A DNA stretch of 36,184 bases. Source: Fretibacterium sp. (GTDB lineage: Bacteria; Synergistota; Synergistia; Synergistales; Aminobacteriaceae). Below, piece by piece: positions 1 through 36,184 of the stretch (the first letter of the stretch is position 1; each line of letters starts with the position of its first letter). Below the pieces are notes generated by a model, which saw only the letters and a program-made list of their open reading frames with translations, was not told the origin of the DNA and ran no database searches. The position numbers and the translations under genes are program-made. The DNA lies in assembly GCA_012520235.1 (NCBI GenBank), contig JAAYOR010000006.1, positions 1 through 36,184 on the forward strand. The letters are read 5' to 3'.

Positions 1-47
1 AAGGGAACTTGTTCCCTTGCGGGTGTGGGCGGAGCCCACGGTTTTTT
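1..47. terminator. Inverted repeat and rho-independent terminator at window edge
   Basis: A perfect 8-bp inverted repeat (AAGGGAAC at 1-8, GTTCCCTT at 11-18) is followed by a second hairpin, GTGGGC (25-30) with GCCCAC (34-39), and a run of six T at 42-47. The second hairpin plus T run is a typical intrinsic terminator reading rightward. It presumably ends a gene lying before the window and insulates the gamma-glutamyltransferase genes that follow. Confidence 0.7.
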
Positions 48-109
48 AGGGTCTTTATTCTTCCAAAGTATTTTCAACCTATTTTTTAATTTTTTGAGGA
101 GGGATTGAT

Positions 110-1819
110 TTGAAGAAGCTGTTCTGTGTTCTCGCGCTCCTGGCCGTAGTGGTTTGTGGTCCGTCGTGGGCCGCTCCGACCGTGCACGACGTCTATGCCG
201 AGAACGGCATGGTGTCGTCCGCGCACGAGCTGGCATCACGCGCGGGTGTGGAGATCCTGCAGAAAGGGGGCAACGCCATCGACGCGGCTATAGCCACGCA
301 GTTGGCGCTGAACGTGGTGGAGCCCAACGCCTCCGGCATCGGCGGCGGCGGGTTCATGACCGTTCGGTTTGCCAGGTCCGGCGAGGTCGTTGAGCTGGAC
401 TATCGCGAGACCGCCCCCGCGTCCGCGACCAAGGACATGTACGCCTCCGAGGCCTCCAAGCAGGCCAAGGAGTCCGTGCTGGGGGGCAAGGCAGTGGGCG
501 TTCCCGGCGTCGTCAAGGGGATCTTTGCGGCCCTGGAGAAGTACGGGACCATGACGTTCGCCCAGGTCGCTGAGCCGGCTATCCGCTTGGCGGAGGAGGG
601 TTTTGAGGTCGCCCCGATGCAGAAGGACATCATCAGCGACGCGTTCGAGATGCTCTCGAAGTACAGCCCGAACTGCGCCTTCCTGCCTGATGGACTGCCT
701 CCCGAGGCGGGGACGATCCTGAAGCAGCCGGAGCTGGCCAAGACCTTCCGTCTGCTGGCGGAGGGCGGCCCGGACGCCTTCTACACGGGTCCGATGGCCG
801 AGGCCATCGTGAAGGCTGTGAACGACTCGGGCGGCGCCATGTCTCTGGCGGACCTGGCTTCGTACAAGGTCCTCGTCCAGAAGCCGGTCACCGGAACCTA
901 CAGGGGCTACTCCATCTACTCCACGCCTCCGGCGTCCAGCGGCGGCACGCACATCGTCCAGATCCTGAACATCATGGAGAACTTCCCCGTGGCCGAGTGG
1001 AGGCACAACTCCCCCCGCCACCTGCACGTCCTGGCCGAGGCCATGAAGCTGGCCTTTGCGGACCGGCAGAGGTTCATGGCGGACGTCGCGTTCGTGGAGG
1101 TTCCGTTGGCCGGCCTCACGGCCAAGGACTATGCAAAGTCCCTGGCGGCGAAGATAGACATATTCAAGCCTGCCGTCGTCGTCGAGCCGGGCGAACCCTG
1201 GAGCTTTGAGGGCAAGCCTAAAACCTCCCACGTCGGGGGAACCGGCGGCGAGCGCATCTCCACCAGCTCCTTCTCCGTCGTGGACGCGCAGGGGAACATC
1301 GTGGCCTCCACGAACACCGTGAACTACTTCTTCGGCTCCGGCGTGGTGGTCCCGGGATACGGCATCGTCCTGAACAACGAGATGGACGACTTCTCGCAGA
1401 ACCCCGAGAGCGTCAACGCCCCCGAGCCGGGCAAGCGTCCGCTCTCCAGCATGAGCCCGACCCTCGTTCTGGACCCGGAGGGCAAACCGTTCATGACCCT
1501 CGGCTCCGCAGGGGCGACGCGCATCATCACGGCGATCGTCCAGATCATCATGAACGTCGTGGACTTTGGAATGACGATGGACCAGGCCATTGAGCAGCCG
1601 CGCATCTACAATATGGCCTCGAACGGCAAGGCTGGCAAGCTGACGGTGGAGGAGGGGATCTCCCCGTCCGTCATCGACTACCTCAGGCTCCGCGGGCACG
1701 ACGTTGATGTGCGCCCCTTCTCCGGACATTTCGGGACGGCGCAGGGTATTTTGTTCAAAGATGGGAAGATGAACGGCGGGGCGGACAGCCGTCGCCTGGG
1801 CGTGCCGGTAGGCTACTGA
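110..1819 (+). CDS. ggt: Gamma-glutamyltransferase, exported (copy 1)
   Basis: This 569-aa N-terminal nucleophile hydrolase should cleave gamma-glutamyl bonds (glutathione, gamma-glutamyl peptides or polyglutamate) and transfer the glutamyl group to water or amino acids. The start is TTG at 110, six bases after GAGGAGGG (96-103). Residues 1-22 form a signal peptide (cut near SWA-A), so it acts outside the inner membrane. Family marks are DYRE with substrate-binding Arg99, the autoprocessing Thr385, TNTVN (T403, N405), NNEMDDFS and PLSSMSPT. The proenzyme is expected to split before Thr385 into large and small subunits. The nucleophile loop reads T-S-S-F-S instead of the common T-T-H-x-S, so processing or acceptor choice may differ from copy 2. 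Only 28 bases separate it from copy 2, so the two are probably co-transcribed. Their last 20 residues are identical, which points to tandem duplication. Confidence 0.95.
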   Translation: MKKLFCVLALLAVVVCGPSWAAPTVHDVYAENGMVSSAHELASRAGVEILQKGGNAIDAAIATQLALNVVEPNASGIGGGGFMTVRFARSGEVVELDYRETAPASATKDMYASEASKQAKESVLGGKAVGVPGVVKGIFAALEKYGTMTFAQVAEPAIRLAEEGFEVAPMQKDIISDAFEMLSKYSPNCAFLPDGLPPEAGTILKQPELAKTFRLLAEGGPDAFYTGPMAEAIVKAVNDSGGAMSLADLASYKVLVQKPVTGTYRGYSIYSTPPASSGGTHIVQILNIMENFPVAEWRHNSPRHLHVLAEAMKLAFADRQRFMADVAFVEVPLAGLTAKDYAKSLAAKIDIFKPAVVVEPGEPWSFEGKPKTSHVGGTGGERISTSSFSVVDAQGNIVASTNTVNYFFGSGVVVPGYGIVLNNEMDDFSQNPESVNAPEPGKRPLSSMSPTLVLDPEGKPFMTLGSAGATRIITAIVQIIMNVVDFGMTMDQAIEQPRIYNMASNGKAGKLTVEEGISPSVIDYLRLRGHDVDVRPFSGHFGTAQGILFKDGKMNGGADSRRLGVPVGY

Positions 1820-1847
1820 TTTTCAGGATGAGGGGGACTCTCCAATT

Positions 1848-3572
1848 ATGAGAAAGCTGACTTGCATTTTGCTCGCGGCGTTCGTTCTTTCCTGCAGCGC
1901 TGCGTTTGCGGTTGAGGTTCATGACGTCTACGCCGACAAGGCCATGGTCTCCTCGGCGCACGAGCTGGCGTCCAGGGCTGGGGTGGAGATCCTGAAACAG
2001 GGCGGCAACGCCATCGACGCAACCGTGGCCACCATGTTGGCGCTGAACGTTGTGGAGCCTGCTGCATCGGGGATAGGCGGCGGCGGCTTCTCGCTCATCC
2101 GGTTCGCCAAGACCGGGGAGGTCGTCTTCCTGGACTATCGTGAGACCGCCCCCGCGTCGGCGACCAAAGATATGTACGCATCCGAGCAGGCCAAGAAGGA
2201 ACTGTGGTCGCTTGAGGGAGGAAAGGCCGTCGGGGTGCCCGGAATGGTCCTCGGCATATTCACGGCCCTGGAGAAGTACGGAACCATGACGTTCGCTCAG
2301 GTCGCCGAGCCGGCCATCCGTCTGGCAGAGGAGGGCTTTGAGGTGGAGCCCTCATTGAACACCATGTTCATGGACAAATTCAACATCCTCAAAAAGTTCA
2401 ATGAGGAGAAGGACATCCCCTATTTCTCGGAGGGACTGCCCCTCAGTGCGGGAGAGACTCTGAAGCAGCCGCTGCTTGCCGCGACCTTCCGTCTTCTGGG
2501 CGAGAAGGGACCGAGCGCTTTTTATGACGGTCCCATAGGGGAAGCGGTGGTCAAGGCCGTCAACAGCAAGGGCGGGGCGATGACCCTTGAGGATCTGAAG
2601 TCCTATCGCCTGGAGGTGCGGGAGCCGGTATTCGGAACGTACCGCGGCTACAAGATCTATTCGGCGGGCCCGGCGTCCAGCGGAGGCACGCACATTCTGG
2701 AGACCCTGAACATCCTGGAGAACTTCGACCTGAAGGCGTTGGGGCACAACACGCCCGACTACCTGCATCTGATGGCCGAGACCTACAAGCGGGTGTTCGC
2801 CGACCGGCAGAAGTACATGGCCGACCCGGCTTTCACCAAGGTGCCGCTGAAGGGCCTGACCCACAAAGGCTACGCCGCGGAGCTGGCCAAGGGCATCGAC
2901 ATGAAAAAGGCCAGCCAGACCGTGACTCCGGGCGACCCCTGGCCGTGGGAGGAGGGTAAGAAGGCCGAGTACAAGGGAGACCTGCGGGGCAGCCATCACT
3001 CGACCACCCACTTCTCGGTGGTCGACGCGGAGGGAAACATCGTAGCCTCCACCAACACGATCAACTACTGGCTGGGCTCGGGTGTGATCGTGCCGGAATA
3101 CGGGTTTGCGCTGAACAACCAGATGGACGACTTTGCGCAGGACCCGGAGAGCGTCAACGCTCCCGAGCCTGGCAAGCGTCCGCTCTCCAGCATGAGCCCG
3201 ACCATCATGCTCACCGAGGACGACAAGCCCTTCATGACCTTAGGGGCGGCCGGGGCCTGGAGGATCATCAGCGGCGTGTGCCAGACGATCCTCAACGTCG
3301 TGGACTTCGGCATGACAATGGACCAGGCCATTGAGGCGCCGCGCATCTTCTGCGCCTCCTGGAACGGGGAGCAGGAGGACCTGGACATTGAGACGGAGTT
3401 CCCGCAGAGCGTGATGGACGATCTCAAAGCGCGCGGCCACAAGGTGCACCCCGCGACGCGCCTGGAGGACGGCGGCAGTTTCTTCGGCACGGTACAGGCC
3501 ATCCTGTTCAAGGACGGAAAGATGAACGGCGGGGCGGACAGCCGTCGCTTGGGCGTGCCGGTAGGGTACTAG
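1848..3572 (+). CDS. ggt: Gamma-glutamyltransferase, exported (copy 2)
   Basis: This 574-aa paralogue of the preceding gene has the same domain order and the same predicted activity. A signal peptide covers about residues 1-21 (AFA-VE cleavage). The ATG at 1848 is preceded by a GATGAGGGGG ribosome site. The autoprocessing nucleophile is Thr386 in a canonical T-T-H-F-S-V-V-D loop, with substrate Arg98 in DYRE, NNQMDDF and PLSSMSPT. It differs from copy 1 mainly in the middle (about residues 165-195 and 355-385) and in the nucleophile loop. The ends of the two genes are almost identical at DNA level as well. Two secreted copies could serve glutathione/gamma-glutamyl peptide use, or trimming of the polyglutamate predicted from pgsBCW about 17 kb away. 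That link is inference. No T-rich terminator lies directly behind the stop; the nearest candidate is near 3760. Confidence 0.95.
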   Translation: MRKLTCILLAAFVLSCSAAFAVEVHDVYADKAMVSSAHELASRAGVEILKQGGNAIDATVATMLALNVVEPAASGIGGGGFSLIRFAKTGEVVFLDYRETAPASATKDMYASEQAKKELWSLEGGKAVGVPGMVLGIFTALEKYGTMTFAQVAEPAIRLAEEGFEVEPSLNTMFMDKFNILKKFNEEKDIPYFSEGLPLSAGETLKQPLLAATFRLLGEKGPSAFYDGPIGEAVVKAVNSKGGAMTLEDLKSYRLEVREPVFGTYRGYKIYSAGPASSGGTHILETLNILENFDLKALGHNTPDYLHLMAETYKRVFADRQKYMADPAFTKVPLKGLTHKGYAAELAKGIDMKKASQTVTPGDPWPWEEGKKAEYKGDLRGSHHSTTHFSVVDAEGNIVASTNTINYWLGSGVIVPEYGFALNNQMDDFAQDPESVNAPEPGKRPLSSMSPTIMLTEDDKPFMTLGAAGAWRIISGVCQTILNVVDFGMTMDQAIEAPRIFCASWNGEQEDLDIETEFPQSVMDDLKARGHKVHPATRLEDGGSFFGTVQAILFKDGKMNGGADSRRLGVPVGY

Positions 3573-3823
3573 CAGGGGCTCAGCTCTCCTGGAGCGATAA
3601 AGCCTGTGCCCTTCGCTATCTTGCGAGCGCGATACGGATATATACGGATATCGCGGGGTCCCTTTGGCTCACGAGCCTCCCTTGTGAGGCGCAGGGGCGA
3701 GAGGGCTTTTAGGTCATAGGCCCCCTTTGCGAGTTGCAGAGGCGCAGGGGGGGGCCTTGGGGCCATGAGCCCTTTTTAACGAGACGCGAAGCCTGATCGC
3801 GTAAGAGCACGAAAAAACTTGTT
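3573..3823. other. Intergenic stretch with short direct repeats and a weak terminator
   Basis: No credible gene is seen here. A 10-base unit, ATACGGATAT, is repeated in tandem at 3632-3641 and 3642-3651. A 12-base unit, GAGGCGCAGGGG, occurs at 3686-3697 and again at 3739-3750. A small hairpin, GGGC (3760-3763) with GCCC (3769-3772), followed by five T (3773-3777), may terminate the gamma-glutamyltransferase transcript. The rest is GC-rich and without pattern. Confidence 0.5.
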
Positions 3824-3856
3824 TTGCAGTTGCGTCTCCTCTTTTTGTGGTATAAT
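3824..3856 (+). promoter_or_regulatory. Promoter of the tRNA-Lys/tRNA-Glu unit
   Basis: A consensus -10 box TATAAT lies at 3851-3856, 17 bases before the mature tRNA-Lys 5' end. Possible -35 boxes are TTGCGT at 3830-3835 (15-base spacer) or TTGCAG at 3824-3829 (21-base spacer); neither spacing is ideal. The position fits a start point just before the tRNA. Confidence 0.65.
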
Positions 3857-3873
3857 GCCCTGGTGTTCTCCTT

Positions 3874-3949
3874 GAGCCGTTAGCTCAGTCGGTAGAGCAC
3901 CGGACTTTTAATCCGGGTGTCGTGGGTTCAAATCCCACACGGCTCACCA
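3874..3949 (+). tRNA. tRNA-Lys (anticodon TTT)
   Basis: A 76-base cloverleaf. The acceptor stem GAGCCGT pairs perfectly with ACGGCTC. The D arm is GCTC/GAGC. The anticodon stem is CCGGA/TCCGG with loop CTTTTAA, giving anticodon TTT (Lys). The T arm is GTGGG-TTCAAAT-CCCAC. The 3' CCA is encoded (3947-3949). It lies nine bases before tRNA-Glu and is probably co-transcribed with it. Confidence 0.97.
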
Positions 3950-3958
3950 GTTCTGTGT

Positions 3959-4034
3959 GGTCCCATCGTCTAGTGGCCTAGGACACAGCCCTTTCAAGGC
4001 TGCGGCGCGGGTTCGAACCCCGCTGGGACCGCCA
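3959..4034 (+). tRNA. tRNA-Glu (anticodon TTC)
   Basis: A 76-base cloverleaf with acceptor stem GGTCCCA/TGGGACC, anticodon stem CAGCC/GGCTG and loop CTTTCAA giving anticodon TTC (Glu). The T arm is GCGGG-TTCGAAC-CCCGC. Discriminator G and encoded CCA end at 4034. It is the second gene of the tRNA pair. A long open frame on the opposite strand across it is an antisense artefact. Confidence 0.97.
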
Positions 4035-4124
4035 ATTTCAACAACGGTAAAAGCGCCACCGACACCGGACTGATTTTTTTTCTTCCTCTCGTGGAGACCT
4101 CTGGGGGTTGACACTCCCTTCATT

Positions 4125-4168
4125 AGAGAACCGTAACCTTTGCTGGGGGGCGGTTCTCTTTTTATTTT
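4125..4168 (+). terminator. Intrinsic terminator after the tRNA pair
   Basis: AGAGAACCG (4125-4133) pairs perfectly with CGGTTCTCT (4151-4159) around a 17-base loop and is followed by a T-rich tail (about 4160-4168). It lies about 90 bases after tRNA-Glu and is the natural end of the tRNA transcript. Confidence 0.75.
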
Positions 4169-4223
4169 CTCATCATTATATGCCAAAAACCCGCTATTAT
4201 GAGAGAGGAAAGGAGGTGAGCTC

Positions 4224-4328
4224 ATGGCACGCATTCGAGAATTGCGCCAGGCCAGCTGGAGATTTTCCCCGGGCGTGCTCCACAGTCCAGGGAGAACAGC
4301 ATGGAGGCATAGTCCCTCAGCCCTGTAG
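4224..4328 (+). CDS. Possible 34-aa peptide with a perfect Shine-Dalgarno
   Basis: The ATG at 4224 is preceded by AAAGGAGGTGAG (4209-4220), an unusually complete ribosome-binding site with good spacing. The frame gives a 34-residue basic peptide beginning MARIRELRQASW and ending at TAG 4326-4328. I do not recognise it. A TATTAT box at 4195-4200 is too close to the ribosome site to be a sure promoter. It could be a real small protein, a truncated remnant of a gene whose translation start survives, or chance. The ribosome site is the only strong evidence. Confidence 0.3.
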   Translation: MARIRELRQASWRFSPGVLHSPGRTAWRHSPSAL

Positions 4329-4534
4329 AGGCTTGCCTGTTTGGGAGCCTCAAGAGCTCTGCGGCGGAAAATAATTGCCAGATATCCAAACTTTACAGCC
4401 ATCTATGGCATCATCCTTGACGTTCGTTTTTGATTGTTCGACAGACTCCCAGGCACAAAAATTAAAAATGTGTGCTACAATACAAGATAAGTTCTCAGGT
4501 TCAAACTCCTTGTCTTTATAGTTACATAATGAAA
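4329..4534 (+). promoter_or_regulatory. Extended -10 promoter upstream of the cobalt operon
   Basis: No gene is seen between the 34-aa frame and the riboswitch. TACAAT at 4476-4481 is preceded by TGC, giving an extended -10 element (TG-n-TACAAT). No good -35 hexamer is present at 17 bases. A start near 4488 would place the riboswitch about 45 bases into the transcript, which fits. The surrounding DNA is AT-richer than the neighbours. Confidence 0.5.
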
Positions 4535-4667
4535 CCTGATGGCCGGGGGAAGTCGGGTGAGAGTCCCGCGCGGTCCCGCCGCCGTAAAGGAAGAGCGCAT
4601 CTGCAACAGGATGAAATCTGGAGTTGCGGTGTCGTCTCAGCCTAAGTCGGAGTGCCTATCCATCAGG
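4535..4667 (+). promoter_or_regulatory. Cobalamin (B12) riboswitch
   Basis: The aptamer is closed by a perfect helix, CCTGATGG (4535-4542) with CCATCAGG (4660-4667). Inside are the family's conserved blocks: a GGTGAGAGTCCCGCGCGGT-like core with the CCGCCGCCGTAA segment (about 4556-4588), and a B12-box-like AGTCGGAGTGCC (4645-4656). Coenzyme B12 binding is expected to favour the terminator at 4709 and shut off the downstream genes. Its position before CbiM/CbiQ/CbiO homologues marks this importer as cobalt- rather than nickel-directed. Confidence 0.9.
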
Positions 4668-4708
4668 AGCGAGTATCCTACCTACGAGCGATGGGAGAGG
4701 AGCTGTTG

Positions 4709-4745
4709 TCCCTCCGTCCCTTTCAGTGGTTCGGAGGGATTTTTA
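4709..4745 (+). terminator. Riboswitch-controlled terminator
   Basis: TCCCTCCG (4709-4716) pairs with CGGAGGGA (4732-4739) and is followed by a T run at 4740-4744. It sits between the B12 aptamer and the first gene of the cobalt operon, the expected place for the expression platform. It ends about 105 bases before the first start codon. Confidence 0.8.
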
Positions 4746-4851
4746 TATAAGGTTTTCAGGACGGGTGTCCTGAAGCGTAAGCCGGTGCGTTTTTTGCAGT
4801 TCTTATTAAAGTCCCTGTCATAGGGAGCGAATATTAAGGAGGAGGTATTTC

Positions 4852-5625
4852 ATGAGGAAGTACGGACGCATTCTGTTGATGGCGGTTTTGGTGGCGGGGC
4901 TGGCGACGTCAGCTCTGGCTCATGAGATGGTGCTGAAGCCCGGCGCGGAGAAGGACGGCAAGTTGGCTGTGGAGCTTCACTCGGGGCACAAGTTCATCGT
5001 GCCTGAAGAGGTGGAGAGCGTCGAGCGCATCAAGGCCGGGCTCTTCAAGGACGGTGCGCTTCAGGAGGCTGAGCTGAAGGGCAATGACGCCGAGCTCCGC
5101 ATCGATTTCTCCGTCCCGGTTCAGGGCACGAGCATCATCATCGCCAATAAGGACGGCGGGGTCTGGAGCAGGACGAACGAGGGCGGCAAGTCCGGCACTC
5201 GCAAGGAGCTGGAGGCTCAGGGGCTGAAGGTCCTGAGCGCGGTCAAGTACGACAAGTTTGTCAAGCTCATCCACAACCCTTCCAAGGATGACACCAGCTT
5301 TGCGACCGTAACGGGCCAGGCTCTGGAGCTCATCCCCGAGACGAACCCCGCGGACCTCAAGGTCGGGGATTTCCTTAAGGTGAAGATAATGGTGAACGGC
5401 AACCAGCCCTACTCCGGACCCGTGTGGGCGACTTGGGACGGCTTTGCGCCGGAGGTTGAGGAGACCTACGCCTACTACACGGTGGCAGCCCAGGGCGAGG
5501 CCCTGATCAAGATAACGGCCCCCGGCCTCTGGGGGATCCGCGCCATGAAGTCGGACCTGCCCGGCAAGGAGGGCGAGTACGACGCTCTGTCGCTCAGGTC
5601 CTTCCTGATGTTTGAAGTCAAATAA
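4852..5625 (+). CDS. DUF4198 (NikK-like) periplasmic component of cobalt ECF importer
   Basis: A 257-aa exported protein with signal peptide (residues 1-23, cleavage at ALA-HEM). The mature protein starts with His, which may bind metal. The beta-rich body with GDFLKVKIMVNGNQPYSGPVWATW (about residues 172-195, the DUF4198 core) matches proteins that accompany nickel/cobalt energy-coupling-factor transporters (NikK type). The likely role is delivering or presenting Co2+ to the CbiM substrate unit outside the membrane; this comes from family context, not from residues proven here. The ATG at 4852 follows AAGGAGGAGG. It is the first gene after the B12 riboswitch, with nine bases to the next gene. 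Confidence 0.8.
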   Translation: MRKYGRILLMAVLVAGLATSALAHEMVLKPGAEKDGKLAVELHSGHKFIVPEEVESVERIKAGLFKDGALQEAELKGNDAELRIDFSVPVQGTSIIIANKDGGVWSRTNEGGKSGTRKELEAQGLKVLSAVKYDKFVKLIHNPSKDDTSFATVTGQALELIPETNPADLKVGDFLKVKIMVNGNQPYSGPVWATWDGFAPEVEETYAYYTVAAQGEALIKITAPGLWGIRAMKSDLPGKEGEYDALSLRSFLMFEVK

Positions 5626-5634
5626 CAAATAAGA

Positions 5635-6156
5635 ATGGCTCGCTTATTGAAGATAACAGCGCTGCTCGGGTTGATGGCTCTCATCAACCCGGGCTTTTTG
5701 AGGTTTTCGGAGTTTTTGGGGAAGGCGGAGGCCCACGGGGTGGGGTACCAGGCTTCGACCCTGAAGCCCGTGTCCCTGGAGTTCTTCTACTCGACGGGTG
5801 ACCTGATGAGCTACCTTGAGGCCCAGGTCTTCTCTCCGGCCGACGAGAAGATAGCCTACCAGTCCGGCCGCACGGACGAGGCGGGTCGCTTTGCCTTCAC
5901 GCCGAACGTTCCGGGCAAATGGCGGGTCGTCGTCAAGGACGATGAGGGGCACAGGGCCGAGGCGGAGGTGGACGTCACCCAGGAGTTTCTGGATGGGGGG
6001 AGCGCATCCGAACCCGGCAGCGCTCCGGCCGTTGAGGCGAAGAAGGCGATGCCGGAGGGCCTGGAGCTCTATATCCGGGCTGGGCTGGGGGTCAGTCTGC
6101 TGTTCAACATCGCGGCGTTCGTCCTCCTACTGAAGCGGCAGAGAAAGGCGGCGTGA
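5635..6156 (+). CDS. NikL-like membrane-anchored component of cobalt ECF importer
   Basis: A 173-aa protein. An N-terminal hydrophobic segment (about 5-23) leads to a post-signal AHGVGY motif near residue 35; an exposed His-Gly is typical of NikL proteins. A beta-sandwich-like region follows (FEFFYSTGD-type LEFFYSTGD, then RFAFTPNVPGKWRVVVKDDEGH). After an Ala/Pro/Glu linker, a C-terminal membrane helix (about 148-168) ends in KRQRKAA on the cytoplasmic side. NikL/CbiL-type proteins assist CbiM/NikM in metal capture. No clear Shine-Dalgarno precedes ATG 5635, so translation may be coupled to the gene just upstream. It ends four bases before cbiM. Confidence 0.7.
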   Translation: MARLLKITALLGLMALINPGFLRFSEFLGKAEAHGVGYQASTLKPVSLEFFYSTGDLMSYLEAQVFSPADEKIAYQSGRTDEAGRFAFTPNVPGKWRVVVKDDEGHRAEAEVDVTQEFLDGGSASEPGSAPAVEAKKAMPEGLELYIRAGLGVSLLFNIAAFVLLLKRQRKAA

Positions 6157-6160
6157 GCTT

Positions 6161-6769
6161 ATGCACATCAGTGAGGGGATCCTCTCCACTCAAATGCTGG
6201 CTGCCGGATGGGCTGTCGCCGGAGTCGGGGTGGCTGTGGGGCTCAAAAAGCTGGATACTGATAAGATCGCGCGGGTCGCGTTCTTCTCTTCGGCATTTTT
6301 CCTGGCCTCCCTGGTTAACGTGAGAATCGGCCCGAGCTCCACCCACCTCTCCCTCATCGCGCCGCTGGGGCTCGTCCTGGGGTGGTCAGCCTTCCCTGCT
6401 GTGATGATAGCCCTGCTCCTGCAAGCGTTGCTGCTGCAGTTTGGAGGGCTGCTTGTGCTGGGCGCCAACACGGTAAACATCGCTTTGCCTGCTCTCATCG
6501 TGTACCTGCTTTTTGGCTCGCACATTCGGAGCTCGGACGGCAAGGTCGCATCGGTCCTCGGCTTCCTCTCAGGTTTCCTGGCGGTCGTGCTCTGCGCCGT
6601 TGGCGTGGCCTTTTTCCTGGGCATGACGGATGCGAACTTCATGGGCATCGCCGGGGTCATCTTTGCCGCGCACCTTCCTCTGGCGGTGGTCGAGGGACTG
6701 ATCACGATGTTCCTGGTCGCTTTCCTGAAGAGGATCTCGCCCGACATCCTGATGGGCGTGGAGCGGTAG
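6161..6769 (+). CDS. cbiM: Cobalt ECF transporter substrate-binding membrane subunit CbiM
   Basis: A 202-aa integral membrane S component. It starts MHISEG, the family signature in which the terminal amine of Met1, His2 and an internal His (His62 in SSTHLSLI) coordinate Co2+ or Ni2+. That requires an unprocessed N-terminus and confirms ATG 6161 as the start. About six to seven hydrophobic segments cover the rest. A separate cbiN is absent; the two preceding genes (NikK-like and NikL-like) seem to replace it. Substrate choice, cobalt rather than nickel, is inferred from the upstream cobalamin riboswitch. It lies 16 bases before cbiQ. Confidence 0.95.
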   Translation: MHISEGILSTQMLAAGWAVAGVGVAVGLKKLDTDKIARVAFFSSAFFLASLVNVRIGPSSTHLSLIAPLGLVLGWSAFPAVMIALLLQALLLQFGGLLVLGANTVNIALPALIVYLLFGSHIRSSDGKVASVLGFLSGFLAVVLCAVGVAFFLGMTDANFMGIAGVIFAAHLPLAVVEGLITMFLVAFLKRISPDILMGVER

Positions 6770-6785
6770 CTGACACCGGCTCAAG

Positions 6786-7535
6786 ATGCGTCTGGACATA
6801 AGCTCCCTTAACGCCGGGGCAAGACTGACTCCGTTGGACTCCTTTGACCCCCGGGCCCGCTTCCTGTGTGGCCTTGCCTTGGCCATCGTTCTGGCCTCAG
6901 TGCGATCCTTCCCGCCGCTTGTACCCGGGGCTCTGATCCCGCTCCTCCTGTTCTTTTCGGGGGACGTCAGGGCGTCGGGCAGAGCTTTGGTGAGCTTGAA
7001 CGTCGTCAGTGCCTTTGTGGGGTTGCTTCTGGCTCTGACCTATCCCGGCGGGCGCGTCTGGGGGCTCTTCTCCCGTGAAGGGCTGAGGCTGGGGGTTCTC
7101 ATTGCTCTCAAGTTGAACCTCATCTCTGTCCTGTTGTTCCACACGATCCTTGCGCTTGGGGTGAGCGGGGTCGACTCCGTCCTGAGCCGCTTTGGGGTCT
7201 CGGAGAAGCTGCGTGTGCTCCTGCTGCTCTCCACGCGCTCCATCCTGATCCTGATGGAGCGCGTAGCCACCAGGGTTCTGGCGGTGAGGCTACGAGGTCC
7301 GGACGTTAAGGGGCTTCTGAGGTGGAAGACCCTGGCCTGTATGCTGGGGACGACGCTTTTGCACAGCTCGGACCGGGCAGAGCGAGCGATGCTGGCCATC
7401 CGGTGTCGCGGCGGTCTGGCGGGATTCTCTCAGGGGCGGCCTATGATCTGGAGTGTGAAGGACGCTTTGCTGTGCCTGTTTTTTGGGCTGAACGTTGCAG
7501 CGATCCTCCTGACTCCTTTTGTCTGGAGGCTGTAG
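6786..7535 (+). CDS. cbiQ: Cobalt ECF transporter T component CbiQ
   Basis: A 249-aa membrane protein that couples ATP hydrolysis by CbiO to CbiM movement. It shows the N-terminal DPRARF segment, several membrane helices, and two cytoplasmic Ala-Arg-Gly-like coupling motifs: VRLRG (about residues 160-165) and IRCRGG (about 203-208), which dock on the ATPase. The ATG at 6786 has a weak ribosome site. Its last codons carry the GGAGG used by cbiO, so the two genes are translationally linked. Confidence 0.93.
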   Translation: MRLDISSLNAGARLTPLDSFDPRARFLCGLALAIVLASVRSFPPLVPGALIPLLLFFSGDVRASGRALVSLNVVSAFVGLLLALTYPGGRVWGLFSREGLRLGVLIALKLNLISVLLFHTILALGVSGVDSVLSRFGVSEKLRVLLLLSTRSILILMERVATRVLAVRLRGPDVKGLLRWKTLACMLGTTLLHSSDRAERAMLAIRCRGGLAGFSQGRPMIWSVKDALLCLFFGLNVAAILLTPFVWRL

Positions 7536-7539
7536 TGGA

Positions 7540-8373
7540 ATGGCTTTGACGACTGACGCAGTGCGCCCCCCGGCCTCCGGAAGTCGTGGTTCGGAGCCTC
7601 TACTGGAGGTCCGGGACCTCCATCACTCTTACCCTGACGGGCATCCGTCCCTGAACGGCGTCTTTTTTGAGCTTTATCCCGGAGAGAAGCTGGCTCTGGT
7701 CGGCCCTAACGGGTCGGGAAAGTCCACGCTCCTGCTTCATCTGGCGGGTTGTCTGGCTGCTCAGAAAGGCGCGGTGCTCCTGCGAGGGCGTCCTGTGGGC
7801 AATGAGCTGAAGCTTCTGCGCGAGGCCGTCGGGCTGATCTTTCAGGAACCCGACGATCAGCTCTTCATGCCGCAGGTCCTTGAGGATGTGGCCTTTGGCC
7901 TGGTGGCCCGGGGGATGGGAACTGCCCTGGCCCATGAGAGGGCGGAAGCGGTGCTGGACGCTCTTAACATAAGCCATCTAGCCTCCCGTCCGCCCCACAG
8001 GCTCTCGGGCGGCGAGAAGCGGCTGGTGGCTCTGGCCGGCATCCTGGCGATGAGCCCGGAGATGGTGGTGCTGGACGAGCCCTCCGCGGCCCTGGACCCC
8101 AGGGCCCGCCGACGGGTGATTGAGCTCCTTCAGGAGCTGGACACCCCGCTCATCCTGGCGACCCACGATCTGGACATGGCCTTGGACGTCTGCGGACGGG
8201 CGGTCCTGCTCTATGAGGGACGGGTCGTAGCGGAGGGCAGGGCCGAGAAGCTTTTGGGCGACGAGGTTCTGCTGTGCCGAAACGGACTGGAGTTGCCCCT
8301 GAGTCTCTCTACCCGCACGCCGTCCACCCTGTCTTCAGCTCGGAACATTGAAGATGACCCGGCTTCTTCTTGA
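7540..8373 (+). CDS. cbiO: Cobalt ECF transporter ATPase CbiO
   Basis: A 277-aa ABC ATPase powering the cobalt importer. It has Walker A GPNGSGKS (55-62), Q-loop Gln102, signature LSGGE (155-159), Walker B VVLDE (176-180) and switch His209 in ATHDLD. I chose ATG 7540, 10 bases after GGAGG (7525-7529). An in-frame TTG at 7519 would overlap cbiQ and has no ribosome site. It is the last gene of the operon. A perfect 16-bp palindrome overlaps its stop codon, without a T run. Confidence 0.95.
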   Translation: MALTTDAVRPPASGSRGSEPLLEVRDLHHSYPDGHPSLNGVFFELYPGEKLALVGPNGSGKSTLLLHLAGCLAAQKGAVLLRGRPVGNELKLLREAVGLIFQEPDDQLFMPQVLEDVAFGLVARGMGTALAHERAEAVLDALNISHLASRPPHRLSGGEKRLVALAGILAMSPEMVVLDEPSAALDPRARRRVIELLQELDTPLILATHDLDMALDVCGRAVLLYEGRVVAEGRAEKLLGDEVLLCRNGLELPLSLSTRTPSTLSSARNIEDDPASS

Positions 8374-8544
8374 CCATCGCGATGGTCTCAAGTCCTAACC
8401 ATGAGCCTGCCGGAAGATCTCGAAGACCGGGTGTCCCCCTTCGTCTTGTAAGTATTGCCTTGCCTTGCCTTGCCTCAGGATAAAGCCCGTTTTGAGAGTT
8501 CGAAGAAAAGTGTCGAACGTCCTTATCAAAAATCAAAATGCAGT
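8374..8544. other. Intergenic stretch with palindrome, TTGCC repeats and hairpin
   Basis: No gene is seen. GACCATCG/CGATGGTC (8372-8387) is a perfect palindrome at the end of cbiO. The pentamer TTGCC is repeated four times in tandem at 8455-8474. GTTCGA (8498-8503) pairs with TCGAAC (8513-8518). None has a T tail, so no convincing terminator for the cobalt operon could be pointed out. Confidence 0.5.
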
Positions 8545-8572
8545 TTGCGGAGTTTGCAAACTGTGCTATACT
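8545..8572 (+). promoter_or_regulatory. Promoter of the ferritin-like gene
   Basis: TTGCGG (8545-8550), a 16-base spacer and TATACT (8567-8572), with TGC just before the -10 box (extended -10). The predicted start near 8579 leaves an untranslated leader of roughly 190 bases. The leader contains a hairpin whose arms CCACCAAG (about 8587-8594) and CTTGTGG pair with one bulged base. A long leader may indicate post-transcriptional control. Confidence 0.6.
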
Positions 8573-8770
8573 CTTCATAACAGGGGCCACCAAGGGCTCT
8601 TGTGGGGTTTGTTGTAATCGCAATTTTCGCCCCAAAAGGCCCCATACATCTCTTTTTTGCTTACTTTGTATGGTTTGTCGTTGTATTTTCAAGTTGCGAG
8701 CCCCACTGACTCAGACTGTTTTTATTGCGAAGTTTGAGGCAACGTGTGTATGAGTGAAAGGAGCAAAACG

Positions 8771-9055
8771 ATGGCAAACGAAGGTTACCATGAGCCGGTT
8801 GCAGAGCTGAGTGGTGAAGCCCGCGATATGCATCGCGCAATCATTTCTTTGGTGGAAGAGCTGGAAGCAGTCGATTGGTATAATCAGCGGGTTGCTACGT
8901 GCAGGGATCAGGAGCTCAAAAAAATCCTTCAGCACAATGCCGATGAGGAAAAAGAACATGCGGCGATGCTGTTGGAGTGGATCCGCAGGCGTGATCAGGT
9001 TTTCGATAAAGAGCTGCGCGACTGGTTGTTCACCGATAAGGAACTCGATCACTGA
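8771..9055 (+). CDS. Encapsulated-ferritin-like protein (EncFtn family), stand-alone
   Basis: A 94-aa all-helical protein. The core EELEAVDWYNQR (29-40) and HNADEEKEHAAMLLEW (55-70) match the EncFtn family. That family forms annular decamers with an inter-subunit ferroxidase site and normally sits inside encapsulin shells. Expected iron ligands Glu30, Glu60 and His63, with Trp36 and Tyr37, are all present. I chose ATG 8771 because AAAGGAG (8757-8763) precedes it by seven bases; in-frame starts upstream lack this. Oddly, the protein ends at FTDKELDH, without the C-terminal extension carrying the shell-targeting peptide, and no encapsulin gene is adjacent. It may act as a free ferroxidase, or use a shell encoded elsewhere. 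Confidence 0.88.
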   Translation: MANEGYHEPVAELSGEARDMHRAIISLVEELEAVDWYNQRVATCRDQELKKILQHNADEEKEHAAMLLEWIRRRDQVFDKELRDWLFTDKELDH

Positions 9056-9123
9056 CTACATAGGTGCGTGTGAAAGCTCAAGTTGATATTGCCATTTAAC
9101 AAGAACCTCTAAGCGACAGGGAA

Positions 9124-9146
9124 GCCGGGCAAGCGCCCGGCTTTTT
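9124..9146 (+). terminator. Intrinsic terminator after the ferritin-like gene
   Basis: GCCGGGC (9124-9130) pairs with GCCCGGC (9135-9141) around a four-base loop and is followed by five T (9142-9146). It lies 68 bases after the stop codon. Confidence 0.9.
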
Positions 9147-9167
9147 CATTGGTGGACCTAAGCTGCC

Positions 9168-9341
9168 ATGCAGGAAAAAGTCCGTGAGGTTTCCATCCAT
9201 TTCGGCGTGTCCAGGATTGGTTCCACTCTGTCTACCTTCCTGGGGTGCGCCGGGTTTTATCTGGAGGAGCTGTTCGTGTGCCCCGACTTCCGGGGCAGAG
9301 GATATGGCAAGACGCTTCAGAGGCACTTGGCCTTTCAGTGA
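9168..9341 (+). pseudogene. GNAT acetyltransferase fragment
   Basis: An open frame from ATG 9168 to TGA 9339-9341 gives 57 residues. Residues about 24-54 read as the central part of a GNAT N-acetyltransferase: STFLG, then YLEELFVCPDFRGRGYGK with the acetyl-CoA pyrophosphate-binding R-G-x-G-x-G/K loop, then LQRHLA. This pattern resembles spermidine/spermine-type GNATs. A full domain needs about 140-160 residues, and the N-terminal strands and the C-terminal half are missing. There is no ribosome site and a terminator lies just upstream. I read this as a decayed remnant rather than a working gene. Confidence 0.7.
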
Positions 9342-9451
9342 GCCTGCAGATCACAGGGTTTGTCGCTTCAAAGCTTCGCCTGATTTGTGGCTGTCCCCTG
9401 CTCTGAAGGAGGGATATTTTTTAAGAGGTCTCAAATTTTGATGTAATGTTT

Positions 9452-9460
9452 TGATACAAT
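9452..9460 (+). promoter_or_regulatory. Extended -10 promoter of the yedE leader
   Basis: TACAAT at 9455-9460 is preceded by TG-A, giving an extended -10 element. No canonical -35 is seen at 17 bases. Transcription starting near 9467 would give a leader of about 250 bases before the YedE start codon. Confidence 0.5.
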
Positions 9461-9466
9461 AAGGAC

Positions 9467-9701
9467 GCTGTGAAGTGCTTTGGTTCTTTCCCTCTTTTTT
9501 CTCTTTTTCAGGTTTTTGTGAAAGCGAGGTGAGGTCGTTGTCTCTTGTCTTGACGTGACGCTGAAGCGCGCGCTGTCAGGGCGTCGCCCTGAGGTCAGAG
9601 CCTGAAGTGGCCCTGCTTTTTACGGCCTCACAGGCGAAACCGGCTGAGCCTTCAAGAGGGACCTGCCCTCTTGAGCTTGTTTTTGCTTTGTAAAACCTGA
9701 A
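9467..9701 (+). promoter_or_regulatory. Structured leader of yedE with attenuator-like terminator
   Basis: No gene fits this 235-base stretch. It begins with a pyrimidine-rich segment. Three hairpins follow: TCAGGGC (9576-9582) with the matching arm at 9585-9592; GGCCTCA (9624-9630) with TGAGCC (9645-9650), one bulge; and a perfect 9-bp stem TCAAGAGGG (9652-9660) with CCCTCTTGA (9666-9674), followed by GCTTGTTTTTG. The last one looks like an intrinsic terminator placed just ahead of the ribosome site of the selenium/sulfur transport gene. This layout suggests a transcription attenuator or riboswitch. I could not match it to a known riboswitch class. Confidence 0.5.
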
Positions 9702-9719
9702 TGGGAGGTTTGTCTTTCT

Positions 9720-10799
9720 ATGGACAAGATGTTGACGTCCCGCAACGGTCCTTGGATCGCGGGCGGACTTATAGGTCTCATCGCAGTTGTGTTGGTGAAA
9801 TATGGCAACCCTGGCAACATGGGGTTTTGTGTGGCCTGCTTCACCCGTGACATCGCCGGAGCGCTGGGCCTGCATCGCGCGAATGTGGTTCAGTTTCTCC
9901 GGCCGGAGATCCCCGGCTTCATCCTGGGGGCGTTCGTCTCCTCGCTTATATTTGGGGAGTTTCGTCCGCGCAGCGGGTCCTCTCCTATAGCGCGCTTTGT
10001 CCTGGGCGTGTGTGCCATGTTCGGCGCGCTGGTCTTTCTGGGTTGCCCCTGGCGGGCCTACCTGCGTCTGGCCGGCGGTGACTGGACTGCCCTCTATGGG
10101 ATCGGAGGCTTGATCGTCGGAGTGCTGGTCGGCATCGGCTTCTTGTGGAACGGCTTCAGCCTGGGGGCCTCAGACCAAAACCCGCGCCCCACGGGGCTCT
10201 TGATGCCGTTCCTGGCTCTCGTGCTGCTGGCCTTCGTCTTCGTTCGGCCGCTCTTCGGGCCTGAGGGCACCGGGCCTATCTTCTTCTCTGAGAAAGCGCC
10301 GGGCTCTCTACACGCGCCGCTTCTCCTCTCGCTGGGGGCGGGTCTTCTGGTGGGCTGGCTGGCGCAGCGCAGCCGGTTCTGCACCGTGGGCGCTCTGCGT
10401 GACCTGCTCATGCTCGGGGACGGACATCTCTTTAAGGGGATTCTGGCCTTCACGGTCGTGGCCTTTGGCGCAAATTATGCCCTCGGTTTCTTCAAGCCCG
10501 GCTTTGAAGGCCAGCCTGTGGCCCACACCAATCAGCTGTGGAACTTCCTGGGCATGGCCCTCTCCGGCCTGGCCTTCACTTTGGCCGGCGGTTGCCCTGG
10601 CCGACAGCTCATCATGACGGGCGAGGGCGACGGCGATGCTGCCATCTTTGTGCTGGGGATGCTGACCGGCGCAGCTTTTGCCCATAACTTTGGCACCGCC
10701 AGCAGCGGAGCAGGTATCGGGGCCATGGGGATTCCCGCCACGATCGCCGGAATCGTCATCTGCCTGGCCATCGGCATCACCTGCCGTCAGACGGCCTGA
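9720..10799 (+). CDS. yedE: YedE family putative selenium transporter
   Basis: A 359-aa polytopic membrane protein with about 9-10 hydrophobic segments, of the YeeE/YedE fold. The Cys residues that define the family are present: FCVACFTRDI (near 37-45), GCPWRAYLRLAGGD (near 113-126), RSRFCTVGALRD (near 218-229) and GGCPGRQ (near 292-298). In the related thiosulfate importer such cysteines relay the substrate through the membrane. The YedE selenium subfamily (TIGR04112) is defined by co-occurrence with selenium metabolism and a TusA/YedF-like partner, which is exactly the next gene. The ATG at 9720 follows GGGAGG with a spacing of about 12. Selenium rather than sulfur as substrate is inference. 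Confidence 0.88.
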   Translation: MDKMLTSRNGPWIAGGLIGLIAVVLVKYGNPGNMGFCVACFTRDIAGALGLHRANVVQFLRPEIPGFILGAFVSSLIFGEFRPRSGSSPIARFVLGVCAMFGALVFLGCPWRAYLRLAGGDWTALYGIGGLIVGVLVGIGFLWNGFSLGASDQNPRPTGLLMPFLALVLLAFVFVRPLFGPEGTGPIFFSEKAPGSLHAPLLLSLGAGLLVGWLAQRSRFCTVGALRDLLMLGDGHLFKGILAFTVVAFGANYALGFFKPGFEGQPVAHTNQLWNFLGMALSGLAFTLAGGCPGRQLIMTGEGDGDAAIFVLGMLTGAAFAHNFGTASSGAGIGAMGIPATIAGIVICLAIGITCRQTA

Positions 10800-10844
10800 G
10801 ACGAGATCCGAAGGATCCGACAGAGATAAGGAGTGAAGAAGAAG

Positions 10845-11063
10845 ATGAGTGACACGATTGTCGTCAACGCCTCCGGGCTCTCCTGCCCACAGCCCGTTCT
10901 GGAGACGAAGAAGGCCCTGACCGGCCTGACCTCAGGGAGAGTCGAGGTGCAGGTGGACACTGTGACCTCGCGCGATAACGTCGCCCGGTTCGCTACGAAC
11001 AAAGGGTGGACGGTGGAAAAAAAGGAAACCGAGACCGGCTATGTGGTGATCCTGTCCCGCTAG
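10845..11063 (+). CDS. TusA/YedF-like sulfur- or selenium-carrier protein
   Basis: A 72-aa small alpha/beta protein of the SirA/TusA fold. The hallmark CPxP motif is at residues 14-17 (SGLSCPQPVLETKKAL); Cys14 would carry a persulfide or perselenide. I chose ATG 10845, 11 bases after AAGGAG; an in-frame GTG at 10833 overlaps the ribosome site. It follows yedE by 45 bases, so the pair should be one transcript: membrane uptake handing substrate to a carrier. It corresponds to the N-terminal domain of YedF; the C-terminal DsrE-like domain of full YedF is absent. A strong terminator follows. Confidence 0.9.
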   Translation: MSDTIVVNASGLSCPQPVLETKKALTGLTSGRVEVQVDTVTSRDNVARFATNKGWTVEKKETETGYVVILSR

Positions 11064-11102
11064 AAACCCTATGCGGGGTCGCATAAGTCAATCCAACTGT
11101 GA

Positions 11103-11133
11103 GGAGGGGCGGAGGAAGAGCCCCTCCTTTTTT
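11103..11133 (+). terminator. Intrinsic terminator after the yedE-tusA pair
   Basis: GGAGGGGC (11103-11110) pairs with GCCCCTCC (11120-11127) and is followed by six T (11128-11133). Confidence 0.92.
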
Positions 11134-11350
11134 AATGCGCCCTCGGGCCTTTTCCCGTTCCCGATCCCGCTCTGAACGTCCTTTGCCCCGAAGCTTGCCC
11201 GGATCTTTCTTAATCTTCAAGGCAATGATAAAGTAAAGGAGACGTGGCCCAGGTAAGAGGCCACACCCTTGTTCTCATGGGAGACTGTCCAGGTATTTGT
11301 CAATGCCAATTCAGGCTATAGACGCACATCATAAAGGAGGAAGATCACTA

Positions 11351-12112
11351 ATGAGCGTTTCTCTTGCCCAAGCGAGTCTGCTGGATATCTTTGAGGTTTT
11401 GAGGAGCAAGCGGTTTGTGGACATGACCCACACTTTTTCAGAGGGTATCCCACACTGGCCCGGTTTCCCGGAACAGAAGGCCGAGCTTATCTACCATTAT
11501 GACGAGGGCGTCGGGACCATGGGGTCGGGCTTTTGCGCGCACTACTACGGACACGTGGGGCAGTGGGGCACTCACGTGGACCCTCCCTGCCATTTCGTCA
11601 AGGGTGGGCGGACGCTGGATGAGCTGGATGTCAAGGAGATGATCTGCCCTCTGGCCGTCCTGGACGTGCATGAGAAGGCGGCAGCGAACCCGGACTACGC
11701 CGGCGCGCCTGAGGACCTCTACGATTGGGAGAAGCGCCACGGTCGCTTGCCGGAGGGCGCTTTCGTGGTGCTTCGCACCGACTGGTTCAAGCGGTGGCCG
11801 GATCCCGCTGCTATAGCCAACGCGGACGCGGAGGGGATCCCGCATTTCCCCGGCTGGGGGATGGAGCTCCTCAAGATCCTGTGCGAGGAGCGCAAGGTCC
11901 GGGCTATCGGGCACGAGACCACTGACACGGATCCCGGCTGTACCGGCAGTCTGCCCGGGGAATACTACGTGCTGGATCAGGATATCTATCAAGTGGAGCT
12001 TCTTGCAAACACGGATCAGCTCCCGGAATGGGGTGCTCTGGTCGTTGCCAGCTGGCCCAAGCCCCTCAAGGGCTCCGGCTTCCCGGCTCGCGTCTTCGCC
12101 ATCCTGCCTTAG
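11351..12112 (+). CDS. Cyclase-family metal-dependent hydrolase
   Basis: A 253-aa protein of the cyclase/kynurenine-formamidase-like family (PF04199). The metal site is visible as HVGQWGTHVDPPCHF (about residues 63-77), the family's H-x-G-T-H-x-D-x-x-x-H pattern. A later IGHETTDTDPG (about 193-203) supplies a further conserved His. Such enzymes hydrolyse cyclic amides, formamides or lactones. The true substrate cannot be told from sequence; kynurenine formamidase is only one option and no tryptophan genes are nearby. The start is ATG 11351, 10 bases after AAAGGAGG (11333-11340); the frame is also open further upstream, from TTG 11297. No signal peptide. It is monocistronic, between two terminators. 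Confidence 0.88.
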   Translation: MSVSLAQASLLDIFEVLRSKRFVDMTHTFSEGIPHWPGFPEQKAELIYHYDEGVGTMGSGFCAHYYGHVGQWGTHVDPPCHFVKGGRTLDELDVKEMICPLAVLDVHEKAAANPDYAGAPEDLYDWEKRHGRLPEGAFVVLRTDWFKRWPDPAAIANADAEGIPHFPGWGMELLKILCEERKVRAIGHETTDTDPGCTGSLPGEYYVLDQDIYQVELLANTDQLPEWGALVVASWPKPLKGSGFPARVFAILP

Positions 12113-12190
12113 GGTCATTTGAGGGCACGGGAGTTTTTGTAGTTTTTTGGGTGTTGCGTTTGGTGTCTATCCAAGCCCCAAAAAAATCCA

Positions 12191-12225
12191 AAAATCCGGA
12201 GGAGCTTAAGCTCCCCCGGATTTTT
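12191..12225. terminator. Bidirectional terminator between cyclase and rhodanese genes
   Basis: ATCCGG-A-GGAGC (12194-12205) pairs with GCTCC-C-CCGGAT (12210-12221) with one mismatch and a TTAA loop. Five T follow on the right and a run of A precedes on the left. It can stop transcription of the cyclase gene and, read from the other side, of the convergent rhodanese gene. Confidence 0.85.
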
Positions 12226-12305
12226 GTCTTACTGCCTTACTGCCTCACTTGACGTTGAGGAGGAGGCTATTCCTCCCCTGGTGGTCTGAGGCTTCTGGGC
12301 ACCCC

Positions 12306-12773
12306 TTATTTGTCGTGTCCTTCTGGCTCCAGCTTGTTGTCGGCTGTCTTGCTCCAGTCTATGACACCGCCCTTATAGTTCGTCACCTTCTCGGCCTCGA
12401 AGGAAAAGTCCTTGACGAGAGCCTCAGCAAATTCGTTGCTCTGTTTTCCGGAGTTGCAGTAGACGATTACCTCTACATCCTTTACGATGCCGGCCGCGGT
12501 CAGGGCCTCGGCAGCTCCTTCCTCCTTCAGCTTGGCCAGGGGGAAGTTAATCGTTCCGGGGATGTGTCCGCCGGGGATCCCCTCGCGAGGGGCTTTGCCG
12601 TTGTAGACCTCCTCCGGGCGGACGTCTACGACGATGACGCCGGGCTGGCCCAGCTTCTCCTTAAAGGTGGCCTGATCGATCTCCCCGATCTTAGGTCCAA
12701 AAAAGGCGCTGGCAACGCCGGAAAGGACAAGGACGAACAGTGCAGCCAAAGACAGTTTTTTCAGATGCTTCAT
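12306..12773 (-). CDS. Exported rhodanese-domain protein
   Basis: A 155-aa single-domain sulfurtransferase with signal peptide (residues 1-23, ASA-FFG). The rhodanese fold is marked by VIVVDVRPEEVYNGK (46-60), GGHIPGTINFP (68-78) and the active-site loop C-N-S-G-K-Q-S with Cys106 forming the persulfide. It should act in the periplasm, moving sulfane sulfur (or selenium), perhaps with the YedE protein or the TVP38/Fe-S operon next door; that link is positional inference. The start codon (complement of 12771-12773) is preceded by AGGAGAG. The last residues after the domain are acidic with a terminal GHDK. Confidence 0.9.
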   Translation of the reverse strand: MKHLKKLSLAALFVLVLSGVASAFFGPKIGEIDQATFKEKLGQPGVIVVDVRPEEVYNGKAPREGIPGGHIPGTINFPLAKLKEEGAAEALTAAGIVKDVEVIVYCNSGKQSNEFAEALVKDFSFEAEKVTNYKGGVIDWSKTADNKLEPEGHDK

Positions 12774-12789
12774 AATACAGTCACTCTCC

Positions 12790-13345
12790 TATAGAAAATC
12801 AATGATGGCGTTACAATTACTCGGCGGAGCTGGCTCCAATGGCATGAGCCAACTCCGAAACCTGGGTTGGCTTCGCGTGGGGCTTTCTCCAGAGTGCAAA
12901 AGCACAAATCAAATATGGAAGCGTCCGCCGCAGGCTTTGACGACTGCTGAAGAACGAAACAGCACGCCCATTTTCAGCGGAGAAGATGAAGGGAGGCCCG
13001 TGGAGCGGAGTTATCTCTGAGAGTGCAGCCCGTGCAGGAGAGTACGGCACGTCATGTGAAGGCACATGTGAATGCATAGGTCATATCTCATCCGCTCCTT
13101 TCTCAGCCCTCATCTGAGGCTGATAAAATTTGGCGCTGCAAAAGGCACAGCGCGGTTGACTTTCTTGCAAATGAAGCAATCCAGTCAACAGCTTCTCAAG
13201 TATAGCAGAGCCCCGGCTTTTAAGAAATCCGCTTTCTCTGAAGACGGAGAGCTTGGAGACAGCCTTGCCTTGAGCGTCGGATGCGCATACTGTGCCTCTG
13301 TCCTTTTACCTCCGCTGATGCAGAAAGCCTGGCTCAAGCGAGCGA
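12790..13345. other. Non-coding stretch rich in hairpins
   Basis: Frames open here (for example 12802-13020 and 13072-13398) lack ribosome sites and recognisable motifs. The stretch 13053-13189 holds four hairpins in a row: CATGTG/CACATG (13053-13068, four-base loop); TCAGCCCTCA/TGAGGCTGA (13103-13123, one bulge); GCGCTG/CAGCGC (13133-13153); and a symmetrical one, GTTGACT-3 nt-TTGC/GCAA-3 nt-AGTCAAC (13155-13189). Such density suggests a structured RNA or repeat-derived DNA. No known RNA family was recognised, and no promoter directly before it. Confidence 0.4.
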
Positions 13346-13374
13346 TTGGTTCTTCCCTGGCATTCGTGTATAAT
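13346..13374 (+). promoter_or_regulatory. Strong sigma-70-type promoter
   Basis: TTGGTT (13346-13351), a 17-base spacer and a perfect TATAAT (13369-13374). Transcription would start near 13381. It drives the mini-ORF at 13421 and, further on, the TVP38 operon that starts at 13703. This is one of the best matches to a vegetative promoter in the window. Confidence 0.75.
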
Positions 13375-13420
13375 CAAATTCGTATTCCATTCCAATAAGG
13401 AGAGGAGAGGAGCGAAAACT

Positions 13421-13507
13421 ATGACTGTCTACACCTGATGCGGTTCGCTGCTGCACGGCGTGCATCTTCGTACCGCAGTGCCCTCCGGTCCGGCTCCTCT
13501 TTCCTGA
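13421..13507 (+). CDS. Candidate UGA-containing mini-ORF (possible selenopeptide or leader)
   Basis: A repeated Shine-Dalgarno (AGGAGAGGAGAGGAG, 13400-13414 region) stands six to seven bases before ATG 13421. The frame reads MTVYT, then UGA (13436-13438), then CGSLLHGVHL and on to a second UGA at 13505-13507, 28 codons in all. The first UGA is directly followed by a hairpin. Its outer stem is TGCGGT (13439-13444)/ACCGCA (13472-13477), its inner stem TGCAC (13452-13456)/GTGCA (13460-13464), and its apical loop GGC begins 18 bases after UGA. This geometry fits bacterial SECIS elements. It could encode a tiny Sec peptide with a U-C pair, be a selenium-sensing leader for the TVP38 operon, or be a five-residue peptide followed by an unrelated hairpin. 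No homologue is recognised. Confidence 0.4.
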
Positions 13508-13582
13508 AGGCGTCCCATCAAATCAAAGCTTCCCAGAGGAAACCGAGCCCGGAGATACGAAATTGCGGCGTATCCCTTCGCT
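13483..13582 (+). promoter_or_regulatory. Downstream leader hairpins of the TVP38 operon
   Basis: After the mini-ORF a long interrupted stem can form: CTCCGG, GGCTC and TTTCCT segments (about 13483-13505) pair with GAGGAAA, GAGC and CCGGAG (about 13535-13554). A further perfect 6-bp hairpin follows, GATACG (13554-13559)/CGTATC (13569-13574). Together with the SECIS-like hairpin this makes a heavily folded leader of about 320 bases between promoter and first long gene. No T run follows, so it is not an obvious terminator. Confidence 0.4.
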
Positions 13583-13702
13583 TTGAATCGATCCCCTGAG
13601 CCTGGAACAGGGCTGACTTGTCTTGTTCTTAAGCTGATGGTGTTTTGTTGTTATCCGGGATCGGGTTGGCGATCTTCTTTTCTCTTTGTGGGAGGAAACT
13701 CT

Positions 13703-14479
13703 ATGAACGATGTCATCCATGATGCCGGCTATGAGGTCGGTGAAAATGAAAAACGCGACGCTCAATACTCTGAGAAGCGGGCAGGGCACGGTGGCAAGAT
13801 CGTACTGCTCCTGATCCTGATTGCGGCGGTCGGTGGTTATTTTGTCTGGCCTTCCTATCGGAACGTGCTGGACTCCATCTTTTCAGCCTTTGCTACGGGC
13901 GACTTTGCGGTGGTTCGCAGCTTCGTTGAGCGCTACGGACGGATGGCTGCAGTGGTCTCCTTCTTCCTGATGATCTTCCAGTCTGTCATGGCGCCTCTGC
14001 CAGCCTTTCTGATCACCTTTGCCAACGCCAGCCTCTTTGGCTGGTGGCGCGGCGCTATTCTGTCGTGGACAAGTGCCATGGCCGGCGCTGCCGTGTGCTT
14101 TGCCATCGCCCGCATCCTCGGGCGCGACGTGGTTGAGAAGCTCGCCAGCGGGGCCGCCTTGCGGAGCATTGATGCTTTTTTTGAAAGGCATGGGGGCCAG
14201 AGCATCCTCATCGCCCGTCTTCTGCCGTTCATCTCCTTTGATGTGGTCAGCTACGCTGCCGGGCTCACCTCCATGAAGTTCTGGCCCTTCTTCGTTGCGA
14301 CGGGCCTTGGGCAGCTTCCGGCCACGGTCATCTACTCCTACGTCGGAGGAATGCTGACGGGCGGCGCGCGGCTCTTTGTCACAGCGCTCCTGATCCTCTT
14401 CGCCCTCTCGGTGCTGGTCGTCCTGATGAGGGAGATTTATACCGAACGCAAGAAACGCTCTGCCGGAGGCGCCTCTTGA
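13703..14479 (+). CDS. TVP38/TMEM64 (DedA-like, SNARE-associated) membrane protein 1
   Basis: A 258-aa membrane protein of the VTT-domain family. A charged N-terminal tail (1-28) leads to a first membrane helix (about 31-50). The conserved core follows: a proline-rich FQSVMAPLPAFLITFANASLFGWWRGAILSW segment, a G-R-D segment, and ARLLPFISFDVVSYAAGL with the G-L-T-S-M-x-F-W-P-F signature. These proteins are thought to act in lipid scrambling or small-solute/metalloid handling; exact substrates are unknown. ATG 13703 follows GGGAGG by seven bases; an upstream in-frame TTG at 13583 lacks a ribosome site. It is the first gene of a five-gene operon and overlaps the second by four bases. Confidence 0.88.
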   Translation: MNDVIHDAGYEVGENEKRDAQYSEKRAGHGGKIVLLLILIAAVGGYFVWPSYRNVLDSIFSAFATGDFAVVRSFVERYGRMAAVVSFFLMIFQSVMAPLPAFLITFANASLFGWWRGAILSWTSAMAGAAVCFAIARILGRDVVEKLASGAALRSIDAFFERHGGQSILIARLLPFISFDVVSYAAGLTSMKFWPFFVATGLGQLPATVIYSYVGGMLTGGARLFVTALLILFALSVLVVLMREIYTERKKRSAGGAS

Positions 14480-15153
14480 GACGATACGCCAAGGCCCTGG
14501 GGCTGATTGCGGTCCTGACCGCAAGCTTCTTTTTGGACCGCTATTTTGGCTGGTCCAGGACCCTCTTCTCTACTGAGACCCTGGAGGGGCTGCGAGGCAT
14601 GGTGCAAAGCGACCCCTCCAGGGCCGCGCAGGTCTACGTCCTCGTCACATCGATAACCTGTGTCCTTCTGGCTCTTCCGGGCGTCGTCTTTGCTGTCGCT
14701 GCCGGGGTCCTCTTTGGGCCCTTCCTCGGGTCTCTCTTGTGCCTCATAGCCACGACGATTGGAGCGGCTATGGCCTTTCTGGCCGGACGGTATTTTATGC
14801 AGGATGCCGTCAGGCCATGGGTGGAGGGCAATCGGCATCTGAAGCGTTTTCTCTTTGAGGACATCGACAGAAGCGGCTTTGTGCTCCTGATGGTTACCCG
14901 CCTGATCCCTCTGTTTCCCTACAACCTTCAGAACTTCGCTTACGGCCTCACTGACATCAAGCTGCTCCCCTACACGTTCTACACCTTCATCTTCATGGCT
15001 CCGGGCGTCACCTTCTTCACCTTCGGGGCGGCAGGGTTGGGGGACCCGGCAAACCGACGCCACTATCTGGCCTTCGCCGGCCTTCTGGCCTTGGGTGTTG
15101 TGGGGGTTGGGCTCTGGCTTTACAGACGTTTCGTCAAGGAGGTTGAGGAATGA
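14476..15153 (+). CDS. TVP38/TMEM64 (DedA-like) membrane protein 2
   Basis: A 225-aa second VTT-domain protein, clearly diverged from its neighbour. Hydrophobic segments lie near residues 5-20, 52-75, 78-98, about 134-145, 167-187 and 197-216. The core motif is VTRLIPLFPYNLQNFAYGLTDI (about residues 139-160), followed by PYTFYTFIFMAPGVTFFTFGAAG. It starts with TTG at 14476, overlapping the previous stop (TTGA), so translation is coupled. Two different TVP38 proteins beside Fe-S and selenodomain-associated transferase genes is a recurring bacterial arrangement, described around arsenosugar/selenium-linked clusters. It suggests a shared lipid or metalloid pathway (inference). Confidence 0.87.
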   Translation: MRRYAKALGLIAVLTASFFLDRYFGWSRTLFSTETLEGLRGMVQSDPSRAAQVYVLVTSITCVLLALPGVVFAVAAGVLFGPFLGSLLCLIATTIGAAMAFLAGRYFMQDAVRPWVEGNRHLKRFLFEDIDRSGFVLLMVTRLIPLFPYNLQNFAYGLTDIKLLPYTFYTFIFMAPGVTFFTFGAAGLGDPANRRHYLAFAGLLALGVVGVGLWLYRRFVKEVEE

Positions 15154-15995
15154 GCGCTTCCAAAAAGACTTTTCGCCATCGCCGCTGGGGCCTGCGGCTG
15201 CATCAGAGCTTGGTCTTCTCCCCCCTCTTTTGCCGGGCGGTCGGGGCCGGGGGCACGGGTCGTGCTCAAAGGGTCTTTTTCCCGGGCTGCAGTCTGGCGG
15301 CCTACGCGCCGCATCATGTCCTGGCGGTGAGCGATTATCTTCGCGAGCGTCTGGAAGGGGTCGGAGTCCTTCTCAAGTGCTGTGGCAAACCCCTCAGGCT
15401 GGCGTCCCTGAAAGAGAGCTTTCAGGCCCGTTTTGACTCGCTCAGGTCCGAGCTCGACAGGATGGGAGCTGAGGAGGTCATTGTCGCCTGTCAAAACTGC
15501 TACGTCCTTTTCAACCAGCTGGACGAGAGGCGCCGGGTGCGTTCGCTCTGGACGCTTTTTGAAGAGCAGGGGCTCCCGGAGGGGCTCTGCGGGAGCGCCG
15601 AAGGGCTGGAGGCCTCGATTCAGGACTCCTGCACCACCCGAGGCATTGCCGAGATAACCGGGAGCGTCCGGTCCCTGCTGGACGAACTGGGCGTCACGGT
15701 GCATGAGATGGAGTTCTCCCGGGAGCGTGCCCGATGCTGCGGCTACGGCCCCCAAATCGTCTCAGGTGATGCGAAGCGGGGAAGGCAAGCCATGCTGAAG
15801 CGAGCAGCGGAGTCGCCCTGCGAGACGATCGTCTCCTACTGTGCCTCATGCCGGTCGGCCATGGGCTTGGATGGAAGGAAGAGCCTGCACCTTCTGGATC
15901 TGATCTTCGGCGCTCCTCCGCCCTCCTCCGGAGGGCCGATGAGGGACTGGCTCAACCGCTGGAGGGCCCGACAGCTTCTGGGGCGCTCCGCGTGA
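15150..15995 (+). CDS. CCG-domain (heterodisulfide reductase B-like) Fe-S protein
   Basis: A 281-aa protein with two cysteine-rich CCG domains (PF02754 type) that can bind a non-cubane or 4Fe-4S cluster. Domain 1 is FFPGCSLAAY (about residues 46-55), KCCGKPL (about 76-82) and VACQNCY (about 113-119). Domain 2 is DSCTTR (about 160-165), RCCGYGPQ (about 194-201) and SYCASCRSAM (about 230-239). Such domains appear in HdrB, GlpC and glycolate/lactate oxidase subunits, handling thiol-disulfide or quinone-linked electron transfer. No partner dehydrogenase is adjacent; here it probably supplies redox chemistry to the TVP38/transferase pathway. The ATGA overlap with the upstream gene indicates coupling. 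The N-terminal 30 residues are basic and unlike the family core. Confidence 0.87.
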   Translation: MSASKKTFRHRRWGLRLHQSLVFSPLFCRAVGAGGTGRAQRVFFPGCSLAAYAPHHVLAVSDYLRERLEGVGVLLKCCGKPLRLASLKESFQARFDSLRSELDRMGAEEVIVACQNCYVLFNQLDERRRVRSLWTLFEEQGLPEGLCGSAEGLEASIQDSCTTRGIAEITGSVRSLLDELGVTVHEMEFSRERARCCGYGPQIVSGDAKRGRQAMLKRAAESPCETIVSYCASCRSAMGLDGRKSLHLLDLIFGAPPPSSGGPMRDWLNRWRARQLLGRSA

Positions 15996-16011
15996 ATCGG
16001 GTTCGAGTCCT

Positions 16012-16716
16012 GTGATCTCAATCGTCATCCCGACCCTGAACGAGAGCGTTCGCATTGTCCCGTTGCTGAAATCCCTGTCCGAGCTTCCTGGCGATAAGGA
16101 GCTCCTCGTTGCCGACGGGGGCAGCACGGACGGCACGCCCGCGCTGGCCGGGGAGTGGGCGTGCGTCATCCGGTGCGGGCGGGGCCGCGCGCTTCAGATG
16201 AACTCAGGAGCTGCGGCGGCTCGGGGCCATGCTCTCTGGTTTGTGCACGGGGACTCCCAAGTTGCGCCGACGAGCCTTTCTGACATCGACGCAGCCCTCT
16301 CGGAGGGCTGCGTCGGAGGTTTTTTCCGTCTTCATTTTTATGACGCGAACGACCGGTTCATGCGTTTTATGGAGTACACCTCGCACCTGCGGGCCCGAAA
16401 ATACGGCCTGATCTTCGGGGACCAGGGGCTGTTCCTGAGTCGGGAGCTCTTTGAATCCCTGGGCGGCTTTGCCCCTCTGGCCCTGATGGAGGACTGGGAG
16501 CTGGCTCGGCGGTTACGACCCTTGCACCGCAGGGGGCTCATCCGCGCTCTCGAAACTCCTATCGGGACATCGGCCCGACGCTTTATCCAAAACGGGCGGA
16601 TGAGAACGCTCCTGAAGAACCACCTGGTCAAGACGCTCTACATCCTGGGGGTCCCGACCGAAACTCTCTGCCGCCTCTATGAGGGGCACCGCAAGGAGAA
16701 AGGGGCCGGACGATGA
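16012..16716 (+). CDS. Glycosyltransferase family 2, rSAM/selenodomain-associated transferase 2
   Basis: A 234-aa GT-A enzyme of the TIGR04283 type. It begins at GTG 16012 with ISIVIPTLNE and has VADGGSTDGT (about 34-43), WFVHGDS (about 76-82, the metal-binding acidic motif) and FGDQGLF plus MEDWELARRLR near 134-170, which fit the acceptor side of the fold. The family name comes from frequent co-location with a selenocysteine-containing radical SAM protein; that protein is not in this window. Sugar donor and acceptor are unknown. The start is 16 bases after the previous stop with only a weak ribosome site. The DNA just before it resembles a tRNA T-arm by chance. Confidence 0.88.
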   Translation: MISIVIPTLNESVRIVPLLKSLSELPGDKELLVADGGSTDGTPALAGEWACVIRCGRGRALQMNSGAAAARGHALWFVHGDSQVAPTSLSDIDAALSEGCVGGFFRLHFYDANDRFMRFMEYTSHLRARKYGLIFGDQGLFLSRELFESLGGFAPLALMEDWELARRLRPLHRRGLIRALETPIGTSARRFIQNGRMRTLLKNHLVKTLYILGVPTETLCRLYEGHRKEKGAGR

Positions 16717-17447
16717 AAGTCGCGGCGAAAAAGACTGAGATGAAAAAGGCTAAAGAAAGGGGCGAGGTAAAAAAAGCTGAGGTAAAAAGGGCCGAGGCCC
16801 TGCTCATCTTCTCCCGGCTGCCCGTCGGGGTGGAGACCAAGACCCGTCTGGCGCCCCTCTTGGACGAAAGCTGCCGGGAGCAGCTGCACCGATGCTTTTG
16901 GGCCGACATCTTCGCGTCTCTCCTGGAGCTTCGGGACCGAATGGACCTCTTCCTCTGCTGGACAGGGAGTGGCGCCCCTGAGACGTACTCCCACCTGATC
17001 CCAGCTGAATTCCAGCTCCGCGAGCAGCGGGGCGCCAGCTTAGGGGACAGGATGTTTAGGGCGGCGCAGGACGCCTTCGAGTCAGGCTACGAACGGGTGG
17101 CGATCGTTGGCTCGGACATCCCTCAGCTTCGGCCCGAGAGCGTCCGCAGAGGCTTTGACGCGCTCTTGCGGGCGGACGTTGTCCTGGGGCCGGCTTATGA
17201 CGGAGGCTATTGGTTCATCGGGATGAAAAAAGCGCATCCTGAGCTCTTTGACCTCTCCGTCCCCTGGGGCGGCAGCGAGGTCCGGCTGGGCACCCTGGCT
17301 CGGATGGAGCGCTTGGGCTGCCTTTATGCGGAGACCGACGCCTATCGGGACATCGACACCCCGGACGATCTACGAGCATTTCTGGCCGAGGGGCACGAAC
17401 GCGGGACTGCGACCCGAGCCTTTCTGGAGACGCTGTTTCATCCATAA
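16713..17447 (+). CDS. DUF2064 nucleotidyl/glycosyltransferase, rSAM/selenodomain-associated transferase 1
   Basis: A 244-aa protein of the TIGR04282 type (DUF2064, CobY/MobA-like nucleotidyltransferase fold). The core starts ALLIFSRLPVGVETKTRLAP (29-48), has RGASLGDRMFRA, then IVGSDIPQL (acidic metal site) and GPAYDGGYWFIG, all family hallmarks. It pairs with transferase 2 in many genomes. ATG 16713 overlaps the previous stop (ATGA). Oddly, about 28 residues of Lys/Glu-rich, imperfectly repeated sequence precede the core, which in most relatives begins within a few residues of the start. An internal ATG at 16740 would trim but not remove this tail. It is the last gene of the operon; a hairpin at 17461-17495 follows. 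Confidence 0.9.
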   Translation: MKVAAKKTEMKKAKERGEVKKAEVKRAEALLIFSRLPVGVETKTRLAPLLDESCREQLHRCFWADIFASLLELRDRMDLFLCWTGSGAPETYSHLIPAEFQLREQRGASLGDRMFRAAQDAFESGYERVAIVGSDIPQLRPESVRRGFDALLRADVVLGPAYDGGYWFIGMKKAHPELFDLSVPWGGSEVRLGTLARMERLGCLYAETDAYRDIDTPDDLRAFLAEGHERGTATRAFLETLFHP

Positions 17448-17644
17448 AAGTCACTGATAGCAGGAAGCTCCGAGGACAGCTGAAGCGCCTTCCTGGCTGC
17501 TACGACCACCCCCAGAATGGTATAGGATGGAAAAACGCTAAAGGACGCCTCCTTCGCCAAAAATACAACAAACCACGGACTGTCCGAGGGTGCGTTGAAA
17601 AAATGGGAAGAGTCCTGTGAAGAGACCGTTCCCAGTTTCTATCG
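17438..17644 (-). pseudogene. Unidentified degraded coding remnant
   Basis: On the minus strand an open stretch ends at a TGA (complement of 17438-17440) and reads from about 17630 down. It contains SPWFVVFLAKEASFSVF and VVVAARKALQLSSELP, a composition like real protein with no start codon or ribosome site. In-frame stops separate it from the DUF6305-like piece immediately upstream on the same strand. It overlaps the last codons of the transferase gene. I cannot name the family. It also contains the hairpin CAGGAAG (17461-17467)/CTTCCTG (17489-17495), which may serve the plus-strand operon. Confidence 0.3.
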
Positions 17645-17888
17645 CTATTGAAGTTTCGCGACTTTGGCGCCGATGGTAAGCGCGTCCTTGATGACGATGA
17701 GCTCCTTGGCCAGTTTTTTGGCGTAGTCTGTGAAGAAGCCGTCACTGTTGCTGTCCTCAATGAGCAGAATGATGTCGACCAGAGGCATCATGACCTTGAT
17801 GGAGGCCTCGTCCGACGCGTCAGTGCGCCGGGCCATGCCCTCCACCGACTACGAGGATGCCCTTGTCCTTAGCCGCCTTGCCCCGCGC
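17645..17888 (-). pseudogene. DUF6305-like C-terminal fragment, frameshifted
   Basis: The minus strand reads GKAAKDKGILVVGG in one frame, then shifts to GMARRTDASDEASIKVMMP, on to DIILLIEDSNSDGFFTDYAKKLA, and ends at TAG (complement of 17645-17647). The pattern 'internal helix, short strand, ARR(T/G)..SD, strand, E(D/G)(S/N)(N)SDG(F/L)FT' resembles the C-terminal half of DUF6305 proteins as I remember them. That match is from memory and should be tested. The N-terminal half is missing and a frameshift near 17835 breaks the rest, so it cannot be functional. Confidence 0.35.
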
Positions 17889-18215
17889 CTAACGGTTGTT
17901 GGTATACTTCGCGATGCTGGTGAAATTTAGGTCCCAGAAAGCCTTCTCAGCCTTGTCCATGCACTCAATGGTGTAGTTCGTCAGGAACTCCGTGGCCTTG
18001 TCCGGGGATTCCTTGAAAAGCTCCACGGCCTTCTTCTCCACCTCAGCCTGATTCTTGAAGAACTCGTCCTCAATGGGGTTGCGAACTGCCTCAAGGTCCT
18101 TGATAGCCTCCTGATAGCGCCAGTTCACCACGTCGTCCTGAAGCATGAAGGCCCACTGGGCGCAATCGAGGCTCAACTTGTTGCGGTCGAAGTGAGCCTT
18201 CCAGAATCCAAGAGA
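17889..18215 (-). pseudogene. C69-family dipeptidase, C-terminal remnant
   Basis: The minus strand encodes FWKAHFDRNKLSLDCAQWAF, then DDVVNWRYQEAIKDLEAVRNPIEDEFF, AEVEKKAVELF, DKATEFLTNYTIECMDKAE and a stop at 17889-17891. This is the typical last ~110 residues of C69 (U34) dipeptidases: the family's AA-RWAF, NLRYQ, VR-P-E, Q-VE..A and FLT-YT signatures. The catalytic N-terminal part with its nucleophile Cys is absent, and a terminator hairpin lies directly upstream. There is no start with a ribosome site. It is a remnant of a dipeptidase gene of a type common in Synergistota. Confidence 0.65.
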
Positions 18216-18221
18216 ATAAAA

Positions 18222-18259
18222 ATTTAAAAACCGGGGGTCGCGCAGAAAGCGCGACCCCC
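18222..18259 (-). terminator. Intrinsic terminator (minus strand) after the secreted protein gene
   Basis: A perfect 11-bp stem, GGGGGTCGCGC (18233-18243) and GCGCGACCCCC (18249-18259), with a five-base loop. Read on the minus strand it is followed by GG and a T run (complement of 18226-18230). It should end the transcript of the exported protein gene at 18422-18925, about 165 bases after its stop codon. Nothing else was found between 18260 and 18421. Confidence 0.9.
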
Positions 18260-18421
18260 TCGCGATTCAAAACAAAAGCAACGTCTTAATTCGAGCTGCT
18301 GAAGTTCCGTGACGGACAGCTGACCCTCTCCCCTGTAGCGGCGGGGACAGTCGGTAGATTTTTTGCTTTCGAGTGAAGCCAAAGAACGCGCTTCTTGGGG
18401 GAGTGCCAAGCTCCTTGTTTC

Positions 18422-18925
18422 TTAATCCAGGAACAACAGCGCCTGGATCATTTCGATGGTTCCGCTTTTATCCACCGTAAACGTCAGGGAGGAGTAGTCG
18501 GTCTCGTAAGAGACCGTCGTTTCGGTCTTTTCGTTGGGGTCGCCCAGTTCCTTGACCACGTCGTTGACGTTTGCTCCGACCTGGACTTTTGCCAGAGCGT
18601 ACTGCTTTGAGGAGCATTCAAGCGCCACGACGAAGGATTTATGCGGGGTCGCGATGGTGGAGAGCGTCATATCCTCATAAACCAAGGTGTCGATGGTGTT
18701 CTGGAAATCTGGTTCGTGGATATTCGCCTCTTTCGTCGTCTCCATGGACGAGGGTTCCCCCAAGGTCTTGATGATGGTTTGAGTGTCCTCTCCGAAGGAA
18801 TTCAGAACATACGCGGTGAAGTTCGAAATTTTCTCCAACCGCTCTTCTTCGGTCAGGGCTAAGGCCGGAAGGGACAGGAGAACCGCGAAGAGAAAAGCCA
18901 AACAAAAAAGAGCCCAACGTTTCAT
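18422..18925 (-). CDS. Small exported protein of unknown function, SmpA/BamE-like repeats
   Basis: A 167-aa protein with signal peptide (1-23, ALA-LTEEE). The mature part has two similar stretches: DTQTIIKTLGEPSSMET (about 47-63) and NVNDVVKELGDPNEKTE (about 118-134). Each is a helix followed by LG-(E/D)-P, then beta strands. This 'helix-LGxP-strand' unit is the core of BamE/SmpA-like and related periplasmic folds, so a small envelope-binding protein is possible, but no family can be named with confidence. AAAGGAGAGG precedes ATG (complement of 18923-18925) by about eight bases. It is a single gene with its own terminator. Confidence 0.7.
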   Translation of the reverse strand: MKRWALFCLAFLFAVLLSLPALALTEEERLEKISNFTAYVLNSFGEDTQTIIKTLGEPSSMETTKEANIHEPDFQNTIDTLVYEDMTLSTIATPHKSFVVALECSSKQYALAKVQVGANVNDVVKELGDPNEKTETTVSYETDYSSLTFTVDKSGTIEMIQALLFLD

Positions 18926-18953
18926 CTTTTACCTCTCCTTTGGATTTTGAATG

Positions 18954-19202
18954 TTAAAAGTGCCACTGAAAAGCCTTTGTAAGTATTTTATCCTTTTTTC
19001 TGCAAAACGCCATAGACCCTGCTTGGCGATTTCGCCTGACTCTAACAAGGGTTGCCTTCCTCTCGTCATCCACCAAACCTTTAAGGTGGCTCCGGCTCAA
19101 GCGATGGTCCGACTTCAGATGGTCAATAATTCGGTTCAACCGCATTGCGACCGCTCGTTTGCTATTTCCTGCTATTGCATGGTCAGAGCATTGAGCTTGC
19201 AA
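18954..19202 (-). pseudogene. IS5-type transposase C-terminal remnant
   Basis: The minus strand reads AMRLNRIIDHLKSDHRLSR-HLKG, followed by a degraded tail ending KKDKILTKAFQWHF. 'R..I(E)..I.HLKSDHR(L/M)(S/G)R..LKG' is the well-known C-terminal signature of IS5-family transposases, including the catalytic-domain end. The usual E-P of the E-P-x-I-G-H motif and the block after LKG are altered, and no upstream transposase sequence or terminal repeats were found. A non-functional insertion-sequence scar. Confidence 0.65.
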
Positions 19203-19456
19203 AAAACATTCAGAACAATATTTTATGCTTTATGTAAAGTACAAGGATATACACAAGACGTGCATGATGACTGCAGTTATATGAAGAAAGGAATCTGTTT
19301 TCTATATCACAAACTATAAAGCATGAATATTCACTCTAGGAAAATTATTATGAGGTAACCTTTTTTCCACAATATATATATAGGGGGGTAGGCATCAGAG
19401 AGAAACGCACGAGTAATTTTTCATATCAGAATATATCAGAAAAGGGGTTGAACTTT
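19203..19456. other. AT-rich intergenic stretch
   Basis: No gene. The base composition falls well below the rest of the window, with a TATATATATA tract near 19370-19381. It shares short similar pieces with DNA at 19732-19766 (a TGCAGTT..ATGAAGAAA motif and an AAAAACATTCAGA motif at 19203 and 19754), hinting at a local duplication. The AT-rich block may contain the promoter for the next ORF, but no box pair stands out. Confidence 0.45.
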
Positions 19457-19669
19457 ATGAAGCGCAGGTCATTTCGTTCGCTTTGCATGTCAGCAATTGA
19501 GGAGCTTTCAATGTTGTCGCCCAGAAGCCTTGCGAAAGAGGCCTACATTGAGGAGGCGTGTGTCATTGACAGCACGCCGGTCTGGGAGAGTCATGAGGCG
19601 TATTACAGGGATTTGCTGAGAAGGGTGGAAAGCACAATCTGGCAAGTTAAGCATGCGAGAGTTTCATAG
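19457..19669 (+). CDS. Hypothetical 70-aa protein
   Basis: ATG 19457 stands nine bases after AAAAGGGG. The product is 70 residues with a basic start (MKRRSFRSLCMSAIEELS) and a mixed helical rest, including SHEAYYRDLLRRVESTIWQVKHA. No signal peptide, membrane helix or known motif is seen. Its last codons contain one copy of a 21-base direct repeat also found at 19694-19714, which suggests the 3' end was created by duplication or recombination. It lies between an IS5 scar and another orphan ORF; function unknown. Confidence 0.45.
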   Translation: MKRRSFRSLCMSAIEELSMLSPRSLAKEAYIEEACVIDSTPVWESHEAYYRDLLRRVESTIWQVKHARVS

Positions 19670-19714
19670 ATGAGTCTGTGAAATTGATGGGCGGCACAAT
19701 TCGGCAAGTTAAGC
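19632..19714 (+). repeat. 21-base direct repeat pair
   Basis: GCACAATCTGGCAAGTTAAG(C) at 19632-19652 recurs at 19694-19714 with two adjacent changes (CT to TC). The copies are 62 bases apart. The first lies in the end of the 70-aa ORF, the second between it and the next gene. Confidence 0.8.
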
Positions 19715-19777
19715 CTTGGCAGGCCAGACGCAGTGATTGCAGTTGCATGAAGAAAAACATTCAGAGGAGGGGTATTC

Positions 19778-20248
19778 ATGGATAATATCTACAACAAGTT
19801 GCCGGGGGCTGTTTTGGACGTGCTGATTGATGAGGCGCATCGCCGGGCAGAGTTGACGTTATCGTCGATGCTGGAGAGAGCTGCTGAGGGGGATGAGGAT
19901 TCCGAGCTGCTGCCATACGCCGAGCTCAGGAAGATGTCGCCGAAAGCCTTCAAGGCGGTCTATATCTTGGGCTTCATGGATGGTTTTGCGCATCAGTTTC
20001 GTCAGCAGCAGCTTGTTCTTGCCATGGCTCGGGCCTTGTTGGGGGAGGAGGAGGCATCGCCGGCTGAGGAAGAAGACCTTGATGAATTTGAAGATCTGGA
20101 GAGCCTCTGTGACCTCGACCTCGCCGATCTGGATGATGAGGACGAGGAACTGGATGCTGATCCTGCAGCGCCTGTTGAGCTTAGCGATTTGTCCGATGCC
20201 GAGATTCGGCGTCTATTGAACGGCACAGAGGATTTGCCCTTGGAGTAG
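19778..20248 (+). CDS. Hypothetical acidic protein
   Basis: A 156-aa cytoplasmic-type protein. ATG 19778 follows GAGGAGGGG. Residues 1-85 are mostly helical (LPGAVLDVLIDEAHRRAELTLSSMLER, KAFKAVYILGFMDGFAHQFRQQQLVLAMARALL). Residues about 88-135 are an extreme acidic stretch dominated by Glu and Asp, ending with a short helix (ELSDLSDAEIRRLLNG). The acidic tail resembles those of binding or nucleic-acid-mimic proteins, but no family is recognised. It sits immediately before an ISL3-type element in a recombination-prone patch. The codon use and strong ribosome site argue that it is a real gene. Confidence 0.65.
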   Translation: MDNIYNKLPGAVLDVLIDEAHRRAELTLSSMLERAAEGDEDSELLPYAELRKMSPKAFKAVYILGFMDGFAHQFRQQQLVLAMARALLGEEEASPAEEEDLDEFEDLESLCDLDLADLDDEDEELDADPAAPVELSDLSDAEIRRLLNGTEDLPLE

Positions 20249-20279
20249 AGCGCCGCTGTGAAAAAAGCATTGATAAAAG

Positions 20280-20977
20280 GGCTCCTCGCTTTTTAAGTGG
20301 GTGGTTTATAAAGAGCAACCGTTATGATATCTTTGAAACATTATGAAAGACATCGAACTGTTTCAATTAGCGCTAGGCATATCGTTGCCGTGATTTGTCA
20401 AATCCATAGAGTTTGATCCTGTAGCTAAGAGACTTGATATTCACTTGGACTTTCAAAAGGGCTCTAAATTCACCTGTCCCGAATGCGGGGCAGAGGGTCA
20501 GAAAGTTCACGACACTGTTACAAAGACTTGGAGGCATCTCAATTTTTTTCAGTATGAAGCCTACCTCACGGCCAGAGTCCCAAGGGTTCGTTGCGACGTC
20601 TGCGGCGTCCACCTGTTCCCTGTCCCTTGGGCACGCGAGGGCAGCGGTTTTACTTTGCTTTTCAAGGCCCTGGTCCTCTCCCTGGCCTCTGCGATGCCCA
20701 TCAAGACCCTGGCGAAGGAGTGGTATTTCTGGGCGACGCACAGCCGCCTAAGCGCGATGGTTGAAGCAGCCCACACAATCAAACATCATTGGGACGGAGT
20801 CCTTCAATGGTTTGAGTCCCATATCAATAACGGTATCCTTGAGGGGATCAACAGCTTGATCCAGGCCTGCAAGGCGAGGGCCAGGGGCTACAGGAGCAAG
20901 GAGAACCTCATCTCAATGATTTACCTCATCGCTGGGAAGCTCCAGATAGCCTTACCCACTTAAAAAAGCGAGGAGCC
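20280..20977 (+). mobile_element. Non-autonomous ISL3-family element
   Basis: Terminal inverted repeats of about 23 bases bound the element: GGCTCCTCGCTTTTTAAGTG at 20280-20299 and its complement ending at 20977 (one extra T in the A/T run). The 8-base flanks GATAAAAG (20272-20279) and AACAAAAG (20978-20985) agree at six of eight positions, consistent with a decayed 8-bp target duplication, the ISL3 norm. Inside is only a shortened transposase. The total length of about 700 bp is roughly half that of an intact element. Confidence 0.8.
20343..20963 (+). pseudogene. ISL3-family transposase, nonsense mutation plus internal deletion
   Basis: From ATG 20343 the frame reads MKDIELFQLALGISLP, then a TGA (20391-20393) where family members have Trp, then FVKSIEFDP. 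A zinc-ribbon region follows (CPECGAEG, later RCDVCGVHLF) and the helix-turn-helix start (SAMPIKTLA). It then jumps directly to the C-terminal signature KEWYFWATHSRL, HTIKHHWDGVLQWFESHINNGILEG, NSLIQACKARARGYRSKEN. The whole central DDE catalytic core, about 200 residues, is missing. The product cannot transpose the element; it could at most bind DNA if translation restarts after the TGA. Confidence 0.88.
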
Positions 20978-21020
20978 AACAAAAGTTTCGCGCAGATGGC
21001 GCGCCTGGGTGGGAGCTTGC

Positions 21021-22082
21021 ATGTCTTTGAATCTGAGTCTTGTCCCAATCCGCATTCTCGTCACGGGGACGAGGGGGAAGAGCAGCCTGGTCCGGCTGCT
21101 GCACGCAGGGCTTTGTGCCTCCGGCCTTAGGAGCTACGCGCGCATCACGGGTGTTCTGCCTCGGGAGCTGTCTCCCTCAGGTTCCCGGACGATCCACCGC
21201 TCGGCGCCGGCCCATGTCCGGGAGATGCTCTGGTGGCTCGCCCAGCTTCCGGAAGATGCGGACGCCCTCGTCATGGAGAACAGCGCGGTCGCTCCGGACC
21301 TTCAGGCTGCGGCAGGGGCTTGGCTGCGCCCGACGCTCCTCGTCTGGACGACCCTGAGGCCCGATCATGAGGAGGCCTGGGGGGCGGGCTATGAAGGTGC
21401 GGCGAGGGCCCTTCTGTCGGGCGTGCCGCGCGGAGTTCCGGTGGTGGGTGGTCCTGAGATCGGCCGTCCGGAGCTGAGAGAGCTGCTTGCGGGGCTGGGC
21501 TGTCCTCTGCACGTTCAGCCGCCGCTCCCGGTCGGGCGCTCGTATCGCGAGGAGAACCTTGCCCTGGCCCTGCGGGCTCTCGAACTCTCCGGGCTCCCTT
21601 CAGAGCGCCTGGAGGCCGCTCGTCCTGCCATGGAGGGCCTCCGACCGGATATCGCAGACTTCCGCGTGGAAGGGGATGGGGACGATCTGCTGGCCGTCGC
21701 CTTCTCCGCCAATGACGTGAAGAGCACCAAGCGTCTTTTCGAGGAGACGGGCTGGTCGCCCGAGGAGACGACCCTTCTGTACCACCATCGCTCGGATCGC
21801 GCTGCGCGGTTGAGAGCGTTTCTCCCTTGGCTGGATTCAATAGCGTGGCGGGACAAGGTGTTTACGCGGACGAACGCGCAGCTGCCGTTCCGGGGCCTGA
21901 TGCCGGGGCGCCTGAACCGGTTGCCCTGGAACGACGGCCTGCGGGATGCGTTCTCGTTTCGGGCCTGGCGCCCGGGGCGCGGGCGGGTCTTCGCCTGTGG
22001 GAACGTGGCGGGCTGGCCGCTTGAGTATCTCTCGGAGGGAGCCTCCGGCTTGAACGGGGAGGGATATGGATGTCTTTTGTGA
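21021..22082 (+). CDS. pgsB: Poly-gamma-glutamate synthase PgsB/CapB
   Basis: A 353-aa ATP-dependent amide ligase of the Mur-ligase-like CapB family that forms gamma-glutamyl bonds. It has the P-loop VTGTRGKSS (14-22), the metal/substrate motif VMENSAVAPD (about 88-97), WTTLRPDHEEAWG (about 112-124) and FSANDVKST (about 228-236), the expected order for CapB/PgsB. I chose ATG 21021 (an in-frame GTG four codons upstream is possible). It overlaps pgsC by 13 bases. Together with the next two genes it forms the capsule/secreted poly-gamma-glutamate module. It starts only 43 bases after the ISL3 element, so the insertion may sit in or replace its promoter. Confidence 0.9.
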   Translation: MSLNLSLVPIRILVTGTRGKSSLVRLLHAGLCASGLRSYARITGVLPRELSPSGSRTIHRSAPAHVREMLWWLAQLPEDADALVMENSAVAPDLQAAAGAWLRPTLLVWTTLRPDHEEAWGAGYEGAARALLSGVPRGVPVVGGPEIGRPELRELLAGLGCPLHVQPPLPVGRSYREENLALALRALELSGLPSERLEAARPAMEGLRPDIADFRVEGDGDDLLAVAFSANDVKSTKRLFEETGWSPEETTLLYHHRSDRAARLRAFLPWLDSIAWRDKVFTRTNAQLPFRGLMPGRLNRLPWNDGLRDAFSFRAWRPGRGRVFACGNVAGWPLEYLSEGASGLNGEGYGCLL

Positions 22083-22564
22083 GTGATTTTTTTTCATCGT
22101 TTCCATCGTTTCCATCGGTCCCTCTTGCTGCGGCAGGCGGGTTCTGGGAGTCCCTGACCGTTGGGGTCGGCGTCCTGCTGGGGCTCTTCTGGGGCCGCCG
22201 AACGGGTTGGGGCTGCGGCGGGCTTGTGACCCCCGGGCTCCTGGCGCTCCACGCCTCATCGCCGCATCGGGTGGCGGCGGCGCTGGTTGTGGGAGTTTTT
22301 TTGGCACTCCCTCTGGGCTTTCTGACTCGTTCGTTTGGCCTCTACGGGCGTGAGCGGGTTGGAGCTGCCATGCTCCTGGCGCTCTGCCTGCGGCTGGTCC
22401 TTGCGCCGGTTGTCCCGTTGTCGGTGTGGACGGGGTGGGTGATCCCCGGTCTGATAGCTGCGGACGTGCAGCGTCAGGGCGGCCTGATGACCTTGTGCGG
22501 TGCGCTCTCGTGCGGCGTTGCCACGAACTTTGCCGTGGGGCTGGTGAGGGCCCTGGCGGGATGA
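22070..22564 (+). CDS. pgsC: Poly-gamma-glutamate synthase membrane subunit PgsC/CapC
   Basis: A 164-aa integral membrane partner of PgsB with about four to five hydrophobic segments. The family motif GWGCGGLVTPGLLAL (about 45-59) matches the PgsC 'G-W-x-x-G-G-L-(V/I)-x-P-G-Y-(L/I)-A' signature. The start ATG 22070 is preceded by GGGGAGGG and overlaps the end of pgsB in another frame. The stop overlaps the next start (ATGA at 22561-22564). PgsB and PgsC together form the minimal polymerase/export core at the membrane. The N-terminal 20 residues are Ser/Phe/Pro-rich and encoded by repeated TTTCCATCG units, likely a recent slippage expansion. Confidence 0.9.
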   Translation: MSFVSDFFSSFPSFPSVPLAAAGGFWESLTVGVGVLLGLFWGRRTGWGCGGLVTPGLLALHASSPHRVAAALVVGVFLALPLGFLTRSFGLYGRERVGAAMLLALCLRLVLAPVVPLSVWTGWVIPGLIAADVQRQGGLMTLCGALSCGVATNFAVGLVRALAG

Positions 22565-23628
22565 CGCCGTTTGGGGTGAGGAGGCCGGTTGGAGCGGGCA
22601 GGGGCTCGGTGGTTCGGCTCCTTCTGCTGACCCTCGCGCTGTGCCTCCTGTGGGCTCTGGGTCGTTCTCCTCTGACCCCGGACGAGAGGCGGCTTTATCG
22701 AAAGGTGGAGGCCGCCCAGTCGTGCCTGTGGAGCGAGCTGGAGGCGAAGGGTCTGTCCGGTGACGTCGTGGCGGACCCTTACAGGAGCGGCTTTATCGGT
22801 GTCGAGTGGAGCGCTGTGACGACGACTCTGGGGAGCCTGGCGGCCAAACGCTGCGCAACAGACCCCTTGTGGGCCGTGCGGCTCCTGCGATGGTTCGACG
22901 AGCTGGGGCTGAGTGCGGGGGACCGAATTGTGGTCCTGGCCTCCTCCTCCTTCCCGGGGCTGCTTTACTCCGTCCTGGCCGCTGCGGAGGAGCGGGGCCT
23001 GAATATTGAACTGACCGTCTCGCTGGGTTCGTCCACCTGGGGGGCCAACCGTCCGGGGGCGCTCTGGCCTGAACTGGCGGCCATCCTGCGGCGCGGCGGC
23101 TTCCTGCGCTTCCTGCGAACCCGACCTCTGTTCTACACTCTGGGTGGGGAGGAGGAGGCGGGGCATGGGATGCCCGAGGAGGGGCGCGCGCTTTTAAGCG
23201 AGGCTGCCCGAGCGGATGGCGTGGAGCTTTTTCAAAACAAAACTCTTTCGGATGTGATAGAGCGCAAGATGCGCCTGGTCGAGGGACGGACGCCTCCAAC
23301 GAGGCTGGTCGTCTCCCTTGGAGGGTCGGAGGGCAACATGGGAACGGACCCGGAAGTCCTGACCCTGCCGCCGGGGCTCCTGCTCCCGGATGAGCGCATC
23401 GCAGAAAAAGCGGGCAATGGCGCCCTTGGCCTCTCGCTGAGGGAGGGGTATCCCGTCCTGCACCTCCTGAATCTGCGTTTGCTGGCGGATGCGGAGGGGA
23501 TAGCCTGGGACCTGAGGCGCAATGATTTTGCCGCGCGGGGCTTCGTGGTGCACCCCCTGTTCGGGTTGGCGTTGTTCGTGCTGGTCCTGATGACGCATCG
23601 CCGCTGGACCTGGGAGGAGGGCCCTTGA
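22561..23628 (+). CDS. pgsW: Poly-gamma-glutamate system protein (PgsW type)
   Basis: A 355-aa protein of the TIGR04332 'poly-gamma-glutamate system protein' type. An N-terminal membrane helix (about 18-36) is followed by a large extracytoplasmic domain and a C-terminal membrane helix (about 328-344). Recognisable stretches are GVEWSAVTTTLGSLAAKR, LVVLASSSFPGLL (seen as IVVLASSSFPGLL), SLGSSTWGAN and VVSLGGSEGNMG. The family accompanies PgsB/PgsC in bacteria lacking the PgsA/CapA protein, and I see no PgsA here. The exact role, chain control or export, is unsettled. ATG 22561 overlaps pgsC's stop; the frame stays open upstream to 22426, but that region lies inside pgsC and is a shadow. Confidence 0.85.
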   Translation: MTPFGVRRPVGAGRGSVVRLLLLTLALCLLWALGRSPLTPDERRLYRKVEAAQSCLWSELEAKGLSGDVVADPYRSGFIGVEWSAVTTTLGSLAAKRCATDPLWAVRLLRWFDELGLSAGDRIVVLASSSFPGLLYSVLAAAEERGLNIELTVSLGSSTWGANRPGALWPELAAILRRGGFLRFLRTRPLFYTLGGEEEAGHGMPEEGRALLSEAARADGVELFQNKTLSDVIERKMRLVEGRTPPTRLVVSLGGSEGNMGTDPEVLTLPPGLLLPDERIAEKAGNGALGLSLREGYPVLHLLNLRLLADAEGIAWDLRRNDFAARGFVVHPLFGLALFVLVLMTHRRWTWEEGP

Positions 23629-23715
23629 GAAAGGCATTTGTACGCTCACCGAGCACTTGAACAACTACGTATTGTCGATCATTTATCATTGTGGCAATAC
23701 GACTTATGAATCGGA

Positions 23716-23766
23716 ATCAGGGAGTCCCCCCGGGATGGCCAATCGTCCCGCGAGGAGCTCCCTGAT
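23716..23766. terminator. Hairpin between convergent pgsW and epimerase genes
   Basis: A perfect 9-bp stem, ATCAGGGAG (23716-23724) with CTCCCTGAT (23758-23766), encloses a second stem CGGGA (23731-23735)/TCCCG (23746-23750). There is no T run on either side, so it may be a bidirectional but non-classical terminator. The rest of 23629-23843 shows nothing else. Confidence 0.5.
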
Positions 23767-23843
23767 GTGTTTTATGCGCGAGATGTGATGAAAATTCTTG
23801 GGGTCGTGTTATTGCAGTTTCTTGACCGCTCGAGAGAAGTCGT

Positions 23844-24962
23844 TCATGAGGAGAGGGAACAGCTCCCCTGAGAGACGGACCATTCCACGCCCTCGATGTC
23901 CTTGATCCCCAGCCCCGGCGCGTCGTTCAGGCTCAGGACCGCTCCGTCGTAGCTCACGCCCCCCTCCACGGGATCGTGGGCGCAGAGGATGGGTGGGTCA
24001 AGGTCAAACCGGGTGATGACCCTCCGGGCTAGTGCCAGATGAGCGGCTGCCGAGACGGAGATCTTGCTCTCCATCATCGCGCCGATCATGCACTCCATCC
24101 CGGCGGCCTCAGCGGCGGCGCAGATCCTGAGGGCCTCGGCCAGTCCGCCGCTCTTCATCAGCTTGATGTTCAGGAGATCGGCGGCCCGAAGGGCTATCAA
24201 CCTCTGTGCGTCACGGGCGGAGCAGAGGGACTCGTCAGCCAGGATAAGGGTGGAGACCGAATCGGTGACGAGCTTCAGCCCCTCCAGGTCATGGGCTGGA
24301 ACGGGCTGCTCCACCAACTCCACGTCCAGGCCCTCGTCCTCCATCCGGCGGATGGTTCGGACGGCCTCCTTGGCCGTCCAGCCCTGATTGGCGTCCACCC
24401 GGAGCAACACGTCGCTGCCTACGGCCGAGCGCACGGCGGCCATGCGCTGCATATCCAGCCGGAAGTCTACGCCGACCTTGATCTTCAGAGCGCTGTAGCC
24501 TTCCTGCACCGCCTCGGCGGCGTCACGCGCCATCTCGTCCAGAGGGTTGAGGCTGATGGTGTAGTCGGTCTCAAAGGTCCGGGGGCTCCCTCCCCAGAGA
24601 CGATAAAGCGGCTGTCCGTAGGCCTTTCCCCAGAGATCGTGCAGAGCGATGTCTGCGGCGGCCTTGGCGGAGTGGTTTCCAACCGCCGATTGAGCGACGG
24701 CGGAGAGCGAGTCCTGAAGGTCCGCGACCTCACGTCCCAGGAGAGCCGGAGCGATGCGAGTCGCCAGGGTGCAGACGATGGAGCCGTCCGTGTCGCCTGT
24801 GATGGCTGCTGTGGGAGGCGCTTCGCCGTAACCGACCAGCCCTTCATCCGTTCCGAGCTCAAAGATGTTGGTGGTCACCACCGAGGTGCTTCTGAGGGCT
24901 GTTTTGAAGGGCTTTTTGAGTGGGATGGCGAGGGTCCCCAGCCTGTAACGAGTGATTTTCAT
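23844..24962 (-). CDS. Dipeptide (L-Ala-D/L-Glu type) epimerase, enolase superfamily
   Basis: A 372-aa muconate-cycloisomerase-group enolase. The capping domain (1-125) has LKKPFKTALRS and YGEAPPT. The barrel carries the KIK pair (Lys160, Lys162), metal ligands Asp190 (VDANQGW), Glu218 (VEQP) and Asp243 (ADES), and the second catalytic Lys267 (NIKLMKSGG). IGAMMESKIS follows. These are the residues of L-Ala-D/L-Glu epimerase and related dipeptide epimerases. They would convert murein-derived L-Ala-D-Glu to the L-L form, or act on other Glu dipeptides. Near the polyglutamate genes it could help handle D-Glu-containing peptides (inference). AAAGGAG precedes the start by about nine bases. The gene is convergent with pgsW. 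Confidence 0.9.
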   Translation of the reverse strand: MKITRYRLGTLAIPLKKPFKTALRSTSVVTTNIFELGTDEGLVGYGEAPPTAAITGDTDGSIVCTLATRIAPALLGREVADLQDSLSAVAQSAVGNHSAKAAADIALHDLWGKAYGQPLYRLWGGSPRTFETDYTISLNPLDEMARDAAEAVQEGYSALKIKVGVDFRLDMQRMAAVRSAVGSDVLLRVDANQGWTAKEAVRTIRRMEDEGLDVELVEQPVPAHDLEGLKLVTDSVSTLILADESLCSARDAQRLIALRAADLLNIKLMKSGGLAEALRICAAAEAAGMECMIGAMMESKISVSAAAHLALARRVITRFDLDPPILCAHDPVEGGVSYDGAVLSLNDAPGLGIKDIEGVEWSVSQGSCSLSS

Positions 24963-25261
24963 CCTGAACTGCTCCTTTCCTTGGAATCAACTTTCATCAT
25001 GTCATATTATAATGGAGTGTCAGAGTCAGATAGAAACCGCCAATGACCCAGATTGCCTCTTGAAGTTGCGTTATCACGGAAGAGAAAAAAGACCATTCGG
25101 TCGGTGACGCCCGTGAAAAGCTATCTGAAAAACTACCCGCAAAACTACCCGGGTGGGTGGGGCGCATTTGGACGATGTGGCGTATCCTGTAACTAGCCGG
25201 TCGCTTGTTCGTGGATAAGTTTTTCAGGTGTTGTACGAACTACAAGGAGGTGCTGTGTAAA
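24963..25261. promoter_or_regulatory. Divergent intergenic promoter region
   Basis: This gap separates the epimerase gene (leftward) from the giant surface protein gene (rightward). Overlapping boxes ATTATA/TATAAT lie at 25006-25013. The minus-strand TATAAT (complement of 25006-25011) fits the epimerase promoter, about 45 bases before its start codon. A plus-strand promoter for the large gene is not clear. Tandem ACTACCCGC/ACTACCCGG pieces occur near 25132-25151. No small gene was recognised. Confidence 0.45.
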
Positions 25262-28200
25262 GTGTGGAAGAATTTAGGTGTTCGAAAGAGGTGGCTTGGG
25301 ATTTTGGCGCGGGTGCGGGCCTGTGCCCTGTGCGTGGGGATAGCGGGGTTTTTGTTGCTGTTGCTCCACGCTGCGCCGTCGGAGGCGGTCCTGGTTAACG
25401 GCAAGGAGCTCGATAAAATCGACGACATCGTGAAGGAGACGACCGGCGAGCGCAAGCTCGTGAAGGAATCGTTCTTGAAGGTCATGAAGGCGGATGACCT
25501 CAACTTTCGGTTCTATCCCACCAAGGGGAACGATAAGGGGACCCCGAAGGAGAAGCCCAGGGTCGACCTCGGGTTCCCGGGAAACCTCTCCGGAAATAGG
25601 AGCAACTGGTACACCAACACCGGTATCCACCCCGCCGTCGGAAAGAAACGGGGCCCCGACGGTTCGTCGGTCGTGCTGGTCCCGGCCTCCAGCAAAATGG
25701 GTATCTTCTACTCCCTCAATACCGTGAAGCCGACTGAGAAGGGTGAGCTTGTTGCGCATGACGAGAGAGGAGAGCGGATATACGCTACAACGTCAGGGCG
25801 CGAATACATCACGGACTCGGCCTCCGGGCTTTTTCCCAATGGAAAAGAGGGCAATGAGATATTTGTCATCGCATACCTCACTGCAGAGGGCGATCCCTGG
25901 AGTAACAAGCGCCCGGGGGCCAGGCAGAACTACGGCCTTCATCTGGCCTTCGTCGAACCTTGGAGGTCCGATCCTTTGCATGGCACGCCAATCCGGACGC
26001 TCCGCGCAGGGGAAAACGCCTTTTACCCATCGGTCCGCGTGGTGGCGGGCGACTTCGATAACGATGGTCAGTCCAACGAGTTCGCGGTCATCCACACCTT
26101 CGGCGGGGGCTATCGCCTTGAGATCTTCCGTGCTTCGGGGGCTTCGGGGAAAAGGCCGGATTATGAAAACATGAAACCGATATACTCCGAGAACATCGGG
26201 TTGCGGTGGAGCAAGTACCACGAGGGTTGTGATATCGTGGCAGGGGACTTCAATGGCGACGGGAAGACGGAGCTCGCTGCGGTCTACAGCGTCGGAAAAG
26301 AGAAGGATAAAAATTGGTATTATTACCCGGCCGTCAAGACGTATTCGTGGAACGGAAAAGGCTTCAGCGGAATCGAAACGACGATGATCAATGACGAACA
26401 GATGTTGGGCGGTACCAAGGGTCAGTCATCCTTATACGGCATCAGAGCCGAGGCCGGCGACCTGGATGGCGACGGGAAGGACGAGCTCGTCCTCTTGTAC
26501 ATGTGGAGCAAAACGTCCGGATACATTCAAGTTGCGGTGTGGGGGACGGACAGGAATCTGAAACCGGCGCAGAAATTTTGGCAAAAGACAGGTCTGGCCT
26601 TGGCCGCAAAGGGTAAGGACGAGGAAATCAGGGGGGAGTGCAGCTTTTTGCACCGCAGCGTGTCGCTTGCGCTCGTGCCTCTGGAGAGGGAGACTACCGA
26701 GCAAGGGGGCTCGCGCCGGAAGGTGTTCATCTCGGTCTCTCAGGGCGACGATACAAAGAAGCAGGAGGCGACGTTGGGGAGCAGTACCCCTTACTTTGCT
26801 GGCGACAGGACGTGGTATATGTCGTCCGTGTTCTCCGGTGGCAAACTTACGGGCTTTTCCGAGTACGCTAAAAAATACGCGGAAGGCGGCGCAGGGCGTG
26901 CCACGGCGCTCCTGCCCGGTGATTTCTACAATGAATCCATCCTTTTGGGCGAGCCGACGCATCTGAAGTTTGAGGCGGAGCGCTGCTACGTTGCGGAGAT
27001 CCAGACCCCGCCCTATCACGTGGACTACGTCCAGCTCCCGTTTGAGGTCAACAAAGTCATGCCGGATAAAAAGTCCGTGCAGAACCTGTCCTGGACGGGC
27101 TCAAGCGTTAAGTACGTGAAGAGCGAGACTTTGGGCAGCGGGAAAGACATATCGTTCGGTATGACCAATGCAGCGGAGTGGGGGGTTAAGGCAGGCCCAA
27201 ACGTAAAGCGATACAAACTGGCAAAGGGCAAACTCCCGGGAGACTACAATGGCATGGTGAAAAAGGCCCAGGATAATGTCAGTACTAACCTGGACAAGGT
27301 CTCGACAACGATCGAGACCTCCACAAACGGATCGGACAACCTTATCCTGTATACTGCCCACCGGCACGTGTGGCGCTACCCGATTCTCAGCGAGACGCCT
27401 CCGGAGCTGGAGTCACCGCTAGGTGAGGGAGAGGAGCTTAACGGAGACAAGTTCATCACCTTCTCGCTCTGTGACTCTCCGGAGCTCGTCCACGGTAATG
27501 GCGGCCCAAGCGCACAGTTCGACGACTATCAGCCCATCCATGAGGAGGGCAACCTCTTCTCGTATCCGACGAAGGTCGTGAACACTCCGCACCACAAGGA
27601 ACTGCAAAAGGAGCTGTCAGGCGTTCATAGGTCGAAAACCGGCAGCTATTCGAAACTGACGCTCGCCTTCTCTAAGCTTTCAACTGATAAGAAGACCAAC
27701 ACCAGTGTGTCGAAGAAGCAGTGGAACGGCACGATCCCCCCTACGCTCGGTTTGCCGTCGATTATCAAAACGGGGCTCTGGGGTACGACCGAGTATTCCA
27801 ACGAGCTGACGAACACCGAGACGTTCACCAAGACGTACGAGTTGGACGAGAAGTTTACCGTGGAGCTCCAGGAGCCAAAGCTCGGGTTTAGCCCAGGCTA
27901 CATCGCTCATTTCATCGAGGCCAAGTGCTACGCTGACGTCGCAGGAGTGATGAAGGTGGCCTTTGGGGTGGACCTCTACGACCCCCAGCAAAACGCGTGG
28001 GTCTGGAGGACAAAGCGGGACAAAGATAACCTGTACGCAAACAAGCCCGACCCGGCGCTTGTGCTTCCGGCGCGTTATGACCGCAGCATCGAATACACAC
28101 CGGTGCCCCTGATGGTCTGGGGCGCTAATAAGGATTGGATCTCGGCGACGCAGTTGCGCGGAATCAGGTTCTGGGACAAGGATGATCTGAGATGGACAAA

Positions 28201-29104
28201 GGCGGGTCTGGTTCGCGGCAGAGGGTACGAGATCCAGATCCCGCTCTACAACGCCAGTTTTGTGGATGCCGGCGACGTCGCAGTCGAGATGCGCCTGCGC
28301 AAGGAGCACGAGAAGACGGACCTGCGGACGCTGGATAAGACGACCGTCCGGCTCAGAGGATGGACGCAGGGTACGGAGGATAATAAGGCGACCGCCACGT
28401 TCGTCTGGGAAATCCCGAGCGACTTTGCCCCCGGAAACTACGACCTGCACTTCGTGGTGGACCCGAAGAACAGCATCGACGAGCTCCATGAGGAATGGGA
28501 TTATGAGAAGGACCCGGGCGGCAATAACGTGGGCCGCTACCCTATTGCCGTGCTGGCTGAGGAGCCGAAACCCGTCATGAGGGCTGCGAGCGCGGGGCTG
28601 TCCGTCCGATCGTTCCGGGCTGCCGCGACGGAGGGCGACTTCAGGATGACCTTCCACCCGCTCCGAGAGGACGACGAGCGTTCAAACCTGACGCTTCAGG
28701 ACTTCCGGACGGAGCTTAAGAATCAGACCGAGGACTTCCGCGCCTACGCCACGCTCAGGTACAGCGGGACCGAGACTCTGACAAACATGTATGTGACGGT
28801 GACCCGAGTTCGGGACGACGGCAGCCGAAGCCGTGTCGCGTCGCGGATCGTCCCGGCGCTCTTCCCGAACACCGAGCGCAGCTTCTCGTTCCTGCTCTCC
28901 CCCGCCAGGATGCGCGAGGGACGTCTTGAGGTCAACCTCACCGGCGACAACGTGAACCTCCAGTGGCCGCAGAAGGCTGACCCGACGAACCCCCCTGCGC
29001 CCGGCGGTGATACGAGCGGCGGAGGATGCAACGCAGGCATAGGTGCGATAGCGCTGTTTGCGCTCCTCGGTGCGGTCGCCCTTCGACGGAAGAAGGAGTC
29101 ATAA
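25262..29104 (+). CDS. Giant exported FG-GAP/CARDB protein with Synerg-CTERM tail
   Basis: A 1280-aa surface or secreted protein. GTG 25262 lies 11 bases after AAGGAGG; the frame is open further upstream without a ribosome site. A long signal peptide follows (hydrophobic about 20-36, SEA-VL). The N-terminal half holds three FG-GAP/VCBS-type calcium loops: GDFDNDGQSNE (about 263), GDFNGDGKTEL (about 329) and GDLDGDGKDEL (about 400), which suggest a beta-propeller. The middle is Lys/Thr-rich and unassigned. A CARDB-like domain (about 990-1075) includes GNYDLHFVVDPKNSIDELHEEW. The end, GGGCNAGIGAIALFALLGAVALRRKKES, fits the Synerg-CTERM sorting pattern: probably cut or lipid-modified at the Cys by a dedicated protease not in this window. 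The likely role is adhesion or carbohydrate/protein binding. Confidence 0.8.
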   Translation: MWKNLGVRKRWLGILARVRACALCVGIAGFLLLLLHAAPSEAVLVNGKELDKIDDIVKETTGERKLVKESFLKVMKADDLNFRFYPTKGNDKGTPKEKPRVDLGFPGNLSGNRSNWYTNTGIHPAVGKKRGPDGSSVVLVPASSKMGIFYSLNTVKPTEKGELVAHDERGERIYATTSGREYITDSASGLFPNGKEGNEIFVIAYLTAEGDPWSNKRPGARQNYGLHLAFVEPWRSDPLHGTPIRTLRAGENAFYPSVRVVAGDFDNDGQSNEFAVIHTFGGGYRLEIFRASGASGKRPDYENMKPIYSENIGLRWSKYHEGCDIVAGDFNGDGKTELAAVYSVGKEKDKNWYYYPAVKTYSWNGKGFSGIETTMINDEQMLGGTKGQSSLYGIRAEAGDLDGDGKDELVLLYMWSKTSGYIQVAVWGTDRNLKPAQKFWQKTGLALAAKGKDEEIRGECSFLHRSVSLALVPLERETTEQGGSRRKVFISVSQGDDTKKQEATLGSSTPYFAGDRTWYMSSVFSGGKLTGFSEYAKKYAEGGAGRATALLPGDFYNESILLGEPTHLKFEAERCYVAEIQTPPYHVDYVQLPFEVNKVMPDKKSVQNLSWTGSSVKYVKSETLGSGKDISFGMTNAAEWGVKAGPNVKRYKLAKGKLPGDYNGMVKKAQDNVSTNLDKVSTTIETSTNGSDNLILYTAHRHVWRYPILSETPPELESPLGEGEELNGDKFITFSLCDSPELVHGNGGPSAQFDDYQPIHEEGNLFSYPTKVVNTPHHKELQKELSGVHRSKTGSYSKLTLAFSKLSTDKKTNTSVSKKQWNGTIPPTLGLPSIIKTGLWGTTEYSNELTNTETFTKTYELDEKFTVELQEPKLGFSPGYIAHFIEAKCYADVAGVMKVAFGVDLYDPQQNAWVWRTKRDKDNLYANKPDPALVLPARYDRSIEYTPVPLMVWGANKDWISATQLRGIRFWDKDDLRWTKAGLVRGRGYEIQIPLYNASFVDAGDVAVEMRLRKEHEKTDLRTLDKTTVRLRGWTQGTEDNKATATFVWEIPSDFAPGNYDLHFVVDPKNSIDELHEEWDYEKDPGGNNVGRYPIAVLAEEPKPVMRAASAGLSVRSFRAAATEGDFRMTFHPLREDDERSNLTLQDFRTELKNQTEDFRAYATLRYSGTETLTNMYVTVTRVRDDGSRSRVASRIVPALFPNTERSFSFLLSPARMREGRLEVNLTGDNVNLQWPQKADPTNPPAPGGDTSGGGCNAGIGAIALFALLGAVALRRKKES

Positions 29105-29140
29105 GCCAAGCAGTCTGGGAGACTGAGTCTGAAACAGCAC

Positions 29141-29166
29141 CCCCCGGCCATCAGGCCGGGGGTTTT
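29141..29166 (+). terminator. Intrinsic terminator after the giant protein gene
   Basis: CCCCCGGCC (29141-29149) pairs with GGCCGGGGG (29154-29162) around ATCA and is followed by four T (29163-29166), about 36 bases after the stop codon. Confidence 0.9.
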
Positions 29167-29173
29167 CTTATAT

Positions 29174-29280
29174 CATGAACCGCGAACCAACGACACGAAA
29201 AAAAAACAATGAACCACGGAAAACACGGAAGGGCACGGAAAAGGAAAAGACATACAAACTTTCGCTATTTTCGTGGTTAA
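29174..29280 (+). repeat. AACCGCGAA..ACACGAAAA-type intergenic repeat (copy 1)
   Basis: This gap contains TCATGAACCGCGAACCA, then GACACGAAAAAAAAA, then ACCACGGAAAACACGGAA, a low-complexity pattern built from 'ACACGGAAAA' units. A closely related stretch lies in inverted orientation at 31429-31540, so the pair brackets the YitT and mannose-6-phosphate isomerase genes. No coding capacity is seen. Confidence 0.6.
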
Positions 29281-29369
29281 AGAGCTTTTAATCTTTTGGC
29301 GGATGGTTTTTCAGCTGTTGCATGAACAACAGCAGTGTTATGAGGACGTTGGGGACTTTGGTACGGCCC

Positions 29370-30266
29370 TCAGGCGTGTCCCCACTTTTTGAAGCCTTCT
29401 CCGACCACTTCGGAGACGTCGGAGAAAATGACGAAGGCCGACGGGTCCAGGACCGCGATGAAGCGCTTGAGTTCCACCGCCTGGGGCCGGGGCAAAACGA
29501 CCAGCACCATGGGAAACTGACGCCCCTCATAAGCGCCCGTGGCCGGCAGAAGGGTCGCAGACCGGTCCAGAGTCTCTGTGACGAACCGGATGATTTCCTC
29601 ATGCCGCTTGCTGATGGCGAGCACCTGGGTACGGCGGTCAAAGGACCTCACGACGTTGTCAATGACCGTGGTCTCGATGTAGAGTACCAGACCGCCCATC
29701 AGGACCTGATCCAGACTGACGATGAGGAGCGAGCCGAACAGGATGACGCTGTTCAGGTAAAAGGACATACTGCCCACATCCACGCCCCAGCGCTTGCGTG
29801 CAGCCATGACAAGGACGTCCGTCCCGCCTGACGAGGCGCCCACCCGAAAGAGCAAACCAAACCCTAACCCTCCGACGAGCCCACATAAGAGGGCAGCCAG
29901 CATGGAGTTCCCGATTACAGGATACTGGAATCGCTCGAAGATGGGGACCATGACGCTGGTCAGGACGGAAGAGACCAGGGTCCAGAAGGCGAACCGCGCC
30001 GAGAGGAACCTCCAGCCCCAGAGCAGGAGGAGCGCATTCCCCAGGGTGATGACCCAGACGGGCGAGAGCCCCCAGGCGTAGTGAGTGATGAGCGCCAGGC
30101 CGGTTACCCCGGCCCCCGCAAACTGGTAGGGCAGAGTGAGGGCTACCAGGGCGAAACATACGATTGCGGTGCCCACAGTGACGCTGAAGAGGGTCTCCGC
30201 CTCGTCTCGAATCCACCGAAGGCCTACCTTGCCCCAGAACAAAAACGCTTTTTTCAGTCCCGTCAT
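29370..30266 (-). CDS. YitT family membrane protein (DUF161/DUF2179)
   Basis: A 298-aa protein with about five membrane helices in the first 215 residues: VGTAIVCFALVAL, AGAGVTGLALITHYAWGLS with the family's G-x-G-V-x-G motif, RFLSARFAFWTLVSSVLTS, NSMLAALLCGLVGGLGFGLLFRVGASSGGTD and FYLNSVILFGSLLIV. A C-terminal cytoplasmic DUF2179 domain follows (about 215-295, ending FSDVSEVVGEGFKKW). GASSGGTD is the family hallmark. Transport is suspected for the family but the substrate is unknown. GGGAAAGG precedes ATG (complement of 30264-30266). It is a single gene, divergent from the isomerase gene. Confidence 0.9.
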   Translation of the reverse strand: MTGLKKAFLFWGKVGLRWIRDEAETLFSVTVGTAIVCFALVALTLPYQFAGAGVTGLALITHYAWGLSPVWVITLGNALLLLWGWRFLSARFAFWTLVSSVLTSVMVPIFERFQYPVIGNSMLAALLCGLVGGLGFGLLFRVGASSGGTDVLVMAARKRWGVDVGSMSFYLNSVILFGSLLIVSLDQVLMGGLVLYIETTVIDNVVRSFDRRTQVLAISKRHEEIIRFVTETLDRSATLLPATGAYEGRQFPMVLVVLPRPQAVELKRFIAVLDPSAFVIFSDVSEVVGEGFKKWGHA

Positions 30267-30341
30267 ACCTTTCCCTCTATCCCCTTCGTCTTTTGTTCGT
30301 TGCCCTTCGTAAAACTCCGTCTGATAACTCCGGATGTTCCT

Positions 30342-30366
30342 TATAATAACAGGATTGCCTTATAAT
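30342..30366 (+). promoter_or_regulatory. Twin -10 boxes upstream of the isomerase gene
   Basis: Two perfect TATAAT hexamers occur in similar contexts (CCTTATAAT) at 30342-30347 and 30361-30366, 19 bases apart. Neither has a good -35 partner. Either could start the mannose-6-phosphate isomerase transcript, with leaders of about 65-90 bases. Confidence 0.5.
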
Positions 30367-30435
30367 GAAGAGAAAACCTGGGGGCCTGCGCCTCGATCTG
30401 AGGGGCATGTAGGCTTTCGAAAAGGAGGGGCTCTT

Positions 30436-31410
30436 ATGCTGCAACCGTTCAGACTGAAAGCTGTCTGTAAGGATTATCTCTGGGGCGGTCGGCGCCTCCG
30501 AGACCTTTGGGGCAAGGGGAGCGGCCTTGACGTCGTGGCCGAGAGCTGGGAGCTGTCGGCCCATCCTGCCGGGGACGGGACTATCGCGGACGGCCCCAGA
30601 TTAGGCCAGCCCTTCTCTGCCTTTGTGTCGGACCATCCGGAAGCGGTGTCGGACCGACAGAAGCGGGACGATCCCTTCCCCTTGCTGGTGAAACTCATCG
30701 ATGCCGCTAAACCTCTCTCCATCCAGGTGCACCCGGACGATGATTACGCCGCCCGGGTTGAGGGCGGCTCGGGCAAGACGGAGCTTTGGTACGTCATCGA
30801 TTGCGATCCCGGAGCGTTTCTCTACCTTGGCTTTGAGCGTCAGACCCCGCGCGAGGAGATGGAGCGGCGCATGAGGGACGGGACGCTTGTCGAGATCCTG
30901 CACCGGGAGCAAGTGCAGCCCGGCGAATGCTTTTTTATCCCCGCCGGGACGGTACACGCGATTGGCGCGGGCATCCTGATAGCTGAGGTGCAGCAGAACT
31001 CCGACCTCACCTACCGAGTGGACGACTACGGTCGTCGGGATTTTTCCGGACGCCTGAGGGAGCTCCATCTGGATAAGGCCATAGACGTGTCGCGCCCGGT
31101 CCCGGCGGACCGGGAGGCGCCGGGCGCGCGCGGGGCCGTCTCCGTGCCGGGCGGGACGCTTCAGGTCCTGGCAGAGACCCCCTTCTTCCGGGTCGGGCTG
31201 CTGGAGCTCTCAGGCGTTTGGCGGTGCGTTGCTGACGAGACCAGCTTCCTCTCCCTCCTCTGTCTGGGCGGGGCCGCAGAGTTTGTGTCAGACTCAGGGG
31301 TCTCCAGCCTGAAGGCCCTGCGTGGCTCCTCGATCTTCGTGCCTGCGACGACCGGGCCCTTCTCCCTCTCCGGGCAGGGGAAATTCCTTATCTCGTCGCT
31401 GGGGAGATAA
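30436..31410 (+). CDS. manA: Class I mannose-6-phosphate isomerase
   Basis: A 324-aa cupin enzyme that interconverts mannose-6-phosphate and fructose-6-phosphate, feeding GDP-mannose and glycan synthesis or mannose use. Zn ligands Gln97 and His99 (IQVHPDD), Glu116 (KTELWYV) and His174 (AGTVHAIG) are all present, as is the catalytic-site RVDDYGR stretch (about 196-202). The length matches the short Firmicutes-type form. ATG 30436 follows AAAGGAGGGG with good spacing; the in-frame ATG at 30334 precedes the promoter boxes and is not used. Monocistronic by position; no clear terminator follows except the repeat-rich gap. Confidence 0.93.
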   Translation: MLQPFRLKAVCKDYLWGGRRLRDLWGKGSGLDVVAESWELSAHPAGDGTIADGPRLGQPFSAFVSDHPEAVSDRQKRDDPFPLLVKLIDAAKPLSIQVHPDDDYAARVEGGSGKTELWYVIDCDPGAFLYLGFERQTPREEMERRMRDGTLVEILHREQVQPGECFFIPAGTVHAIGAGILIAEVQQNSDLTYRVDDYGRRDFSGRLRELHLDKAIDVSRPVPADREAPGARGAVSVPGGTLQVLAETPFFRVGLLELSGVWRCVADETSFLSLLCLGGAAEFVSDSGVSSLKALRGSSIFVPATTGPFSLSGQGKFLISSLGR

Positions 31411-31428
31411 CTCAAACCTCACAGAATT

Positions 31429-31540
31429 AACCGCGAAAACGCGAAAATCACGAAAGCATGCATGGCCTGCTTTTCGTTTTTTTGTTCTTTCTGTGTTTTC
31501 CGTGTTTTTTTCGTGTCTTTCGCGTGGTTCGCGGTTTATG
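31429..31540 (-). repeat. AACCGCGAA..ACACGAAAA-type intergenic repeat (copy 2, inverted)
   Basis: The gap starts with AACCGCGAA (31429-31437) and ends with its complement TTCGCGGTT (31528-31536). The right part, read on the minus strand, closely follows the copy at 29174: AAACCGCGAACCACGCG, GACACGAAAAAAACACGG, AAAACACAG. The interior has a GCATGCATGGC stretch. It could fold into a long imperfect hairpin. Similar A-rich 'acacgaaaa' spacers are scattered elements in some genomes; origin unknown. Confidence 0.6.
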
Positions 31541-31563
31541 ATCAGCCTTTAGGAGGTTTTTTC

Positions 31564-32775
31564 ATGCCCCTTTATCAACAACTGCCCTGTTCCCGCATGA
31601 AGGACGCCATGGCGCCCGGAGGGATTCGCGAGATAGCGACGCGCGCCCAGGAGCTGGAGGCTCTGGGCCGGAACATCGTCCATCTGGAGATAGGACGGCC
31701 TGACTACGATTCCCCGCTCTCTGCCAAAAAGGCAGCCTTTGAGGCTCTGTCACAGGGCCGGGTGCATTACACGGAGAATGCAGGGGTCCCGGAGCTGCGG
31801 CACGCCATCGCCGGGGACCGGAAACGGACCTACGGCCAGGACGTGGACGGGGACTCCGAGGTGATCGTCACGGCCGGTGCCACGGAGGCGCTGACCACGA
31901 GCTTCCTGACCCTGCTAGAGCCGGGCGACGAGGTCCTGATCCCGACTCCGTTCTTCCCCGCCTATTCCGTTCAGGTGGCCCTGGCCGGGGGCGTGGTCCG
32001 GGAGGTCCCCTGCCACTTCGAGGAGGGGTTTCAACTCAACCCGGAGCGACTGAAGGCGGCGGTGACGCCTCGGACAAAGATGATCCTTGTCAACAGCCCC
32101 AACAACCCGACCGGGGTCGTCCTGAGCCGCTCCGAGCTTCAGGCCGTGGCAGATCTGGCGCAGCGTCACGACCTGTGGGTGATCAGTGACGAATGTTATG
32201 AAAAATTTCTCTACGGCGGAAAGCCGCTCTCCCTCTCCTGCCTGGAGGGGATGCGCGACCGGACCATTGTCGTCAGCGCGGCGTCCAAGACCTTTTCTAT
32301 GACGGGCTGGCGGGTGGGCTGGCTGATCCTGCCCTCACGCCTGAAGCCCTATGCCAACAAATGCCATCAGCACCTGACCACCTGCGTCACCTCCTTTGCC
32401 CAGTACGGGGTGGCAGAGGCGCTGAGGTCTGCGGAGACCGACGTCCGCCGGATGATCGAAGGCTATCGGGAGCGGCGCGACGTTTTTTTGGAGGCGCTGT
32501 CCCGTGTCGAGGGGTTTGAGATTTACCCGCCTGCCGGAGCGTTTTACGTCTTCGCCTCCGTGGAGCGGCTCACCTCCCGGCTGAACAGGACGACCCTGGA
32601 GCTGGCCTCCTGGCTGCTGGAGGAGGCGGGGGTCGCGACGGTGCCGGGCGACCCGTTCCGAGCCTCGGGCGATTTCCTGCGTCTGGCCTTCTGCCGTCCG
32701 GTCGAGGAGCTGAGGACGGCTGCGGCCCGGCTGGAGACGGCGACCCGGGGCCTGCTGGAGAACGGGAGCCTATGA
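31564..32775 (+). CDS. PLP-dependent aminotransferase, class I/II
   Basis: A 403-aa fold-type I aminotransferase. PLP-binding residues are visible: AGATEAL (about 104-110), NSPNNPTG with Asn181, SDE with Asp209, Tyr212, Schiff-base Lys242 in SAASKTFSMTGWR, and Arg250. A C-terminal FLRLAF supplies the carboxylate-binding Arg. It belongs to the aspartate/aromatic/alanine-type subgroup; the exact amino acid cannot be read off. ATG 31564 is seven bases after AGGAGG; the frame is open to 31462 through the repeat but without a ribosome site. In an amino-acid fermenter it may serve catabolic transamination. Confidence 0.93.
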   Translation: MPLYQQLPCSRMKDAMAPGGIREIATRAQELEALGRNIVHLEIGRPDYDSPLSAKKAAFEALSQGRVHYTENAGVPELRHAIAGDRKRTYGQDVDGDSEVIVTAGATEALTTSFLTLLEPGDEVLIPTPFFPAYSVQVALAGGVVREVPCHFEEGFQLNPERLKAAVTPRTKMILVNSPNNPTGVVLSRSELQAVADLAQRHDLWVISDECYEKFLYGGKPLSLSCLEGMRDRTIVVSAASKTFSMTGWRVGWLILPSRLKPYANKCHQHLTTCVTSFAQYGVAEALRSAETDVRRMIEGYRERRDVFLEALSRVEGFEIYPPAGAFYVFASVERLTSRLNRTTLELASWLLEEAGVATVPGDPFRASGDFLRLAFCRPVEELRTAAARLETATRGLLENGSL

Positions 32776-32881
32776 AAAAGAGGCCCTGACCTGGGGCTCT
32801 GCGGGCCCTCTGAGGCGGGTCCCTGAGCTGAGGGGAGATCAGGGGCTGTCTGTGACGGAGAAGGAAAAAGGAGAGCCTGGT

Positions 32882-33829
32882 ATGGGCATGACTATGGATA
32901 GAGACAGACAGAAGCAGAAAAAAGTATCGCGGGTCCTCTGGGCTGTGCTGCTCCTCAACCTCCTGGTCTCGGCGGTGAAGATAGTCGTCGGGCTCGCGAC
33001 CCATCTGCAGGCTGTCCTGGCGGATGGGTATCACTCGATCTCGGACGGTTTTTCCAACGTTATAGGGCTTATAGGGATTCGTTTTGCCGGTAAGCCCATA
33101 GATGAGGACCACGCCTACGGACACTCCCGTTACGAGACGCTGGCCGGGCTGGGGATCGTGGCGCTGCTGGTCTACCTGGGCATCAGCATCACGGTTCAGA
33201 GCCTCCGCAACTTCTCCATCCCTTCGTTTTCTCTGCCCTCGACCGCTGAGCTCGTTGCGTTGGTAGCCACTCTTTGCGTCAACGTGGTGGTGGCCCTCCT
33301 GGAGCACCGGGCCGGGGTGGCCTTGAACTCGACCATCCTGAAGTCCGACGCGCATCATACCTTCTCGGACATCTACGTGACCTGCGGCGTCCTGTTCTCG
33401 GTGCTGAGCATCCGTTTTTTCAACGCGCCCGTGTGGCTGGACTCGGTGGTCTCACTGGTGGTGGCGCTCTTTATCTTCAAGGCTGCCTATCAGATATTCA
33501 GGGACGCGGCGGACGAGCTGACCGACCGCATCGCGGTGGACCCGGATCTGGTGGAGCGGATAGTCCGGAAGGACCAGAGGGTTCGGGGTGTGCATAAGGT
33601 ACGCTCCCGCCGGTCAGGGGAATTCGTGTTCCTTGACTTCCACGTGCAGTGTGACCCTGCGATGCGACTGGATGAGGTGCACTCTCTGTCGCACCGGCTG
33701 GATGCTATGCTCAACGAGGAGCTGGGGAGCCCGGTCAGCAGCGTCATCCATGTGGAACCCTGGCTCGGGGAGGCTCAGGGTTGCGTGGCGGACGAGAACA
33801 AGAGAGAGAAAAAAACGGAGAAAAAATGA
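32882..33829 (+). CDS. Cation diffusion facilitator family metal exporter
   Basis: A 315-aa CDF transporter exporting divalent metal (Zn, Fe, Co or Mn) by proton antiport. Six membrane helices are predicted. The metal site is formed by DGYHSISD (helix 2, about 48-55) and DAHHTFSD (helix 5, about 156-163), the H-x-x-x-D pair typical of zinc/iron/cobalt members. A C-terminal cytoplasmic domain (about 210-300) contains DFHVQCDPAMRLDEVHSLSHRL. The tail is Lys/Glu-rich. ATG 32882 follows AAAAAGGAGAG by eight bases; GTG 32852 upstream is unlikely. The gap after the aminotransferase (32776-32881) has only GC-rich hairpin-like sequence. With the ATPase downstream it may form a metal/ion homeostasis pair. 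Confidence 0.92.
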   Translation: MGMTMDRDRQKQKKVSRVLWAVLLLNLLVSAVKIVVGLATHLQAVLADGYHSISDGFSNVIGLIGIRFAGKPIDEDHAYGHSRYETLAGLGIVALLVYLGISITVQSLRNFSIPSFSLPSTAELVALVATLCVNVVVALLEHRAGVALNSTILKSDAHHTFSDIYVTCGVLFSVLSIRFFNAPVWLDSVVSLVVALFIFKAAYQIFRDAADELTDRIAVDPDLVERIVRKDQRVRGVHKVRSRRSGEFVFLDFHVQCDPAMRLDEVHSLSHRLDAMLNEELGSPVSSVIHVEPWLGEAQGCVADENKREKKTEKK

Positions 33830-33888
33830 CGGAACGCTGACTGGATCAGTGGTTTTCAGACATTTAAGCCAAAGGAGTCTGCGTGTGC

Positions 33889-36184
33889 ATGTATTTCGAT
33901 CAAACTAAGGAAGCGGTGCTTGAGTCCCTGGGGACGGACGAACGTAAAGGGTTGAGCCGAGAGGAGGCTGCAGAGCGTCTGAGCCGACATGGTCCCAACA
34001 AGTTGAAGGAGGAGCCGCGAAAGAGCCTTCTCGCGATGTTCATCGCTCAGCTCAACGAGCCGCTGGTCCTTATCCTGCTGGTGGCGGCCTTGGTCTCTGC
34101 CTTGGTGGGCGAGGTCAGCGATGCCGTCATCATCGGGCTGGTGGTGCTTCTGAACGCTGTCATTGGGGTTTCTCAGGAATCCAAGGCCGAGAAGTCCATG
34201 GAGGCCCTGAAAAAGCTTTCAACCCCTCGGGCCTACGTCCTGCGGGGTGGGGAGACGGTGGAGACGGACTCCGAGGAGCTGGTCCCGGGCGATGTCGTTG
34301 TGCTGGACGCGGGGCGTTTCATTCCCTGTGACCTGAGGCTCCTTGAGACCGCATCCCTCCGGGTGGACGAGTCGGCCCTCACGGGCGAGTCCGTACCGGT
34401 CGAGAAGGACGCGACATTGGTCTGCGAGCCGGATATGCCTCTGGGTGACCGGCGAAACATGGTCTTTTCCTCGACTCTCGTCGTGGCCGGCCGCGGCCGG
34501 GGCGTGGTTGTGGGGACGGGCATGGACACGGAAATAGGCCGTATCGCCGGGATGCTGGGGGAGAAGGAGGAGAAGACCCCGCTTCAAAAGAAGTTGGCCG
34601 AGACAGGCAAGGTGCTGACCCTCGTCGCTCTGGGTGTGTGTGCCGTGATGTTCGTCGTCGGGGCCCTTCAGGGCCGGCCCCTTTTTGAGATGTTTATGAC
34701 GGCCATCTCTTTGGCTGTGGCAGCCATCCCTGAGGGGATGCCCGCCATCGTCTCAATCGTGCTGGCTCTGGGCGTGCAGCGGATGGCCCGCAAGAACGCG
34801 ATCATCCGCAAACTTCCCTCGGTGGAGACCCTCGGGGCCGTCAATGTCATCTGTTCGGATAAGACCGGGACTCTGACCCAGAACAAGATGACGGTCATGA
34901 AGTTCTACGTCGACAGAAAAATTATCCCGGCGTCGGAGCTCGACGTCCGAGACTGGACAGGGCTTCTTCTGATGGAAGCCCTGATGCTCTGCAACGACGC
35001 GACGTCCGATGGGGAGACGGGTACGGGCGACCCCACGGAGATAGCCCTTATAGACGCCGGGCTCAGGCACGGGCTGGATGCGGAGGCCCTGAACATCGAA
35101 CACCGCCGCGTGGACGAGCTTCCCTTCGACTCCGATCGCAAGCTCATGAGCACAGTCAACGTCTATGGCGACACCTTTTACGTCATGACCAAGGGCGCGG
35201 CGGACGCTCTCCTGGAGCGCTCGACCCACATCATGATCGAGGGGCGGCCCCGGCCCTTGTCCGCAGAACTGCGGCAGGAGGTGCTTGCTGCTGCCGAGGC
35301 GATGTCCGACGACGCGCTGCGCGTCCTGGGCGTCGCCTGGAAGAAGCTGGGCTCCGAACCTTTGGAGGAGACGGAGCTGACGTTCCTGGGATTGGTCGCG
35401 ATGATCGACCCCCCGCGGCTTGTGGTGCGGGACTCCATTGATATCTGTAAGAAGGCCGGGATCGCCACGGTGATGATCACGGGCGACCACCGCCAGACGG
35501 CTCTGGCCATAGCCCGGGATCTGGGCATCGCCGAGACGGAGGAGGAGACGGCGACGGGCGCTGAGCTTGACGCGATGGACGAGACCGAGCTGATCCGGAG
35601 GTCCGGCTCGCTGCGCGTCTACTCCCGAGTCTCCCCGGAGCACAAGGTGCGCATCGTCAAGGCACTCAAGGTGGCTGGCAACGTGGTCTCCATGACGGGC
35701 GACGGAGTCAACGACGCTCCGTCCCTCAAGGCGGCGGACATCGGGGTGGCGATGGGCATCACGGGGACGGACGTCGCCAAGGGCGCGTCCGACATGGTTC
35801 TGACAGACGACAACTTCTCGACCATCGTCGCGGCGGTGGAGGAGGGCCGCAACATCTTCGTCAACATCAAAAAATCCATCCTGTTCCTGATCTCCTGCAA
35901 TCTGGGGGAGATCGCAGCCCTCTTTGCCGCCGTGCTGCTGGGTTGGCCCGCACCCTTGCTGCCCATCCATCTTCTGTGGGTCAATCTGATTACGGACACC
36001 TTTCCGGCCCTGTCCCTGGGCGTTGACCCCGGAGACCCGGATGTAATGAACCTTCCCCCCAGGCGTGCGGACGAGAGCCTGTTCCATGGGAGCGTGTGGT
36101 TTCTCATACGTAACGGGCTCATCATCGGTCTTTTGACGATCGCTGCCTTTCTCATCGGGCTCATGTACTACTCGCATGTCTACG
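33889..36184 (+). CDS. P-type Ca2+/cation-transporting ATPase (PMCA/SERCA-like), cut by window end
   Basis: At least 765 residues of a P2-type cation ATPase. An N-terminal cation-transporter domain ([18 protein letters not shown]) is followed by helices 1-2, actuator TGES (165-168), helix 4 PEGMPAIV, and the phosphorylation site DKTGTLTQN with Asp324. The nucleotide domain includes [11 protein letters not shown], and the hinge TGDGVNDAP starts at about 603. Later come NLGEIAALF and the [15 protein letters not shown] helix-6 motif with Asn and Asp for cation binding. Helix-4 PEGMPA and helix-6 N..TD favour Ca2+ transport. Start: ATG 33889, or GTG 33883, which is better spaced from AAAGGAG (33871-33877). 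The frame is open to the last base, so helices 8-10 and the stop are outside. Confidence 0.93.

Follow-up and report, generated by a model that had tools for sequence, protein, structure and literature searches.

A putative Sec-decoding regulatory leader upstream of candidate selenium operons in Synergistales

Two divergent leaders in the window

The window, by which we mean the whole 36,184-nt stretch of Fretibacterium sp. DNA that was analyzed, contains a very short open reading frame with an in-frame UGA, followed on the same strand by the genes of a TVP38-type operon (Table 1). The initial annotation of this region had listed a Shine-Dalgarno (SD) sequence, an ATG, five codons, a UGA, a hairpin and a frame of 28 codons, and each of these was located exactly where it had been placed. 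Its proposed consensus promoter fared less well: the location, the spacing and a perfect TATAAT –10 box were confirmed, but the –35 box matched at only 3/6 positions and the site remained under the promoter-scan threshold. The C/T-rich tract preceding the second stop is possibly a Rho loading or pairing site. Of the two terminator-like hairpins predicted between the leader and the first structural gene, the one nearer the gene was assigned a low probability by folding.

Table 1. Leader elements and neighboring genes in the window
Feature	Position	Strand	Remarks
Terminator-like hairpin TCAAGAGGG-ACCTG-CCCTCTTGA, then GCTTGTTTTTG	9652-9690		strong; ~30 nt before YedE start (9720)
Secreted rhodanese-like protein	12306..12773	-	downstream of second leader, which may control it
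Second leader ORF MTYAFTCAFT-U-RAVLSCTGCTLRDNSAPRASLHLLR	12974..13084	-	ATG 13084-13082, stop 12976-12974; R2 match 13066-13016, 16.1 bits
SECIS-like hairpin TGCA-CGGGC-TGCA of second leader	13024..13036	-	loop G 20 nt after UGA
In-frame UGA of second leader	13054-13052	-	
Promoter-like site	13346-13374	+	putative, read in sequence; TTGGTT 13346-13351, 17 nt, TATAAT 13369-13374
SD of first leader ORF	13397..13413	+	purine-rich AAGGAGAGGAGAGGAGC
First leader ORF MTVYT-U-CGSLLHGVHLRTAVPSGPAPLS	13421..13507	+	ATG 13421, five codons, then UGA; 28 codons if U is counted
In-frame UGA of first leader	13436..13438	+	presumed Sec codon; kept in all aligned leaders
SECIS-like hairpin of first leader	13439..13477	+	covariation; R2 47.2 bits; first loop G 18 nt after UGA
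Outer stem, TGCGGT/ACCGCA	13439-13444/13472-13477	+	
Inner stem, TGCAC/GTGCA	13452-13456/13460-13464	+	conserved core 13452-13464
Loop, GGC	13457-13459	+	
C/T-rich, G-poor tract	13478..13504	+	directly 5΄ of second stop
Second stop of first leader, TGA	13505-13507	+	
Terminator-like hairpin in leader	13554..13574	+	predicted
Terminator-like hairpin and T-rich tail	13657..13676	+	27 nt upstream of TVP38a start
TVP38/DedA-type membrane protein a (TVP38a)	13703..14479	+	first structural gene of putatively controlled operon
TVP38-like membrane protein b	14476..15153	+	
Fe-S (CCG-domain) protein	15150..15995	+	related to part of NF045663
TIGR04283 family glycosyltransferase	16012..16716	+	above cut-off
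TIGR04282 family transferase	16713..17447	+	above cut-off

Taken alone, the first leader did not exceed chance, since the stability of its hairpin was not above that of shuffled sequences in single-sequence folding (z –0.84), the –35 box was incomplete, and Rfam models gave no match to the leader. Its significance derives from the comparison across genomes, in which the succession of SD, ATG, UGA and hairpin recurs before both orthologous and unrelated operons.

A second leader, picked up on the opposite strand by covariance model R2 (see below), displays an SD, an ATG, 10 codons, a UGA, a hairpin, 25 codons and a stop. Much of the intergenic region between TVP38a and the rhodanese gene consists of the two divergent leaders, and an orthologous leader precedes the rhodanese gene of another genome (G012). 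The segment up to and including the UGA of the second leader contains an imperfect repeat with TGT in its first copy and TGA in its second (TTC ACA TGT GCC TTC ACA TGA). A putative leader before the YedE gene of the window (9521-9583, 11 bits) was not accepted, as it lacked the hairpin. YedE may still be attenuated, given the terminator-like hairpin in front of it, though no clear leader was found there; the YedE gene of G007 does carry a leader.

Recurrence across Synergistales

We read the sequences upstream of TVP38 orthologs and searched with a DNA pattern, and then with two covariance models, R1 (12 leaders) and R2 (27 leaders). The same design with a diverged sequence was found upstream of the TVP38 orthologs of Fretibacterium fastidiosum and several other Synergistaceae; overall, leaders preceded the TVP38 orthologs of six other genomes and unrelated operons in many. 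An SD sequence was located at the equivalent place in the inspected leaders. The outer stem and the Cys codon after the UGA were not conserved across leaders. By reading the individual sequences, we confirmed about 48 leaders, distributed over some 25 Synergistales genomes. At a threshold of E 0.003 or better, R2 yielded 44 matches in 183 Synergistales genomes, of which 26 were positive. At the same threshold, 391 Clostridia genomes gave 0 matches under strict fast filters, a result that provides a specificity control for R2 and, owing to those filters, does not establish that the element occurs in Synergistota only. A nucleotide search for the leader in 60 relatives matched the window alone, which indicates that the element is conserved in pattern and not in sequence.

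The genome from which the window derives (G000) contains at least seven leaders, each placed ahead of a structural gene, and the operons concerned are of several kinds. Two of the leaders lie in the window (before TVP38 and before the rhodanese gene). On contig C183, leaders precede the genes for a PstS-like protein, an SsuA-like permease and an SsuA-like binding protein; a further leader precedes a double-cubane reductase gene on C60, and another lies upstream of a CobW-like GTPase and MoeA on C2. The three leaders of C183 (L093/L130) are clustered in 2.3 kb; a PstS-like ABC operon is preceded by one of them, and an SsuA/Sao-like ABC operon contains the other two, one in front of its permease gene and one in front of its binding-protein gene. 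Two other matches were set aside, L144 as a chance hit and L138 as doubtful. The best-scoring leader (L096, 60 bits) is located on a 4-kb contig (C8) of G154, a genome in which selB was not detected; it appears to run antisense to a truncated ACR3-like gene and could be an assembly or binning artefact.

Several downstream families recur across genera: TVP38/DedA, either alone or behind a transglutaminase-like gene; TAXI-TRAP receptors; SsuA-, PstS- and RbsB-like ABC systems; PPC/DUF296, accompanied in G021 and G062 by a membrane protein that is ECF-like by eye; rhodanese; double-cubane reductase with its activator; and YedE (G007). Amino-acid and PhnD-like ABC systems were single cases. In G026, YedF and a double-cubane reductase lie downstream of a leader, and in G125 the double-cubane reductase behind the leader lies near YedF and an SclA-like (Sec-lyase-like) enzyme. 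YedE and YedF are established markers of selenium metabolism, whose genomic associates include a 2-hydroxyglutaryl-CoA dehydratase-like protein and a CoA-enzyme activase (PMC5322559). YedE, YedF, the double-cubane reductases and rhodanese fit a role in selenium metabolism; the other downstream transporters are candidates for a link to selenium. Double-cubane-cluster anaerobic reductases (NF040772), mostly with an activator, were found behind or in operons with Sec leaders at L095, L136, L143, L155 and L158, and this placement suggests that such enzymes may take part in the reduction of selenium compounds.

Hairpin and read-through frame of the leaders

In all aligned leaders, an in-frame UGA, usually reached after 5-6 codons, lies directly 5΄ of the hairpin. 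The loop G was located 16-25 nt after the UGA in 45/45 tabulated leaders, and the first base of the loop core is G and the second G or U. Because the published range for the loop G is 16-37 nt after the UGA (PMC13188914), all 45 leaders conform to the rule for bacterial SECIS elements (bSECIS). The hairpin of grdB, an established selenoprotein gene, displayed a 6-bp stem and a GGU loop 18 nt after the UGA in the same genomes. Single-sequence folding of the leader hairpin was uninformative; in the alignment, 94% of cells were paired with 9 double-sided changes, and the covariation score was above those of all 500 shuffles. The hairpin occupied all three reading phases across leaders (22/15/8), which shows that it is conserved as RNA and not as peptide.

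The genome of the window encodes selB and a tRNA-Sec with the anticodon UCA (tca). We infer that SelB would bind the leader hairpin and that Sec would be inserted at the leader UGA. The initial annotation had made its reading dependent on two things, namely conservation of the UGA and the hairpin in relatives and presence of selB and selC in the genome; the former are conserved, selB and tRNA-Sec were found, and the reading stands in both respects. We detected selB in 24/26 leader genomes compared with 129/183 Synergistales overall, a modest difference (P = 0.005, uncorrected for relatedness); since most members have selB, its presence or absence does not discriminate within the family. The leader genomes without selB were G143 (65% complete) and G154 (95% complete), and the 4-kb leader contig of the latter has no proper downstream gene.

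We then considered the frame beyond the UGA. In 41/42 leaders, a second stop was located 16-38 sense codons past the UGA and never earlier, compared with 20.3 of 42 (sd 3.0) when the distal part was shuffled; in the two alternative frames of the unshuffled sequence, 13 and 8 leaders had such a stop. Among 29 leaders without detectable residual similarity, the corresponding values were 27/29 for the actual sequences and 13.9 ± 2.6 for shuffled ones (maximum 22 in 1000). The search models end 5΄ of this region, and therefore could not have biased the result. The frame after the UGA is accordingly likely to be read, with both its openness and the position of its second stop under selection, and this is the strongest single result of our analysis.

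The peptide itself evolves without protein-type constraint, with 94/78/103 mismatches at the three codon positions. We found neither conserved protein sequence around Sec nor Cys-containing homologues, and Cys follows the UGA in only 7/42 tabulated leaders (6 TGC, 1 TGT). A frame that has to stay readable and has to stop at a fixed distance, while the peptide it encodes is irrelevant, is what characterizes a regulatory leader. Over the 20 nt that precede the second stop, the aligned composition of 41 leaders was C 0.37 and G 0.20.

Proposed control and relation to known systems

From these results, we consider it likely that the element is a Sec-decoding leader that senses Sec-tRNA and, as an attenuator, controls a selenium regulon. 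A ribosome would start on the very short ORF and meet the in-frame UGA. If charged Sec-tRNA and SelB are present, the hairpin would direct Sec insertion, after which the ribosome would unwind the hairpin, read 17-37 codons and end at the second stop. Without Sec-tRNA and SelB, the ribosome would be released or held at the UGA, and the RNA behind it would fold. Release and readthrough would leave different stretches of the leader RNA free and thereby set expression of the operon, presumably through transcription termination, masking of the ribosome binding site (RBS), or both. Selenium status would thus be read out at the UGA in the way that tryptophan is at the Trp codons of trpL. Of the two readings offered by the initial annotation, this one, a leader that responds to selenium status, is well supported and extends to a whole regulon; the other, a micro-selenoprotein with a U-C pair, was abandoned for the reasons given below.

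Provided that the leader is regulatory, we weakly favor a direction in which operons are ON when Sec is scarce, so that uptake and mobilization would be derepressed, and attenuated when it is plentiful. Terminator-like sites between the UGA and the gene were enriched, occurring in 13/42 leaders versus 4.5 ± 1.7. Folding with the ribosome at the UGA or at the second stop revealed no uniform terminator/antiterminator switch; terminator hairpins were clearly changed by ribosome position in only 3/15 cases, all toward termination after readthrough. In the first leader of the window, the predicted formation of the hairpin at 13554-13574 was 0.93 with a ribosome reading to the second stop versus 0.60. 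Release at the UGA was predicted to raise RBS accessibility in 15 leaders, a number that shuffled segments never reached (at most 11), and to lower it in 6. In three leaders (G000_NitT_SBP, G021 and G062), the read-through frame extends across the start codon of the downstream gene in a different frame. The three terminator changes, the modest bias in RBS accessibility and the three overlaps favor expression at low selenium, which is also the sensible sign for uptake genes.

The opposite sign, in which Sec insertion would keep ribosomes on the C-rich tract, block Rho or free the RBS, and so turn operons ON with plentiful selenium, is the less probable direction and would be favored if the C/T-rich, G-poor tract ahead of the second stop were a Rho site. 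However, the predicted changes in RBS accessibility and terminators lean the other way, and the out-of-frame overlaps are explained more easily by repression. The leaders of G021 and G062 (L179 and L184) are short-spaced, and in them the read-through frame covers both the RBS and the start codon of a PPC/DUF296 gene, which is followed by the gene for an ECF-like membrane protein. They offer naturally occurring tests of the direction of control.

A further possibility is that SelB, together with Sec-tRNA, represses or activates by binding the hairpin alone, with the UGA serving merely as a stop. The hairpins do match SECIS elements of the SelB type, and the E. coli selAB leader offers a precedent; we nevertheless regard this as improbable, because binding alone requires neither a UGA that is always in frame behind an SD and an ATG at SECIS spacing nor a frame kept open to a defined second stop. 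That a functional micro-selenopeptide of 28-40 amino acids is made in its own right is very unlikely: the frame is open after the UGA, and a few related leaders (G137/G138) exhibit peptide similarity, but the divergence of the peptides, the hairpin in three phases, the lack of a conserved Cys partner and the many different operons behind the leaders led us to reject it. Finally, the palindrome TGCAC-N3-GTGCA before a regulon-like set of operons might be taken for the DNA operator of a transcription factor, located next to a short upstream ORF of the ordinary kind, which is scarcely credible for an element that sits downstream of the promoter at a constant position after an in-frame UGA, with G-U pairs, paired changes, an asymmetric GG in its loop and a read-through frame.

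Synergistales might run a selenium-starvation regulon with no protein regulator devoted to it, in which each operon has its own Sec-decoding attenuator reporting the supply of Sec-tRNA; this extension is tentative, with its likelihood slightly below even. If the Sec-decoding attenuator acts as proposed, the leaders would represent attenuation by the 21st amino acid, with a recoded stop codon as the selenium gauge, a mechanism of selenium control absent from the papers that we searched; indeed, neither Rfam nor the open-licence literature searched contained a description of a Sec leader of this type. Every operon behind such a leader would become a candidate, and the leaders would therefore supply a testable list of bacterial selenium-uptake genes; according to a 2026 review (PMC13188914), prokaryotes have no known system for specific, high-affinity transport of selenium. 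In addition, the leaders would show that a match to a UGA plus SECIS in a genome scan need not indicate a selenoprotein.

The attenuators trpL, hisL and tnaC resemble the Synergistales leaders in having a short ORF in the 5΄ mRNA with its own SD, a codon for the sensed amino acid and an otherwise free peptide, and presumably in the location of the leader before several operons of one pathway. The short ORF with an SD stands before the putatively controlled genes here as well, its translation being indicated by the frame statistics, and the codon for the sensed amino acid, a UGA with a SECIS, is present in every leader. In contrast to these attenuators, sensing in the Synergistales leaders would proceed through a recoded stop, with release or readthrough as the outcomes, and no uniform terminator/antiterminator was seen. 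The bSECIS elements of fdhF and grdB likewise consist of a UGA and a hairpin with the loop G 16-25 nt on, and those of grdB in the same genomes share the stem length and the GG/GU loop; the leader hairpin differs in being located in an ORF of 20-50 codons without a conserved product, upstream of other genes. The E. coli selAB leader contains a SECIS-like element that binds SelB without a decoded ORF, and selenium-linked control has been proposed for it. It is similar in placing a SECIS-type RNA in a 5΄ leader under such control, whereas the UGA and the reading frame are kept in the Synergistales leaders. Recoding-based autoregulation is known from the prfB frameshift, where a UGA near the start of the ORF measures a translation factor; in the Synergistales leaders, the quantity measured would be Sec-tRNA/SelB and the targets would be other operons in cis.
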